This document shows positions 1 to 64,000 of a stretch of 64,000 nt of DNA, piece after piece. This DNA is from Nesterenkonia lacusekhoensis (GTDB lineage: Bacteria; Actinomycetota; Actinomycetes; Actinomycetales; Micrococcaceae), in assembly GCF_017876395.1 (NCBI RefSeq), contig NZ_JAGINX010000001.1, forward strand, positions 1,178,001-1,242,000, given 5' to 3'. Made by a program: the position numbers and the translations under genes. Numbering within the stretch: position 1 is the first letter of the stretch; each line of letters begins with the position of its first letter. The notes under the pieces are model-generated. The model was not told where the DNA came from. It saw only the letters and a list, made by a program, of their open reading frames with translations, and made no database searches.

Positions 1-1
1 G

Positions 2-349
2 TCGATGATGCAGAACGCAGGTATGGACCGTCTGGCCGCGCTGTACTCCTCCATCGAGCTCGTCCGCCGCGGCGGAACCATCAGCCTTTCGGGCGTCTAC
101 GGCGGCCAGGCGTCTCCCCTGCCGCTGTTGACGCTCTTCGACAAACAGATCACCGTCCGTCAGGGGCAGGCCAACGTGAAGCGTTGGGTGGAACAGATCC
201 TCCCCCTCGTCGAGGACGACGCCGATCCGCTGGGTGTCGATGACTTCGTCACCCATACCCTGCCCCTGGAGGACGCCCCGGGAGCCTACGAGACCTTCCA
301 GAAGAAGGAGGACGGCTGCATCAAGGTCGTCCTGAAGCCACAGTCCTGA
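2..349 (+). CDS. Zinc-dependent alcohol dehydrogenase family protein, C-terminal part (cut by window edge)
   Basis: Only the last ~115 residues are in the window; the frame is open to the left edge, so the ATGs at 5 and 8 are internal. The residues resemble the C-terminal cofactor-domain half of medium-chain, glutathione-independent formaldehyde-dehydrogenase-like alcohol dehydrogenases: a GGTISLSGVYGG strand-turn and the phrase LFDKQITVRQGQANVKRW are typical of that group. The catalytic zinc site would lie upstream and cannot be seen. It is followed after about 60 bases by a stress-type short-chain dehydrogenase on the same strand. The substrate cannot be told from this part. Confidence 0.8.
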   Translation, partial: SMMQNAGMDRLAALYSSIELVRRGGTISLSGVYGGQASPLPLLTLFDKQITVRQGQANVKRWVEQILPLVEDDADPLGVDDFVTHTLPLEDAPGAYETFQKKEDGCIKVVLKPQS

Positions 350-410
350 CCGTACAGAACAGTCCTGACCGTATCGATGAATGCCATCACACGATGTGAG
401 GAGCATGAGC

Positions 411-1301
411 ATGACTGAGCAGACCCAGCAGGACCCGCGCGGCAAGCACCGCTCCGACGAGATGCCGCCTCACGAGGACGTCGGTCAGCCGGGGCTCACC
501 TCGGAGACCGGGCCGACACCCGATCATGGCGAACAGACGTGGACCGGCCACGGGCGCCTTCAGGGACGCAGGACACTGATCACCGGCGGCGATTCCGGCA
601 TCGGCCGAGCGGTGGCCATCGCCTTCGCCCGAGAGGGATCTGACGTGGCCATCAACTATCTGCCCGAGGAGCAGGAGGATGCGGAAGCCACAGCTGAGCT
701 CATCCGCGAGGCCGGTCAGCAGGCGTTCCTCTATCCTCAGGACATCCGGGAGCCGCAGGCCGCCGAATCACTGGTGGGACAGGCGCTGGAAGACCTGGGC
801 GGCCTCGACGTGCTGATCCTCAACGCGGCCTATCAGAAGGCGCGCACCGGCATCGATGAGACTGAGATCGATGAGGTCAAGAAGGTCTTCGACACCAACT
901 TGGTGGCCCACATCGCCTTCGCCAAGGCGGCGGTCCCGCACCTGCAGCCGGGCGCGTCCATCATCGTGACGACCTCCATCCAGGCTGTCGGTCCCAAGCC
1001 GCCGCTGTTCGACTACGCGATGACCAAGGCGGCACAGGTGGCCCTCATCGAGTCCGTCGCCGCAGAGCTCGGCGAGAAGGGGATCAGGGTCAACGGCGTG
1101 GCCCCCGGGCCCATCTGGACTCCGCTGATCCCGGCCACCGGCTTCGGAGAGGAGTCCGTGGAAGAGTTCGGACAGGACACTCCCCTGGGCCGCCCGGGCC
1201 AGCCCGCGGAGCTTGCCGGGGCCTATGTGTACCTGGCGAGCGAGGAGGCCTCCTACGTCTCCGGCTCGGTCATCCCGGTCACCGGCGGCAAGGGCTTCTG
1301 A
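411..1301 (+). CDS. SDR family oxidoreductase with N-terminal extension (YhdF/YghA-like)
   Basis: A 296-residue short-chain dehydrogenase/reductase. After a ~45-residue polar N-terminal extension, the Rossmann nucleotide-binding motif TGGDSGIGRA is visible, followed by LNAAYQ (the NAG-like structural motif), a catalytic Ser in TTSIQA, and the active-site Tyr-x3-Lys in YAMTK. The extension together with these motifs places it with the general-stress SDRs of the B. subtilis YhdF/E. coli YghA kind, whose physiological substrate is unclear. I chose the ATG at 411 because GAGGAG at 398-403 lies 7 nt upstream; ATGs at 381 and 405 have worse spacing. Confidence 0.88.
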   Translation: MTEQTQQDPRGKHRSDEMPPHEDVGQPGLTSETGPTPDHGEQTWTGHGRLQGRRTLITGGDSGIGRAVAIAFAREGSDVAINYLPEEQEDAEATAELIREAGQQAFLYPQDIREPQAAESLVGQALEDLGGLDVLILNAAYQKARTGIDETEIDEVKKVFDTNLVAHIAFAKAAVPHLQPGASIIVTTSIQAVGPKPPLFDYAMTKAAQVALIESVAAELGEKGIRVNGVAPGPIWTPLIPATGFGEESVEEFGQDTPLGRPGQPAELAGAYVYLASEEASYVSGSVIPVTGGKGF

Positions 1302-1361
1302 GGCTCGAACTGTCCAGAGGCTGAGCGGCTCAGAGACAGCGCACGACGGAAGGAGAACGTC

Positions 1362-1616
1362 ATGGCTGATTCCGTGAAGGACCAGGAGCTCTACGAGAAG
1401 CTCCGCGAGGAGGGAAACTCCAAGGAGAAGGCGGCTCGCATCGCCAACTCCGCAGCGGACGAAGGCCGAGAGGCTCAGGGCGAGAAGGGCGGTCAGGCAC
1501 AGAATTATGAGGACCGGACCGTCGATGAGCTCAAGGATCGGGCGAAGGAGCTGGGCATCACCGGCTATTCGGATATGAACAAGGACGAACTCATCACGGC
1601 GCTGCGCAAGCACTGA
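1362..1616 (+). CDS. Small Rho N-terminal-domain-like protein
   Basis: An 84-residue, highly charged, soluble protein. The last ~35 residues ([20 protein letters not shown] and onward) match the helix-turn-helix fold of the Rho termination factor N-terminal/SAP-like domain, which binds nucleic acid; the first half is a Lys/Glu-rich helical region seen in stress-associated small actinobacterial proteins. A strong ribosome-binding site (GGAAGGAG) precedes the ATG. It lies between a stress-type SDR and an epimerase on the same strand. Its function is not known. Confidence 0.8.
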
Positions 1617-1628
1617 GATGATGGGCCC

Positions 1629-2462
1629 ATGACATCTCATGTGCTCATGGCCGGCTGCGGGGACCTGGGAACCGCGGTCGGCCTTCGTCTGCTCAGGCGA
1701 GGGTGGGCGGTCACCGGACTGCGACGCCAGCCTTCTGCCTCCGGCGCTCTGGCCACACTGCGCCTCGACCTCGCTGATCCGGCCGACATGCGGCTGCCGA
1801 GCACCGACGTCGTCGTGATGTCGCTGACCGCCGACGGGCGCACCGCAGCCGACTACGAGCGCACTTACCGACAGGGACTGCGGGGTCTGCGTCGTACCCT
1901 GGGCGACCAGCAGCCCCGCCTCGTGTTCGTCTCCTCCACCAGTGTGATCGGCCCCTACGACGGCCAGCGGGTCACCGAGGAGACTCCCCCGGCGCCCAGC
2001 ACTGAGACCTCCGAAGTGCTGCTGGCCGCGGAGCAGGACGCCCGTGACCTCTTCGAGCACGTCGTCGTCATCCGACCCGCTGGGATCTACGGCCCCGGCC
2101 GGACCCGCACGATCGAACGCATCAGGCGCGGAGACCCCGTGGATCACATGCTGATGACCAATCGGATCCATCGGGACGACTTGGCCGAGATCCTCGTCAC
2201 GCTGGTGGAGTCGACGGACCCGCCGGAGCTCCTGCACGCCACAGATGGCGCCCCTGCCCGACAGGCGGAGGTGGCAGCCTTCATCGCCGAGCGTCTGGGC
2301 GTGCCGACTCCACCGGACAACGGCGACGGCAGCCCGCGCGGCAAGACCATCGACGCCTCGGCTCTGCGCAGTCTGCCGACGAACCCGCCTCTGAGGTATC
2401 CCAGCTTCCGTGAGGGCTATGCCGAACTGATCAGCAGTGCGGCGCAGGATTCAGATGGCTGA
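1629..2462 (+). CDS. NAD-dependent epimerase/dehydratase family protein (YeeZ-like)
   Basis: A 277-residue extended-SDR-type protein. The N-terminal motif GCGDLGTAVGLRLL is a Rossmann dinucleotide-binding loop; FVSSTSVIGPYDG and VIRPAGIYGPGR follow at the positions expected for NAD(P)-binding sugar epimerase-like proteins. The canonical Tyr-x3-Lys pair is not evident, which is usual for YeeZ-type members. Its 3' end overlaps by 32 bases the 3' end of the convergent minus-strand gene at 2431-2811. Substrate unknown. Confidence 0.82.
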   Translation: MTSHVLMAGCGDLGTAVGLRLLRRGWAVTGLRRQPSASGALATLRLDLADPADMRLPSTDVVVMSLTADGRTAADYERTYRQGLRGLRRTLGDQQPRLVFVSSTSVIGPYDGQRVTEETPPAPSTETSEVLLAAEQDARDLFEHVVVIRPAGIYGPGRTRTIERIRRGDPVDHMLMTNRIHRDDLAEILVTLVESTDPPELLHATDGAPARQAEVAAFIAERLGVPTPPDNGDGSPRGKTIDASALRSLPTNPPLRYPSFREGYAELISSAAQDSDG

Positions 2463-2811
2463 CCGCCAGGGCTCCCCCGCGGGTGTCCACATAGTAGAGC
2501 TGAGCGACCACTGGCCGGTCTGAGGTGATGACCAGCCCATAGGCGGTGTCCAACGGCACGGCCTGAGGGTCGATCAGATCGTTGATCCGTTGATGCTTGA
2601 CCCGCTGTGCCTCCACGAGCACTTCGTAGGGTCCCACCGGGTCGGCGTCGTCGTAGTAGAAGGTCAGATGCGCGCAGGCCTGCTTCTGACCAGTGTTGAG
2701 CAGACACAGGGTGTTGCGTGAGGTGAACTCCGGCTCTCGTCCGGTGCTGCCGCTCGGGGCGAAGCCGGAAGAGAACACCCACGTGGTGCGTCCCAGGGAG
2801 TCGTCTCTCAT
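2431..2811 (-). CDS. Sensory rhodopsin transducer family protein (ASRT-like)
   Basis: A 126-residue soluble protein. The segments YYDDADPVGPYEVLVEAQRV, HQRINDLIDP and YGLVITSDRPVVAQL match the beta-sandwich family founded by the Anabaena sensory rhodopsin transducer. No rhodopsin gene is in the window, and family members also occur without one, where a carbohydrate-binding or transcription-linked role has been suggested. The ATG overlaps the stop of the upstream FAD-oxidase gene (ATGA), so the two are translationally coupled; the partner context suggests a sugar or lactone-related role, which is inference. Confidence 0.75.
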   Translation of the reverse strand: MRDDSLGRTTWVFSSGFAPSGSTGREPEFTSRNTLCLLNTGQKQACAHLTFYYDDADPVGPYEVLVEAQRVKHQRINDLIDPQAVPLDTAYGLVITSDRPVVAQLYYVDTRGGALAVSHLNPAPHC

Positions 2812-4019
2812 CTGTCCTCCTCGCCGAAGAGTTCACGCAGGTAGTCGTTCAGGAAGATGCCATCAGGGTCCAGGTCACGCCGGAGGGCCTGGAAGTCTGC
2901 CCATTCTGGGTAGAGCATGCGCAGCTGCGGCGCCTTCAGAGAGTGTTTCTTCCCCCAGTGCGGCCGGCCCCGAAACTCGCGGAACACAGGTTCGAGGTCA
3001 TCGAAATAGTCCTCGTAGGGCAGACTGTGGTTCTGCAGCAGAGCGATCGTCATAGTCTGGCGGTGCTGGGCGTTGGAGATCATCGCCTGATCCGCGGCGA
3101 TCGTGCGGACCAGCACCCGCCATCCGACCTGGGAACGGTGCACCTCCTTGACCCGCCGGCGGACCTCGCGGAACGCCTCCAGCGAAGTGTCCAGCGGCAG
3201 CATGTACTCCATCTCTTCGAACTTCAGATGACGGTCGTTGGGTATGACCTCGTAGTTGGGCCCGACGACGTCCTTCTTCAGCTCTCCCGGAGGCATCAGG
3301 TCCGGTTCCTGGCCCGGCTTGTCCAACGTCCTGACCTGCGCCAGGTCACTGCGCGGATACCAGTAGAAGTCCACACTGCGGTGTGACCGGACCAGCTGGT
3401 CGAAATGCTCCAGAACCCAGTCGATGTGCGTCATCCAATTCTGCCGATGCAGCTCATGGGCTTCTTCCAGCTGCAGAGTGACCGAGGTCAGAATGCCGAG
3501 AGTTCCCAGCGACACCTGCGCGGCACGCGCCAGCGGATCCGAAGGATCCTCTCCGGCGTCCACACCGAAGGGCAGCACCTCGCCGGTCCCCGTGACCAGC
3601 CGACCGCCGATCATCGTCGAGGAGAGATTGCCCAGCGTGATGCCGCTGCCGTGGGTCCCAGTGCCGAGAGCCCCGGCGATCGTCTGGTAGTCGACGTCGC
3701 CCAGGTTCTCCATGGCGAGCCCGAACTGCTCCAGTTCTGCGCCCAGCTCACTCAGCCCCGTGCCGGGAAGGATGCTCGCCCGTCCCAGATCAGGGTCTGC
3801 TTCGACGACGCCGCTCATCCGGTCCAGCGAGACCAGCACGTCATCTGTGTTCATCAGAGGCGTTGAGGAGTGCCCTGAACCGATGGGGCGCACACCGCTG
3901 CCCCGGCGTCGGGCGCGTCTGACGAGGCGAACCACGTCGCGCTCATTCCCTGGCCGTGCCAGCTTCTGCGGAGTGAAGCTGATGCTCCCGGACCAGTTCT
4001 CGACGCTGCTGCGCGCCAT
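2808..4019 (-). CDS. FAD-linked sugar-lactone oxidase (D-arabinono-1,4-lactone oxidase/L-gulonolactone oxidase family)
   Basis: A 403-residue VAO-type flavoprotein. The N-terminal FAD-binding domain carries RPIGSGHSSTPL, where the His of GSGHS is the usual covalent FAD attachment site in aldonolactone oxidases, and ALGTGTHGSGITLG, the second FAD loop. The C-terminal third has the ALO family domain with the diagnostic HWGKKH and ends near LDPDGIFLNDYLRELFG. The ATG at 4019 is preceded by GGGAGG at good spacing. Known relatives oxidise sugar-derived lactones or polyols with O2, releasing H2O2. The broken catalase gene lies just upstream on the same strand. Confidence 0.87.
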   Translation of the reverse strand: MARSSVENWSGSISFTPQKLARPGNERDVVRLVRRARRRGSGVRPIGSGHSSTPLMNTDDVLVSLDRMSGVVEADPDLGRASILPGTGLSELGAELEQFGLAMENLGDVDYQTIAGALGTGTHGSGITLGNLSSTMIGGRLVTGTGEVLPFGVDAGEDPSDPLARAAQVSLGTLGILTSVTLQLEEAHELHRQNWMTHIDWVLEHFDQLVRSHRSVDFYWYPRSDLAQVRTLDKPGQEPDLMPPGELKKDVVGPNYEVIPNDRHLKFEEMEYMLPLDTSLEAFREVRRRVKEVHRSQVGWRVLVRTIAADQAMISNAQHRQTMTIALLQNHSLPYEDYFDDLEPVFREFRGRPHWGKKHSLKAPQLRMLYPEWADFQALRRDLDPDGIFLNDYLRELFGEEDR

Positions 4020-4175
4020 GGATGCCTCCCTTCTCTCAACGAGCCCAGTTCTCGGAAGGCGGCGGCAGAGACTCGGTCTCTTCTGCCGCCGCCTCTGCCC
4101 GGCCCAGCGACTGTACGCCACTCTCCGCGCCGTACAGCGTGTGCCGTACTACCAGCACTGCACCTCAGAGGTGCC

Positions 4176-5731
4176 TCAGCGCGAGTACTCCAGCGATCCG
4201 AGGCCCTGCAGCACTTCCTCCGCCGTGACCTGGTGGTTGATCACCGAGGAGGTCCAGTCTCCCCACTGCGAGGCGTCCAAGGCATCACTGTTGCTGCCCA
4301 GGTTCTGCAGGCGCTTCGTCTCGTCCTCAGTGAAGCGCTGCGACGGCAGCGGCTCCAGGTGCCTGACATCATCAGCGGTCTTACCGATGTACTCCCCCAC
4401 GCGAGTGCCGTAGTCGTCATGGATCATGAACAGGTGCCACAGGAAGCGTTCCTGGACCTGCGGTGCGGCCTGCTGGATCATGCCGCCGAGTTCTGCGACC
4501 AGGTGGTCACGCTCCCACCCGTTCATCGTGCAGTACCGCCCCCGGGCGTGGAGGTAGTCATTGGTGCGCTCCAGCGAGGCCGGAGCGAGCTGACCGGAGA
4601 CCTCCGGCGGGTTGTTCGGCTTCTTCTCCGCCTCCTGCAGTCCCCCGGTGATCGAAGGCTCGTAGTTCACATGCGGGTTCTGACCCGGCGCCACGTCCAC
4701 GCCGAAGGACATCAGGCCTCCGCGCTGGTGGGTGTTGGCACCGCCTTCGACACCCTTGGGCGAGTTCACCGGAAGCTGGAGGTAGTTCGGGCCCACACGG
4801 TAGCGCTGCGTGTCCGAATAGCTGAATGTGCGGCCGATCAGCATCTTGTCGTCGGAGAAGTCCAGACCGTCCACCAGCACACCGGTGCCCATGGCGATCT
4901 GCTCGTTCTCGTTGTGATGGTCGTCCACGTTGCGGTTCAGCGTCATCGTGCCCAGGTGGCGCAGCGGGAACTGCTCCTCGGGCCAGATCTTGGTGTCGTC
5001 CAGGGGGTCCCAGTCCAGCTCAGGATGATCGTGGTCGTCCATGATCTGGACGTAAAAGTCCCACTGGGGATACTCGCCGCGTTCGATGGCGTCGAAGAGG
5101 TCACGGCTGGCATGCCCGGTGTCCTGGCCCTGAACCTTGGCAGCCTCCTCTGAGGACAGCGAGGCCACGCCGGCCCGCGGATGCCAGTGATACTTCACCA
5201 GCACCGTCTCGCCCTCAGCGTTGACCATCTTGTAGGTGTTGACGCCGAAGCCCTCCATATGGCGGTAGGTGGCGGGAATCCCGCGAGGGCTGAAGAGGTG
5301 ATGAAGAACAGCGCCAGGTTGTTCCCCACCAGATCCCAGTTGCCCTCCTTGGTGTAGAACTTCACCGCGAAGCCGCGCGGATCGCGGGCAGCTTCCGAGG
5401 AATCCCGTCCGCCGATGACCGTGGAGAATCGGACGGCCAGCGGGGTCTTCTTGCCAGCCTCGGAGAAGAGCGCAGCGCGGGTGTACCTCGATGCCGGCTC
5501 GTCACCGATCGTGCCAGTGGCCTCGAACTCGCCGTAGGCCACGAATCCCCGGGCGTGGACCACACGCTCCGGGATCCGTTCACGGTCGAAGTGGGAGATC
5601 TTCTCCAGGAAGTGGTAGTTCTCCAAGGTCGCCGGTCCCCGCGACCCGATGGTGCGCATGTTCTGGTTGTACTGGACAGGATGCCCCTGCCGCGTGGTCA
5701 GGATCTGTTCGTCGCCAGCCAACTTCAACAC
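4176..5731 (-). pseudogene. katA: Catalase (KatA-type), disrupted by internal deletion and frameshift
   Basis: The gene lies in two overlapping frames. The 5' part (5731 to about 5285) encodes the catalase N-terminus with [11 protein letters not shown], the catalytic His in RVVHARGF, and the Asn region GNWDLVGNN. Then sequence jumps: FFITS is followed in another frame by [16 protein letters not shown] and the remaining C-terminal catalase (5258-4176), including the proximal heme Tyr region FSYSDTQRYR. In intact clade catalases roughly 50-60 residues separate these points, so there is an internal deletion that also shifts frame. No functional catalase is expected. An assembly or sequencing error cannot be excluded, but a simple indel would not remove this segment. 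Confidence 0.85.
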
Positions 5732-5818
5732 GTTTCTTTCCGCATGGGGTGGACACGTCTGAGAGTAACAACCGAAGTCGCCTCTTACGAGAGGTTCAGA
5801 AGGACTCGCAGCGGCCGC

Positions 5819-7411
5819 TCACTGCTGCTTCTGGGGCTCGAAGGTCTCTTCCCCCTGGCGGAACGCACGCTGTGCGGCGTAGCTGTGCACCTCGCCCAGC
5901 GTCTGCCTCTGCTGCTCGGCGGCCTCGATGAGCTCTTCGAAGACGGCAGGGGCGACGCCCAGCGCTTCGGCATGATCGAGCATCGTCTTCCACCCGTGCA
6001 TCTTGCCGGTGACCGCGGTGATCATCAGCTCAGCCTCCAGCACCATGCGGACCGGGGAACGGCCTGCCGGGCCGCGCCCATTGGGCTTGAGACGCGCGAC
6101 CTTCTCTCCCGCCCAGGTCAGGGCCGTAGAGAAAGGTGGGCGCGGAAAGCCCTGCCGCTTCATCAGCTCCTGCAGGAAGGCGTGCTCCGAGCGGATTCCC
6201 TCTGCCACGGCGGAGACCTCCGGATAGACGGGTGTATCCACGAAATTCTCAGCCATCTGGAGGATCCGGTCGAGTCCCGCCGTAGCACCTGCCAGATGAT
6301 CAGCCATGTACTGGCGCAGCAGCAGGGCGTCCACATGCTGCGGCAGACGGTGCTCCTGACCGGGCAGCTCCCTCTGGTGGGCGACCGGCGTGCTGCGGGG
6401 GCGCAGGGGCACGGACTCCGTCCCCGATCCACGCGCCATACCGTGGATCAGCTCCTCCAAGGCCTGCGCGGCGGACTTCTGAGGTCTCCACCCGAGCTGT
6501 TCCTCCGCCCGGGAACTGTCCATCACAGGGACCCGGTGGGCGATGTCCAACCACCCCTCATCCATGGGAATGACCCTGGCCCGGTGCGCGGCCCGCAGCA
6601 GCGGGCGCAGCGCCGCCCCGGGAACGTCGAGGTGTCGGCCCTGCCCGACGATCTGGGAGATGGTCTCGGCGGTGAGCAGGTCATCAGCACAGATGTTGAA
6701 AGCCCCGTGAGCTCTGCGCACCACGGCCTGGACGAACGCGGCGGCCACGTCATCGGCGTGCACCGCCTGCGTCCTCAGCCCCTTCGGCAGCGGCAGCACC
6801 GGAGGGCGGAAAGAGCTCAGCACCTGGACAGGTGCCCACGTCCCGGCGAAGTATCGCTGGATCTCCGCACCGGCGGAGGCTTGGAAGATCAGCCCCGGGC
6901 GCAGGCCGGCCACTGCGATCTCCGGATGCGCCTGAGCGAACTCGTCCAGGACTCGCTCCTGAGCCGCCTTGTCCACGCTGTAGTGCGAGGTCGGGATCCC
7001 TCCGGTCGGCCAGTCCTCCCCTCGGGGCCGGTCATCGTCCACCGGCGAGTAGGCCCCCACTGAGGAGGCCACTGCGATATGCCCGACTCCGGCCTTCTCA
7101 GCGGCTTCGAGCACATGTCGGGTCCCGTCCACGTTGACCCGCCGCAGCAGGTCGCGCTCCTTGTTCGGCTGGATCAGCCAGGCCAGGTGGATGACCGAAT
7201 CCACCGACGCGAACGCCTCGGCCAGCGCGCTGCGCGACTCCTCGAACTGGATGTCAGCGCTGAGCCACTGAGCACCGCTGTAGGGAGCGGCGTCGACGTC
7301 GGGGAGTCTGCGCGCGATCCCGAGGACCGAGGCGACCTCCGGTGTGGACTGCAGCTGGTTCAGAACAGCGGTGCCGAGATTTCCGGTGGCACCGACGACG
7401 GCGATACGCAG
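5819..7411 (-). CDS. NAD-dependent epimerase with C-terminal helical (ferritin-like?) domain
   Basis: About 530 residues. The first ~310 form an extended SDR/epimerase: the frame upstream of the ATG at 7204 encodes LRIAVVGATGNLGTAVL, a clear Rossmann start, then VIHLAW, ASSVGAYSP and HYSVDKAA (Tyr-x3-Lys). The only in-frame candidate start before the Rossmann loop and after an in-frame stop is CTG at 7411-7409, with a GA-rich stretch upstream, so a CTG start is proposed. The last ~200 residues (about 330-530) are helical with many Met/Glu/His, resembling a four-helix ferritin-like or DUF-type domain. Function unknown; start codon uncertain. Confidence 0.7.
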   Translation of the reverse strand: MRIAVVGATGNLGTAVLNQLQSTPEVASVLGIARRLPDVDAAPYSGAQWLSADIQFEESRSALAEAFASVDSVIHLAWLIQPNKERDLLRRVNVDGTRHVLEAAEKAGVGHIAVASSVGAYSPVDDDRPRGEDWPTGGIPTSHYSVDKAAQERVLDEFAQAHPEIAVAGLRPGLIFQASAGAEIQRYFAGTWAPVQVLSSFRPPVLPLPKGLRTQAVHADDVAAAFVQAVVRRAHGAFNICADDLLTAETISQIVGQGRHLDVPGAALRPLLRAAHRARVIPMDEGWLDIAHRVPVMDSSRAEEQLGWRPQKSAAQALEELIHGMARGSGTESVPLRPRSTPVAHQRELPGQEHRLPQHVDALLLRQYMADHLAGATAGLDRILQMAENFVDTPVYPEVSAVAEGIRSEHAFLQELMKRQGFPRPPFSTALTWAGEKVARLKPNGRGPAGRSPVRMVLEAELMITAVTGKMHGWKTMLDHAEALGVAPAVFEELIEAAEQQRQTLGEVHSYAAQRAFRQGEETFEPQKQQ

Positions 7412-7511
7412 AGACCCTCACTTCCTGATGCACTCATGCGGAGAGGCTGGACCTCCTCGGTGACAGACCATCACAGCGGCGTGCAGGGCTCAAGGGTCGG
7501 CGGACCGGCGC

Positions 7512-8462
7512 TCAGCTGCGTTCGGCCGCCGCTCGCGCCTGAAGCTCACGAGGAAGCTGCGAGGCATAGATCGTCTCGAAGATCGGCACGTCCACTCCCA
7601 GCTCACGGGCGTGAGCCACCACTGCTCCCACTTGGTCCCGCAGCTCGGAGGGCCGACCCTCCAGGAGGTCACGCTGCAATGAGGACGTGGTCGATTCCGG
7701 GAACTTCTGGGTGAACGTGCCCATGATGTCCTCCAGGTCCTGCTCCTGAAGGGAAGCACCTCGAGCGTTGCCCACGTTGAAGACCTCGAGCATGGCGTTG
7801 CGCACCAAGGCCTTGGTCTGTGGGACCGCGCGGGTGATGCCCACCGGTGCCCCGGAGAGCGCACCCACTCCCCCGTAGGAGGCCACCAGCGCGAGCTTCT
7901 TCCACAGCGCGGTCACGATGTCTTCACTCCACTGCGCCAGAAGTCCTGCCTGAAGGAGCGCGGCAGTGATGGCTTGGTCACCCTCCTGCCCCTCAGCGTC
8001 AGCCTCCCAGCGTCCGAGGATCAGATGCGCCTCGGGGCCGTTCAGAGAGACCTGGAGGGGTCCGGTGCGTTCGGCGATCACGACGGCGGTACCGGCCAGC
8101 ACCTGCCGGGCAGCGACATGCTCGGCAGCCCGGGCCGGGGCGTCGACCCCGTTCTGCACGGTCAGCAGACGCCCCTGCGGGCTCAGCGCCGGTGCGGCCT
8201 CCTCAGCCGCCTGCGGCACCTGCCAGGCCTTCGTCGTCAGGATCACCAGGTCGAAGTCGGAGGAGGACGGGATCTCGGCGACGGTCCGCACAGTGCTGAC
8301 CTCGTGGGAGTCTCCCCCGCTGACGATCGTCACCGGCACGCCGGCCTCAGCTTGGGAGACGGCTGCCCCGCGTGCCTTCAGAGAGACGCTGTGGCCGGCT
8401 TGAGCCAGCCGAGCACTGAGGTAGAGGCCCATGGCCCCTGCGCCGTAGATCAGAATCCGCAT
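7512..8462 (-). CDS. panE: 2-dehydropantoate 2-reductase family protein
   Basis: A 316-residue ketopantoate reductase/ApbA-like protein. The N-terminus MRILIYGAGAMGLYLSARLA is the NADP-binding GxGxxG of the family, LTTKAWQVP contains the conserved Lys, and VQNGVD is the family NG motif. The C-terminal half is the helical PanE_C domain with WKKLALVASYGGVGAL carrying the catalytic Lys region. It would reduce 2-dehydropantoate to pantoate for CoA synthesis, although many actinobacteria encode several paralogues and this copy is not in a pan operon. Family is firm; the exact substrate is inferred. Confidence 0.8.
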   Translation of the reverse strand: MRILIYGAGAMGLYLSARLAQAGHSVSLKARGAAVSQAEAGVPVTIVSGGDSHEVSTVRTVAEIPSSSDFDLVILTTKAWQVPQAAEEAAPALSPQGRLLTVQNGVDAPARAAEHVAARQVLAGTAVVIAERTGPLQVSLNGPEAHLILGRWEADAEGQEGDQAITAALLQAGLLAQWSEDIVTALWKKLALVASYGGVGALSGAPVGITRAVPQTKALVRNAMLEVFNVGNARGASLQEQDLEDIMGTFTQKFPESTTSSLQRDLLEGRPSELRDQVGAVVAHARELGVDVPIFETIYASQLPRELQARAAAERS

Positions 8463-8544
8463 GGGGCCAGTACATCACGGGGCTCGGGGGCGCGCTCAAC
8501 GATGAAGGCTGGACTGAACGAGCGCAGAATGCATCTGCAGATAC

Positions 8545-8582
8545 GATGAAGGTCCGACCCGTGACCGGATCGGACCTTCATC
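8545..8582 (-). terminator. Strong hairpin downstream of tRNA-Ala
   Basis: A perfect 13-bp stem (GATGAAGGTCCGA with TCGGACCTTCATC) and a 12-nt loop sits directly downstream of the minus-strand tRNA-Ala. The T-rich run is on the plus-strand side, so as a terminator for the tRNA it is of the weak U-tract type common in actinobacteria. Confidence 0.6.
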
Positions 8583-8588
8583 TTTCTG

Positions 8589-8661
8589 TGGAGCATATCG
8601 GACTCGAACCGATGACCTTCTGTATGCCATACAGACGCGCTACCAGCTGCGCCAATGCCCC
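8589..8661 (-). tRNA. tRNA-Ala (GGC)
   Basis: 73 nt folding as a cloverleaf: acceptor GGGGCAT with ATGCTCC plus discriminator A, D-loop with GCGCAGCTGGTAGCGC, anticodon stem TCTGT/ACAGA around loop ATGGCAT (anticodon GGC at 8628-8626), and T-arm with GGTTCGAGTCC. The 3' CCA is not encoded, as usual in actinobacteria. Confidence 0.93.
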
Positions 8662-8711
8662 GTATTCTCTTGTTCTGTTTCCCCGGATCCCTCCGCGGCA
8701 ACCCTTATACT

Positions 8712-9092
8712 CTAATCCACCTCTGAAGCATCATGCAAATCGAGATCGACACGCTCCACATCGGCATAGAGTCGGTCCAGCCCGTAGATGGTCCGCTCCT
8801 CCTCGTGCTGGACGTGGATCACCATATGACCATAGTCAAGAAGCACCCAGGTGCCGGAGTCGCGGCCTTCGCGGCGCAGCGGTGCAGAGGAATGCTCCTG
8901 CTTGAGCTGGACTTCGATCGCGTCCACGATCGCGTTGATCTGCCGATCCGACGGTGCGGAGCAGATGAGGAAGGCATCGGTGATGCCGATGCGCTCCCCG
9001 ACGTCCAGACCGACGATATCGGTGGCAAGTTTGTCGGATGCGGCCGCGGCGGCAGTCCGAAGCTCTGCGAGAACAGTCTGTGAGATAGCCAT
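8712..9092 (-). CDS. rsfS: Ribosome silencing factor RsfS
   Basis: A 126-residue member of the RsfS/Iojap/DUF143 family, which binds uL14 on the large ribosomal subunit and blocks subunit joining under starvation. The motifs DIVGLDVGERIGITDAFLIC, WVLLDYGHMVIHV and YGLDRLYAD are characteristic. It is downstream of nadD and an acidic membrane-protein gene on the same strand, the order usual for nadD-rsfS in actinobacteria, and upstream of tRNA-Ala. Confidence 0.92.
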   Translation of the reverse strand: MAISQTVLAELRTAAAAASDKLATDIVGLDVGERIGITDAFLICSAPSDRQINAIVDAIEVQLKQEHSSAPLRREGRDSGTWVLLDYGHMVIHVQHEEERTIYGLDRLYADVERVDLDLHDASEVD

Positions 9093-9104
9093 GTCCTCTC
9101 CAGC

Positions 9105-10412
9105 TTAGAGCACGACGAAGAGGATGACGCCCACAGCCACCGCCAGCAGGACTGCGAGAATGATCACCAACCACAGCAGCATGCTCTGCCGGTTGGCCTG
9201 ACGTGACGAATGCTCGACGATCTCGTCCAGCTCCAGACCGTGGGCACCGCGGGCCTGGATCGGCTCGATCTCCCCGGTGGCGTAGGGCTCCTCTTCGACG
9301 TCCTGGTCGGACTCGGCATGAGCGCGCAGCGCCTTGCGAGTGATGACCTCGGATTCGGGGCGCTGACGACGACGGCGGCGGCGCTCCTCGCGCTCTGCCT
9401 CCTCGCGCTCCTCCTGCTCCTTGCGCAGGCGCTCCTGGTTGGCCTGCATAGCCATGGCGGCCAGCGCCTGCTGCTTCTTCAGCAGCTCGGGGTCCACGCG
9501 GTGCGGATCGTCGCGCTGAGCGACCTGCTGGTTGAGCTCTTCAAGTTCGCGCAGCTTCTCGTCGTCGAGGACATCGAGAGAATCCGTCTCGCGCAGAAGC
9601 CTGCGCGACCGGCGGGAGGCCGGCACCGGGGCCTCCTCGTCATCGTCGGCTTCGCGCCCGGAGTCATCGCCGAGATTCGTGTCGTCGCCGAGTTCGACGT
9701 CGCCGTCGAGATCGGTGGTGTCATCCGGGTCCACCACTTCGTCCGGATCCTGAGCGCCGTCCTCATCGGCCGCCGCGCTCTGCAGCGGGTCCTGCTCGTC
9801 GACAGCAGTGTCCGCGTCGTCCCCTACAGCGAGCTCATCTGCAGCGGGTTCATCCGCATCTGAGTCCTCAGTCTGGTCGTCAAGGCCAGCGGGGTCCTCA
9901 GCGTCGGGTTCAGCCTTCTCCGCGAGGTCGTCGGCGTCGTCAGCCTCAGCGGCGTCGTCAGCCTCAGCGGCGTCATCCGCCTCTGCAGAGTCAGGCGCCA
10001 GTGTCAGCTCAGCATCGGCGGCTGAGTCCCGGTCCTCCTCGTCCAGGGCACCATCATCCTCAGCAGGTTCAGCCTCGGAGCTCTCAGACGTGGGAGCATC
10101 TTCCGGCTTGTCCTCCGGCTGAGCATCAGCCGGGGCGAGGTCCTCCTGGTCGGAGTCGACAGAAGCGTCGGTGACCGCTGGCATATCGACCTCGGTCCGG
10201 TCCTCCGGAGGCCGCGGAAGCGTGACGGATCCCTGCTCGTCCTCCGGCTGCTCCTGCTGGACGGACTCGTCCTCACCCTGTTCAGCGGGCTCATCCTGGG
10301 TCGCCAGCTCGGCCTCACGACGGCGGCGCAGCTCTTTGCGGGAGACAGGCAGATACCGGGCGCGGAGATCCTCTCCCCCGCCGCCATCCTGCTCGGTGGT
10401 ATCTGCGCTCAT
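9105..10412 (-). CDS. Acidic low-complexity protein with C-terminal membrane anchor, between nadD and rsfS
   Basis: 435 residues. Residues ~1-55 are Arg/Glu-rich; ~60-260 are strongly acidic (Asp/Glu/Ala) with an imperfect AEADDA repeat; ~285-350 form an Arg/Glu-rich coiled-coil stretch; the C-terminus is a single hydrophobic segment ([19 protein letters not shown]) ending the protein, so it is a probable tail-anchored cytoplasmic protein. The start overlaps the nadD stop (ATGA), implying coupled translation. A protein with these features at this place is common in Micrococcales but has no assigned function. Confidence 0.75.
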
Positions 10413-11110
10413 GATGTGGCCTCCTGCGGACTGTGAAGGGTCCGTGATTCGTCTGTCTGCTCCATCGTAGGCGTGTCGGAGCCGGAGGGAGCGTCACTGC
10501 GGCCGCGTGTGGCCGAATCCAGTTCGTAGAGCCGGTGCTTGTTGATGTACTGCACCACGCCGTCGGGCACGAGGTACCAGACCGGCTTTCCGTCCTCCAC
10601 ACGCCGACGGCAGTCGGTGGAGGAGATGGCCATCGCCGGGATCTCCATCAGCGAGATCTGCTCCGTGCGCCCGAAGTCCTGTGAGACATAGCCCGGACGG
10701 GTCACAGAGACGAAGTGGGCGAGCTCCCAGAGCTCATCGACGTTCTTCCACGACATGATCTGCGCCATGGCGTCGGCACCGGTGATGAAGAAGAGCTCCG
10801 CCTGGGGATACATCCTGCGGAAGTCCCGCAGCGTATCGATGGTGTAGGTCGGCCCACCGCGATCGATGTCCACTCGAGACACGGTGAACCGCGGGTTGGA
10901 GGCCGTGGCGATCACCGTGAGCAGATACCTGTGCTCTGCCGCAGTGACGCTGCGGGAGGCTTTCTGCCACGGTTCGCCGGTGGGCACGAAGATCACTTCG
11001 TCCAGCTGGAACTCAGCGGCAACCTCACTCGCGGCCACGAGGTGACCGTGGTGGATGGGATCGAAGGTGCCGCCCATGATGCCCAGGCGGCGCGGGGACT
11101 GCTGAGCCAA
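10409..11110 (-). CDS. nadD: Nicotinate-nucleotide adenylyltransferase
   Basis: A 233-residue NadD. It adenylates nicotinate mononucleotide to deamido-NAD in NAD synthesis. [12 protein letters not shown] is the nucleotidyltransferase HxGH signature and [11 protein letters not shown] is the C-terminal ISSTxxR motif; FFITGADAM is the family's substrate-loop region. The C-terminal ~30 residues after HRLYELDS form a polar extension. It overlaps the next gene by 4 bases and is followed by rsfS, the conserved arrangement. Confidence 0.94.
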
Positions 11111-11115
11111 GTGGT

Positions 11116-11301
11116 TCAGTGGTCCTCGTGAGCGCGGGCCGGCAGCTCCTTGCCCTTATTGGCGAAGGCGACGGTGGTCAGGAGAATCAGCATCAGAACG
11201 GCGAACATGATGATGCCGAACCATTCGGCGGGCATGAAGAGCTCAGTGTGCTGGTACATCTCAGAGCCCAGCAACATAGTGGCGAACGGCAGATTCAGCA
11301 T
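11116..11301 (-). CDS. Small single-pass membrane protein between proA and nadD
   Basis: 61 residues with one transmembrane segment ([20 protein letters not shown]) followed by a Lys/Glu/His tail ([14 protein letters not shown]). GGGAG lies just upstream of the ATG at 11301. The location and size match an uncharacterised small protein often found between proA and nadD in Micrococcaceae. An internal ATG at residue 15 is an alternative start. Confidence 0.72.
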
Positions 11302-11392
11302 GCCTCTCCCTTGTCAGAAGTCGAACGTGTCAGATGTCGAAGATGATGAAGTCTCTGGGGATCAGTCTACGGGAAAGGGCCCGGCGCGCGCG

Positions 11393-12691
11393 TCAGGCGC
11401 GGGTCTGGCCCTCACCGCGCACGACCCATTTGGTGGTGGTCAGCTCGCCCATACCCATGGGACCGCGCGCGTGGGTCTTCTGGGTGGAGATCCCCACCTC
11501 GGCGCCCAGCCCGAACTGGCCACCGTCGGTGAAGCGGGTGGAGGCGTTGACGATCACCGCGGCCGCGTCGACCTCAGTGACGAAGCGGTCCGCATTGGTC
11601 ACCGAGTCGGTGACGATGGCCTCGGTGTGCCCGGTGCTCCACCGGGTGATGTGGTCCATGGCCTCATCCAGCGAGTCCACCACTGCCACAGCGATGTCCA
11701 GGTCCATGTATTCGGTGGCGAAGTCCTCGTCGGTGACTTCGGAGACCGTGCCGTACACCTGGTTCTTGGCGGGGTCCTCCGGTTCCTCGGCAGGAAGCCA
11801 GTGCCGGGCGCGCGGGTCCAGGTGCAGGTTGACTCCGGCCCGGTGCAGGGAACGCAGCACTTCGCGGCCGGCCTCCTCCGCCTGGGAGTGGATGAGCAGA
11901 GTCTCCGCGGTGTTGCAGACACTGGGCCGATGGGTCTTTGCGTTCAGCGCGATCTCCCGAGCCTTCTCCGGATCGGCGCTGGCGTCGATGAACAGATGCA
12001 CATTGCCTTCGCCGGTCTCGATGACAGGCACCCGGGCATTCTGGACCACATGCTGGATCAGCTCTCGACCGCCCCGCGGAATGAGCACGTCCACCGATCC
12101 GCGCTGTGTCATCAGCTCGGTCGCGCCTTCGCGCCCATAGGCATCGATGGACTGAACGGCCTCCACCGGAGCTGCGGTGCTGCGCAGCGCCTCACGGATG
12201 ATGGCCAGCAGCATCTCGTTGGTGCTCTGCGCCGCAGATCCTCCGCGCAGGACGGCCGCATTGCCGGATTTCAGGGCGAGGGCGGCGATGTCCACTGTGA
12301 CGTTCGGGCGTGCCTCGTAGATGACCCCGAGCACCCCCAGCGGAACACTGATCTGACTCAGGCGCAGGCCGTTGGGAAGGGTGCGTCCCTGGATCACCCG
12401 GCCGATCGGGTCATCCAGTGCGATGATCTCTTCGACCGCCTGGGCGAGCTTCTCGATGCGTTCCTCGTCGAGGGCCAACCGGTCCAGCAACGCGCGGCTG
12501 AGTCCCGAGTCGCGTCCGCGCTCCAGGTCCTCTCGGTTGGCGGCCATCAGCGATGAGACCGACTCGCGCAGACCCGAGGCCACGGCGGCCAGCGTCCGGT
12601 CCTTATGCTCTCGGTCCAGACGGTTCAGAGTCCGGGAAGCGGCCCGAGCCCTGTCGGAGACGGTGCGGATGTCTTCTGCGATCTCTGCCAT
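11393..12691 (-). CDS. proA: Glutamate-5-semialdehyde dehydrogenase (gamma-glutamyl phosphate reductase)
   Basis: A 432-residue ProA, second step of proline synthesis: NADPH-dependent reduction of gamma-glutamyl phosphate. Visible signatures are PLGVLGVIYEARPNVT, LKSGNAAVLRGGS and the catalytic Cys in SVCNTAETLLIHS. The C-terminus includes the expected GPMGMGELTTTKWV. It follows proB by 9 bases on the same strand, forming obgE-proB-proA. Confidence 0.95.
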   Translation of the reverse strand: MAEIAEDIRTVSDRARAASRTLNRLDREHKDRTLAAVASGLRESVSSLMAANREDLERGRDSGLSRALLDRLALDEERIEKLAQAVEEIIALDDPIGRVIQGRTLPNGLRLSQISVPLGVLGVIYEARPNVTVDIAALALKSGNAAVLRGGSAAQSTNEMLLAIIREALRSTAAPVEAVQSIDAYGREGATELMTQRGSVDVLIPRGGRELIQHVVQNARVPVIETGEGNVHLFIDASADPEKAREIALNAKTHRPSVCNTAETLLIHSQAEEAGREVLRSLHRAGVNLHLDPRARHWLPAEEPEDPAKNQVYGTVSEVTDEDFATEYMDLDIAVAVVDSLDEAMDHITRWSTGHTEAIVTDSVTNADRFVTEVDAAAVIVNASTRFTDGGQFGLGAEVGISTQKTHARGPMGMGELTTTKWVVRGEGQTRA

Positions 12692-12700
12692 AGTCCTACC

Positions 12701-13852
12701 CTAACCCTGCTGGAGCCGGACCAGGTCGTCGGTGTGGACCACGGGACGTTCATAGTCATGCCCCAAGGACCGTCCCAGCTCAGCCGTGGTGCGCCCGAGC
12801 ATCTGAGGCAGCTCCTCCGAGGAGAAGGCGGTCAGTCCGCGCGCCTGCACCACGCCGTCGGCATCTGTGATCTCCACCGGATCAGAGGCCTCGAAGTCAC
12901 CGGTGAACCCAGTGATCCCTGCCGGCAGCAGCGACCGGCGGTCCTTGACGACGGCACGGACCGCTCCGGCGTCGATGACCAGCCGTCCCTTCACATGGGC
13001 CAGGTGGGCCAGCCAGGCTGAGCGCGCCCCGCGGCGTCGGCCCTGAGCCTGGAAGTAGGTGCCGACCTCTTCGCCGCAGAAGAGCGCACCGGCCTGAGCA
13101 GCTGAGGTGAGCATCGCAGGGATGCCGTTGGTGGCAGTGATGCGGGCAGCCTCGACTTTGGTGACCATTCCCCCAGTCCCGACGCCGGCCTTGCCGCGCC
13201 GACCCAGCGTGACGCCCTGCAGGTCCTCCTCCCCACGGACAGTGGGCACCGGCCGCCCGCCTTCGTCCGGCGGGCCGTCGTAGAGCGCGTCCACGTCGGA
13301 GAGCAGCACCAGAGCATCTGCCCGGATGAGATTCGCAGTGAGCGCAGCGAGGCGATCATTGTCGCCGAAACGGATCTCGTGGGTGGCCACCGCATCGTTC
13401 TCATTGACCACCGGGACCGCTCCCAGGCTCAACAGCTTCTCCAGTGCCCGCAGCGCATTGGTGTACTGAGTCCGCCGGATGAGGTCCTCCACCGTGAGCA
13501 GCACCTGGGAGACGGTGGTGCCATAGCTGGCGAAGGCCCGGGAATAGTGCGAGAGGAGCAGGCCCTGGCCCACTGCGGCGGCGGCCTGCTGAGTCGCCAG
13601 ATCATGCGGACGCACGTTCAGGCCCAGAGGTGCCAAGCCCGCGGCGATCGCACCCGAAGAGACGAGCACGATCTGGGTGCCCCGGCGCTGCAGACTCTGC
13701 AGATCATCGACCAGCGCGTTGACCGCCTCCACAGAGATGCCCCCGTCCAGAGTGGTCAGGGAGGAGGAGCCGACCTTGATGACCAGGCGTCGAGCACGGG
13801 AGATGTCCTCGCGCCCGGAGATCACCGACTCAGTCAGCCGGGGCGTGCTCAT
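12701..13852 (-). CDS. proB: Glutamate 5-kinase with C-terminal PUA domain
   Basis: A 383-residue ProB, the proline-feedback-regulated first enzyme of proline synthesis. [11 protein letters not shown] opens the amino-acid kinase domain, [10 protein letters not shown] and NENDAV are active-site motifs, and [12 protein letters not shown] is the C-terminal kinase loop. Residues ~290-370 ([14 protein letters not shown] onward) are the PUA domain. The start overlaps the obgE stop (ATGA), so translation is probably coupled. Upstream neighbour obgE and downstream proA agree with the usual actinobacterial cluster. Confidence 0.95.
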
Positions 13853-15438
13853 CGTTCGTCCTCGGCATCGGGCCGGATGTAGTGCACCTCAGTCTCTCCC
13901 TGGTTCTCATAGCTCTGCTCGGCCTGATACTGAGCATCCATCTCAGCGCGGGTGGCGGCCTTGGCGGCGCGCCGATCCAGCTGCTCCTGACGCTTCTGCT
14001 CACGGGTGGGACGCTGACTGTCCTCGAAGCGCAGATCCGTGCCGCGCGGCCCCGTCAGGTGTTCGGCACCGGCGGCCATCGTCGGCTCCCATTCGAAGAC
14101 GACGCCGTCCTCGTCGGAACCGATCAGCACAGCGTCACCCGGCTTCGCACCCTGGGAGAAGAGCTCATCCTCGATGCCGATCTTTGCGAGCCGGTCGGCC
14201 AGGTAGCCGACTGCCTCGTCATTGTTGAAATCGGTCTGCTGGATCCAGCGCTCCGGCTTGGCGCCGCGGACCCGCCACAGCGGTTCGCCGTTCTGCTCCT
14301 CCGGCGTCACCGTGAAGCTCTTCCGGTTCACCGCCTGGGGGCGAACAGTGACCTGGACCGGGGCGACGTCGACCTCGCGCTGCGCGCGTGCCTCCTCGAC
14401 CAGCTCAGCCATGGCGAAGCCCAGAGAGCGCAGGCCCTCACGGTTGAGCGCTGAGATGTCGAAGACGCGGTATCCGCGTGACTCGAGTTCACTGCGGACC
14501 ATCTCGGCCATCTCGGCCCCGTCCTGCAGGTCAGTCTTGTTCAGCGCGACCAGACGGGGACGCTCGTGCAGCGGCACCGCGTCGACAGCGCCCTCGGAGC
14601 CGCCGCCGGTCCCTTCGATCGTGTCAGGATCATAGGCGGCCAGTTCGGCCTCGATGGCCTCCAGGTCACCGATGGGGTCACGGTCGGTCTCCAGGGAGGC
14701 GCAGTCCAGGACATGGACCAGCGCGGCGCAGCGCTCCACGTGGCGCAGGAACTCATGGCCCAGGCCCTTGCCCTGGGCGGCGCCCGGGATGAGCCCAGGA
14801 ACATCGGCCACGGTGAACCGGGTGTCCCCGGCCTCGACCACACCCAGGTTGGGCACCAGAGTGGTGAACGGGTAGTCGGCGACCTTTGGCCGTGCTGCGC
14901 TCATCGCGGCGATGAGGCTGGACTTCCCCGCCGAGGGGAATCCGACCAGGGCGATGTCCGCCACGGATTTGACCTCGAGGACGATGTCACGTTCCTCACC
15001 GGGGGTGCCCAGCAGGGCGAAACCCGGTGCCTTGCGCTTCCTGGAGGCCAGCGCCGCATTGCCCAGGCCGCCCTGACCTCCTTCGGCCACGGTGAAGCGG
15101 GCGCCGATGCCGACCAGGTCCGCGAGCACGTTGCCCTCACGATCCTTGACCACGGTGCCGTCAGGAACAGGAAGCTCCAGCGTCCGCCCCTTATGGCCGT
15201 GACGCAGGTCGCCCTGACCCACTCCCCCGTTCTCCGCGCTGCGGTGGGGGCGGTGGTGATAGTCCAGCAGAGTGGTGGTCTGTGCACTGACCACCAGCTC
15301 CACAGCGCCGCCGTCGCCCCCGTTGGCGCCGTCCGGGCCGCCCAGCGGCTTGAACTTCTCGCGGTGCACGGAGACGCAGCCGTTGCCTCCCTGGCCGCCG
15401 GCCACGTGCAGCACCACGCGGTCCACGAAATGTGCCAT
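13849..15438 (-). CDS. obgE: GTPase Obg (CgtA)
   Basis: A 529-residue Obg GTPase acting in 50S assembly and stress control. Domain order: glycine-rich Obg fold (1-158), G domain with [11 protein letters not shown] (G1), YPFTTL (G2), DVPGLIPGA (G3) and NKTDL (G4), then a C-terminal OCT domain (about 345-430) and an actinobacterial charged tail. It follows rplU-rpmA, the conserved bL21-bL27-Obg order, but a terminator hairpin separates rpmA and obgE here. Confidence 0.95.
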
Positions 15439-15484
15439 GACTGCTCTCCTCGCTGCCGGAGTGGGACCGGCTGTTAAGACAGAA

Positions 15485-15516
15485 CAAGGGTGGACCCGAA
15501 GACGGGCCCACCCTTG
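15485..15516 (-). terminator. Intrinsic terminator downstream of rpmA
   Basis: Hairpin CAAGGGTGG/CCACCCTTG extended by CCCG/CGGG around an AAGA-type loop, followed on the minus strand by a T-rich run (TTCTGTCTT). It lies between rpmA and obgE. Confidence 0.8.
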
Positions 15517-15549
15517 ACTCTACGTGTCAGATCGTCTGTGCAGGCCTGT

Positions 15550-15804
15550 TCAGGCTGCTGGGACGATGTTCACGACCTTGCGGCCGCGACGGTTGCCGAA
15601 TTCCACCGAACCGTCGGCGAGGGCGAAGAGCGTGTCATCGCCGCCGCGGCCGACATTGGTGCCGGGGTGGAACTTGGTGCCGCGCTGGCGGATCAGGATC
15701 TCGCCGGCGGAGACGTTCTGGCCGCCGAAACGCTTGACGCCGAGGCGCTGTGCGTTGGAATCGCGGCCGTTGCGAGTGGAGCTCGCACCCTTCTTATGTG
15801 CCAT
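15550..15804 (-). CDS. rpmA: 50S ribosomal protein bL27
   Basis: 84 residues beginning [17 protein letters not shown], the standard bL27 N-terminus that reaches into the peptidyl-transferase centre; [20 protein letters not shown] follows. No N-terminal extension needing Prp-type cleavage is present. Located after rplU. Confidence 0.97.
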
Positions 15805-15869
15805 AGGTCTGCCTGCCTCTCAGGATGATGGACGGGAATTCTGTGGAAAGTCTGCCGGTGGGCAGAAGG

Positions 15870-16178
15870 TCAGCCGACGGAGGTGATCTTCACCCGGGTC
15901 AGCTCAGAACGGTGACCCTGGCGCTTCTGGTAGCCGGTCTTGTTCTTGTACTTGTGAATGACGACCTTCTTGCCACGGACGTTCTCCAGAACCTCAGCCT
16001 CGACCTTGACCTTGGCCAGCTTCTCGGCTCCGGTGGTGACCTTGTCCCCGTCCACCAGCATCACTGCCGGCAGCTCAATGGTGCTGCCTGCCTCGGCGGG
16101 GACGCGGTCAAGGGTCACGAGGTCTCCGACGGAAACCTTCTCCTGGCGGCCGCCTGCGCGGACAATCGCGTACACCAC
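15870..16178 (-). CDS. rplU: 50S ribosomal protein bL21
   Basis: 102 residues, [19 protein letters not shown] to the C-terminal [15 protein letters not shown] at 16178 was chosen because relatives begin with M(V)YAIVRAGG and a GTGAG stretch lies 6 nt upstream; the in-frame ATG at 16214 would add an unusual leader. A second GTG at 16175 is possible. First gene of the rplU-rpmA unit. Confidence 0.93.
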
Positions 16179-16357
16179 TTGGGACTCACTTCTCTCGATG
16201 AATAAAACGGACATAATTCATGCGCCTGTGACAGCGCATGGAAGACATGACGGTGCCGATGACACCAGGGATCTACTGTACGGCATATCCCCTTCCCCGG
16301 CAAGCGATCGCGCGTCGTACACGTGCTGCGCTGCGCGCCATCGCCGACGGGGACTGT

Positions 16358-19063
16358 TCAGCTGTTCCTCTTCGGGGAGGAGATGTCTTCGGCCTTCACA
16401 CCGACGCCGAACATCATCGGCTCAGCGGAAGGCTTCTCCTCCTGCTTCTTCTGCTCCTCCGCCGCGACCTGAGCCGTGGTGGACGAGAAAGTCTTGGCAG
16501 GCCCGGAGACTGCCGCTGAGACCTGCTGAACCTCTCCGGCGGCACCTTGGGAGGCGCCGGCCGCACGGCGTCGGCGCGGCGGCCGGGCTGCAGAGCCCTG
16601 TTGAGCCGTCGAAGTGCGTGAGCTCAGGACCTGGTCCAAGGAGTCCAGGGAGAGCTTTTCCTCGGCCTTCTCAGGGTCGGCCTGCTGGGCTGCCTTCTTC
16701 CGGCCGGAGCCTGCCCCCTGCGTCTCTCCGCGGGGAACCGGGACCTCTTCTCCGCCGATGGTCAGCACGGGCTGCTCCTGCTCCGATGCCTCGTGATCCT
16801 TCCGGCCGCCGGACTTATGTTCAGAACCGGACTTCTGTTCAGAGTCGGACCTCTGCTTCCGCCCGGAACCCTTCTTGGATCCTGAGCCCTGCTTCTGCCC
16901 GGAGCCCTGCTGGGCCCCCTCTCGTGGGCCGGAATCCTCAGCCTCATCCTGCTTGCCGGTGGTGGCTGCGGCCACCTGAGCCAGCGCCTGGCGGGCCTTC
17001 TCGGTCTTCTCCCTCTCCTCCTTGGACTGCTCGGCCGAGGAGTCGTTGGAGTGTGAGCCGTTCTCCGAGGAGCCGCCTCCGCCGCGACCACCCTTGGACT
17101 TGCGGCGCTTCTTGGAGCTGCGCCCGCCCTGCTGCTCCCCGTGGGAGTTATAGGCCGGGCGGTGCTCGATCGGCTCCTCATGGGTGATGATGCCGCGGCC
17201 GGCGCAGTGCTCACAGCCCTCGGAGAACACCTCCAGCAGCCCGGTGCCCATGCGCTTACGCGTCATCTGGACCAGACCCAGCGAGGTCACCTCGGCCACC
17301 TGATGCTTGGTGCGGTCCCGTCCCAGGCATTCGACCAGGCGGCGCAGCACCAGGTCGCGGTTGGATTCCAGGACCATATCGATGAAGTCGATGACGATGA
17401 TGCCGCCGATGTCGCGCAGCCGGAGCTGGCGGACGATCTCCTCGGCGGCCTCCAGGTTGTTGCGGGTGACCGTCTCTTCGAGGTTGCCGCCGGAGCCGGT
17501 GAACTTGCCGGTGTTGACGTCCACCACGGTCATCGCCTCAGTGCGGTCGAAGACCAGCGATCCGCCTGAGGGCAGCTTCACATTGCGGTCCAGGGCCTTG
17601 TTCAGCTGTTCGTCGATGCGGTGGTGGGCGAAGATGTCCCCGTCGCCGGGCTGCCCGTCCTGCGGAGTCTCCCACTTCGTGAGACGATCCAGCAGATGCG
17701 GAGCCACGTAGGTGACGTAGGCCTCGACGCTGTCCCACGTCTCGTCCCCCTGGATCTCCATGGAGGAGAAGTCCTCGTTGAAGACGTCACGGACCACCTT
17801 GATGGTCAGGTCCGGCTCGGAGTAGAGCAGCTCAGGCGGGAGCACCTTCCGATCCTGCTCCTGCTCGCGGATGGACTCCCAGAGAGCCCGCAGGCGGTTG
17901 ATGTCATTGGTGAGCTCCTCCTCGGAGGCGCCCTCTGCGGCCGTGCGGACGATCACGCCGGCGTCCTCAGGCATGTGCTCCTTGAGGATCTTCTTCAGGC
18001 GGGAGCGCTCGGTGTCCGGCAGCTTGCGGGAGATCCCCGTCATCGTTCCGCCTGGGACGAAGACGAGGTAGCGGCCGGGCAGGGAGACCTGGCTGGTCAG
18101 CCGGGCGCCCTTATGTCCCACCGGGTCCTTGGTCACCTGGACCAGCACAGGGTCACCGGACTTCAGAGCGTTCTCGATCTTCCGCGGCTTTCCGCCCAGA
18201 TTCGCAGCGGACCAGTCGACCTCACCGGCGTAGAGCACCGCGTTGCGCCCGCGACCGATGTCCACGAAGGCCGCCTCCATGGAGGGCAGCACATTCTGGA
18301 CCTTGCCCAGGTAGACATTGCCGATCAGCGAGTCCTGGGTGGTGTTGGAGACGTAGTGCTCAGCCAACACGCCGTCCTCGAGCACGCCGATCTGGATCCG
18401 CTCGCCGCGCTGACGCACGATCATCTTGCGGTCCACCGACTCGCGGCGGGCCAGGAACTCTGCCTCCGTGATGACCTGGCGCTTCCGGCCGCCTTCGCGG
18501 GATGCGCGGCGTCGCTGCCGCTTGGCCTCCAGCCGAGTGGATCCCTTCAGGCTGGTGACCTTGTCCGGAGCATCGCTCTCAGCGGCCTCCCGAGGCGCAC
18601 GCACACGGGTGACCGTGTGGGCCTCGTCGCTCTCCTCCTCGAGCTCCATGTCCATGGAGCCACGACGACGGCGGCGACGCTTGCGGATGACCTGCTCCTC
18701 CTCGGCCTCGCTGCCGGAGGATGCTGAGTCCTGCTTCTGGTCGGCGGAGGCGCCGGAGCCTGACGCCTCGGCCTCTGCCCCGTCATGGGAGTCGTCGGCC
18801 TGTTGGCCGTCCTGGTCCTGGCGATTCTTGTTGCGGCCTCCGCGACGACGCTTGCGACGCGGCTTGCGGCCGCCGCCGTCGTCCTGGCTCTGCTGATCTT
18901 CGGCGTACTGGGTCTGCTGCGCGTCGTCGGAGGAGTGTTCCTCGGGCTCCTGGTGCTCAGCAGGACGCACTCTGACGGGTTCCACCGAGTCCAGATCCGG
19001 TGCCTGGAAGAGCGGAGTGAAGACGTCAGCGCCTGACGACTGGGGTGTAGGGGTGTCGGTCAT
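16358..19063 (-). CDS. rne: Ribonuclease E/G family endoribonuclease
   Basis: About 901 residues. A catalytic core (about 265-640) has the S1 RNA-binding region around GNVYLGKVQNVLPSMEAAFV, the DVNTGKFTG and IVIDFIDM motifs carrying the Mg-binding aspartates, and the Zn-link CEHCAGRG. It is flanked by long disordered arms: an acidic/Arg-rich N-terminal arm (1-260) and a C-terminal arm rich in Gly-Ser-Lys repeats, the actinobacterial architecture that scaffolds partners. The ATG at 19063 is preferred over 19105 because homologous proteins start with a polar stretch like MTDTPTPQSSG, but the RBS is weak. Located upstream of rplU. Confidence 0.92.
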   Translation of the reverse strand: MTDTPTPQSSGADVFTPLFQAPDLDSVEPVRVRPAEHQEPEEHSSDDAQQTQYAEDQQSQDDGGGRKPRRKRRRGGRNKNRQDQDGQQADDSHDGAEAEASGSGASADQKQDSASSGSEAEEEQVIRKRRRRRRGSMDMELEEESDEAHTVTRVRAPREAAESDAPDKVTSLKGSTRLEAKRQRRRASREGGRKRQVITEAEFLARRESVDRKMIVRQRGERIQIGVLEDGVLAEHYVSNTTQDSLIGNVYLGKVQNVLPSMEAAFVDIGRGRNAVLYAGEVDWSAANLGGKPRKIENALKSGDPVLVQVTKDPVGHKGARLTSQVSLPGRYLVFVPGGTMTGISRKLPDTERSRLKKILKEHMPEDAGVIVRTAAEGASEEELTNDINRLRALWESIREQEQDRKVLPPELLYSEPDLTIKVVRDVFNEDFSSMEIQGDETWDSVEAYVTYVAPHLLDRLTKWETPQDGQPGDGDIFAHHRIDEQLNKALDRNVKLPSGGSLVFDRTEAMTVVDVNTGKFTGSGGNLEETVTRNNLEAAEEIVRQLRLRDIGGIIVIDFIDMVLESNRDLVLRRLVECLGRDRTKHQVAEVTSLGLVQMTRKRMGTGLLEVFSEGCEHCAGRGIITHEEPIEHRPAYNSHGEQQGGRSSKKRRKSKGGRGGGGSSENGSHSNDSSAEQSKEEREKTEKARQALAQVAAATTGKQDEAEDSGPREGAQQGSGQKQGSGSKKGSGRKQRSDSEQKSGSEHKSGGRKDHEASEQEQPVLTIGGEEVPVPRGETQGAGSGRKKAAQQADPEKAEEKLSLDSLDQVLSSRTSTAQQGSAARPPRRRRAAGASQGAAGEVQQVSAAVSGPAKTFSSTTAQVAAEEQKKQEEKPSAEPMMFGVGVKAEDISSPKRNS

Positions 19064-19459
19064 GTATGCAATTGCTCCTGCCGTCTCCGGCGGTGCCACA
19101 CTCACCAGCTGGCGGAGGCGACGATTCTCTCGTGTCGCCGGCCTCGTTGCCCCGTCCTCTCACCACGGGTGCGGCCTTCGAACTGCCTGTGTTGTCTCAA
19201 AAACCTTGTCTTCTCAGCTCTGCCGGGACTCGCCGGGCGCTGCCCCACTATCTGGGCGCGCTCTGCACGGCTGTCCGGCCGTCCGTCATCACTGGCTGTG
19301 GTGCCGCGTCTCTTCCGCGGCGACTCGACGGAATGTCCAAAGCCTTCTCGATACTCGGGTGTGGTCCGCATCTCGATAACCCCCAGTATCGCACACCTGC
19401 CCGGAGCCGCCGGCATCACGGCGTCGTCGGTGCCGAGCACAGGCGCGTAGAATCGCAGT
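19064..19459. other. Intergenic region between divergent rne and VKOR genes
   Basis: About 400 bases with no convincing gene; frames here have unnatural composition. It should hold the rne promoter and 5' leader (minus strand). On the plus strand a TAGAAT (-10-like) at 19448-19453 ends 6 nt before the VKOR ATG, and no Shine-Dalgarno sequence precedes that ATG, which suggests a leaderless mRNA. Confidence 0.55.
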
Positions 19460-20128
19460 ATGGCAGTTGAGACGACGCCGGGCGTGTCGCAGGGCACCCC
19501 CGAGGAGCCGCGGGCAGGCCGGAGCAGCACTGCCGGGCAGGCAGACGTCCCCCACGTGGCGCGGGACCGCGGGCTGGGCCTCTGGCTGGTGATCACCGGA
19601 CTCGTCGCCGCGGCGGCGACCTTCCTGCTGCTCTACGAACGCATCCAGCTGTGGCAGGACAGCAGCCATTCCACTGCCTGCGACATCAGCCCGTGGGTCT
19701 CCTGCGGCCAGGTCATGGAGTCCTGGCAGGCCTCGACCTTCGGCTTCCCGAACATCTTCATCGGCGTGGTGGGCTTTCCGCTGATCATCGCGATCGGCGT
19801 CGGACTGCTGGGGCGTCTCCTCCTGCCCCGCTGGTACTGGGTCGGCCTGCAGGCCGGGGTGCTCTTCGCCCTGGGCTTCTGTGTGTGGCTCTGGTCCCAG
19901 GCCGTCTACGTGATCGGGGCCCTGTGCCCCTACTGCATGATCGTCTGGGCCGCCGTCATCCCGATGGCCGCCGCGGTGACCGCACGCAACATCATCTGTG
20001 GAGTCATCCCTGCCGGAGAGGGCCTGCGGCGGGCGGCCCGCGACTGGTGGTGGGTGGCCGCGCTTCTGCTCTACCTGGCGGCGGCCGCCAGCATCATCGT
20101 GGAGTTCCCACAGATCCTCACCTTCTGA
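19460..20128 (+). CDS. Vitamin K epoxide reductase family membrane protein (VKOR)
   Basis: 222 residues with a polar N-terminus and about five transmembrane segments. CDISPWVSCG and the CPYC redox pair near residue 157 are the loop and active-site cysteines of bacterial VKOR homologues, which re-oxidise DsbA-like proteins in the envelope using menaquinone. No fused thioredoxin domain is present. The gene is monocistronic, divergent from rne, and probably leaderless (-10-like TAGAAT 6 nt before ATG). Confidence 0.9.
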   Translation: MAVETTPGVSQGTPEEPRAGRSSTAGQADVPHVARDRGLGLWLVITGLVAAAATFLLLYERIQLWQDSSHSTACDISPWVSCGQVMESWQASTFGFPNIFIGVVGFPLIIAIGVGLLGRLLLPRWYWVGLQAGVLFALGFCVWLWSQAVYVIGALCPYCMIVWAAVIPMAAAVTARNIICGVIPAGEGLRRAARDWWWVAALLLYLAAAASIIVEFPQILTF

Positions 20129-20261
20129 TCAGTTCTTCTTCCTCCCCTGACCTGGACGTTTCGCTAGCCGACCTAGCCGGACAGCATCTGTTCAGGCGTG
20201 GGGGCGACTGCCAGAATGAGGGTGCACCTACCTGTCTGCACACACCTACTGAGGAGATGCC

Positions 20262-21359
20262 ATGTCACAGACCGTCAATGCTGTCGTGGTCAAGGAGAAG
20301 AACGCCCCGGCGGTCGTCGAGCAGATCGTGATCCCGGACCCGGGACCCGGCGAAGTCGTCGTCGACGTCCTGACCTGCGGCGTCTGCCAGACCGATCAGC
20401 ACTTCCAGCAGGGCGAGGTGGGAGACAACTTCCCCTACCTGCTGGGCCACGAGGCCACTGCTCGAGTCTCCGAGATCGGCGAGGGCGTGACCAACGTCAA
20501 AGTCGGCGACAAGGTCATCCTGAACTGGCGCGCCGTCTGCGGCGAATGCCGCGCCTGCGCCAAGGGTGACCTGAAGTACTGCTTCAACACCCACAACGCC
20601 GCACAGCCTATGACACTGACCGATGGGACCGAGCTGGAGGCCGCGCTGGGCATCGGCGCCTTCGCGGAGAAGACTCTGGTCCACTCCGGCCAGTGCACCG
20701 TCATCGATGACGTCGACGACTCAGCCAACGCCGCGGTGGGCCTGCTGGGCTGCGGAGTGATGGCCGGCATCGGCGCCGCGATCAACACCGGTGAGGTCAA
20801 GCGTGGAGAGTCGGTGGCCGTCATCGGCGCCGGCGGAGTGGGCACTGCCGCCATCGCCGGAGCCAAGCTCGCCGGAGCGACGACCATCATCGCAGTGGAC
20901 CTCGACCCGCGGAAGCTGGAGAAGGCCGAAGAGCTCGGTGCGACCCACACGGTCAACTCGAAGGAGACCGACGCAGTGGAAGCCATCCGAGAGCTGACCG
21001 GCGGGTTCGGCGCAGATCTCGTGATCGATGCCGTGGGCATCCCTGCCACCTATAAGCAGGCCTTCTACGCCCGCGACCTGGCTGGCCGTGTGGTGCTGGT
21101 CGGTGTGCCGGATGCCTCCCTGACCCTGGAGCTGCCGCTCCAGGACCTCTTCAGCCGCGGCGGATCGCTGAAGTCCTCCTGGTACGGCGACTGCCTGCCG
21201 TCCCGCGACTTCCCGATGCTGGTGGACCTGTACCAGCAGGGCCGTCTGGACCTGGATGCCTTCGTGACCGAACGGATCACCCTGGACAAGGTCCAGGAGG
21301 GCTTCGACACCATGAACCGCGGCGAGGTGCTGCGCTCCGTGGTCGAGATCCAGGCCTGA
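20262..21359 (+). CDS. mscR: S-(hydroxymethyl)mycothiol dehydrogenase
   Basis: A 365-residue zinc-dependent medium-chain dehydrogenase. It oxidises S-hydroxymethyl-mycothiol, formed from formaldehyde and mycothiol, to S-formylmycothiol with NAD. Visible are catalytic-zinc ligands in TCGVCQTDQ and GHEA, the structural-zinc cysteines in [15 protein letters not shown], and the NAD loop [12 protein letters not shown]. It is followed after 46 bases by an MBL-fold hydrolase, the usual pairing. Known homologues also act as S-nitrosomycothiol reductases. The downstream formate dehydrogenase could complete oxidation to CO2. Confidence 0.9.
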
Positions 21360-21405
21360 GCCGCATCACGTCCCAGGAACACCCCGCAAGGATGAGGAGC
21401 ACAGC

Positions 21406-22041
21406 ATGAACGCACGTATCGAGCACCTGGAGACCTCCGGAACCTTCTCCCTGGACGGCGAGACCCACCAGGTGGACAACAACATCTGGATCGTGGGCGA
21501 CGATCAGGAGGTCATCGTGATCGATCCAGCCCACGACGCCGAGGCCGTGGAGAAGGCGGTGGACGGCCGTCGGGTGGCCGCAATCCTGCTCACCCACGCC
21601 CACGATGATCACATCGGCCAGGTCAAGGACGTCCAGGCCCGCATCGGCGGCGACATCCACCTGAACTGGGAGGACAAGGTCCTCTGGGAGCAGGTCTACC
21701 CCGACGGGGAGCCGGATGTGAAGATCTCCGACGGAGACACCTTCACCGTGGCAGGAACGACGCTGAAGGCGCTGCACACCCCCGGCCACTCCCCCGGCTC
21801 CACCTGCTACTACGCGGCAGACCTGGAGGGTGGTGTGGTCTTCGGCGGAGACACCCTCTTCAACGGGGGCCCCGGCGCGACCGGACGCTCCTACAGCAGC
21901 TTCGAGACCATCGTGGATTCGATCCGCACAGTGCTCTTCGCTCTGCCTGAGGACACCGCCGTGAAGACAGGCCACGGTCCTTCGACCACAGTCGGTGCGG
22001 AGAAGCCCACCGTGGATGAGGCTGTGAAGAACAACAGCTGA
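21406..22041 (+). CDS. MBL-fold metallo-hydrolase, probable mycothiol-pathway partner
   Basis: 211 residues. The metallo-beta-lactamase zinc motif THAHDDHIGQ is clear, with the downstream His in HTPGHSPGS, an Asp in FGGDTLF, and the C-terminal GHGPST. It follows the mycothiol dehydrogenase gene closely and ends at a strong bidirectional terminator. MBL proteins paired with this dehydrogenase are thought to hydrolyse S-formylmycothiol (or remove related mycothiol adducts); that role is inferred from the neighbour and not from a diagnostic residue. Confidence 0.87.
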   Translation: MNARIEHLETSGTFSLDGETHQVDNNIWIVGDDQEVIVIDPAHDAEAVEKAVDGRRVAAILLTHAHDDHIGQVKDVQARIGGDIHLNWEDKVLWEQVYPDGEPDVKISDGDTFTVAGTTLKALHTPGHSPGSTCYYAADLEGGVVFGGDTLFNGGPGATGRSYSSFETIVDSIRTVLFALPEDTAVKTGHGPSTTVGAEKPTVDEAVKNNS

Positions 22042-22067
22042 GGTCTCAGCCGCTGAGCATCTCAGAA

Positions 22068-22113
22068 GCAGCACGACCCCGGGCACGGACCGCTGTGCCC
22101 GGGGTCGTGCTGC
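22068..22113. terminator. Bidirectional terminator between MBL hydrolase and lipoate-ligase-like gene
   Basis: A perfect 19-bp inverted repeat (GCAGCACGACCCCGGGCAC and its complement) with an 8-nt loop, between the 3' ends of convergent genes. There is no strong T-tract, as is frequent in high-GC actinobacteria. Confidence 0.85.
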
Positions 22114-22159
22114 GTCCGCCGCCGTGCCGTCGGCCACCGCGGCCGGACGGAGGGGCAGA

Positions 22160-22918
22160 TCAGCCCAGCGGGCCCGGGGTGCCCGGTCTCAGCTCCCAAT
22201 GCCGGCGATAGGTGTCCACCACGGCCTGCTCCACCTCGGATATGGTCAGCCCGGGGAGCAGATCCGCGGCAGCCCCTGCGGTGAGAGGATCCCATTCCAG
22301 GCCCAAAGCGTCATAGGCCTCGGTGAGCACGCGGCGGATGGGTGCACCGTCCTCGACCACCACAGAGGTGGAGAACAGCCAGCCGGAGCCGACCTGACGC
22401 TGGGCGGTTCCCACAAGTTTGATGCGGACATCCGGCTCTCCGGGCATCACCGCATGGACGGAGTGCTCCCCGTAGCAGTACTCCGCAGGGATGGGCCCCA
22501 GCAGCGCATCCACCCCACAGCGCTGCAGCGCCTCGACGAAGAGCGCTCCGAACGCACGGAAACGGTCCTGCGACTCGCGGATCGGGTCTGGATCCGGCTC
22601 GATATGGTCGATGACCAGTGAACCGCCATGGTATGCGGCGGCACGTCCTCCGGCTCGGCGCACCAACGGAGCGAATCCGTTGTCGGCGCAGGCCTCGACC
22701 GCGGCGCGAAAGCCCGGCAGCTTCTGGTCCCGCTGGCCGAAGGCGACAGTGGGCAGAGGCTGATAGATGCGCAGCATGGGGCCTGTGGCCAGCGGGTCGT
22801 GCGGATCCTGGGCATATCGGCGAGTGCCGCGGAGCAGCTCGATGGCCAGATCGAGATCTCTGGAGGCCCCGAGACTCTCCGGCTGCCTATAGAGCAGCAG
22901 CGACCCGGCTTCACTCAT
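22160..22918 (-). CDS. Biotin/lipoate A/B protein ligase family protein
   Basis: A 252-residue protein. RRAGGRAAAYHGGSLVID matches the RR-x-(S/G)GG-xx-YH motif of lipoate-protein ligases, and VRIKLVGTAQR holds the lysine (KxxGxAQR) that binds the adenylate. Typical enzymes attach lipoate or octanoate to acyl-carrier domains. The start ATG at 22918 fits the family; an upstream extension in frame is not conserved-looking. It is divergent from fdhA, but any functional link to formate metabolism is speculative. Confidence 0.78.
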   Translation of the reverse strand: MSEAGSLLLYRQPESLGASRDLDLAIELLRGTRRYAQDPHDPLATGPMLRIYQPLPTVAFGQRDQKLPGFRAAVEACADNGFAPLVRRAGGRAAAYHGGSLVIDHIEPDPDPIRESQDRFRAFGALFVEALQRCGVDALLGPIPAEYCYGEHSVHAVMPGEPDVRIKLVGTAQRQVGSGWLFSTSVVVEDGAPIRRVLTEAYDALGLEWDPLTAGAAADLLPGLTISEVEQAVVDTYRRHWELRPGTPGPLG

Positions 22919-23069
22919 GAGAAATGAGTCTACGGTCCCTGCGCTCACCTGCTGAAATCTCGGCCGCCCTTCTGCGCCCGCCCGCCGGCACACCGCCCAC
23001 AGCGCACCGCCCACAGATCTGCCGGGCAGCACTGTCAGGTCCTCCCTGACGGCACTCACAGCTGTTAGC

Positions 23070-26000
23070 ATGAGCCCTATGGCACGGATCACGCCTCTCG
23101 AATGGCCCGTCCTCCGTCAGCTGCGCTCCCGGGATTCCACCGGCCGCGGCGCTGCTGTCACGTCGCAGAAGACGCGCCGGACCGCTCCGCGGACCGAAGA
23201 TGCCGACACCGTGGTGCAGAGCGTCTGCCCCTACTGCGCGGTGGGCTGCGGGCAGAAGGTCTATGCCAAGGACGACCGTGTCATCCACATCGAAGGCGAT
23301 CCAGACTCACCGATATCCCGGGGCAGGCTGTGCCCCAAGGGAGCGGCCAGCGAACAGCTGGTCAACTCCTCCGGCCGCCAGACGAAGGTCCTCTACCGTG
23401 CACCCCGAGCCCGGGAGTGGGAGGAGCTCGATCGGGACCGGGCGCTGAATATGATCGCCGACCGCTTCGTCGAGTCGCGCCGTCGTCATTGGGAGGATGA
23501 GGACGAGCATGGCAACCCAGTGAACCGGACCATGGGCATCGCCAGTCTGGGCGGAGCGACCATCGACAATGAAGAGAACTATCTGATCAAGAAGCTCTTC
23601 TCGGCTGCCGGCGCCGTCCAGATCGAGAACCAAGCCCGCATTTGACACTCTTCCACGGTTCCCGGTCTGGGAACCTCGTTCGGGCGCGGGGGCGCCACAC
23701 AACCCCAGCAGGATCTGGCCAACGCCGACTGCATCATCATCCAGGGATCCAACATGGCCGAGTGCCACCCCGTCGGATTCCAATGGGTGACAGAGGCTCA
23801 GCAGCGCGGAGCGCGCGTGATCCACATCGATCCCCGCTTCACCCGCACCAGCGCTGTGGCCGATAAGCATGTCGCTCTGCGTGCCGGCAGCGACATCGTC
23901 CTGCTCGGTGCGCTGATCAACTACGTGTTGAGCAACGACCTGCACTTCGACGAGTACGTCCGGCACTACACCAATGCCGCCACCATCGTCTCGGAGGACT
24001 ACCAGGACACCGAGGACCTGAACGGGCTCTTCTCCGGGTATGACCCACAGAAGGGCACCTACGATGCGACGTCCTGGTCCTATGCTTCCCGCGGAGATGA
24101 CGAGAAGGTCGAGGAGCCTGGGACAGAACCGGAGAGTGACGTCGCTGAGCCGCATGAATACGGCGCCGGCGGCCCGGCGCTGCGGCACGCGGACGTCGCG
24201 CGGGACGATTCCCTGCAGGACCCCCGCTCGGTCTTCCAGCTGCTGAAGCGTCACTACCGGCGATACACCCCCGAAATGGTCGAAGAGACCTGCGGCATCT
24301 CTGCTGAGGACTTCCATTACCTGGCGGAGTCGATCACGAAGAATTCGGGTCGCGAACGCACCACGGCGTTCTGCTATGCCGTCGGGTGGACCCAGCATGC
24401 CCAAGGCGCCCAGTTCATCCGAACGGCCGCAGTGTTGCAGCTGCTGCTGGGCAATATGGGACGTCCCGGCGGCGGAATCGTCGCCCTGCGCGGCCATGCG
24501 ACCATCCAGGGCTCCACCGACATTCCGACGTTGTTCAACCTGCTTCCTGGGTACCTCCCCATGCCGGAGGCAGGTCAGCACGACAGTCTGGAAGACTTCA
24601 CCGGAGCCATCGGCTCAAAGCTCCAGAAGGGCTTCTGGGCCAACGCGGATGCCTACACCGTGAGCCTGCTCAAAGCGTGGTTCGGCGACGCCGCCCATGA
24701 GGGAAATGACTACGCCTTCGAGTATCTGCCGCGTCTGACCGGCGCCCACGGCACCTATCAGACGGTGGAACGGATGCTCCGGGACGAGCTGGACGGATAC
24801 TTCCTCGTCGGGCAGAACCCGGCAGTGGGTTCAGCCAACGGGAAAATGCAGCGCATGGGCATGTCCCACCTGAAGTGGCTGGTGGTCCGTGACTTCAGCC
24901 TCATCGAGTCAGCGACATGGTGGAAGGACGGCCCGGAGATCGAGAGCGGCGAGCTGCGCACCGAAGACATCGACACCGAGGTGTTCTTCATGCCGGCGGC
25001 CAACCACACGGAGAAGGCCGGATCGTTCACGCAGACTCAGCGGCTTGTCCAGTGGCGGCACCAGGCTGTCACTCCGCCCGATGACGCTCAGAGCGAGCTG
25101 GAGTTCTTCCACGAGTTGGGCAGGCGCATCCGTGCCCGGGTCGCGGACTCCTCTGACCCGCGGGACCGTCCTCTGCTCGATCTCACCTGGGACTACCCCA
25201 CTGATGAGCATGGGGAGCCTGACCCCGAGTCTGTGCTCCGAGAGATCAACGGATACTACGTCAGCGGCCCGGACGCCGGCACGCCGCTGTCAGCCTTCAC
25301 CCAGATGCGGGCCGACGGCTCCACTGCCGGAGGGTGCTGGATCTACACAGGCATCTTCGCTGACGGGGTCAACCAGGCGGCACGGCGCAGACCGGGCCAT
25401 GAACAGGATGAGACCGCAGCCGAATGGGCATGGGCCTGGCCCGCCAACCGGCGCATCCTGTACAACCGTGCTTCGGCTGACCCGGAAGGCCGGCCGTGGA
25501 GCGAACGCAAGAAGCACGTCTGGTGGGATCAGGAGAACGGGCGGTGGACCGGCCGCGACGTCCCCGACTTCCCCGAGACGCTCGCTCCCGGGACGAAGTC
25601 ACATCCCGATGCCGGAGGACCTGATGCGTTGGCCGGCGATGATCCGTTCATCATGCAGGCCGACGGCAAAGGGTGGCTCTTCGTACCCAACGGGCTGGTG
25701 GACGGCCCGATGCCCACTCACTATGAGCCTCCGGAATCGCCCATCTCCAATCCGCTCTATGAGCAGCAGAGCAATCCAGCCAGGATCACCCTGCCCCGCC
25801 GTGACAATCTGCTCGCGCCCTCGGCCGCTCACCGCGGCTCCGAGGTCTACCCGCACGTGTTCACCACCTATCGCCTCACCGAGCACCACACGGCCGGAGG
25901 CATGAGCAGGTTCCTTCCCTACCTCTCAGAGCTGCAGCCGGAGATGTTCTGTGAAGTCTCGCCGGAGTTCGCAGAGCTGGTCGGCCTTGAGAACTACGGA

Positions 26001-26378
26001 TGGGCCACCATCATCTCTCCACGCTCGGCCATCGAAGCTCGCGTGCTGGTCACAGACCGTGTCCGTGCGCTGACGGCCGGGGGCAGACGCATCCACCAGG
26101 TGGGCCTTCCCTACCATTGGGGCACAGGGACGGATGCAGTGGTCGAAGGCGACGCCGCCAACGACCTGCTGGGCATCACGTTGGACCCCAACGTGCAGAT
26201 TCAGGGATCGAAGGCCGCCCAGTGCGACGTCATCCCTGGACGGCGACCGCGCGGCCAGGCGCTGCTGGATCTGGTGGAGAGCTACCGACAGCGAGCAGGG
26301 ATTACCGTGGAGACAGGCAACCAGAAACTCACCGCGCCCTACCCGCAGCCCGAGACTACGACCAGCGAGGAGGATTGA
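23070..26378 (+). CDS. fdhA: Formate dehydrogenase alpha subunit, selenoprotein (UGA-Sec at residue 192)
   Basis: The two open frames 23070-23645 and 23754-26378 are one gene read through an in-frame TGA at 23643-23645: RI-Sec-HSSTVPGLGTSFGRGGAT matches the conserved Sec site of FdnG/FdhA-type enzymes, and the same frame continues without interruption to 26378 (about 1102 residues). It oxidises formate to CO2 at a molybdo-bis-MGD (or tungsten) centre. The N-terminal [4Fe-4S] ligands are visible in CPYCAVGCGQ and RLCPKG, QGSNMAECHPVGFQW is a family motif, and the C-terminal ~150 residues are the dinucleotide-binding domain. There is an insert rich in Asp/Glu near residue 330-370. No hydrophobic Tat signal is seen at the N-terminus. 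Start 23070 or 23079. Confidence 0.95.
23646..23683 (+). promoter_or_regulatory. SECIS-like element directly after the fdhA UGA codon
   Basis: A perfect 7-bp stem, GGTTCCC (23657-23663) and GGGAACC (23669-23675), closes a five-base loop GGTCT at 23664-23668, starting 11 nt after the UGA. Bacterial SECIS hairpins bound by SelB sit in the coding sequence directly downstream of UGA with a short GG/U-containing apical loop, so place and loop fit. Confidence 0.85.
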
Positions 26379-27385
26379 TGCGCTCGCTCACCGAAGACCC
26401 CGCTCGCAGCGCTGAAGCCCACGGGGAACGTGCCCAGGAGCGGAAGTCATTCTTCACCGACACCTCTATCTGCATCGGCTGCAAGGCCTGCGAGGTGGCG
26501 TGCAAGGAATGGAACCGCAACCCGATGGACAGTGATCTGGGCCTGCTGGAGTCCTCCTACGACAACACGGGGTCACTCGGTGCCAATACGTGGCGCCACG
26601 TAGCGTTCGTGGAGCAGGACCAGGAACGCATCCAGGCTGCTCGGGAGTCCGGCAGAAAGCTCGTCAGCCTCGGCATGCCAGGGGTGGGGCCGCCGTCCTC
26701 GTCCGGAGCCCCCGGCCCATCCGGGGACAGAGACACCACTCCCCCGGACACTGCTGAGTTCCGCTGGCTCATGTCCTCAGACGTGTGCAAGCACTGCACC
26801 CATGCCGGCTGTCTGGACGTCTGTCCCACCGGAGCCCTGTACCGCACTGAGTTCGGAACGGTGAAGGTCCAGGAGGATATCTGCAACGGGTGCGGCACAT
26901 GTGTGGGCGGGTGCCCCTTCGGCGTGATCGAACGCAGGGACGAAGGCATCATCCGCGCCAAGACGGAGCGGAACCAATCGCGCTACGCCCAAGAGATCCC
27001 CAACGAGGGTACTGCCAATAAGTGCACGTTCTGCCATGACCGCCTGGTGGACGGGCAGACACCGGCCTGCGCCCAGACCTGTCCGACGACCTCGATCAAG
27101 TTCGGCGAGCACACCGATATGGTCCACCAGGCCCGTGAACGCGTGGCTCAGCTGCACAGCGAAGGCATGACCGAGGCTCGGCTCTATGGGGCCAACCCTC
27201 AGGACGGCGTCGGGGGCACAGGGTCGGTCTTCCTGCTGCTCGACGAGCCGGAGGTCTATGGCCTGCCACCCGATCCGCGCGTGCCCACCAAGGACCTGCC
27301 GCGGATGTATAAGCACACTGTGGTCGCCGCAGCCGGCATGCTCGCCGCGGTCGGTGCCTCCTTCGCCTGGGGAGGCCGTAGATGA
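26378..27385 (+). CDS. fdhB: Formate dehydrogenase iron-sulfur (beta) subunit
   Basis: 335 residues. Four cysteine clusters are visible: CIGCKACEVACKEWN, CKHCTHAGCLDVCP, CNGCGTCVGGCPFG and CTFCHDRLVDG with PACAQTCP, for four [4Fe-4S] centres that carry electrons from FdhA to the membrane subunit. The C-terminus has a hydrophobic stretch (VVAAAGMLAAVGASFAW) that may anchor it, as in FdnH. The start ATG overlaps the fdhA stop (TGATG), and the next gene overlaps its stop, so fdhABC is an operon. Confidence 0.92.
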   Translation: MRSLTEDPARSAEAHGERAQERKSFFTDTSICIGCKACEVACKEWNRNPMDSDLGLLESSYDNTGSLGANTWRHVAFVEQDQERIQAARESGRKLVSLGMPGVGPPSSSGAPGPSGDRDTTPPDTAEFRWLMSSDVCKHCTHAGCLDVCPTGALYRTEFGTVKVQEDICNGCGTCVGGCPFGVIERRDEGIIRAKTERNQSRYAQEIPNEGTANKCTFCHDRLVDGQTPACAQTCPTTSIKFGEHTDMVHQARERVAQLHSEGMTEARLYGANPQDGVGGTGSVFLLLDEPEVYGLPPDPRVPTKDLPRMYKHTVVAAAGMLAAVGASFAWGGRR

Positions 27386-28449
27386 CGACATCGCCTCATG
27401 ACAGCCACCGACCGCCGGAGACTCGCCGCAGCCGGAGGAAGGGGCAACGGGCTGAGGAGGGCGCTCGGGAAGTCCCGCTGGTGGAGAAGCCGCAGTTCTC
27501 CTCCTACTACGGTCGGCCAGTGGTGAAAGCACCGCCGTGGGGTGACGAGATCGCGGCCTACCTCTTCCTCGGCGGCCTGGCCGGAGGATCATCGCTGCTC
27601 GCCGTCGGCGCCCGGTGGACCGACCGGCCCCTGCTGCGCCGTAACGCCCGGCTGACCGCACTGGGGGCCGTCGGGCTGGGGACCGCTGCATTGATCCACG
27701 ACCTGGGCCGGCCGGAACGCTTCCTCTATATGCTTCGCACGTTCAAACCGACCTCCCCCATGAGCATGGGGACGTGGCTGCTGAGCTCCTTCAGCACTGC
27801 GGCCGCCGTGACGGCGGCCGTCGAAGTGGACCGGTTGTCGGTCTGCAGGCTTCCTCTCGGGCCGGCGCGGCGTGTGCTGCGTGTATGCGAGAGTCCGGCC
27901 GAGGTCGGCACCACGCTGCTGGCCGCTCCTCTGGCGAGCTACACCGGCGCACTCTTGGCCGACACCGCGGTGCCGACGTGGAACGCCGGTCGCGACGAAC
28001 TGCCGTTCCTCTTCGCCTCCTCAGCGGCACTCGCCGCGTCTGGAGCGGCCCTGGTCTCGACGCCGCCCGGGCAGACTCAGCCCGCCCGGGGGCTCTCCGC
28101 CGCGGCGGCCATCGGTGAGGTTGCCTCGATGAAGATTATGAAGAAGCGGATGCACCCGGCAGAGGCCGAGCCGTTGGAGAACGGCGCGCCCGGCACGATG
28201 CTCAGATGGGCCGAACGGCTGACTCTCGCCGGCACCGCCGGATCGGTCCTGCTGGGTGGGCGCCGTCCCACGGCAGTACTCAGCGGTCTGCTGCTGCTGG
28301 GCGGCTCTGCTCTGACCCGTGTGGGCATCCTGCGCGCGGGCATCAGCTCAGCAGAGGACCCGCGGCACACGATCGAGCCGCAGAAGGATCGGCTCGAGCG
28401 GCGGCGTGCACGAGGAGTGGTGGACGACTCGATCACCACAGCTGGCTGA
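27382..28449 (+). CDS. fdhC: NrfD/PsrC-type membrane subunit of formate dehydrogenase
   Basis: 355 residues with a polar N-terminus and eight or so hydrophobic segments. The region YYGRPVVKAPPWGDEIAAYL and LGGLAGGSSLLA is typical of NrfD-family quinone-reducing subunits linked to molybdoenzymes. It lacks heme-ligand patterns of FdnI and so passes electrons to menaquinone by the NrfD fold, which is known for the family. Overlaps fdhB by 4 bases. The convergent selD gene ends 17 bases beyond it. Confidence 0.85.
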   Translation: MTTSPHDSHRPPETRRSRRKGQRAEEGAREVPLVEKPQFSSYYGRPVVKAPPWGDEIAAYLFLGGLAGGSSLLAVGARWTDRPLLRRNARLTALGAVGLGTAALIHDLGRPERFLYMLRTFKPTSPMSMGTWLLSSFSTAAAVTAAVEVDRLSVCRLPLGPARRVLRVCESPAEVGTTLLAAPLASYTGALLADTAVPTWNAGRDELPFLFASSAALAASGAALVSTPPGQTQPARGLSAAAAIGEVASMKIMKKRMHPAEAEPLENGAPGTMLRWAERLTLAGTAGSVLLGGRRPTAVLSGLLLLGGSALTRVGILRAGISSAEDPRHTIEPQKDRLERRRARGVVDDSITTAG

Positions 28450-28466
28450 GACGTGCGGTCCGGCGG

Positions 28467-29489
28467 CTACCTGACCTCGATCAGGGTCTGAGACTCCTCC
28501 GGCAGCGCTGTGGTGTGTCCGATGACCGGATAGCCCGGGACCTCGCCCACCACCAACAGGCCGCCGGAGGTCTGTGCATCGGCCAAGACCAGCAGGTCTT
28601 CTTCGGTCACCTCTGCTCCGGTGGACAGATGGTCGCGCACCCATTCCAGATTGCGCCGCGTCCCGCCGGAGACGTAGCCGTCCCGCAGCGCCTCGGCGGC
28701 ACCCGAGACCAGCGGGACCGCTGCCGAATCGAGGCGGGCGCCCACTCCTGAGCCGCGGCACATCTTGTAGAGGTGGCCCAGCAGGCCGAAGCCGGTCACG
28801 TCGGTGGCAGCACGCGCCCCGACGGACTGAGCGGCTTCTGAGGCCTCCCGGTTCAGCGTGACCATCGTCTCAACCGCCTCCGCGAAGACCTCCCCTGTGG
28901 CCTTATGACGGTTGTTCAGCAGTCCCAGCCCCAATGGCTTGGTCAGCGTCAGCGGCAGACCGGGCTCTGCGGCGTCGTTGCGCAGCAGAGATGCGGAATC
29001 TGCCGTCCCGGTGACGGAGAGGCCATACTTCGGCTCCGGATCATCGACGGTATGACCACCGATCAGCGGGCAGCCGGCCTGCTCCGCGACAGCCAGGCCA
29101 CCGCGCAGGACCTCCGCCAGCAGCTCCATCGGCAGAGTTCCCCTCGGCCACCCGACCAGATTGATCGCCACCCTGGGGGAGCCTCCCATGGCATAGATGT
29201 CGGAGAGAGCATTGGCCGCGGCGATGCGGCCCCAGTCGTAGGCGTCGTCGACCACCGGTGTGAAGAAGTCAGCCGTGGAGAGGATGGCGGTCTGACCGTC
29301 GAGGCGCACTGCCGCGGCGTCGTCACCGTTGTTGAGCCCGACGATCACCTGGTCCGCCTCCGGCGTGCCGAGACCGCTGAGCACCTCCTCGAGCTCACCT
29401 GCGGGGATCTTGCAGGCACACCCGCCTCCGTGTGCGTAGGTCGTCAGGCGGACTGCTCCGGTTCCAGCTGAAGGTGCACGCTCAGTCAT
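28467..29489 (-). CDS. selD: Selenide, water dikinase
   Basis: A 340-residue SelD that makes selenophosphate from selenide and ATP, the selenium donor for SelA. The N-terminal catalytic motif HGGGCACKIP holds the Cys and Lys equivalent to E. coli Cys17 and Lys20; Cys and not Sec is encoded. GLNNGDDAAAV and LSTADFFTPVVDD are nucleotide- and Mg-binding motifs, and TDVTGFGLLGHL is a family signature. The ATG at 29489 begins where homology starts; an upstream in-frame ATG lies at 29525. Divergent from tRNA-Sec and selA. Confidence 0.94.
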   Translation of the reverse strand: MTERAPSAGTGAVRLTTYAHGGGCACKIPAGELEEVLSGLGTPEADQVIVGLNNGDDAAAVRLDGQTAILSTADFFTPVVDDAYDWGRIAAANALSDIYAMGGSPRVAINLVGWPRGTLPMELLAEVLRGGLAVAEQAGCPLIGGHTVDDPEPKYGLSVTGTADSASLLRNDAAEPGLPLTLTKPLGLGLLNNRHKATGEVFAEAVETMVTLNREASEAAQSVGARAATDVTGFGLLGHLYKMCRGSGVGARLDSAAVPLVSGAAEALRDGYVSGGTRRNLEWVRDHLSTGAEVTEEDLLVLADAQTSGGLLVVGEVPGYPVIGHTTALPEESQTLIEVR

Positions 29490-29611
29490 ACCGCGAGTAT
29501 AGGAGAGGCCTCCTCCGGCGGCCATACCCCGTCCAGAGGGCAGGAATCTCGCGCTGACCAGCATGAACTGCGGCACTCCGTCCCCGCCGCCGACGTGGTA
29601 ATTTGAGCCGT

Positions 29612-29706
29612 GGAGGTGTATGGGTCCTGGTGGGCTCCGCGGTCTTCAAAACCGTTGAGACCGAGTACCTCGGTCTGGCGGGTTCGATTCCCGTCCACCT
29701 CCGCCA
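29612..29706 (+). tRNA. selC: tRNA-Sec (UCA)
   Basis: 95 nt with the features of bacterial tRNA-Sec: a long acceptor arm GGAGGTGT/CCACCTCC (eighth pair is a T-C mismatch), a 6-bp D stem GGGTCC/GGGCTC, anticodon loop CTTCAAA with TCA at 29646-29648, an 8-bp extra arm AGACCGAG/CTCGGTCT, T-loop GTTCGAT, discriminator G and encoded CCA at 29704-29706. It is 32 bases upstream of selA. Confidence 0.96.
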
Positions 29707-29738
29707 AACCTGTTCCCACCCCGACGAGGAGGCTGGAC

Positions 29739-31097
29739 GTGGTTGAGGAGGATCCCCGGCGTCGAATCCCGGGAACGGACACGGTGCTGGCGCATCCGCA
29801 GGTGCGCGAAGCCGCACACAGACTCAGCCGTCCCGTTCTCCAGCGGATCGTCCACCAAGCACAGAGCCGTGCTCGCAGCGGGAGCATCTCCCCAGAACAG
29901 GTCCTGCCCGAGGTGCTCGCCCAGCTGGAGGGCCTTCGCCCGTCTTCCCTCCGTCCGGTCATCAACGCCACCGGCGTGGTGGTCCACACCAATCTCGGGC
30001 GGGCGCCGCTCTCCCCAGCGGCTCGCCAAGCCATCGTCGAGGCCGCCGGATACGTCGACGTCGAGATGGACCTGCACACAGGCCGTCGGTCCCAGCGAGG
30101 AGCAGCCGCCCACCATGCGCTGCTGGAGGCCTGCGGCCCAGCGGAGGACGCCCTCATCGTCAACAACGGAGCCGCGGCGCTCGCCTTGGCCGCCGCCGCT
30201 CTGGTCGGGGCAGGAAGCGTGATCATCAGCCGTGGTGAGCTGGTCGAGATCGGCGCGGGGTTCCGTCTGCCCGAGCTCATCAAATCGACAGGAGCAGAGT
30301 TGGTGGAGGTCGGCACCACCAACCGGACTCACCTCCAGGACTACGCCTCGGCGGTGGAGGCACTGCCTCAGGGTGAGCGCGCCTGCATCCTGAAGGTCCA
30401 CCCCAGCAACTACCGGATCGCCGGCTTCACCTCCGCGGTGCCCACCGCCGAGCTGGCCGAGCTCGCGCAGCGTCACGGACTGCCGCTGGTGGTCGACGCC
30501 GGCAGCGGTGTCCTCGAACCCGAACCCGTTCTGCCGGAGGAACCAGACCTCAGCGGTGTCCTCTCAGACGGAGCTGACCTGGCCATCGCCAGCGGTGACA
30601 AGCTCCTCGGAGGCCCGCAGGCCGGGCTGCTCCTGGGCTCCACCGAGACCATCGCTCAGCTGAAGCGCCATCCCCTCGCCCGGGCGATGCGCACCGACAA
30701 GCTGACCCTGGCCGCACTGGAGGCCACGCTCACCGCAGGTCCCGCCCCGGTGACCACATCGCTGCATGCGGATCCGGAGGATCTGCTGACCAGGGCACGG
30801 CGCATCGCTGAGGCCGTAGGTGCTGACGTCGTGGCCCATGACGGGCGGGTCGGCGGCGGCGGTGGCGCTGAGGTCCCGCTTCCCGGCTGGGCGGTCCAGC
30901 TGCCGGAGTCGGCCGCTGAGCCTCTGCGCTCCCACCTTCCTCCTGTGGTGACCCGGACCAGCGATTCCTGGTGCCTGCTCGATCTGCGGTGCGTCCCCGA
31001 GTCCGAGGATGAGACCGTGCTCGAGGCGGTGCGCTCAGTCCTTCAGGACCTGCAGGCCACGCCGTCTGGAAGCACACCCCTCGGAGAGGACGTGTGA
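29739..31097 (+). CDS. selA: L-seryl-tRNA(Sec) selenium transferase
   Basis: A 452-residue PLP enzyme converting Ser-tRNA(Sec) to Sec-tRNA(Sec) with selenophosphate. VINATGVVVHTNLGRAPLS is the family N-terminal motif, GNxxR-like and NNGAAALALAAAAL follow, and the PLP lysine is in IASGDKLLGGPQAGLLLG. The frame stays open upstream through the tRNA, but a GTG at 29739 with AGGAGG at 29726-29731 fixes the true start. It is followed by selB after one base. Confidence 0.94.
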   Translation: MVEEDPRRRIPGTDTVLAHPQVREAAHRLSRPVLQRIVHQAQSRARSGSISPEQVLPEVLAQLEGLRPSSLRPVINATGVVVHTNLGRAPLSPAARQAIVEAAGYVDVEMDLHTGRRSQRGAAAHHALLEACGPAEDALIVNNGAAALALAAAALVGAGSVIISRGELVEIGAGFRLPELIKSTGAELVEVGTTNRTHLQDYASAVEALPQGERACILKVHPSNYRIAGFTSAVPTAELAELAQRHGLPLVVDAGSGVLEPEPVLPEEPDLSGVLSDGADLAIASGDKLLGGPQAGLLLGSTETIAQLKRHPLARAMRTDKLTLAALEATLTAGPAPVTTSLHADPEDLLTRARRIAEAVGADVVAHDGRVGGGGGAEVPLPGWAVQLPESAAEPLRSHLPPVVTRTSDSWCLLDLRCVPESEDETVLEAVRSVLQDLQATPSGSTPLGEDV

Positions 31098-31098
31098 C

Positions 31099-32886
31099 AT
31101 GTATGTGGTCGCCACAGCCGGACACGTCGATCATGGAAAATCCACGCTGGTGCGCGCGTTCACCGGCACCGAGCCGGACCGCTGGGATGAGGAGCACCGC
31201 CGCGGCCTGACCATCGATCTGGGCTTCGCCGCGACCACGCTGCCCTCTGGCCGGGGCGTCTCCTTCGTCGATGTTCCAGGCCACGAACGTTTCCTGGGCA
31301 ATATGCTCTCCGGACTGGGGCCCGCACCGGTGGTCTGCTTCGTGGTCGCCGCCGACCAGGGGTGGCAGGCCCAGTCCAGTGATCACCGCGATGCAGTGGC
31401 CGCCCTCGGCGTCGATACAGGGATGATCGTCATCACTCGCACTGACCTGGCCCCTGACCGTGTCACTGACGTACTGGCCGAGGCTCGTGAGGAGCTGGCC
31501 GGCACCGCCCTGCAGAACGCGCCGGCCGTCGCCGTCTCTGCCGCCACGGGCGAGGGGCTGGACCCGCTGCGGTCGACTCTGGATGAGGTCCTCTCGGCGG
31601 CGGAGACTCCCGCGGTGGACGGACCGATCCGGCTCTGGGTCGATCGGGCCTTCAGCCTGCGCGGGGCCGGGACGGTGGTCACCGGAACCCTCGCAGCAGG
31701 TCGCCTGGAGCGTGAGCAGCGCCTTCATCTGCTCGGCGCGGACGTGGACGCGCCAGTGACGGTGCGTGGCCTGCAGTCTCATGGCCAGGACGCAGCCGCA
31801 GTCCGAGCGGCCAACCGCGTGGCCATCAACCTGCGGGGCATCTCTGCCGAGCAGCTCAGCCGAGGCGATGTCCTTCTGACTCCTGATGCCTGGCACCTCA
31901 CTGATGCTCTCGATGTCCGGCATGCCTCGGGCCAAGACTTCTCGCAGACTCCGCAGAGTGTCACCGTCCACATCGGGACAGCGGCCGTGGCTGCCCGGTG
32001 CCGCCCCTTCGACGACGACCACGCCCGCCTCACCCTCAGCCGTCCGCTGCCGCTGCGGGTGGGCGACCGACTGCTGGTCAGAAGCTCCGGGCGCCGGACC
32101 GTCCTGGCCGGAGCTCAGGTCCTGGATGCCGATGTTCCGCCGCTCACCCGCCGCGGTGACGGAGCCCGACGCCGGCAGACCTTGGCCCAGATGAGCAGCT
32201 CCGGCGAGCTCTCCGATGAGGTCAGACGTCGCCGCGCCGTCACTGAGGAGCACCTGGTGAGGATGGGGATCCCCGTACCTGAGGCGCTGCCGAGCGCGGT
32301 GCGGCGATGGGGCGGCTGGCTGGTGGATGCCGATCAGGCCTCCGCCTGGATGCGACGGCTGCGCACGGCGACCGAAGCCCACCTGCACGAGCATCCGCTC
32401 TCAGCGGGGCTGTCCCAGGGCGCGGCCGCCGACGCGCTGAAGCTGCCCGATCCGGCTCTCTTGGGCCCGGTCATCCACGAAGCCGGACTGCACCAGAGTG
32501 CCGGCCGCATCAGAACCGGTGACGGCCCCCGGGACCTGGGGGCGGCGGAAGCCTCACTATCCGTGCTGGAGCAGGAACTGAAGGAACGACCGTTCTCGGC
32601 TCCTGAGGCGGACCGGCTGCGAGAACTGGGACTTCACGATCGCGAACTGGCCGCAGCCGAACGTCAGGGGCGCCTGCTGCGGCTGCCCGGGGGCGTGGTC
32701 CTGCTCCCGAGCTCGCCCGCACGTGCTATGCGAGAGCTGACCTCGCTGGAGCAGCCGTTCACCGTGAGTGCGGCACGTCAGGCCCTGGGTACCTCACGCC
32801 GCGTTGCCGTGCCGCTGCTGGAGCACCTCGATGCCCGCGGTTGGACCCGGCGAGTGGACAGCGCACTCCGCGAGGTCGTCGTCTAG
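31099..32886 (+). CDS. selB: Selenocysteine-specific translation elongation factor SelB
   Basis: 595 residues. It carries Sec-tRNA to UGA codons marked by a SECIS hairpin. The N-terminal GTPase has AGHVDHGKSTLV (G1), RRGLTIDLGFA (G2), DVPGHERFLGNML (G3) and ITRTDL at the G4 position (Thr in place of the usual Asn-Lys). EF-Tu-like domains 2 and 3 follow, and the last ~200 residues are winged-helix repeats that bind SECIS RNA. The ATG at 31099 is one base after the selA stop. Confidence 0.94.
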   Translation: MYVVATAGHVDHGKSTLVRAFTGTEPDRWDEEHRRGLTIDLGFAATTLPSGRGVSFVDVPGHERFLGNMLSGLGPAPVVCFVVAADQGWQAQSSDHRDAVAALGVDTGMIVITRTDLAPDRVTDVLAEAREELAGTALQNAPAVAVSAATGEGLDPLRSTLDEVLSAAETPAVDGPIRLWVDRAFSLRGAGTVVTGTLAAGRLEREQRLHLLGADVDAPVTVRGLQSHGQDAAAVRAANRVAINLRGISAEQLSRGDVLLTPDAWHLTDALDVRHASGQDFSQTPQSVTVHIGTAAVAARCRPFDDDHARLTLSRPLPLRVGDRLLVRSSGRRTVLAGAQVLDADVPPLTRRGDGARRRQTLAQMSSSGELSDEVRRRRAVTEEHLVRMGIPVPEALPSAVRRWGGWLVDADQASAWMRRLRTATEAHLHEHPLSAGLSQGAAADALKLPDPALLGPVIHEAGLHQSAGRIRTGDGPRDLGAAEASLSVLEQELKERPFSAPEADRLRELGLHDRELAAAERQGRLLRLPGGVVLLPSSPARAMRELTSLEQPFTVSAARQALGTSRRVAVPLLEHLDARGWTRRVDSALREVVV

Positions 32887-32891
32887 GTCTC

Positions 32892-33728
32892 TCACAGCCC
32901 TTCGGAGGGCTCATGGGCAGTGTCGGCCGGCAGATCCTCCTGTGTGGTCCTGAACGCGAGATAGACCGGCAGCCCGAGGAGGAGGAAGCCGCCGATCAGG
33001 TTGCCGATCAGCACAGGCACTTGGTTCCACAGCAGCCAGTCGTCGACGCCGACATCGGCTCCGACCATCATCCCGGCGGGGATCACGAACAGATTGACCA
33101 CTGCGTGTTCCAGTCCCAGATAGAAGAAGGCGGCGATCGGCAGCCAGAGCGCCGCGAGCTTGCCCGTGGTGCTGGTGCTGGTCATACCCATGACCACGCC
33201 GAGCACCACCAGCCAGTTACACAGGATGCCGCTGAGCAGGGCCAGGCCGATCCCCGCGGGCAGGCCCAGATCACGGTAGGCGAGCGTCTTGTCCTCGGCG
33301 GTGTCGATCAGCCCGTCGATCAGCAGACCTGACCCGCCCGTCCAGAATTCGGTGAGCCACGCGGCGAAGAGCAGCGCACAGAGCAGGCCGCCGATCACGT
33401 GCCCGGTCAGAACCACGCCGAAGCTGCGGAAGAGCGAGGACAGGCGGGCCCGGCCATCGAGCACCGCCAGCGGCACCAGGGCGAAGTTGCCGGTGAGCAG
33501 CTCTAGGCCGAGCACGACGACGACAGCCAGCCCCAACGGGAAGACCAGTGCTCCCACCAGGCTGTTCCCTGTCTCTTCCGCGGCGAGGATCGCCATGACT
33601 GTGGCGGCCGAGAGCACGAACACGGCGATCATGGATCGCAGGATCTGCTGCCAGCTGCTCAGTTCGGACTTCGAGGTGCCCTGCTCCAGCATGTCCTCGG
33701 TGACTTCAGGTGGTGCGACGTATGACAT
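32892..33728 (-). CDS. focA: Formate/nitrite transporter family protein (FNT; FocA/NirC)
   Basis: 278 residues with six membrane segments. LELLTGNFALVPLAVLDGR, NWLVVLGVVM, and LEHAVVNLFVIPAGMM match the FNT pore elements; the His of LEHAVVN is the central pore histidine of FocA/NirC. ATG at 33728 follows an SD-like GGGGAG. It is convergent with selB and adjacent to the formate dehydrogenase/selenocysteine block, so formate is the likely substrate, although nitrite or hydrosulfide cannot be ruled out from sequence. Confidence 0.88.
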   Translation of the reverse strand: MSYVAPPEVTEDMLEQGTSKSELSSWQQILRSMIAVFVLSAATVMAILAAEETGNSLVGALVFPLGLAVVVVLGLELLTGNFALVPLAVLDGRARLSSLFRSFGVVLTGHVIGGLLCALLFAAWLTEFWTGGSGLLIDGLIDTAEDKTLAYRDLGLPAGIGLALLSGILCNWLVVLGVVMGMTSTSTTGKLAALWLPIAAFFYLGLEHAVVNLFVIPAGMMVGADVGVDDWLLWNQVPVLIGNLIGGFLLLGLPVYLAFRTTQEDLPADTAHEPSEGL

Positions 33729-34700
33729 CGGTGCCTTGTCTCCCCTGGATGATGCGGTGCGATCCGGTGCCAGTCTAAAGGCGGACGCGCAGGTCTTTAC
33801 AGCCCTTTGCGCCACCGATGAGAACAGCCCTGGCCCCGCAGAAATCTGCGGATCTGGCCCCTGTAGGTACTTCTCAGACCGTAGGAGGCCCGCTGGAGCG
33901 CTGGTTCGGCGTGCTTCTCAAGGGTGAGGCTCGCGACCCGCGGGCCACGGTCCGAGGACCCGAACTCCTTGCCTGCGCTGGGGACCGGCCGTACCGTGTG
34001 GGAGCCTGATCGATGAGCTGATAGCTGCAAGGAGCATCATGCCGGGTTTCGAACTTGCTGGTCTCGATCTGGCGGTGATAGCTGCCTACGCCCTCGGTAT
34101 CGTGGCGATCGGTTTCTGGGTAGGACGTGGGACCAAGAGCTCCGACGACTTCTTCCTGGCTGGGCGCGGCATGATCTGGCCGCTGGTCGGGTTCTCGCTG
34201 GTCGTCACCAACTTCTCCGGCACCCAGTTCCTCGGGTCGTGATCCTCGGCGGCCTCAAAGCTGTGATGATCACAGACACCATTCAAGGCGTGCTGCTGCT
34301 CCTGGCCGCAGGCACGATCTTCGTGGTGCTCTTCGCCGAGTTCGGCTTCGACTGGGGCGTCTTCCGCGACCTGGCCTGAAGCGCCCTGGGTTTCGTTCCG
34401 TGGTTAGACGGTCGCGGGCGCGGTCGTCGTGGTGTGAGTGTAGGCCGCTTCGACTGCCGCTGGAGTGCGGTAGTCGAGCGCCTCGTGGAGCCGGGTCGTG
34501 TTCCACCAGTGGACCCAGCCCATCGTCGCCAACTCGACTTCGCTGACCGAATCCCAGATCCGCTTCGAGTAGATCAGTTCCGTCTTGTAGAGACCGTTCA
34601 CGGTCTCGGCCAGGGCGTTATCGTAGCTATCGCCAACGGTGCCGACTGATGCTTTCACCCCCGCTGCGATGAGAGCGTCCGAATAGGCCAGTGAGACATA

Positions 34701-34703
34701 CTG
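34701..34703. repeat. Target-site duplication CTG of the IS30 element (left copy)
   Basis: CTG occurs at 34701-34703 and again at 37403-37405, immediately outside the IS30-family ends; one copy is needed to restore the element-A orfB frame. Confidence 0.75.
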
Positions 34704-35766
34704 GCCGTATTCAAGTGGTCGTCGCAACACCTACCTGATGGAGGTGTTCGATGGGCATTGGCCCAAGGCAGAAGAGGGCAAGGGAATATCGCGGTCAGAT
34801 CGTCTCTCCTGGGCGCCCAACGGTGGCTTGGCGCGAGGACCGTGTGCGGTTCTGGCAGGCCATCGCTGCAGGAGCTAAGACCCGAGAGGCCGGTGAAGCC
34901 GCCGGTGTCTCCGAGCCTGTAGCTCACCGTTGGTTCCGACATGCTGGTGGCGTGAATCCACACTTGGCCTCGACTGTTTCCGGACGGTATATCTCCTCCT
35001 CTGAACGGGAGGACATCGCTTTATGGCGAGCCCAAGACAGCGGGGTCCGTGAGATCGCCCGTCGGCTGGGGCGTAGCCCATCGACGATCTCACGGGAGCT
35101 ACGGCGTAACGCCTCGACCAGGACCTATCAGCTGGAGTACAAGGCCTCGATTGCTCAGTGGCATGCTGAGCGGCGCGCCCGCCGTCCGAAGACCGCGAAG
35201 ATGGTCACCAACGACCGGCTGCGCCAGTACGTCCAAGACAAGCTCAGCGGTGAGATCATCACCGCCGAAGGTGAAGTTGTCGGCCCCGAGGGCCCGGCCT
35301 GGGATGGAAAGAACAAGCCCCACCGTGGGGACCGTGAATGGGTCACCGCCTGGAGTCCGCAGCAGATTGCCAAGCGGCTGCCACTGGAGTTCCCCGATGA
35401 CCCGACCATGAGGATCTCTCATGAGGCGATCTATCAGGCCCTCTACGTCGAATCCCGCGGCGGGCTTGCCCGGAAGCAGTCCTGGCACCTGCGCCGAGGT
35501 CGCACCAAGCGAATGCCCCGGGCCCGCACACGGCAGGAAGCCTGGGCTCATGTCACTGCCGAGACCGTGCTGCAGAAACGCCCCAAGGAGGTCGAGGACC
35601 GCAAGATCGCCGGCCACTGGGAAGGTGACCTGATCATCGGACTGAAGCGTTCGGCCGTGGCCACGTTGATCGAGCGCACCACCTGGCATGACCCCCTAAT
35701 TTCGGTCCACGAGTTATGAGAGTCGCACTAGCGCCCGACGCTCCGGGCAGGAAAACTGGTGTGACC

Positions 35767-36051
35767 ATGACAAGCAAGAGAAGACGCCATACCCCGGAAC
35801 AGATCATCCGGAAGCTCCAAGACGCTGAGAAGCTCCAGGCAGAAGGCCACGACGTCGCCGCCACCGCCCGCGAACTGGGAGTCACCGAGGCCACCTACTA
35901 CCGGTGGAAGAACCAATACGGCGGGCTCAAAGCCGAAGACGCCAAACGGCTGAAGGAACTTCAGAAGCAAAACGACCGGCTCAAGAAGCTCCTGGCCGAG
36001 GCGGAGCTGGAGAAGGCCGCGCTGAAGGAGCTGGCGGAGGGAAACTTCTAA
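35767..36051 (+). CDS. IS3-family OrfA (element B)
   Basis: 94 residues: [18 protein letters not shown] and [20 protein letters not shown] form the HTH DNA-binding part, followed by a leucine-zipper-like [21 protein letters not shown] coiled coil. The ATG at 35767 is used rather than 35716. Its last codons hold the frameshift site. Confidence 0.9.
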
Positions 36052-36878
36052 GCCCGGACCGGCGCCGAGCAGCTGCGCGACACCTGATGGCCACCATGGG
36101 CATCAGTGAACGCAGAGCCACCGCGCTGGCCGGGCTTGCCCGATCCGCCTTCCGCCGGGCACTGAAGTCTGAGAACGCTGGTGATCCTGATGCTGGGCTG
36201 CGGGCCTGGCTACGGGCTTATGCAAAGGACCACCCGCGCTGGGGCTACCGGCGGGCCTATCATGATGCCCGAGCCGAGGGCTGGGCGGTCAACCATAAGA
36301 AGGTCCAGCGGCTCTGGCGTGAAGAGGGCCTGCGGGTTCCGGTGAGACGTCGACGCAAACGCGTGGGGTCCTCCACCGCGGAAGCCCCGCAGGCGGACGC
36401 GCCGAATGTGGTGTGGGCGGTGGACTTCCAATTCGACGCCGATGAGACGGGCCGGGCGATCAAGATCGCCTCGATCGTCGATGAGCACACTCGCGAATGC
36501 CTGGGCGGGATCGTGGCCCGCAGCATCACCGGTGATGACCTCACCGCCCACCTCGACGCTATCGCCGCTGACCGGGGGCTTCCAGAGGTCCTACGGTGTG
36601 ACAACGGCCCGGAGCTGATCTGCCACGCGATGGCCGACTGGGCCGGGGAGGTCACGGGGATCCACTACATCCCGCCGGGTGCGCCGTGGCGCAATGGGTA
36701 CGTGGAGTCCTTCAACAGCAGGATCCGGGATGAGTGCCTGAACATCACCAGCTTCTGGTCTTTGACCCATGCTCGGGTGATCATCACGGATTGGAAGAAG
36801 GAATACAACACCATCCGGCGCCACTCAGCGCTCGGGTACCGCAGCCCGGCTGAGTATGCTGAAATCTGTACCCATTGA
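35767..36878 (+). CDS. IS3-family transposase OrfAB (element B, made by -1 frameshift)
   Basis: The -1 frame continues from the 3' end of orfA through [20 protein letters not shown] to 36878. The DDE catalytic residues are visible: [16 protein letters not shown] (second Asp) and [13 protein letters not shown] (Glu), followed by the usual C-terminal [13 protein letters not shown]. Fused length is about 370 residues, normal for an IS3-group transposase. All three catalytic residues, both ends and the duplication are present, so the copy may be active. Confidence 0.85.
36039..36045 (+). promoter_or_regulatory. Programmed -1 frameshift heptamer GGGAAAC
   Basis: In the orfA frame the heptamer reads G GGA AAC, the canonical X XXY YYZ form, two codons before the orfA stop at 36049-36051. 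Slipping back one base enters the orfB frame. Confidence 0.75.
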
Positions 36879-38016
36879 AGAAACCGCGGCCCGCATAACG
36901 CGTGGACCTACTTCCGGGGGCAACCCACACCCGCTACGCGATACTGGTCCACCTGCCCCGCCAGGCCGGGTACGGGCAAATTCGACCAACGAAGAACGGC
37001 CCGGCACTGGCGGGGTATGGGGCGTTGACCATGAAAGACGCTCTGGCGAAGTCGATCACCCATCTGCCTGAGCAGCTGCGCCGTTCTTTGACCTGGGACC
37101 GCGGCAAAGAGCTCTCGGCACATGCGCTGCTGACGAAAGAGACTGGGCTGCCGGTGTACTTCGCTGACGCGAAGAGTCCCTGGCAGCGTGGCTCCAACGA
37201 GCACCTCATGGTCTGCTTCGGCAATACTTCCCGAAAGGCACTGACCTCTCCAGGTGGAACGCCACCGAAATCGCAGCTATCGCCACCGCCATGAACAACC
37301 GGCCACGCGGGATCTTGGGGTGGCGCACTCCCGCCGAGGCGTTCGCCGATCAACTACGCTCAGTCCAACAACACACTGTTGCGACGACCAGTTGAATACG
37401 GCCTGACTGCCCCTGTCGGAGTGGTGAACCAATCCGCTATCATTCCTGCTTGCACCAGTGGAAAGAAGTGCGTGCTCCAGTGCGAGCAAAGGTAGAGACT
37501 GTGTGTGGAGTGTGGGTGCGACCGCCCAGCCGACAATTCTCCGACTGAAGACATCGGTGATGAATGCGACGTAGCAGAATCCGGCGAGGATCCGGACGTA
37601 GGTGATGTCAGCGACCCAGAGCTGCCGCGGACGGTCCGCGGCAAACTTCCGTTCCACAAGGTCGGGGCGCTCATCCGGTCCGGCTCCAGGGCAGGTGGTG
37701 ACGGGCTTACGGCCTCGCCGGACGCCTTGGAGTCCCGCGACCCTCATCAGTCGTGCCACCTGGTCGCGACCGACGTCCCATCCCGCATGCCGCATCGCGT
37801 GCCACATCTTTCGGACCCCGTAGACGCTGTAGTTCTCCTTGTGAATTCGTTTCACCTCCTCCACGAGCATCTCGTCCCGAATGCTACGAGCGCAGGCTGG
37901 CCTGCTCTTTGCGGCACGGTATCCGCGGGAGGTGATGAACCCACATTCTGTCGCACCGAGGATGCGGCAGATGGCCTCGACCCCGAACTGTTCGCGATGC
38001 ATGTCGATGAACGCGA

Positions 38017-38328
38017 TCATTTCGTCGTGGGGCGGTCGAGCTCCGCTGCGAAAAACGCTGAGGCGGCCTTCAGAATCTCATTCGCGCGCCGTGCCTCGGC
38101 GAGTTCCCGTCGAAGACGCCGGTTCTCCTCCTCGAGCGGCTCGCCCGGGCCGGTCGGCTCGGTGGGGCCGTAGCGGTTGCACCAGATCCGCAGGGTCTCC
38201 TCCCCGACACCGAGCTGTGGTGCGACGGCACGGATCGACTGCGCTCTGGGACCTCCCTCGAGGGCTTGACGGTCGTGAACCATGCGCACGGCGCGGTCAC
38301 GCAGCTCTGGACTGAACTTCTTGGGCAT
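38017..38328 (-). CDS. IS3-family OrfA (element A)
   Basis: 103 residues starting MPKKFSPELRDRAVRMV with an HTH in RAVAPQLGVGEETLRIWCN and a coiled coil (EENRRLRRELAEARRANEIL). Its stop overlaps the orfB start (ATGA). It is intact, but its partner orfB is split. Confidence 0.88.
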   Translation of the reverse strand: MPKKFSPELRDRAVRMVHDRQALEGGPRAQSIRAVAPQLGVGEETLRIWCNRYGPTEPTGPGEPLEEENRRLRRELAEARRANEILKAASAFFAAELDRPTTK

Positions 38329-39192
38329 ACTCCGATTCTCCTTGCTGAGACTCGGAACGAAACCCAGGGCGCTTCAGGCTGCCAGGAACCTGGACCATGG
38401 CCGGTGGGGCGCACTGTTCGCCAGGGCCATGCAGCTGCCGTTCCTGGTGCTGCTGATCTTCCCTGGGATTCTGGCCCGCGATGTGTTCCCCGACTTGGAG
38501 TACCCGGATCTGGCCTGGCCCTCGCTGATCTTCGAGTACATGCCAGTAGGGGTGCGCGGACTCATCGTGGCTGCGCTGCTGGCTGCCCTGATGTCCTCCC
38601 TGGACTCGGTGCTCAACGGTGCGTTCAGCCCTTGTCGTCAATGACTTCATCAAGACAAGCCGCAAGGAGTTCAGCGAAAAGGCGCTGCTGCGGATCAGCC
38701 GCATACTGGTCGGCGTCTTCATGGTGATCGCGGTGGCATGGGCCCCAGTGATCCTCGGCTTCGACACACTCGTCGAGTACTTCCAATCTTTCCTCGGCTA
38801 CGTGACGATGCCCATCGTCGTCCTGGTCGGGGGCATCTTCTGGAAGCGGGCAACCCGCCAGGGAGCCTTCTGGACCCTTGTGGCGGTCACCCCGCTCGGG
38901 CTGGCCGGGTTCCTCACCGGGGAGGTCTTCGGTCTGCACGGGGTGCAGTTCCTCTACGCCACCGGGATCATGGTGGTGCTCAGCCTCATCAGCTTCGCCA
39001 CCATTTCGCTGCTCACACCGGCTCCGGACCCTGCCACGATCCAGGATGCACCTTCGACAAGCGCACATGGGCTGAGGAGTCGAAGCAGCTCAAAGGCAAA
39101 CCGTGGTACCAGAACTACCGCTGGCTCTCCGCCGGTCTGCTGGTTCTGACCGTCGGGGTCGTAGTGCCCTTCATCTGAACAGGAGAACTGAC

Positions 39193-39327
39193 ATGATGTT
39201 CAGTCCCACGTCTTGGGCGCCCTGGTCGACCGATCTTTGGGCCATCCGTCAGCAGCTGTGGATGCAGATCGTCACTCGGACCGAGAAGACATGCCGCCGA
39301 ACGAGGAATGAAGAATATGAGCGATGA
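39193..39327 (+). CDS. Possible 44-residue protein after the symporter remnant
   Basis: ATG at 39193 is preceded by AGGAG with a 7-nt gap and begins MMFSPTSWAPWSTDLWAI. It overlaps the next small gene's start. No family is recognised. It may be a remnant or a small protein co-transcribed with the former symporter. Confidence 0.35.
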   Translation: MMFSPTSWAPWSTDLWAIRQQLWMQIVTRTEKTCRRTRNEEYER

Positions 39328-39604
39328 CCTCTCGGCTCCGTCTCAAGCCGTGTTGCTCGCTGATGGCCTGGGGTGCGCTGCTGCAGTATCGGTACCGGGC
39401 GTCTACCGGATGGTCGATCCTGAGCTCACCACACAGGCTGCAGTGCGGACAGGGCTGTCGGTGACCAGCGGGGTCTGTCTCTTCGGGGCGGTGAACTGCC
39501 CGCGCTGGGCCCTGCGGTCAACAGCGGTGATGAACGCTGGCTGGGTGGGCGCGTGCCTCTATAGCCTCAGAAAACAGCACACTCTGCTAGGACGCGGCGT
39601 CTGA
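39317..39604 (+). CDS. Small hypothetical membrane protein downstream of the symporter remnant
   Basis: About 95 residues with two or three moderately hydrophobic segments (AVLLADGLGCAAAVSVPGVY, AVMNAGWVGACLYSL). The ATG at 39317 has GAGGA at 39303-39307; 39308 is an alternative. No family is recognised. It lies before a terminator hairpin that separates it from convergent nrdF. Confidence 0.5.
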   Translation: MSDDLSAPSQAVLLADGLGCAAAVSVPGVYRMVDPELTTQAAVRTGLSVTSGVCLFGAVNCPRWALRSTAVMNAGWVGACLYSLRKQHTLLGRGV

Positions 39605-39665
39605 GCAGAGCAGAGACTTCCGCCGGGGCGTCCTCCTGTGTTCATTGGGAGGAGACATGGAAGAG

Positions 39666-39699
39666 GCCCGGACCTGCAGAAACCTGCGGATCCGGGCCC
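39666..39699. terminator. Bidirectional terminator between the small membrane protein gene and nrdF
   Basis: Stem GGCCCGGA/TCCGGGCC with a second inner helix TGCAG/CTGC around AAAC. It lies between the 3' ends of convergent genes. Confidence 0.7.
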
Positions 39700-39738
39700 C
39701 TTGCCAGGCCTTACGGCGACAACTCAGGACATCGGTCT

Positions 39739-42973
<3,235 letters not shown>

Positions 42974-43419
42974 AACTCTTCCAATCCCTGTCTGACTCGG
43001 GACACGTCCTCTTCGGTGCCCATGAGCTCGAACCTGTACAGATGCGGAACCCCGCATTTCTGGGCGACGATGTCCCCGGCGATGCAGTAGCTCTCGTGGA
43101 AATTCGTGTTCCCTGCGCCGATCACCCCTCGCAGAAGAGCCCGGTTGGACTCTACGTTGAGGAACTTGATGACCTGCTTGGGCACCGAGCCTCGACCTCC
43201 GTCCGCCCCATAGGTGGGGAGGATGAGCACGAACGGCTCGGCGGCCTCGAGCGTCTCGTCCTTGGTGCGCAGCGGCAGCCGTGCGGTGCTCTGCTCCGGC
43301 AGGCCGAGCTTCCCCACGAATCGATGCGTATTGTTCGATACGGAGGAGAAATAGATCAGCGGGGCGGAGGTCTTCATCTCACGATCGTCGCAGCGAGGCT
43401 TCTCGAGGTCCTGTGAGGG

Positions 43420-43668
43420 TTAAGCGGCCGAGACGGCTGCCTCATTCCCGGAGAGCGCGGAGATCTTGTCCGGACGGAAGCCGGACCAGTGGTCGTCCTC
43501 GGTGATGACGACCGGAGCCTGCATGTAACCGAGCGCGCGGACCCGCTCGAGGGCCTCAGCATCCTGGGAGATGTCGACGGTCTTGTAGGTGACGCCGTTC
43601 TTGTCCAGGGCGCGGTAGGTGGCGTTGCACTGGACGCATGCGGGCTTGGTGTACACAGTCACGGACAT
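43420..43668 (-). CDS. nrdH: Glutaredoxin-like protein NrdH
   Basis: 82 residues. It reduces NrdE using the CVQC redox motif in YTKPACVQCNAT; GFRPDKISAL is the NrdH C-terminal signature. First gene of the nrdHIEF operon, with NrdR-box-like sites upstream. Confidence 0.95.
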   Translation of the reverse strand: MSVTVYTKPACVQCNATYRALDKNGVTYKTVDISQDAEALERVRALGYMQAPVVITEDDHWSGFRPDKISALSGNEAAVSAA

Positions 43669-43717
43669 AACGGCTACTCCCTGGAGTCGAAGGGTCTTTC
43701 TTTTCGTTGCGCCCTCA

Positions 43718-43765
43718 ATACTACATCTTGGGTCGAGCTCTATGGGTGACCACTAAATGCTGTAC
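43718..43765 (-). promoter_or_regulatory. Tandem NrdR-box-like sites upstream of nrdH (proximal pair)
   Basis: Two 16-bp sites resembling the palindromic NrdR box (acaCTAnATnTAGtgt): ATACTACATCTTGGGT at 43718-43733 and CCACTAAATGCTGTAC at 43750-43765. Their spacing is 32 bp, about three helical turns, the arrangement used by NrdR. They are 50-97 bases upstream of the nrdH ATG. Confidence 0.65.
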
Positions 43766-43942
43766 TTGCACGGCTGTAGTTCTCCACCGACCCTGCACAG
43801 CCCCCTGTGGATTCCCCGATCCTTGATCTGACGCCTCAGAACGCTCGGCACCTTCAGCCGCTCCACAGCTGTGGAGGAGGGTTCTCCCCCGCTGAGATTT
43901 TTTCGCCACAGGTGTGTCGCGGCGTGTCGCAACGCCCGATCG

Positions 43943-43990
43943 GTCGAAGATGTTGCGCCGCAGATCACGTTCTGACGCTACATCTAGTGA
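43943..43990. promoter_or_regulatory. Second, distal NrdR-box-like pair
   Basis: ACGCTACATCTAGTGA at 43975-43990 is the best NrdR-box match in the window; GTCGAAGATGTTGCGC at 43943-43958 is a weaker one, again 32 bp away. They lie about 275-320 bases upstream of nrdH in the 408-base gene-free stretch 43669-44076 that separates nrdH from glpD. No other gene is seen in that stretch. Confidence 0.45.
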
Positions 43991-44076
43991 TACGCGTCCC
44001 AATCTGCCGCTCAGCGAGGCAGCTCGCGGAGGCGATTCAGCGCTGCTTTCCGATGGGCCAGCCCTCAGATCCGGGC

Positions 44077-45909
44077 TTATGCCTGGGGCTCCTTCTCCGC
44101 CGCGCCGGTGGGCTCACCGGCCGAGCCGGAGGGCTCGGTGGCGTGCTGCTCAGGAACGGGGCGGGCCTCGGAGAGCAGAGCCGCCGCCTCGGCGTCGTGC
44201 TCTGTGCTCTCTGCAGCACGCTGAGCCTCGACATAACCGGCGTAGGCAGAGCGCTCCGCCGCGGTGCGCTCAGCATCCCAGCCCAGCTCAGGGGCTGCCA
44301 CCTCGAGGATCTCCTCGACACTGTCCAAGCCACGATCAGCCACCTCGTGGAAGAGGCGTGTGCGGCGTGAGAGCAGATCGTCCAGATGCATGGCGCCCTC
44401 GAAGCGCACCGCATAGAGGATCTCAGCACGCAGATAGGCCGGGGCGTGCTCCAGAGGCCTGCCGAGCGACTCGTCCTCATCGATGAGCTCCAGGAGCTCG
44501 CCCACCATGGAGCCGTAGCGATTGAGCAGCCGGTCCACCCGGTGAGCGTCCCAGCCATAGGCCTGGGCGATGTCCTCTGCCTGGTCCACCCATTCGCCGT
44601 AGCCCTGGCCTCCGGCCAGCGGCATGAGCTCGGTCAGGCTCTCCCGGTCTTTGAAGCTGCCCTCTGCGGCGAAGTCCACGGCGTCCTCGGCCATGACGCG
44701 ATAGGTGGTCAGCTTGCCGCCGGCGATCCCGATCAGCCCAGGCGCCAGCTGCATGACAGTGTGCTCCCGGGAGACCTTGGCTGAGCCGTCGCCGTCGTCC
44801 TGCGTCTCCGTGGGCTGGAGCAGCGGTCGCAGCCCGGCCCAGGTGCCCAACACGTCCTGACGGGACAGATCAGCCCCCAGCACCTCATTGGCATGAGCCA
44901 GGACATAGTCGATGTCCTCCGAGGTGGGGGCAGGAGCATCCACCGCCTCATGCCAGGCGGTGTCGGTGGTTCCGATGGCCCAGACATCGCGCAGCGGGAT
45001 GAGGAAGAGCACAGACTTCTCCGTCTGGGTGATCACACCGACCGTCCCCTCAGCCGGGATGCGGTCACGGGGGACGGTGACGTGGATGCCCTTCGAGGCC
45101 AGCACCTTCAGCCCGGCCTGACTGCCGCTGCCCTCCAGCGCGGCCTCCTGGGCCTCGCCGGTCCAGACGCCGGCGGCCAGGATGGTCTCGCGGGCGCGGA
45201 CCTCGAACTCACGGCCGGTCTCGTGGTCGCGCAGCCGTGCACCGCAGATCCGCCCCTCGGCGTCCCGCAGGTAGTCCACCGCCTCAGTGCGCACTGCCGT
45301 GTGGGCGCCCAGGCTGTGGGCCGAACGGGCCAGGGTCAGGACCAGGCGTGCGTCATCGACCTGGGCGTCGTAATACTCCAGAGCGCCGACGAACTTCTCC
45401 TCGTCCAGCCCCGGAAACCGCTGCCGCAGCCCATGACGGCTCAGGTGACGGTGGAAGGGCACCGCCCGACGCCGACGACGCCGGCCACCGCCGGGACGCA
45501 GCGTGAGCGCGTCGTAGAGGGAGACGCCCGAGCCCACGAATGCCCGCTCGAAGACGCGCTTCTCGAAGGGGTAGATGAACGGCAGCGGACGCACCAGATG
45601 CGGTGCGGTCCTGGTCAGCAGCAGATCGCGCTCGCGCAGCGCCTCGGCGACCAGCTTGAAGTCGAGCATCTGCAGATAGCGCAGCCCACCGTGGACCAGC
45701 TTCGAGGACCGTGACGAGGTCCCCTCGGCGAAGTCCCGGGCCTCGACCAGTCCCACCTCCAGCCCCCTGGTGGCGGCGTCGAAGGCTGTGGCCGATCCGA
45801 CCACGCCTCCTCCGATCACCAGGACATCCAGCGGCTCCTCGGAACTCGTCGCCGCCATACGCTCCAGGGCGGCCTGACGGGTGGACCGGTTGAGTGGCTG
45901 AGGCTTCAT
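44077..45909 (-). CDS. glpD: Glycerol-3-phosphate dehydrogenase (FAD, quinone-linked)
   Basis: 610 residues. It oxidises glycerol 3-phosphate to DHAP and feeds electrons to menaquinone. DVLVIGGGVVGSATAFDAA is the FAD-binding motif, GTSSRSSKLVHGGLRYL is the family signature, and GGKLTTYRVMAEDAVD closes the FAD domain. The C-terminal DAO_C domain is followed by a ~55-residue Ala/Glu tail. GGAGG precedes the ATG. A short insert of arginines (GGGRRRRRRAVPF) is unusual. Monocistronic and divergent from the alarmone synthetase. Confidence 0.93.
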   Translation of the reverse strand: MKPQPLNRSTRQAALERMAATSSEEPLDVLVIGGGVVGSATAFDAATRGLEVGLVEARDFAEGTSSRSSKLVHGGLRYLQMLDFKLVAEALRERDLLLTRTAPHLVRPLPFIYPFEKRVFERAFVGSGVSLYDALTLRPGGGRRRRRRAVPFHRHLSRHGLRQRFPGLDEEKFVGALEYYDAQVDDARLVLTLARSAHSLGAHTAVRTEAVDYLRDAEGRICGARLRDHETGREFEVRARETILAAGVWTGEAQEAALEGSGSQAGLKVLASKGIHVTVPRDRIPAEGTVGVITQTEKSVLFLIPLRDVWAIGTTDTAWHEAVDAPAPTSEDIDYVLAHANEVLGADLSRQDVLGTWAGLRPLLQPTETQDDGDGSAKVSREHTVMQLAPGLIGIAGGKLTTYRVMAEDAVDFAAEGSFKDRESLTELMPLAGGQGYGEWVDQAEDIAQAYGWDAHRVDRLLNRYGSMVGELLELIDEDESLGRPLEHAPAYLRAEILYAVRFEGAMHLDDLLSRRTRLFHEVADRGLDSVEEILEVAAPELGWDAERTAAERSAYAGYVEAQRAAESTEHDAEAAALLSEARPVPEQHATEPSGSAGEPTGAAEKEPQA

Positions 45910-46077
45910 CAGGGACCTCCTTCGCTCAGTCTGTCTCCACCTTAGCCGCCATGTGGAGGGTCTTCACAGGCGGATGCCCTAGGGTCGACAATTGGTTGAC
46001 GACAGAGCGCCGGCGAGCCTGCACCGACTCGCCTAAGCCGCTCCCCCATTCGAGTCATCGACTCCAAGGAGAAAATG

Positions 46078-46992
46078 ATGTCCTCTGGAAGCGCCCCCGC
46101 GGCAGACAGCCGATTCCTCTCTGCCGAGGGCCACAGCCCAGAGACGCATACTGCGCACACCACCACGGAGATGGAGACGGCCGGCCACGGCACCTCCACG
46201 GACTCCGACATGTATCAGCAGCTGCTCTCCCAGCTCAACGACGACGCCGGGAAGAACGGGCAGACCGGAGTGGTCCCCCGCATGATGGACATCCGGCGCC
46301 AGCTCACCGAGTTCCAACTGCACTATAAGTTCGGGATGGATGAAGTCCTCACCAAGATCAACATCCTGCGCGAGGAGTTCGAGCACACCCGCGACTACTC
46401 CCCCATCGAGCATGTGAACTATCGGCTGAAGTCCCTCGATCGGATCATGGACAAGGTCCAGCGCTACGGCTGCGAACCTACGCTCAAAGGCATCCGGCAC
46501 GCCATCCGTGACATCGCCGGCATCCGGATCACCTGCTCCTTCGTCTCCGACTCCTACTGGGTCGCCGAGATGCTCTGCAGCCAGCCGGACCTGCGGGTCG
46601 TGGAGGTCAAGGACTACATCCGCAGCCCCAAGCCCAACGGCTACCAGTCCCTGCACGTGATCCTGCAGGTGCCGGTCTTCCTGTCCAACCGCACTGAGTT
46701 CGTCTACGTGGAAGTCCAGATCCGCACAGTGGCCATGGACTTCTGGGCCTCGCTGGAGCACAAGATCTACTACACCTATGAGGGCGAGGTCCCCGACGAC
46801 ATCCTCGGGGAGCTGCGCGATGCCGCCGATAAGGCCGCCGCGCTGGACAAGCAGATGGCAGAGATCCGCGACCGTGTCAGCTCTCTGAAGCGCCAAGCGC
46901 CCACGTCCGGCGAAGGCGCCACCGGCCCGACGCCCGCTGACCGGCCGAATCCGAGCGGCTGGTTCAGCGAAGGAGCTCCGTCTGAGGACTGA
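46078..46992 (+). CDS. Small alarmone synthetase (RelA/SpoT-domain GTP pyrophosphokinase)
   Basis: About 304 residues with a ~45-residue polar N-terminus then a synthetase-only RelA/SpoT domain: IEHVNYRLKSLDRIMDKVQR, DIAGIRITCSFVSDSYWVAEML, KDYIRSPKPNGYQSLHVIL and EVQIRTVAMDFWASLEHKIYY carry the G-loop, catalytic Glu and nucleotide-binding residues. No HD hydrolase or TGS/ACT domain is present, so it makes (p)ppGpp or pGpp without degrading it, in the YjbM/RelQ manner. AAGGAG is 6 nt before the second ATG at 46078; the ATG at 46075 is too close. Confidence 0.9.
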   Translation: MSSGSAPAADSRFLSAEGHSPETHTAHTTTEMETAGHGTSTDSDMYQQLLSQLNDDAGKNGQTGVVPRMMDIRRQLTEFQLHYKFGMDEVLTKINILREEFEHTRDYSPIEHVNYRLKSLDRIMDKVQRYGCEPTLKGIRHAIRDIAGIRITCSFVSDSYWVAEMLCSQPDLRVVEVKDYIRSPKPNGYQSLHVILQVPVFLSNRTEFVYVEVQIRTVAMDFWASLEHKIYYTYEGEVPDDILGELRDAADKAAALDKQMAEIRDRVSSLKRQAPTSGEGATGPTPADRPNPSGWFSEGAPSED

Positions 46993-47002
46993 GCTGGGCG
47001 GC

Positions 47003-47920
47003 TCAGGCCCACAGGTCGGCGAAGTGGTGGATCGGGCCGTGGCCGCGGCCGACATCGAGGGTCTCGGCGGACTGCAGGGATGAGGTCATCCAGTCTTTGA
47101 CCTGGGCCACTGCTTCGGGCCAGCTGAGGCCTCGAGCTCGCAGGGCGGTCAGGGCGGCCGAGACGGAGCAGCCGGTCCCGTGGGTGTTGGTGGTCTCGAC
47201 TCGGAGCGATTCGAACTGCTGATGGCTGGGCCGGCCGCCGGCGTCGTCGGTGGGGTGGACCAGCGTGTCGGTGACCGTGGCGTCCTTCAGGTGACCGCCC
47301 TTGGCCAGGACGAGCACGTTGTGGGTGTCGGCGACCTGCTCGGCCTGGGCCAGGAGGTCTTCGGTGGTGGTGGCGGGCTCCGCACCGGCCAGCAGGGCCA
47401 GCTCCGGCACATTGGGCGTGATCAGATCCGCCCGGTGCAGGAAATCGATGAGAGCTGATTCGGCCTCGGCGTGCAGCAGGCGGTCCCCTGAGGTTGCGAC
47501 CATGACCGGGTCCACCACTAGGACAGGCGTCTCGGTGCGGGAAGGTTCGGTGCCTGAAGGTTCGGTGCCTGAAGGTTCAGTCAGCTCATCCCACCAAGCA
47601 GCGACAGTTCCGATGATCTCTGCGGTGCCGAGCATGCCGACTTTGACCCCGTCGATGGCGACGTCGTCGCTGACTGCGTCCAGCTGCGCCCTCAGGAACT
47701 CCACCGGGGGCAGGTGGATGTCCCGGACTCCCTCCGTGTTCTGGGCGACCAGGGCAGTGACCACAGCCATCCCGTAGCCGCGGTGGGCTGCGAAGCTCTT
47801 CAGATCCGCTTGGATGCCGGCGCCCCCGGTGGGGTCGGTCCCGGCGATGGAGAGGAGGTTGGGGACGGTGCGCCGTGCCGCAGAGGCGGCCGGGAGCACA
47901 GAGAGGTCGCTCACAGGCAT
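47003..47920 (-). CDS. thiD: Hydroxymethylpyrimidine/phosphomethylpyrimidine kinase
   Basis: 305 residues. It phosphorylates HMP and HMP-P in thiamine synthesis. The PfkB-like N-terminus LLSIAGTDPTGGAGIQADLK, VVDPVMVATSGDRLL, ITPNVPELALL and NTHGTGCSVSAAL (with the catalytic Cys/Gly anion hole) are diagnostic. Residues ~112-126 hold a GTEPSGTEPSRTE stretch encoded by a 15-bp tandem repeat, not usual in the family. Translation start at 47920 is directly behind a TPP riboswitch. Confidence 0.93.
   Translation of the reverse strand: MPVSDLSVLPAASAARRTVPNLLSIAGTDPTGGAGIQADLKSFAAHRGYGMAVVTALVAQNTEGVRDIHLPPVEFLRAQLDAVSDDVAIDGVKVGMLGTAEIIGTVAAWWDELTEPSGTEPSGTEPSRTETPVLVVDPVMVATSGDRLLHAEAESALIDFLHRADLITPNVPELALLAGAEPATTTEDLLAQAEQVADTHNVLVLAKGGHLKDATVTDTLVHPTDDAGGRPSHQQFESLRVETTNTHGTGCSVSAALTALRARGLSWPEAVAQVKDWMTSSLQSAETLDVGRGHGPIHHFADLWA
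47542..47580 (-). repeat. 15-bp tandem repeat inside thiD
   Basis: GAAGGTTCGGTGCCT occurs at 47542-47556 and 47557-47571 followed by a partial third copy. It encodes the repeated G-T-E-P-S insert and keeps frame. Confidence 0.85.
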
Positions 47921-47994
47921 TCCCTTCGCTGGTGCTAACCAAACAGGTTCAACGGGTCTCTTCTCAGCTCGCCGATCGGCGACGAGCACCCCGT
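47921..47994 (-). promoter_or_regulatory. TPP (THI) riboswitch controlling thiD
   Basis: On the minus strand the conserved thi-box elements are present in order: GGGGTGC, GCTGAGA, GACCCGTTGAACCTG, TTTGGTTAGCACCAGCG and AAGGGA, which ends at the thiD ATG. The AAGGG serves as both the last aptamer element and the ribosome-binding site, so TPP binding should hide it and stop translation. Confidence 0.93.
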
Positions 47995-48054
47995 GCTGTG
48001 CTGACCGAGCCTACCAGCACCCCGGCGCGTGCCGGTGTGGCTCGGCCGGATCGA

Positions 48055-49692
48055 TCACTCGATGATCGCGTGGGCACCTTCGCGGCGCGGATCGTCGGCG
48101 CCGCTGACCGTGCCGTCGTCGTAGTCGATCTCCAGGGGCTGGACCGAACCGAAGCTGGCCATCGCATCCGGCCAGACCTCGGTCTGCCAGCCGCTGTCCT
48201 CCAACTCCTCGACCAGCTCGGCGGGGGTGCTCTCCTCGATGTAGAGCGTGTCCTCCTCCGCGCGGAAGCGGGGTGTGGCGATGGCCTCCTCCAAGGTGCG
48301 CCCCTGCAGGCCCCATTGAGCCAGGACGGTGCCCAGGATGTTGAGGATCTGATGTCCGCCCGGGCTTCCAGCGGCCAGGACCGGACGCTGTTCGGCGTCG
48401 AGGACGACGGTCGGGTTGGACCAGGTGACCGTCCTGCGCCCCGGCTCCGGCTCATTGGCGGGAGAATCGATGGCCTCGAAGCGGGACAGATGGTTGTTGA
48501 CGAAATACCCGTCCACCATCTGGCCGCTGCCCCAGAAGTACATGATCGTATTCGTCATGGAGACGGTCAGCCCGTCCGAGTCCACCACGCTGATATGCGT
48601 GGTGTTGGCGTGATCGCCCGGATCTCCGCCGTAGTCCTGCGCGGCAGGCTCCGCGGCAGAAAGATCGATCTCCGCATTGGACTCCGCGTCGGTGATGCCC
48701 TCGGGAACCTCGATGAAGCTGGGGTCGCCCAGATCGGAGAACACAGTCTCCTCGGCCACCAGCCAGGACTCGGAGAGCAGGTCCACATACTCGGCCGAGG
48801 TCGGGTCCATCTCCGCGATGCCCTGAGCCTCAGCGATCTGCATCATCTGGATCATCGCAGGGCCCGGCAGCGAAGGCGCGGCGGCCAGCAGCTCATAGTC
48901 GCCGAACTCCCCGCGCGAGGGTTCTGCGACAGCGACCTCATAGTTCTCCAGGGACTGCTGGTCGACCCCCTCGACCTGCTCTGCCACCGACTCGGCGAGC
49001 TGGCCGGTGTAGAAGTCCTCCCAACCGTTCTCGGCCAGAGCGGAGAGAGTCTCCCCCAGGTCCTCCTGGACGAGCTGCTCTCCGGATCCCAGCGGCTCGC
49101 CGCCGGGCGCGTAGTGCTCGAGGTCGCTGATGGCCGCGAGGGCATCGTCCTGAGCCATCCGCTCAGCCAGATAGTCGGAGACCTCGAAGCCCTCGCTGGC
49201 CAAGGTCTCGGCGGGCTCCAGCAGCTGGGACCAGTCCATCGTGCCGTGATTCTCGTGCAGCTCCCCCATGCCTGCCACGAATCCGGGGATGCCGGCGCCG
49301 GAGTCAGGGATCTCCCCCTCCTCGTTGACGACCTCACGGTAGTCATAGAAGACCGGATCACCTTCCTGGCCGGCGAGGATCGCGGATCCGCCGCCCCCGA
49401 TGCCGGAGGCGTAGGGCTCCACCACAGCCACGGCGAAGGAAGCGGCGATGGCGGCGTCGACCGCGTTGCCTCCCTCTGAGAGAATCTGTTCCCCCGCGGC
49501 CACAGCCATCGGATGGCCCGCGCTGACACCCTGCTGCTCCAAGGTGTCCTCGACCGGCTCCGGACTGGTGGAGGGACTCTGTGGAGGCTCGGAGGCCTCC
49601 GGCGGAGGATCGTCCTCGGCCAGGCAGCCGGCGGTCAGACCCAGGACCGCGAGGGTCCCGGCGGCTGCGGAGATCGGACGAGTTCGTGCCAT
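48055..49692 (-). CDS. ggt: Gamma-glutamyltransferase lipoprotein
   Basis: 545 residues. The N-terminus ISAAAGTLAVLGLTAGC is a lipobox signal peptide, so the enzyme is anchored outside the membrane; a Pro/Ser/Glu linker follows. GHPMAVAAGEQILSEGGNAVDAAIA is the family start, and the autocatalytic Thr is in HANTTHISVVDSDG, beginning the small subunit. GSPGGHQI is the C-terminal oxyanion motif. It would hydrolyse or transfer gamma-glutamyl groups; in a mycothiol-using organism the substrate need not be glutathione. The catalytic residues are all visible. Confidence 0.92.
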   Translation of the reverse strand: MARTRPISAAAGTLAVLGLTAGCLAEDDPPPEASEPPQSPSTSPEPVEDTLEQQGVSAGHPMAVAAGEQILSEGGNAVDAAIAASFAVAVVEPYASGIGGGGSAILAGQEGDPVFYDYREVVNEEGEIPDSGAGIPGFVAGMGELHENHGTMDWSQLLEPAETLASEGFEVSDYLAERMAQDDALAAISDLEHYAPGGEPLGSGEQLVQEDLGETLSALAENGWEDFYTGQLAESVAEQVEGVDQQSLENYEVAVAEPSRGEFGDYELLAAAPSLPGPAMIQMMQIAEAQGIAEMDPTSAEYVDLLSESWLVAEETVFSDLGDPSFIEVPEGITDAESNAEIDLSAAEPAAQDYGGDPGDHANTTHISVVDSDGLTVSMTNTIMYFWGSGQMVDGYFVNNHLSRFEAIDSPANEPEPGRRTVTWSNPTVVLDAEQRPVLAAGSPGGHQILNILGTVLAQWGLQGRTLEEAIATPRFRAEEDTLYIEESTPAELVEELEDSGWQTEVWPDAMASFGSVQPLEIDYDDGTVSGADDPRREGAHAIIE

Positions 49693-49698
49693 GGGAAG

Positions 49699-50829
49699 CT
49701 ACTCCTTCCTGGCCCGGCGCGGGGCGGGACGGGCGAAGAGGCGTGTGCGGTGCCGTGCTGGGAGCTTATATTCCACCCGGAGGAAAGGGGGAGGCTGTCT
49801 GAGCAGCATCTCCAGAGGGCCGTAGCGCAGGTTCGCGATCCACACCACGGCGAAGAAGATCAGGAACGCCATCATCGCCACACTGATGAGCAGCCCCTGC
49901 AGCGCGGTCTCGGGTGCCGGCCGGACGATCAGGGCGATGATGACCAGGTGGGCCGAGTAGGCGGTCAGCGGCATCTGGCCCACAGCCACCAACACGCGGA
50001 TGCGTTTGCCGAACTTGGGCACCACCAGCAGCAGCGCGCTGAGCACCATGATGGCGGTACCGGTGGAGCTGATCAGCCACAGCGGCATCTGTGAGTGCCC
50101 GACCGCCGAGATGAGCCGGTCGAAGTCGATCCGCTCAGTGTCCGGCTCGCCCAGGGTGCGCACCAGGACGCCTGAGAGCAGGAAGGCCCCGATGCCGGCC
50201 ACCGCGCCGATGACCAGCAGGCGCAGCTGAACCTTCTGGTTGCCCAGCGGCAGACGGCCCATCCAGACGCCGAGGAAGAAGGGGGCGATCCACACCACCA
50301 GCGGATAGGGGCCGGAGAAGAGGATGATGCTCAGGATCTCCAGAGGTGAATCACCCAGCTCTGCCGGATGCGGACGGAAGTTCGTCAGCTTACGGACCAG
50401 GATCCAGATGACGGGCCCCACCAGCGCGGAGCTGATCGCCGACCAGAAGAGCCAGCGCGTGGTCATCCGCACCATGAAGGCCGCGAGGAAGAACAGGGCC
50501 GCATAGGTGGGGAGGATGACGTTGACGTCATGGTTGAGCACCTGCAGCGCGATGCCGAGCACGAACAGCAGCAGACCTCGCCACAGCAGTGTGCTGCGGC
50601 GGGTGACTCCTTTGGTGAGCGCCCGGCGGGCCAAGAAGGTCACGCCGATCCCGGCCAGGATCACGAAGAGGATGGAGGCACGCCCGTTGAAGGCCCGCAC
50701 GAACCACGAGGCCCAACCGTCTGTGGTGTAGGGGCCCACGTTGACGATGATCATCCCGAAGATCGCCAGGGCGCGGGCGACGTCCAACGCGTAGAGCCGG
50801 GAGACCCCGCGCGCTTGCGTGCTCAGCAT
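49699..50829 (-). CDS. Polytopic membrane protein of the DUF418/DUF1624 (heparan-alpha-glucosaminide N-acetyltransferase-like) type
   Basis: 376 residues with about ten membrane segments. The N-terminus RLYALDVARALAIFGMIIVN is the acyltransferase-like start found in DUF1624/DUF418 proteins, followed by LFVILAGIGVTFLARRAL. A basic tail ends the protein. It likely transfers acyl groups to an envelope glycan, but the substrate is unknown. Follows ggt by 6 bases in opposite order on the same strand. Confidence 0.78.
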   Translation of the reverse strand: MLSTQARGVSRLYALDVARALAIFGMIIVNVGPYTTDGWASWFVRAFNGRASILFVILAGIGVTFLARRALTKGVTRRSTLLWRGLLLFVLGIALQVLNHDVNVILPTYAALFFLAAFMVRMTTRWLFWSAISSALVGPVIWILVRKLTNFRPHPAELGDSPLEILSIILFSGPYPLVVWIAPFFLGVWMGRLPLGNQKVQLRLLVIGAVAGIGAFLLSGVLVRTLGEPDTERIDFDRLISAVGHSQMPLWLISSTGTAIMVLSALLLVVPKFGKRIRVLVAVGQMPLTAYSAHLVIIALIVRPAPETALQGLLISVAMMAFLIFFAVVWIANLRYGPLEMLLRQPPPFLRVEYKLPARHRTRLFARPAPRRARKE

Positions 50830-50989
50830 TGGGCGGAGCTCCTCCCGGCGGATTCGTTCAGGCGCACATGCCCTCAGTCTGAGCGCTGCCGCCCGGTGTG
50901 GCAGATACTCACCAACTCTACCCAGGATGACCTTGGGTTTTCCTCAAGGACGCGGCGGCCAGCACGACTGCTCCGCTCCGGGGCGCACC

Positions 50990-52210
50990 CTAGAGGACCA
51001 CCCAGCCCACCAGCCCCGCACCGATCACCACGGCCCAGGCCGGGACCTTCCAGCTGTTGAGCGCGACGAAGGAGACCACCGCGATGCACAGCGCCGCAAT
51101 GCCCACCTCGAGGACTCCCGCGGTGAACACCGGATCATAGAGTGCGGCGGCCAGAATGCCGACGACCCCGGCGTTGACGCCCATGAGTGTGCGGCGGGCC
51201 CAGGCGTTGCTGCGCAGCCCCTCCCAGAACGGCAGAGTGCCCAGGACCAGCAGCGCAGCAGGCAGGAAGATGGCGACGATGGCGATGGCCGCGCCGAGGA
51301 TCCCGCTGGGCTCCCCCGAAGAGGAGGCGCCGAGGAATCCGGCGAAGGTGAACAGCGGTCCGGGCACAGCCTGAGCCGCCCCATATCCGGCAAGGAAGCT
51401 GTCGGCGTCCACCAGTCCGGTGTGGACCGTCTCAGCCTGCAGCAGCGGAAGCACGACATGGCCACCGCCGAAGACCAGGGCGCCGGCGCGGTAGAAGAGG
51501 TCCGTCAGCGCCGCCCAGCCCTGCCCGGTGGCGGCGGCGAGCAACGGCAGCCCAGCCAGCAGCAGAGCGAAGAGGCCCAGACAGCAGACTGCGAACCGTT
51601 TGGAGACCCGCACCGGGAAGGCATCCTCCGGCTTCTGCTGCTCAGCCTCGGGCTTCAGCCAGAACAGGCCGATCGCCCCAGCGGCGACGATGGCCCCGAC
51701 CAGCACGAAGGGGTGGGGCAGCAGCAGCACGATGATCATGGCCACTGCTGCGATGGAGGCACGCGCTGCATCTGGGGTCAGCGATTTGGCCATCCCCAGC
51801 ACGGCGTGAGCCACCACGGCGACGGCGGCGGCCTTCAGACCACTGATCCACCCGGCCTCAGAGAGGTCCCCCGCCGCGGCCACACCGTAGGCGAAGGCCA
51901 CCAACAGCACCACCGAGGGCATGGTGAAGGCGAACCAGGCTGCGAGCATGCCTCCGTACCCGGCGCGCTGCAGCCCCAGCGCCATCCCGACCTGAGAGGA
52001 GGCAGGTCCGGGCAGGAACTGGCAGAGGGCCACCAGGTCTGCGTAGGCCTTCTCGCTGAGCCAGCGGCGCCGCTCCACGAAGGCCTCACGGAAATAGGCC
52101 AGGTGGGCCACCGGGCCGCCAAAGGAGGTCAGCCCCAACCTCAGGAAGACCCAGAAGACCTCCAGCACATTGCCGGGGTTCCGGTCGATGGTGGATCGAT
52201 CGTCGCTCAT
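50990..52210 (-). CDS. chrA: Chromate efflux transporter ChrA
   Basis: 406 residues with two homologous CHR domains. The first has FLRLGLTSFGGPVAHLAYFR, FLPGPASSQVGMALG and the second FYRAGALVFGGGHVVLPLLQAE, GYGAAQAVPGPLFTFAGFLG, matching the signature GGP and FxPGPxxxxxxxxG elements. It exports chromate and could carry sulfate-like anions. It is just outside the left end of the heavy-metal island. Confidence 0.93.
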   Translation of the reverse strand: MSDDRSTIDRNPGNVLEVFWVFLRLGLTSFGGPVAHLAYFREAFVERRRWLSEKAYADLVALCQFLPGPASSQVGMALGLQRAGYGGMLAAWFAFTMPSVVLLVAFAYGVAAAGDLSEAGWISGLKAAAVAVVAHAVLGMAKSLTPDAARASIAAVAMIIVLLLPHPFVLVGAIVAAGAIGLFWLKPEAEQQKPEDAFPVRVSKRFAVCCLGLFALLLAGLPLLAAATGQGWAALTDLFYRAGALVFGGGHVVLPLLQAETVHTGLVDADSFLAGYGAAQAVPGPLFTFAGFLGASSSGEPSGILGAAIAIVAIFLPAALLVLGTLPFWEGLRSNAWARRTLMGVNAGVVGILAAALYDPVFTAGVLEVGIAALCIAVVSFVALNSWKVPAWAVVIGAGLVGWVVL

Positions 52211-52253
52211 AGGTCACGACTTTTCCGCAGGCACGTGAACAGCAGGGAAACTC

Positions 52254-52375
52254 TCAGAGCATGAACTCCGCCACCAGAGGCAGAGTGAGCAGGGACAGCA
52301 CAGTGCTGACCACCAGGATGGAGGCGGCCAGGCGGCCGTCGCCGTCGTACTCCTCACTGAGGAGTATGACGGACC
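52254..52375 (-). pseudogene. C-terminal fragment of an AEC-family transporter
   Basis: The minus strand encodes VILLSEEYDGDGRLAAS, LVVSTVLSLLTLPLVAEFML and a stop at 52254-52256, aligning with the last ~40 residues of the intact AEC transporter at 62235-63218. The two are diverged at nucleotide level, so this is an older relative and not a fresh copy. Upstream coding sequence is missing, ending near the island's left repeat. Confidence 0.75.
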
Positions 52376-52477
52376 CGCGCCGTTGCCCGCCATGACGGCC
52401 CTTTGCCGCGAGCTTCCGGTCATCCAGCCACGTTAGACCGTCATTGACCGTAACCCAGGATCACGCGCCGTCACGTT

Positions 52478-52521
52478 CAAAAGTGGTCGTAAAACGGTCG
52501 CTGGCGAAGCGACCACTTTTG
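52478..52521. repeat. Perfect inverted repeat around the left island end
   Basis: CAAAAGTGGTCG at 52478-52489 and CGACCACTTTTG at 52510-52521 form a 12-bp perfect stem with the direct-repeat core in its loop. It could be a recombinase site or a terminator. Confidence 0.65.
52485..52501. repeat. Left 17-bp island repeat (attL candidate)
   Basis: GGTCGTAAAACGGTCGC, matching exactly the copy at 62142-62158. Confidence 0.72.
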
Positions 52522-52639
52522 GCGGTCAATCGGGCCACCTCCTTGCCGCTTCCTCGACAGAGGGTGATCCGTCCGCTTCGCATGAGGGCCATCGGTCCAC
52601 GTTAGACCGTCAGGAACCGTTGTAGGTTCCAGCTAAGTG

Positions 52640-52698
52640 GTCAGTAGTGTCACCTATCTGTCAGTGGTTTGTCAGTGGTGTCATCTATCTGTCAGTGG
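52640..52698. repeat. 28-bp near-perfect tandem repeat, period 31
   Basis: GTCAGTAGTGTCACCTATCTG... at 52640-52667 and a copy with two differences at 52671-52698. The TGTCAGTGG-rich units look like the end of an insertion element, but no transposase is nearby. The rest of 52701-52936 shows no gene I can support. Confidence 0.6.
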
Positions 52699-52936
52699 GT
52701 CACGTCGAATCATCCCCATGGCCGCGATTCCCCAGCAGAGTCTCCGCCGATCTATCGAGACCTAAAAGCTCGCACGCACGGTGTCCCGGTTAGCCCCCCG
52801 TCAGCGGGACAGGGTGCGGACCACCTATACGGGACACCCTCTCTGGCCAGTTGGCGTTACGCCTGGTCAGAGGTGGGTGTTCCCGGTTGGGGTTCCTCAA
52901 CTGACAACGCCACTCACGGAACTAGCCGGCTCAGGG

Positions 52937-53539
52937 CTAGAGCCCGAATGCGCCGCCAGTGACCAGGATGATGACCCCCAGGGTAATGAGCACAAGTGGA
53001 AAGAGGATGCTTTCCCACCGCTCCAGAACTTCAGCGATGGGTTTGCGTGAGGTGATCCACTTAGCAGCCAGGACCAGGAGCGCGACCAGTGATAGGAAGA
53101 CGATGCAGAAGGCCAGGACAGCGGCCCAGCTGAGGCTGACGAAGACTGGTACATAGACACCGATGTTGTCTCCACCGTTGGCGAAGGTCACTAGGGCAAC
53201 CGTGCCGACAGAGACTCGCTTGCCTTCCAGTTGGGCTTCGTCGTCGTCTTTTTCGTCGCGGTTGCGCCATGTTCGCCATGCTGCCCAGAGGCCCAGGCCC
53301 AGCGGGATCAGGCCGAAGTAGGGCAAGACTTCTTCTGGGAGCATCACTTGTGCGCCCAGCGCCACAACCACAGCAGTCCCCAGAATGCCGATGAAGCCCA
53401 CGTACTGCCCTAGCAGTATTCGCCGGGTCGTACCTGGTTGCCCTCGGCCACGGCCGAAAAACAGGGACAGGACGATGATGTCATCGATGTTGGTGGCAAC
53501 GAACAGGGCTAACGCCTGTGCAGCAACAGTCACTATCAT
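52937..53539 (-). CDS. cadD: Cadmium resistance transporter CadD
   Basis: 200 residues with five or six membrane segments. LALFVATNIDDIIVLSLFFGR and VALVTFANGGDNIGVYVPVF are the two halves' DD/GD signature of the CadD/LysE-like superfamily. It exports cadmium or a similar cation. Its ATG overlaps the stop of cmtR (ATGA), so it is co-transcribed with that regulator. Confidence 0.88.
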   Translation of the reverse strand: MIVTVAAQALALFVATNIDDIIVLSLFFGRGRGQPGTTRRILLGQYVGFIGILGTAVVVALGAQVMLPEEVLPYFGLIPLGLGLWAAWRTWRNRDEKDDDEAQLEGKRVSVGTVALVTFANGGDNIGVYVPVFVSLSWAAVLAFCIVFLSLVALLVLAAKWITSRKPIAEVLERWESILFPLVLITLGVIILVTGGAFGL

Positions 53540-53895
53540 GAGCGGCTACGCGCCTGAGCACAGCCAGGAAGCGAGCACTGTGGATCGATGCAGGACGCGT
53601 ATTCATCGATAGCAAGGGTGGTCTCCACCAGCGCATTCAATGCCTGAGCAAGGTGTGCATCAGCAATTTCGTACCGGGTCTGGCGACCTTCAGGCTCGGT
53701 GACCACGATCCCGCAGTCCCGCAGGCAGGCCAGGTGATTCGACACGTTGGTCCGAGTCAGCCCTAAGTCCCGGGATAGCTGGGCTGGGTAGCCGGGGCCA
53801 TGCAGCAGAGAGAGTAAGATTCGAGACCGCGTGGGGTCTGCCATGGCGCGGCCGAGCCGGTTCATGACATCAAGACGAGAAGCAATAGTCAGCAC
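53536..53895 (-). CDS. cmtR: ArsR-family metal sensor, CmtR/CadC type
   Basis: 119 residues. The winged HTH is in YPAQLSRDLGLTRTNVSNHL; the metal-binding cysteines LACLRDCGIVV match CmtR Cys57/Cys61, and the C-terminal CIDPQCSLPGC supplies more thiols. It should repress cadD until Cd or Pb binds. I propose a GTG start at 53895, because a -10-like TATAGT ends 7 bases upstream and no RBS is seen, giving a leaderless mRNA; the internal ATG at 53865 is an alternative. The frame's earlier ATG at 54021 would add unrelated residues. Confidence 0.88.
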   Translation of the reverse strand: MLTIASRLDVMNRLGRAMADPTRSRILLSLLHGPGYPAQLSRDLGLTRTNVSNHLACLRDCGIVVTEPEGRQTRYEIADAHLAQALNALVETTLAIDEYASCIDPQCSLPGCAQARSRS

Positions 53896-53901
53896 ACAGT
53901 G

Positions 53902-53931
53902 ACTATACAGGGTTGACTGACTAATCAGCAA
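53902..53931 (-). promoter_or_regulatory. cmtR-cadD promoter and probable operator
   Basis: On the minus strand TTGCTG (53931-53926) and TATAGT (53907-53902) are spaced by 18 bases. The palindrome CTGACTAATCAG at 53917-53928 overlaps the -35 region and suits an ArsR-family operator. Confidence 0.6.
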
Positions 53932-54073
53932 GGTCAAGCTGGCCGGCGTCCCGGTGGCGGATCCCCACGCGGCACTACCCATTGACCAGTGCTTCGAAGA
54001 CCCCAAAAATCGGTCGCGCACTGGGTGTCAGTGCGGGAACCTCGATCTGAACTCTGAGCCTGCAAGTAGGGTC

Positions 54074-54330
54074 ATGACCATGGGACAGATCATCTACGAA
54101 ACGTCAACCAGCTTTGATGGATACATCGCTGACGAACATCACTCACTGTCATGGCTGTTCGCTGTACCAGGCGGGGACTCTCCCGAGCTGGAACCACCGC
54201 AAGCTGCTGTGCAATTGATGGGTTCGAACACCTACGAGTAGGTGCTCGACCAGATCGATGGACTCAGCAAACCAGAGGCCAGGACCGGATTCGGCATAAC
54301 ACCGGAACCCTGCTGGACAACTATAACCAG
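54074..54330 (+). pseudogene. Dihydrofolate reductase (RibD C-terminal) family fragment
   Basis: The frame MGQIIYETSTSFDGYIADE resembles the N-terminus of actinobacterial DHFR/RibD-like reductases and LMGSNTYE follows, but a TAG at 54239-54241 replaces the usual Trp. Downstream WVLDQIDG-like residues continue only briefly before the homology is lost. So it is a truncated remnant. Confidence 0.65.
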
Positions 54331-54429
54331 GACCGTGAGATCGACGAGATCGCCCGTGGCTGGAGGGACCCGAATGGAAAGCCGATCGGCCCCGGCCGTT
54401 CCATCGCCCGCCGCGCTTTCGGAGGGTGA
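54310..54429 (+). pseudogene. Unidentified C-terminal coding remnant
   Basis: The frame ending at 54429 reads NQDREIDEIARGWRDPNGK and PIGPGRSIARRAFGG, which looks like natural protein sequence ending in a stop, but it has no start of its own. I do not recognise the family. Confidence 0.3.
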
Positions 54430-54439
54430 ACACAATCCC

Positions 54440-54545
54440 AGGATGCGAGATGGCAACCCGTTGTCTCGCATCCTGAAATAACGATGTCTCGCATTGCGAG
54501 ACGCCGGACACTATGGTGACGAAGACATGTCTCATATTCTGAGAC
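54440..54545. repeat. Cluster of TGTCTC palindromes upstream of the lipoprotein gene
   Basis: Three related inverted repeats: AGGATGCGAGA/TCTCGCATCCT (54440-54450 and 54464-54474, 13-base loop), TGTCTCGCATTGCGAGAC (54485-54502), and TGTCTCATATTCTGAGAC (54528-54545). All share TGTCTC(G/A)CAT-like half-sites. They may be resolvase subsites or repressor operators. Confidence 0.7.
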
Positions 54546-55107
54546 TGACAGAGAGAACGAAGGAGATGTCCGCGATGCGAGACAACCGAATGACTTCTAG
54601 GGCCGGGCTGTTCGGACTCGCCGCTGCATCCATGCTGGCGCTGACCGCGTGCGGCACCGATGAGATCGAGGTCGACGAGCTTCAAGCGATTGTGGAGGAG
54701 TCCATCACGACTGCTGACGAGGTCTCCTGCGATGGACCGCTTGCCTTGGACGATGGTGCTTCCGTGGATTGCAACTTCGTTCAGGCGGGACGAGATGTGT
54801 CTGTCCCGGCTGTGTATTCCGAAGAAGACCACGCCATAGAGCTCGAAGGGGACTCGGGTCGCGGCGACATCACCGTCGAGCTCGATGACGACAACACGGC
54901 CAGCGTCGACGAAGAAGGCGAGGTTCAGCAGCAGGATTCGGACGAGGGCCCTGCCCAGGAGCCCGCGCAGGAGGAAGAGCCGGCGGTGGACCCCACGGAA
55001 GACCCTGCCCAGGCCGATGAGACCGAAGAGCCAGCGGTGGACCCGCTGGAGCTCTAAGCCTTAGGAAGCTTCAGCTGACTCTTCGCCCTCCGTAGAGTGT
55101 CCGGCAC
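54503..55107. repeat. GCCGGACACT inverted pair bracketing the lipoprotein gene
   Basis: GCCGGACACTATG at 54503-54515 and AGTGTCCGGCAC at 55096-55107 face each other around a 605-bp unit. The same motif bounds a second unit at 60537-62117. Confidence 0.6.
54575..55057 (+). CDS. DUF4333-like lipoprotein
   Basis: 160 residues. RAGLFGLAAASMLALTAC gives a lipobox (LTAC), so it is exported and lipid-anchored. A small domain with SCDGPLALDDGASVDC (two cysteines, G/D spacing) fits DUF4333-type domains, and an acidic Pro/Glu tail (EEPAVDPTED repeats) follows. AAGGAG lies 9 nt before the chosen ATG at 54575; ATG at 54566 is too close. It is on the island, with palindromes just upstream. Confidence 0.72.
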   Translation: MRDNRMTSRAGLFGLAAASMLALTACGTDEIEVDELQAIVEESITTADEVSCDGPLALDDGASVDCNFVQAGRDVSVPAVYSEEDHAIELEGDSGRGDITVELDDDNTASVDEEGEVQQQDSDEGPAQEPAQEEEPAVDPTEDPAQADETEEPAVDPLEL

Positions 55108-55112
55108 TTATC

Positions 55113-55709
55113 CTACTGAGGGTCGGTGGCATCCTCGTCCGTATTCGGCCTGTACTCATGGGCGTCGTCGGCACCGTCGCGGATCATCAGGGTCACTGTG
55201 TAGTCGACCTTGTCGTCGTCCGAGTCTTCACGCACCAGGTAGGCATCCTCGTCGAGCACGCCGTCTTCGGTGCGGAAGGCGACATCCTCGGTAGCGTCGT
55301 CGCCGGTGAGAATGTCGTAGGGCGCGGTGTCCCCAGCCGGGTTGCAGGCGCCGCCTTCACATTCGAGGAAGGTGACCTCCCCGTAGCGGTCGGTGAACTG
55401 CTCTTCAGTGGCTGATCGGTTTTCGGCAAGTGCCGCATCGTACTCGGCTCTGGCGGCTCGGTTTTCGTTGAAGCTGGGTCTCTCCGGCAACCAGAAGAAC
55501 CCCATGATGAGCATCAACGCGATGCTGGTCGTGGCCGCGACAGTCCACTCTGTCTTCTCGTCATCAGATGTCCTAGTCTTCTGTCGGCTGAAAGCGACCA
55601 AGCCAGCTGCGATCAGACCTATGAGGATCGGTCCGCCGATCACGACGAGGAGTGACATCTCGAAGGGTAACGATGTAGTCACATCAGGTTCGGTGTAGAT
55701 CTCGATCAC
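55113..55709 (-). CDS. Unknown membrane protein, paralogue of the neighbour
   Basis: 198 residues: two membrane segments (VVIGGPILIGLIAAGLVAF and TTSIALMLIMGFFWL) then an acidic extracytoplasmic or cytoplasmic domain with TEEQFTDRYGEVTFLECEGG and EDAYLVREDSDDDKVDYTV. The same signature is in the gene at 55713-56321, three bases upstream, so the pair arose by duplication. No family is recognised. Each has a two-Cys C-x(4)-C-like pair in the domain (CEGGAC). Confidence 0.7.
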   Translation of the reverse strand: MIEIYTEPDVTTSLPFEMSLLVVIGGPILIGLIAAGLVAFSRQKTRTSDDEKTEWTVAATTSIALMLIMGFFWLPERPSFNENRAARAEYDAALAENRSATEEQFTDRYGEVTFLECEGGACNPAGDTAPYDILTGDDATEDVAFRTEDGVLDEDAYLVREDSDDDKVDYTVTLMIRDGADDAHEYRPNTDEDATDPQ

Positions 55710-55712
55710 GGT

Positions 55713-56321
55713 TCAGGCTCCCTCGGGGCGGTATTCTTCGGCTGCATCGGCACCGGTGCGGACCATGAGCTTCACCGTGAACTCGACGTCGTCGTCATCA
55801 GAGTCCTGCCGCAGCAGGTAGGCATCCTCGACGAGCACGCCGTCGGCGTCGTAGAAGGAGACATCGCGGGTGGCGTACCCACCGACCCACTCTTCGGTCA
55901 GCTCCTCGTAGAGATCGTCCTCCTCCCGGCACTGTCTGCCGGTGCAGCTCAGGAAAGTGATCTCCCCGTAGCGGTCGGTGAACTGCTCCTCGGTGGACTG
56001 GCGGTTCTCTGCGGCGGCCTGATCTTCCGCTTCACGGGCCGCGTCGACCTCATCCGGCATGGGTACGCTGTTCAACCAAGCGAAGTACTGGATGACCATC
56101 ACAATCGCGCCTGAGGTGAGCACGATGGCCCAGTCCTTCTTGTCCTCCATCAGTTCGGCCACAGGCGCGTTGGTGTACGGCCAGAGGAAGCGAACGGCAA
56201 GCACGACGAGGATGCCTACGATCACAGATCCGGCGAACGCGAAGAAGATCGCGTGGGGCAGCCAGATCTTGATCCCGTCCAAATCGTCGAGGTACGTGGG
56301 GTCGCTGAAGATCTCAACCAT
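55713..56321 (-). CDS. Unknown membrane protein, paralogue of the neighbour
   Basis: 202 residues with two membrane segments (AIFFAFAGSVIVGILVVLAV, IVLTSGAIVMVIQYFAWL) and a domain carrying STEEQFTDRYGEITFLSCTG, DGVLVEDAYLLRQDSDDDDV and RTGADAAEEYRPEG, all shared with the 55113-55709 product. The ATG at 56321 is chosen because sequence before it is unlike the paralogue. It forms a unit with a 79-residue gene upstream. Confidence 0.7.
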   Translation of the reverse strand: MVEIFSDPTYLDDLDGIKIWLPHAIFFAFAGSVIVGILVVLAVRFLWPYTNAPVAELMEDKKDWAIVLTSGAIVMVIQYFAWLNSVPMPDEVDAAREAEDQAAAENRQSTEEQFTDRYGEITFLSCTGRQCREEDDLYEELTEEWVGGYATRDVSFYDADGVLVEDAYLLRQDSDDDDVEFTVKLMVRTGADAAEEYRPEGA

Positions 56322-56325
56322 GGGG

Positions 56326-56565
56326 TCACATACCTTTCTCCAGGTAGCGCGCCTGTTTCCGCTGACGTGTTCGGCAGTTGTCCATGACCTCGACGGCATG
56401 GGCGATCGCTGCATGGGCGGTCGAGTACGTGTTGGGGTCTTGGACCTCGTCGATGAGGCTCCTGGTCACCGGGTTTCGGCGAATCCTCGTGACAGCGAAG
56501 ACGTCTTCCCGCGGGGCCACGATGCAGTACAGCGGACTGAAGCACCTCGGGTTGCGGTAGCGCAT
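56326..56565 (-). CDS. Small hypothetical protein, first gene of the paralogue operon
   Basis: 79 residues, basic, with VTRSLIDEVQDPNTYSTAHA and AIAHAVEVMDNC. It ends 4 bases before the ATG of the next gene. No family is recognised. Composition and position suggest it is real. Confidence 0.5.
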   Translation of the reverse strand: MRYRNPRCFSPLYCIVAPREDVFAVTRIRRNPVTRSLIDEVQDPNTYSTAHAAIAHAVEVMDNCRTRQRKQARYLEKGM

Positions 56566-56604
56566 GTTCGTGTTATGGCTCTCGTTTTCTCGGTCCGCGT
56601 CCCT

Positions 56605-56994
56605 CTACAGGTACCGGCAGACCTGGTCTGGGCTGCATGTGTCGGGGTCCGGGTGCGCGGCGTCGTGCCGGAGGTCGGCGATGGTGCCGTGCAGGGCGGT
56701 GAGCTGGGCGATCTGCTGCTCGATCTCGGCCAGGCGCGCGTCGAGGAGGTCTCGCACGTGCTCGCAGGGCGCGTGGCCGCTGTCGCGGATGTCGAGGATT
56801 TGGCGGATCTGGGCGAGGGTGAGGCCTGCGGCCTGGCCACGGTGAACGAAGTCGATCCGGGCGACGGCGTCGGGCGCGTAGTCGCGGTACCCGGATGGCG
56901 TCCGGTCGGCCGGGGGCAGCAGTCCCTGCTCTTCGTAGAACCGGAGCGTCTTCGAGGTGGTGCCCGCGCGTTCGGCGAGTTCTCCGATGCGCAT
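56605..56994 (-). CDS. merR: MerR-family heavy-metal-responsive regulator
   Basis: 129 residues. The N-terminal HTH is IGELAERAGTTSKTLRFYEEQGLLPP and a dimerisation helix follows. Cysteines occur in HAPCEHVRDLL and in the C-terminal DTCSPDQVC, a plausible metal site. It is divergent from merA with a MerR-type operator in between, so it should twist that promoter in response to Hg(II) or a similar thiophilic ion. Confidence 0.85.
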   Translation of the reverse strand: MRIGELAERAGTTSKTLRFYEEQGLLPPADRTPSGYRDYAPDAVARIDFVHRGQAAGLTLAQIRQILDIRDSGHAPCEHVRDLLDARLAEIEQQIAQLTALHGTIADLRHDAAHPDPDTCSPDQVCRYL

Positions 56995-57026
56995 TGCGGC
57001 CTCCGATCATTCGGCAGGGGCCACGC

Positions 57027-57056
57027 TTGACCTTCCCCTGCACTGGAAGGTCCAGT
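57027..57056 (+). promoter_or_regulatory. MerR-type promoter-operator between merR and merA
   Basis: TTGACC (57027-57032) is followed by the dyad ACCTTCC-8-GGAAGGT (57030-57051) and a CCAGTA/CAGTAT -10-like element, giving a 19-20 base spacer. An over-long spacer with a dyad inside is the mark of MerR-activated promoters. Confidence 0.75.
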
Positions 57057-57100
57057 ATGGCTGAAACGGAACAGAAGTCCAAGCCTTGACGGGAGCAGCG

Positions 57101-58525
57101 ATGCCTACGAAGTACGATCTCGCCATCATCGGATCGGGCGGCGGAGCGTTCGCCGCCGCGATTCGCGCGACCATGCTCGGGAAGTCGGTGGTGATGATCG
57201 AGCGTGGCACGCTCGGCGGCACCTGCGTGAACACGGGCTGCGTGCCGTCGAAGGCCCTCATCGCCGCCGCCGATGCACGGCACGTCGCCGCCGACGCCGC
57301 CGACCGGTTCCCGGGGATCGCGACGACGGCAGGCCCAGTGGACATGCCCGCGCTGATCGCCGGGAAGCAGGCGTTGGTCGAGACGATGCGGGGCGAGAAG
57401 TACGCCGACGTCGCCGATTCATACGGGTGGCACGTCCGGCGGGGAGACGCCGGGTTCGCGGGCACCCCGGACGCGCCGGTGTTGGAGGTCACCGCCGCAG
57501 ACGGAGCGGTCGAGACGATCGAGGCCGAGCACTACCTGGTCGCCGCCGGTGCGCGGCCGTGGGCTCCGCCGATCGACGGCCTGGACGAGGCCGGGTACCT
57601 GACCTCGACCACGGCGATGGACCTGACCGAGGTCCCCGAGTCGATGCTGGTGCTCGGCGGCGGCTACGTTGCCCTGGAGCAGGCGCAGCTGTTCGCCCGC
57701 CTCGGCTCCCAGGTCACCGTGCTGGTGCGGTCCCGGCTCGCGTCGAAGGAGGAGCCGGAGGTGTCCCGGACACTGCAGGAGGTGTTCGCCGACGAGGGCA
57801 TCCGGGTGGTCCGCCGCGCGGTGCCGACCCGGGTGTCCCGGGACGCGGCGACCGGGCAGGTCGTGGTTACCGCGGACGTGTCCGGCGGCTCGCAGGAGTT
57901 CCGCGCCGACCAGGTGCTCGTCGCCCTCGGACGCCGTCCCGTCACCGACGGCTTGAACCTCGATGCGGTCGGGGTGAAGACCGGGGACTCCGGCGAGGTG
58001 GTCGTCTCCGACCCTCTGCAGTCGTCGAACCCGCGGATCTGGGCCGCGGGCGACGTGACCGGGCACCCGGAGTTCGTCTACGTCGCGGCCCACCACGGCA
58101 CCCTCGTTGCCGAGAACGCGTTCGCCGACGCCGACCGGTCCGTCGACTACTCCCATCTGCCGCGGGTGACGTTCACCGGACCGGCGATCGGCGCGGTCGG
58201 GATGACCGAGAAGGAGGTCGTCGCCGCGGGGATCCGCTGCGACTGCCGCGTGCTGCCCCTGGAGTATGTGCCCCGGGCGGTGATCAACCGCGACACCCGC
58301 GGGTTCATCAAGATCGTCGTGAACGCCGATACGAGCGAGATCCTCGGCCTCACCGCCGTCGCCAAGGACGCCGGGGAACTCGCCGCCGCAGGCGTCCACG
58401 TGCTCGGCAAGACCATCGCCGAAGTCGCCGACGCCTGGGCCCCCTACCTGACCATGACCGAAGGCATCCGGATCGCCGCGAAGTCCTTCACCACCGACCC
58501 GTCACTGCTCTCGTGCTGCGCATGA
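57101..58525 (+). CDS. merA: Mercuric reductase
   Basis: 474 residues. An FAD/NAD-linked disulfide oxidoreductase reducing Hg(II) to Hg(0). GSGGGAFAAAIRATMLGK is the FAD motif, GTCVNTGCVPSKALI the redox-active disulfide, VLGGGYVALEQAQL the NAD motif, and the C-terminal LLSCCA the cysteine pair that hands over mercury. No N-terminal MerP-like metal domain is present. GGGAG precedes the ATG at 57101. A TTG at 57086 is in the same frame but lacks an SD. Confidence 0.93.
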   Translation: MPTKYDLAIIGSGGGAFAAAIRATMLGKSVVMIERGTLGGTCVNTGCVPSKALIAAADARHVAADAADRFPGIATTAGPVDMPALIAGKQALVETMRGEKYADVADSYGWHVRRGDAGFAGTPDAPVLEVTAADGAVETIEAEHYLVAAGARPWAPPIDGLDEAGYLTSTTAMDLTEVPESMLVLGGGYVALEQAQLFARLGSQVTVLVRSRLASKEEPEVSRTLQEVFADEGIRVVRRAVPTRVSRDAATGQVVVTADVSGGSQEFRADQVLVALGRRPVTDGLNLDAVGVKTGDSGEVVVSDPLQSSNPRIWAAGDVTGHPEFVYVAAHHGTLVAENAFADADRSVDYSHLPRVTFTGPAIGAVGMTEKEVVAAGIRCDCRVLPLEYVPRAVINRDTRGFIKIVVNADTSEILGLTAVAKDAGELAAAGVHVLGKTIAEVADAWAPYLTMTEGIRIAAKSFTTDPSLLSCCA

Positions 58526-58574
58526 ACGGCAACGCATGCAATCGGGGAGATCTCATCCGGAAGAGGTGCAGACG

Positions 58575-58877
58575 ATGAGCGCCGATCACGACCGCGACGA
58601 ACGGCGCGCCGGTCTCATCGTCGCCGCAGGGACCGGGCTGCTCCTACTGGCATGCTGCGCGCTTCCGTTGCTGCTCTGCTGCGGCCTGCCGCTCATCGCG
58701 GCGGGCGGAGCACTCGCAGGCGTCGGAGGGCTCCTCGGCAATCCCTGGATCATCGGTGCCGGGATCGCCGTCGCGATGGCCGTCACGGCCGGGATGCTCG
58801 TCAGGCTACGGCGGTGGCACCGAGGCCGCAGGACTGGCTGCTGCGAAAATCCTTCGACTGCTGATCGGAACCGGTAG
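58575..58877 (+). CDS. Small Cys-rich membrane protein, candidate mercury importer
   Basis: 100 residues with two or three membrane segments. Vicinal cysteine pairs in LLACCALPLLLCCGLPLIAAG and a CC near the C-terminus (RTGCCEN) resemble the MerT/MerF/MerE type of mercury-uptake proteins, which pass Hg(II) between cysteine pairs. It directly follows merA. The family assignment is an inference; no HMA domain partner (merP) is seen. Confidence 0.65.
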   Translation: MSADHDRDERRAGLIVAAGTGLLLLACCALPLLLCCGLPLIAAGGALAGVGGLLGNPWIIGAGIAVAMAVTAGMLVRLRRWHRGRRTGCCENPSTADRNR

Positions 58878-58895
58878 CTCGATCGGATCCAGCCA

Positions 58896-59783
58896 TCACC
58901 GCCAACGGGGCCACCTCGGCATCCCGCGGCCCTTCCAGGTCTCCACGAGACCGGCGACCCAGCGGACGGACGCGAAGAGTCCGTAGCCGGCCCCGGCGAG
59001 GCCCATGGAGACCACGAGCCAGCGACCGATCCCGAGCCACACGCTCCCGTCCACGTCGAGGGCCCACTGAGCGCCCGTGATAAGCCCGGCGACGGCCATC
59101 CAAACACCCGCGACGATCACTGCGACCGGCAGCAGCGCGAGGCACATCGACGCGGCGACAGACCAAAGCTGACGGGCCTCCAGCTTGGCCGTTGTGGCGA
59201 TGATCTTTTCGGCCCGCTCGTTCGCGGCGTCAATCTTGGCTGTTGCCACGGCCCCGGCGTCGGCAGCGGCCCTCTCGATCGACTGCACAGCCTGATCCCG
59301 GGCCGTGCTGATCGCGCTCGTCGCCTCGGCGCTGGCTTGGGTGATCGACTCCCGCCAGGCCTTCTGCGCACCGTTCGCGGCCCGCTCGAACTTAGCCCGG
59401 CTCTCATCGAGATGCTTGGCGGCAGCCTCGGACTTAGAGGCTGAGCCCTTCAGACTCTCCCCGTTGAGGTTCACGCTCATACCCGCGAGAGTGGACGCGA
59501 TTCTGGCGAGCAGTTCGCTGTTCTCGTTCGACTCCGGCGGCGGCGACGTTGAGGTCAGCTGATGCGAGATCGCGGAGAGCTGCTTCTCCTGCTCCTCGCT
59601 GTCCACCTTCACGAACCCCGCGAGCTTCTTCTGCTGCTCGGTCAGCGTGGCGATCCTCGTATTCTGCGCCTCGACGGCGGCGAGGATCGAGGTCAACAGC
59701 TCCATCGTCTCCGGACTGCCGAGCGGTTGCGGCGACTGCACGGGCCCGTTCTGCTGCTTCAGCCTGTCGAGTGCTGCGCTCAT
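58896..59783 (-). CDS. Mobilization accessory (MobB-like) membrane protein
   Basis: 295 residues: a helical coiled-coil N-terminal half (about 1-200, including AAKHLDESRAKFERAANGAQ) and two membrane segments (VAASMCLALLPVAVIVAGV and GIGRWLVVSMGLAGAGYGL). ATG at 59783 has AAGGAG 7 nt upstream. Its first 350 bases overlap the relaxase 3' end in another frame, as with mobA/mobB in ColE1-type plasmids. So it is likely a relaxase partner at the membrane. Confidence 0.65.
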   Translation of the reverse strand: MSAALDRLKQQNGPVQSPQPLGSPETMELLTSILAAVEAQNTRIATLTEQQKKLAGFVKVDSEEQEKQLSAISHQLTSTSPPPESNENSELLARIASTLAGMSVNLNGESLKGSASKSEAAAKHLDESRAKFERAANGAQKAWRESITQASAEATSAISTARDQAVQSIERAAADAGAVATAKIDAANERAEKIIATTAKLEARQLWSVAASMCLALLPVAVIVAGVWMAVAGLITGAQWALDVDGSVWLGIGRWLVVSMGLAGAGYGLFASVRWVAGLVETWKGRGMPRWPRWR

Positions 59784-60384
59784 GTTCCTGCTCCTTCTGC
59801 TGCTGGTGGTAGTCGAAGAACGCCTGCGCGCCCTCCGGGGTGAAGTCCGCCGAGAGTGCGCTCGTGCGCTTGCGGCGCTCGGCACGCCCGGACTCGCCGC
59901 GGCGGTCCTCGATGTAGAGCGTCCAGGTCTCCTGCCCGGCGCGTTTGCCCTTCTTGCTGACGGGGCTGTGCAGCCGCATCCGTGGCACCCGATCCCCGTC
60001 ATCACCGAGCTGCTGGTTCTGCTCCTCGATCACCGAGACCAGACCGGCCTTGTCCACCGCGCGGGGATCGGCCAGCGCCGCACTCATCCGGTCGCCCATC
60101 TCGCGGTCGAGCGACCCCTCGGCGAAGTCTTCGCGGCGCAGCTCCCAGTCCTTCGGCGCGTGCTCCAGCCGCTTCACGACCGAGAGCCCGTGCTCGCGCA
60201 TCAGCTCGTCGTTCGCCGACTGCACGCCCTTCTGATTCCCGGCCTTGCGGTCGTGGAACGTGCGATAGTCCGAGAGCGCCTTTCCCGTGCGGTTGTTGTG
60301 ATTAAGAACCAAAATATGGTTGTGCGGCTTCTTTCCCCGCCCATCCACATGACTGACGACGAGGCAGTCGGAATCCGGGTGCAA
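59434..60384 (-). pseudogene. MobA/MobL-type relaxase, 5'-truncated
   Basis: The frame begins within the relaxase domain: CLVVSHVDGRGKKPHNHILV holds the HxHN-like histidine motif that binds the metal, then a helical, highly charged C-terminal region. The N-terminal catalytic Tyr motif is not present upstream, so the gene is truncated. Overlaps the accessory gene at 59783-58896. Confidence 0.7.
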
Positions 60385-60598
60385 GGGTGCGCTTCACCGC
60401 CACGATCCAGTCTGGCGATGACTTCGGGTTCGGGTTCTATAAACGCCCGGGCAGAGCCGAGTTGCTTCAGCGCCCCGAGCGAGCCGATCGATCGGCGACA
60501 TGCGCGAGCGACCGGGGTCCCACATCTGCTGACAGATGCCGGACACTGTGGGAATGTCAGACCGGACGCAGTCACTGAACAAGGACAAAAGACATTCC

Positions 60599-60805
60599 AT
60601 GAACGCCATCAAGAAGGCCCTGACCACCCCGAAGTTCTGGATCATCGCGGTGTCGCTGACACTGCTGGTGATGGCCACGGCCGCCGCTGAGCCGTTCAGT
60701 CTGTTCGCCTGGGTCTCCTGGACCGCTCTGCTGGCCGCCATCGTCGCAGTCGCCTACGATTCCGCGGTGCCGACGCAATCGCAGCATCCCGCAGGCACCC
60801 CCTAA
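60599..60805 (+). CDS. Small membrane protein on the island
   Basis: 68 residues with two membrane segments (FWIIAVSLTLLVMATAAA and FAWVSWTALLAAIVAVAY). No clear family. RBS is weak (AAGGA 13 nt upstream). It lies convergent with the integrase. Confidence 0.5.
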   Translation: MNAIKKALTTPKFWIIAVSLTLLVMATAAAEPFSLFAWVSWTALLAAIVAVAYDSAVPTQSQHPAGTP

Positions 60806-60849
60806 GGCCCAGCTGGGCGCCAGCGGTCTTCACCGCAGGAGAGGCAGCA

Positions 60850-62064
60850 TCACTCCCCAGTGGCCACCACCGGGCTCTTCATCGTGATCAGCTGTCCGAT
60901 GGCATCGGTGTGGTCAATCGTCGCCAGGTTCGGCGCGACGTAGAACTTCTCGGTGATGTACTCCTTACTGTGCCCGCCCTGGGCAGCTGCAGCCGCAAGA
61001 CCATGCTCGCGTTCGATGGCGGTCAGCACTGTCTTGCGTAGGCTGTGCGAGCGGAAGCCTCCCTGCCAGATGTGCTGCAGGTGAGGCGCTGGACTCATGG
61101 CCCACTTAACAGACCGCTCGATCTGGGAGAGGTAGTACGGATTGCCCGCACTGGTGTGGAAGACGTATTCGGACTCCACGATCTGGCTAGTCATCCGTCG
61201 CATCAATAGGGTGACCGCAAAGTCCGGCAGCGCGATGCGCAGACTCTTTCGATTCTTCGTCGGCCCGATAGCCATGCCCTTGCCCGGCACGTAGCCAGTT
61301 GAGGAGTCAATCATCACCCACGCCACGTCGTCTTCAAGATGAACCTTGTCCCAGGTCAGTGCCAGGACCTCACCGATGCGGCATCCGGTTGCCAGCATGA
61401 GATCGAGGATATCTAGGATCGGAGTCCTCCACCGGGTGGGGTGATCGCACCAAGCACGGAAGACTTCGCGGATGGCACCAAGCTCTTCAGGCTCGACGAC
61501 CTTCGGTGGGGGCGAGGTGTATTCGATCTTGTCCGTCTCCCGCCCCATGTTGAACGGGAGGAGCTCGTGGGAGACAGCGTAGGCACACAGTCTCGACATG
61601 ATCGTCTGCGCCCTGCGGGCGGTGGCCATCAACGATCCGTCCTTGCCTGGGATCGACCAGAGCATCTCGTTGAGCATCCCCACAGTGATCTGATCCATCG
61701 CCCATTCCCCAGCTCGGGGAAGGACATGGTTGTTCACGACGAGTCGGTCGTCATAGATGCTACGCATCGTCGGCTTGCCAGTTCTCTCACTACGTCGCTC
61801 CAGATGCTCGAACCATTGGTCGAAGACCGCAGACAACGTGATGCTCTCAGTACCCAACCGCCCGTTGATGATCTGCTTCGACAAGCGGTGCCATTTGTCG
61901 TTCAGAGCCGTCTCAGCGCGGCTCTTGCTCTTGGCCCGAGCGGTCAGTTCACGCTTGACCCCTTTGACGTCACGGTAGGAGGCTTTGGCCTTCCAGGTGC
62001 CGTCTTCCATCTTCTGGTGTGTGGTCTTCCCACGTTCACCAATCTTCAGGCGCGGTCGTGGCAT
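60850..62064 (-). CDS. int: Tyrosine integrase of the island
   Basis: 404 residues: an N-terminal AP2-like/SAM-like region (about 1-190) and a phage-integrase catalytic domain with the first Arg in GCRIGEVLALTW, the HSLRKT (HxxR), GGHS and the nucleophile Tyr in EKFYVAPN. All catalytic residues are present. Start ATG at 62064 lies 77 bases from the right-end repeat, which it probably recognises. Confidence 0.92.
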   Translation of the reverse strand: MPRPRLKIGERGKTTHQKMEDGTWKAKASYRDVKGVKRELTARAKSKSRAETALNDKWHRLSKQIINGRLGTESITLSAVFDQWFEHLERRSERTGKPTMRSIYDDRLVVNNHVLPRAGEWAMDQITVGMLNEMLWSIPGKDGSLMATARRAQTIMSRLCAYAVSHELLPFNMGRETDKIEYTSPPPKVVEPEELGAIREVFRAWCDHPTRWRTPILDILDLMLATGCRIGEVLALTWDKVHLEDDVAWVMIDSSTGYVPGKGMAIGPTKNRKSLRIALPDFAVTLLMRRMTSQIVESEYVFHTSAGNPYYLSQIERSVKWAMSPAPHLQHIWQGGFRSHSLRKTVLTAIEREHGLAAAAAQGGHSKEYITEKFYVAPNLATIDHTDAIGQLITMKSPVVATGE

Positions 62065-62141
62065 GTCGATACCCCCTGTGCTGCGAGTCGTCGGAACACG
62101 TGCATAGTGTCCGGCACTCGTGCAAAAGGCTGACGAAAAAC

Positions 62142-62158
62142 GGTCGTAAAACGGTCGC
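62142..62158. repeat. Right 17-bp island repeat (attR candidate)
   Basis: GGTCGTAAAACGGTCGC, identical to 52485-52501, lying between the integrase start and the AEC transporter stop. Confidence 0.72.
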
Positions 62159-62234
62159 GAGGTTCTCAGCAGTCCTGTCGGTGCCGCTCTCTAGACCACT
62201 CCGAGAGGCCGGACCAGCAACCACCATCAACCGC

Positions 62235-63218
62235 CTAGATCCGCATAAACTCGGCGATCAGAGGCAGCGTGATCAGGCTCAGTCCGGTGCTTGTCACCAA
62301 GATCGCCGCAGCCAATCTGCCGTCGCCGTCATACTCCTCACTGAACAGGAAGACCGTGGTGGAGGAAGGTGTGGCGGCCAGGATGATCAGGGTGCCAGCC
62401 CAGACCGGGCCCAGCTGATCGTAGAAGACCAGCACGGCAGCCCAGGTCAGCAGCGGAAGGATCAGCAGCTTCACGGCGGTTCCCACGGCGATCGGAGCGA
62501 TGGGCACTCCCCCACTGCGGATCCCCTCGATGGCCGGATGCAGCGCCAGACCCACGCAGAACAGGGCCAGCGGCACCGCAGTGTCTCCCAACATCTCCGC
62601 CGGCTCGTCGACGAGGGAAGGCATGCGCCGGTCTGTCAGCACCAGGATCAGTGCCAGCAGCATCGCGGAGAAGACCGGATTGAACAGGATGGCGCGGCGC
62701 ATCACCGGCCAGAGCTGCCGCCGGGCCACGCTGCGGAAGCCGCGCGGCTGCTCGGCGGAGCAGTTCCGGGTGTTCGCCGCAGTGCGCACCAGCGGATAGC
62801 CGTTCATATAGAAGGCGTTGTGGATCATATGGATCACCCCGGCGGCCAGACCAGCTTCCGGGCCGATCACGCTGATCGAGATCGGGATGCCGAAATAGCC
62901 CACATTGCCGAAGGTTCCGGCCAACGACGCCGGCGCCGCACCACGCCGGGCCTGCTCACCCAACACCCGGCACAGGTAGTACAGCCCCACCGACAGCGCC
63001 GGAGTGATCAGCAGCGGTATCACCAGGGCAGCCAGCGGAAAGCCCTCCAGCGGCGGCGCGGTAACCATCGCCGTATAGATGAAGGCCGGCAGCGCGAAAT
63101 AGAACAGGAAGGCGTTCAGATGTGAGGTCGCCTGGCGGAACCGACTGATGAAGCCGGCGGCGAAGCCCGCCACGATCACCACGAACATGGGGGCGATGGT
63201 GCTCAGCATGGTCACCAT
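62235..63218 (-). CDS. AEC-family transporter (auxin efflux carrier-like)
   Basis: 327 residues with about ten membrane segments in two halves. The phrase GTFGNVGYFGIPISISVIG is the signature of AEC/Mem_trans proteins, and NPVFSAMLLALILVL follows. These carry dicarboxylates, malonate or unknown metabolites. The ATG overlaps the stop of the upstream polytopic membrane protein gene by 7 bases. A fragment of a related gene is at 52254-52375. Confidence 0.83.
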   Translation of the reverse strand: MVTMLSTIAPMFVVIVAGFAAGFISRFRQATSHLNAFLFYFALPAFIYTAMVTAPPLEGFPLAALVIPLLITPALSVGLYYLCRVLGEQARRGAAPASLAGTFGNVGYFGIPISISVIGPEAGLAAGVIHMIHNAFYMNGYPLVRTAANTRNCSAEQPRGFRSVARRQLWPVMRRAILFNPVFSAMLLALILVLTDRRMPSLVDEPAEMLGDTAVPLALFCVGLALHPAIEGIRSGGVPIAPIAVGTAVKLLILPLLTWAAVLVFYDQLGPVWAGTLIILAATPSSTTVFLFSEEYDGDGRLAAAILVTSTGLSLITLPLIAEFMRI

Positions 63219-64000
63219 GTCAGGTGTCTGCTCCTCTCTGGGCCGTGCTGCGCCTGATCGGCGGCTCCCAGCCCGGGCAGAGTGAATCGGTCTGTGCGTC
63301 CGGCCAACACGCCGGCGAGCGGATCGGGGCCTACGGCGTCGAGCTCAGGGTGAAGGATCTCTCGGACCACCTGGACCATCAGCCAGATCAGCACAGCCAT
63401 ATGGGCGATGACACCTGTGCCGTAGAGGACTTCGAAGAGCAGGTGGCCGCTGCCGAAGAACTGCTCACCTGCGCCCGCAAGCTCCTCCGCGTTGATCTTG
63501 GCGCTGATCAGCCACACCGAGGCCCAATGGAAGACCTCCACCGCCTGCCAGACGAGGAATCCGCGGACCTTGGGGCGTGCCAACACCACCAGGGGGATCA
63601 GCCACATCACGAACTGCGGAGAGTAGACCTTCCCCAGCAGCAGGAAGCTGGCCACGATCAGGAAGCACAGCTGCGCCATCCGCGGACGCTGAGGGGCGGC
63701 CCACCCCAGGTATGCGATGGCCAGGCAGCACAGCAGGAAGATCCCGTTGGACAGCAGCGAGAAGGTCTGCCCGTCCCAGCCGGTCCAGACGAAGGCCAGC
63801 CACATGGAGGAGAAGCTGACCTCGCGTTCGGAGGAGAAGGTGTAGAACAGCGACCATTGCTCGAAGGACATCAGCATGAACGGCACATTCACCGCCAACC
63901 AGGTGACCGCTCCGGCGGCGGCCACCGTGACGAAGGAGCGGATCCGACCGGCACGGATGCAGAGCACCAGGACCGCGCCCAGGAAGAACAGCGGATAGAG
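63212..64000 (-). CDS. Polytopic membrane protein, mannosyltransferase-like (GT87/DUF2029 type), partial
   Basis: Frame is open past the right edge. The 250+ visible residues have several membrane segments; FVMWLIPLVVLARP, FLLLGKVYSPQFV and WLAFVWTGWDGQTF resemble the C-terminal membrane part of polyprenyl-phosphate-mannose-dependent mannosyltransferases that build lipoarabinomannan-like glycans in actinobacteria. The catalytic N-terminal loops would lie outside the window. Family is tentative. Confidence 0.6.
   Translation of the reverse strand, partial: LYPLFFLGAVLVLCIRAGRIRSFVTVAAAGAVTWLAVNVPFMLMSFEQWSLFYTFSSEREVSFSSMWLAFVWTGWDGQTFSLLSNGIFLLCCLAIAYLGWAAPQRPRMAQLCFLIVASFLLLGKVYSPQFVMWLIPLVVLARPKVRGFLVWQAVEVFHWASVWLISAKINAEELAGAGEQFFGSGHLLFEVLYGTGVIAHMAVLIWLMVQVVREILHPELDAVGPDPLAGVLAGRTDRFTLPGLGAADQAQHGPERSRHLTW

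Follow-up and report, generated by a model that had tools for sequence, protein, structure and literature searches.

The formate dehydrogenase locus

The window, the stretch of 64,000 nucleotides of Nesterenkonia lacusekhoensis DNA analysed here, contains a gene for the alpha subunit of a formate dehydrogenase of the selenocysteine (Sec) type, fdhA (23079..26378, forward strand), followed by genes for partner subunits and for the insertion of selenocysteine. FdhA scores 1900.5 bits against the NCBIfam family NF041513 (formate_DH_Act; cut-off 1400) over the whole protein, with profile positions 4-1067 of 1067 covered and no difference found from this actinobacterial formate dehydrogenase. It also passes the cut-off of TIGR01553, formate dehydrogenase-N subunit alpha (912.9 against 814.2 bits), and carries, above the Pfam cut-offs, Molybdopterin (PF00384), Molybdop_Fe4S4 (PF04879) and Molydop_binding (PF01568), i.e. 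the molybdopterin, Fe4S4 and dinucleotide-binding domains that identify it as a Mo/W-bis-MGD oxidoreductase. FdhD is found at another place in the same genome. FdhA is a member of a described, curated and widespread actinobacterial family, and as such the finding is real but ordinary.

The ATG of fdhB, which encodes the iron-sulphur subunit (26378..27385, forward strand), overlaps the fdhA stop in the sequence TGATG, which suggests translational coupling. FdhB has Fer4_11 above its cut-off and reaches 164 bits against TIGR01582, below the cut-off of 334.7. The next gene (27382..28449, forward strand) encodes an NrfD-type membrane subunit (PF03916, 76.1 bits against 25.8); NrfD is its only Pfam match at E <= 0.001, and it does not qualify as a gamma subunit of the cytochrome b type.

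The original prediction stated that the Sec machinery adjoins these genes, and all four components were indeed located beside them, so that SelA, SelB, SelC and SelD, as required for a selenoprotein formate dehydrogenase, are all encoded in the genome. Selenophosphate synthase is encoded by selD (28467..29576, reverse strand; TIGR00476, 387.1 bits against 125), whose bounds are those of the open reading frame, with the match beginning at residue 43 and the true start probably lying inside. The tRNA-Sec gene selC, with anticodon TCA (29612..29706, forward strand), was found by ARAGORN and scores 80.2 bits against 47 for Rfam RF01852. It is followed on the forward strand by selA (29709..31097, the bounds of the stretch searched; TIGR00474, 404.8 bits against 267.9) and by selB (31099..32886; TIGR00475, 281.2 bits against 242.25), encoding the Sec-specific elongation factor with a C-terminal winged-helix domain (PF09107, SelB-wing_3); the start of selB was judged from the match, the open reading frame opening at 31009.

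Further genes in the vicinity point to formaldehyde and formate. An S-(hydroxymethyl)mycothiol dehydrogenase of the route from formaldehyde to formate (20262..21359, forward strand; TIGR03451, 619.1 bits against 512.9) is adjoined by a hydrolase of the metallo-beta-lactamase fold (21406..22041, forward strand; PF00753, 84.3 bits against 22.7), and a formate/nitrite transporter (FNT) family protein is encoded at 32892..33815 on the reverse strand (PF01226, 198.1 bits against 34.6). A link from formaldehyde through formate to CO2 is plausible as a local trait of the window and is not conserved across the family, because among the 56 of 80 named loci that span 22 kb or more (the long loci) relatives of the hydrolase and the FNT gene occur in one, that of Nesterenkonia cremea, and relatives of the mycothiol enzyme in 12 (tblastn, E <= 1e-15). 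No paper was found that links a selenocysteine formate dehydrogenase in Mycobacterium with mycothiol. The divergent lipoate-ligase-like gene directly upstream of fdhA (22160-23092, reverse strand; PF21948, 35.8 bits against 27) likewise has a relative in only one of the 56 long loci, again that of N. cremea. Further along the window, 35904-38328 holds reading frames which we take to be transposase-like; an ALIL pseudoknot (Rfam RF01497; 37957-38059, reverse strand) overlaps two of them, an arrangement that presumably resembles the -1 frameshifting of IS3-type elements.

An internal UGA and the hairpin behind it

Translation of the frame 23070-26378 on the forward strand gives 1103 positions with a single internal stop, the TGA at 23643-23645 (residue 192 when numbered from 23070, 189 from 23079), ahead of the terminal TGA at 26376-26378; with the internal UGA read as selenocysteine the protein would comprise 1102 residues from 23070. 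The frame is therefore unbroken save for this one codon, as originally predicted, and the expectation that a gene caller would split it also proved correct, since a mechanical caller of open reading frames returned 23070-23645 and 23754-26378. Scored separately against NF041513, the two halves reach 323.7 and 1548.9 bits in the right order, the first falling below the cut-off for the whole protein. This is a genuine annotation trap, in which a simple caller misses the active site of a real enzyme along with its N-terminal part.

The internal UGA lies in the context NQARI-U-HSSTVPG. In the alignment of the translation with E. coli FdnG for which the original prediction had called, residue 192 is paired by HMMER with the selenocysteine ("X") of 1kqf_A. 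Two further alignments, making three in all, put it opposite the C or X of chains carrying the name selenocysteine-containing formate dehydrogenase. The in-frame TGA of fdnG in strain MG1655 is codon 196. The internal UGA of fdhA accordingly occupies the catalytic Sec/Cys column that characterises selenoprotein formate dehydrogenases, in agreement with the claim made for it. The gene of N. cremea matches residues 1-1102 with 97% identity in its best segment. The prediction had also named two findings that would speak against it, a position of the TGA away from the Sec column and a further inactivating mutation; the former is contradicted by the alignment, and no second disabling change was seen in the translation or in the comparison with the N. 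cremea gene. Judged from its sequence, fdhA looks like the intact gene of a formate-oxidising enzyme, and its internal UGA is very probably decoded as selenocysteine.

The frame originally proposed is real, and its start is probably the ATG at 23079 (residue 4) rather than 23070, because in-frame stops lie shortly upstream in three relatives: two other Nesterenkonia loci have one four codons ahead of the ATG matching 23079, and a third locus has a TGA two codons ahead of it. The ATG matching 23070 is absent from these three loci and present in N. cremea. A -10-like element of the form TANNNT, TAGCAT at 23066..23071 on the forward strand, lies 13 nt before ATG 23079, and ATG 23070 would sit partly within it. 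Among 107 distinct upstream stretches of relatives, TANNNT occurs at -12 or -13 in 64 (46 and 18, respectively) and at each other offset in at most eight. The starts used for this count were assigned automatically, by taking the first start codon met upstream of a WP..RQ motif; 13 of them are TTG and may be wrong. The conserved element before ATG 23079 suggests that the fdhA mRNA is possibly leaderless. Nothing on actinobacteria, judged by title, was found in the literature joining selenocysteine, formate dehydrogenase and leaderless.

Downstream of the UGA lies a hairpin of the SECIS type, GGUUCCC-GGUCU-GGGAACC (23657..23675, forward strand), with a stem of seven base pairs and a loop bearing GU at the same offset from the UGA as in fdhF and fdnG of MG1655. 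Across 87 distinct stretches of 63 nt, one of the seven pairs forms in 80 sequences and each of the others in 86 or more, and pairing is kept through changes on both sides of the stem (UA to CG in eight, GC to AU in four). In a set of 29 sequences, E. coli fdnG among them, pairing holds in 98.5% of cells and falls to 70-71% when the partner is slid by one column, and both-sided changes occur at three pairs against a mean of 0.4 after shuffling, some of these changes resting on the single E. coli row. The hairpin region also has the strongest third-codon-position conservation of fdhA. Among 433 fourfold-type columns in 108 distinct sequences, the third base is invariant at Pro198 alone, in the 5' arm, and residues 202, 196 and 197 rank 3, 6 and 7, whereas just past the hairpin residues 203 and 205 fall to ranks 299 and 378. 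The lowest three of 1041 six-codon windows begin at residues 197, 196 and 195, the fourth-lowest lying elsewhere, at residue 860.

As the thermodynamic support from single sequences is weak, the argument for the hairpin rests on these conservation tests. Folding of three stretches gave z-scores of -0.25, -1.15 and 0.66 against shuffles, i.e. no extra stability; in a scan of 161 nt the Rfam model SECIS_3 scores 30.7 bits (E 1.8e-5) where its gathering score is 63, and a default Rfam scan of the window did not report SECIS. Both strands of the window together contain 1946 TGA trinucleotides, of which five, the fdhA site included, have all seven pairs in this register, and one besides fdhA also has GU at the loop positions. 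Despite the weak z-scores and the sub-gathering SECIS_3 score, conservation and covariation across the aligned sequences identify the element as a hairpin of the bacterial SECIS type directly 3' of the UGA.

The codon and its machinery in relatives

The codon at residue 192 is TGA in all 110 close formate dehydrogenase genes read, which comprise the window, 29 loci of genomes in the same order and 80 named loci. These are close relatives, because both sets were taken from the best-scoring matches (the best 30 of 127 matching genomes, own genome included, and the best 80 of 556). Seven further places among the matches of the 127-genome set gave five TGA and two cysteine codons, in genomes G052 (TGC) and G177 (TGT). 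Both cysteine genes are devoid of a hairpin of the window type and of the loop GU. With fuller filters the best tRNA-Sec scores in G052 and G177 are 41.5 and 44.2 bits, below the gathering score of 47, and their best SelB scores, 197.1 and 193.6 bits, stay below the cut-off of 242.25, at a level that another site in the window's genome reaches as well. Replacement of selenocysteine by cysteine in formate dehydrogenases has already been documented (PMC1794560). The two orthologues, from genomes without tRNA-Sec, SelB by cut-off or the hairpin, serve as a neat natural control for the decoding of Sec in bacteria.

Six genes reported with two TGAs (G056, G294 and G177 and, in split rows, G355, G219 and G208) were checked for a second Sec codon. 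Residue 192 is encoded by TGA in all of them but G177, where it is cysteine. Those of the other TGAs that were placed are not second Sec codons. The extra TGA of G056 lies close to the end, at query residue 1090; both of those in G177, at codons 1070 and 1071 of 1073, are the gene end; that of G355 is codon 2, before the start; and that of G294, codon 917, lies near the end of the first piece, with the match continuing in the second. No second stop was found within the aligned parts of G219 and G208.

The machinery accompanies the enzyme closely. FdhA, FdhB, NrfD and SelD are present in all 56 long loci, SelA and SelB in 54 and tRNA-Sec in 54; in the full set of 80 named loci, which includes many short ones, 71 have tRNA-Sec. 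In a sample of 396 genomes of the order, the formate dehydrogenase occurs in 127, tRNA-Sec (E <= 1e-8) in 147 and both in 125, the Sec codon having been read for part of these 125. Among the carriers, tRNA-Sec is lacking only in the two cysteine cases, G052 and G177. Fisher's test gives p = 7e-77 for the co-occurrence, with relatedness ignored. Another 22 of the 396 genomes have a tRNA-Sec match without a formate dehydrogenase of the FdhA family at E <= 1e-50; some of them may hold other selenoproteins, and several of the matches, at about 51 bits and just over the Rfam cut-off, may be ordinary tRNAs.

A model of the UGA plus hairpin (48 positions), run over the whole genome with E up to 1 and scoring 150 of 1914 first-look candidates, returned the fdhA site only. 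The genome search with NF041513 listed a second, weak place with one TGA. That TGA is the stop of a directly upstream gene, presumably transporter-like, which happens to be in frame with what we take to be a nitrate-reductase-like gene, and the latter has cysteine at the corresponding motif; the place was rejected as a second Sec gene of the FdhA family.

Decoding of the UGA and comparison with known systems

FdhA is almost certainly an actinobacterial-type formate dehydrogenase with selenocysteine and molybdenum or tungsten, in which SelB and the hairpin at 23657-23675 decode the UGA at 23643-23645. In such a mechanism, SelB carrying Sec-tRNA-Sec would bind the hairpin and selenocysteine would be inserted at the UGA, yielding one protein of about 1099 residues, while the terminal UGA fits a plain stop, as the UGA-hairpin model does not match there. 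The selenocysteine would coordinate the active-site metal, and electrons from formate would pass through the iron-sulphur subunit FdhB to the NrfD-type membrane subunit and presumably on to menaquinone. The codon, the hairpin and the machinery are shown by comparison of sequences; the readthrough itself, the binding of the metal and the path of the electrons are extrapolated from homologues and established knowledge.

Taken at face value, the broken output of the mechanical ORF caller would suit a nonsense mutation or a sequencing error, the gene being a pseudogene or an ordinary cysteine enzyme. This is extremely improbable, as all 110 close genes read, from independently sequenced genomes, have TGA at this codon, a conserved and covarying hairpin lies 3' of it, the complete Sec machinery is adjacent and fdhA shows no further disruption. 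It is also very improbable that the UGA is read otherwise than as selenocysteine, e.g. as tryptophan or by readthrough independent of a SECIS element. Such a reading can draw on the fact that selenocysteine is deduced here from sequence and on the weak z-scores of the single-sequence folds, but the column holds selenocysteine in E. coli FdnG, and the two orthologues with cysteine there come from genomes without tRNA-Sec, the hairpin being absent too. The originally proposed readthrough as selenocysteine is supported by all these lines together: the Sec column, the constant TGA, the covarying hairpin, the adjoining machinery and the cysteine in both carriers that lack tRNA-Sec.

The place of this selenocysteine enzyme in the cell can be sketched more tentatively. 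In ten FdhA N-termini read by eye for a twin-arginine translocation (Tat) signal, RR pairs occur in some, with no hydrophobic stretch behind them, which makes it plausible that FdhA faces the cytoplasm. Possibly, though short of probably, the enzyme is a leaderless-translated actinobacterial Sec formate dehydrogenase with an NrfD anchor and no Tat signal, which from the cytoplasmic side oxidises formate from the mycothiol-dependent breakdown of formaldehyde, an inside-out counterpart of FDH-N in a formaldehyde-to-CO2 island of this Nesterenkonia.

FdnGHI of E. coli has a Tat signal and a cytochrome b. Its alpha subunit (1kqf) is homologous to FdhA over most of the length, with selenocysteine in the same column. 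By contrast, the membrane subunit of the window matches only NrfD in Pfam, the beta subunit stays below the cut-off of TIGR01582 and no twin-arginine signal is visible by eye at the N-terminus of FdhA. A search of the literature for Nesterenkonia and selenocysteine gave nothing related, judged by title, and this Nesterenkonia locus seems to be undescribed in the papers searched, while its kind is already known. As described for Corynebacterium aurimucosum (PMC2830990), a UGA-containing fdnG clusters with fdxH, selD, selA, selB and selC; by that description the arrangement is the same and the host genus differs. For Actinomycetospora chiangmaiensis DSM 45062, another report (PMC7176365) describes a formate dehydrogenase, FDH1, with selenocysteine in the metal-binding domain and a selenium-dependent removal of formate, and SECIS elements were sought in its FdhA genes by bSECISearch. 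The table given there has SelD without a cluster label and lists the alpha, beta and gamma subunits, SelA and SelB under one cluster, to which the locus of the window can be likened by description.
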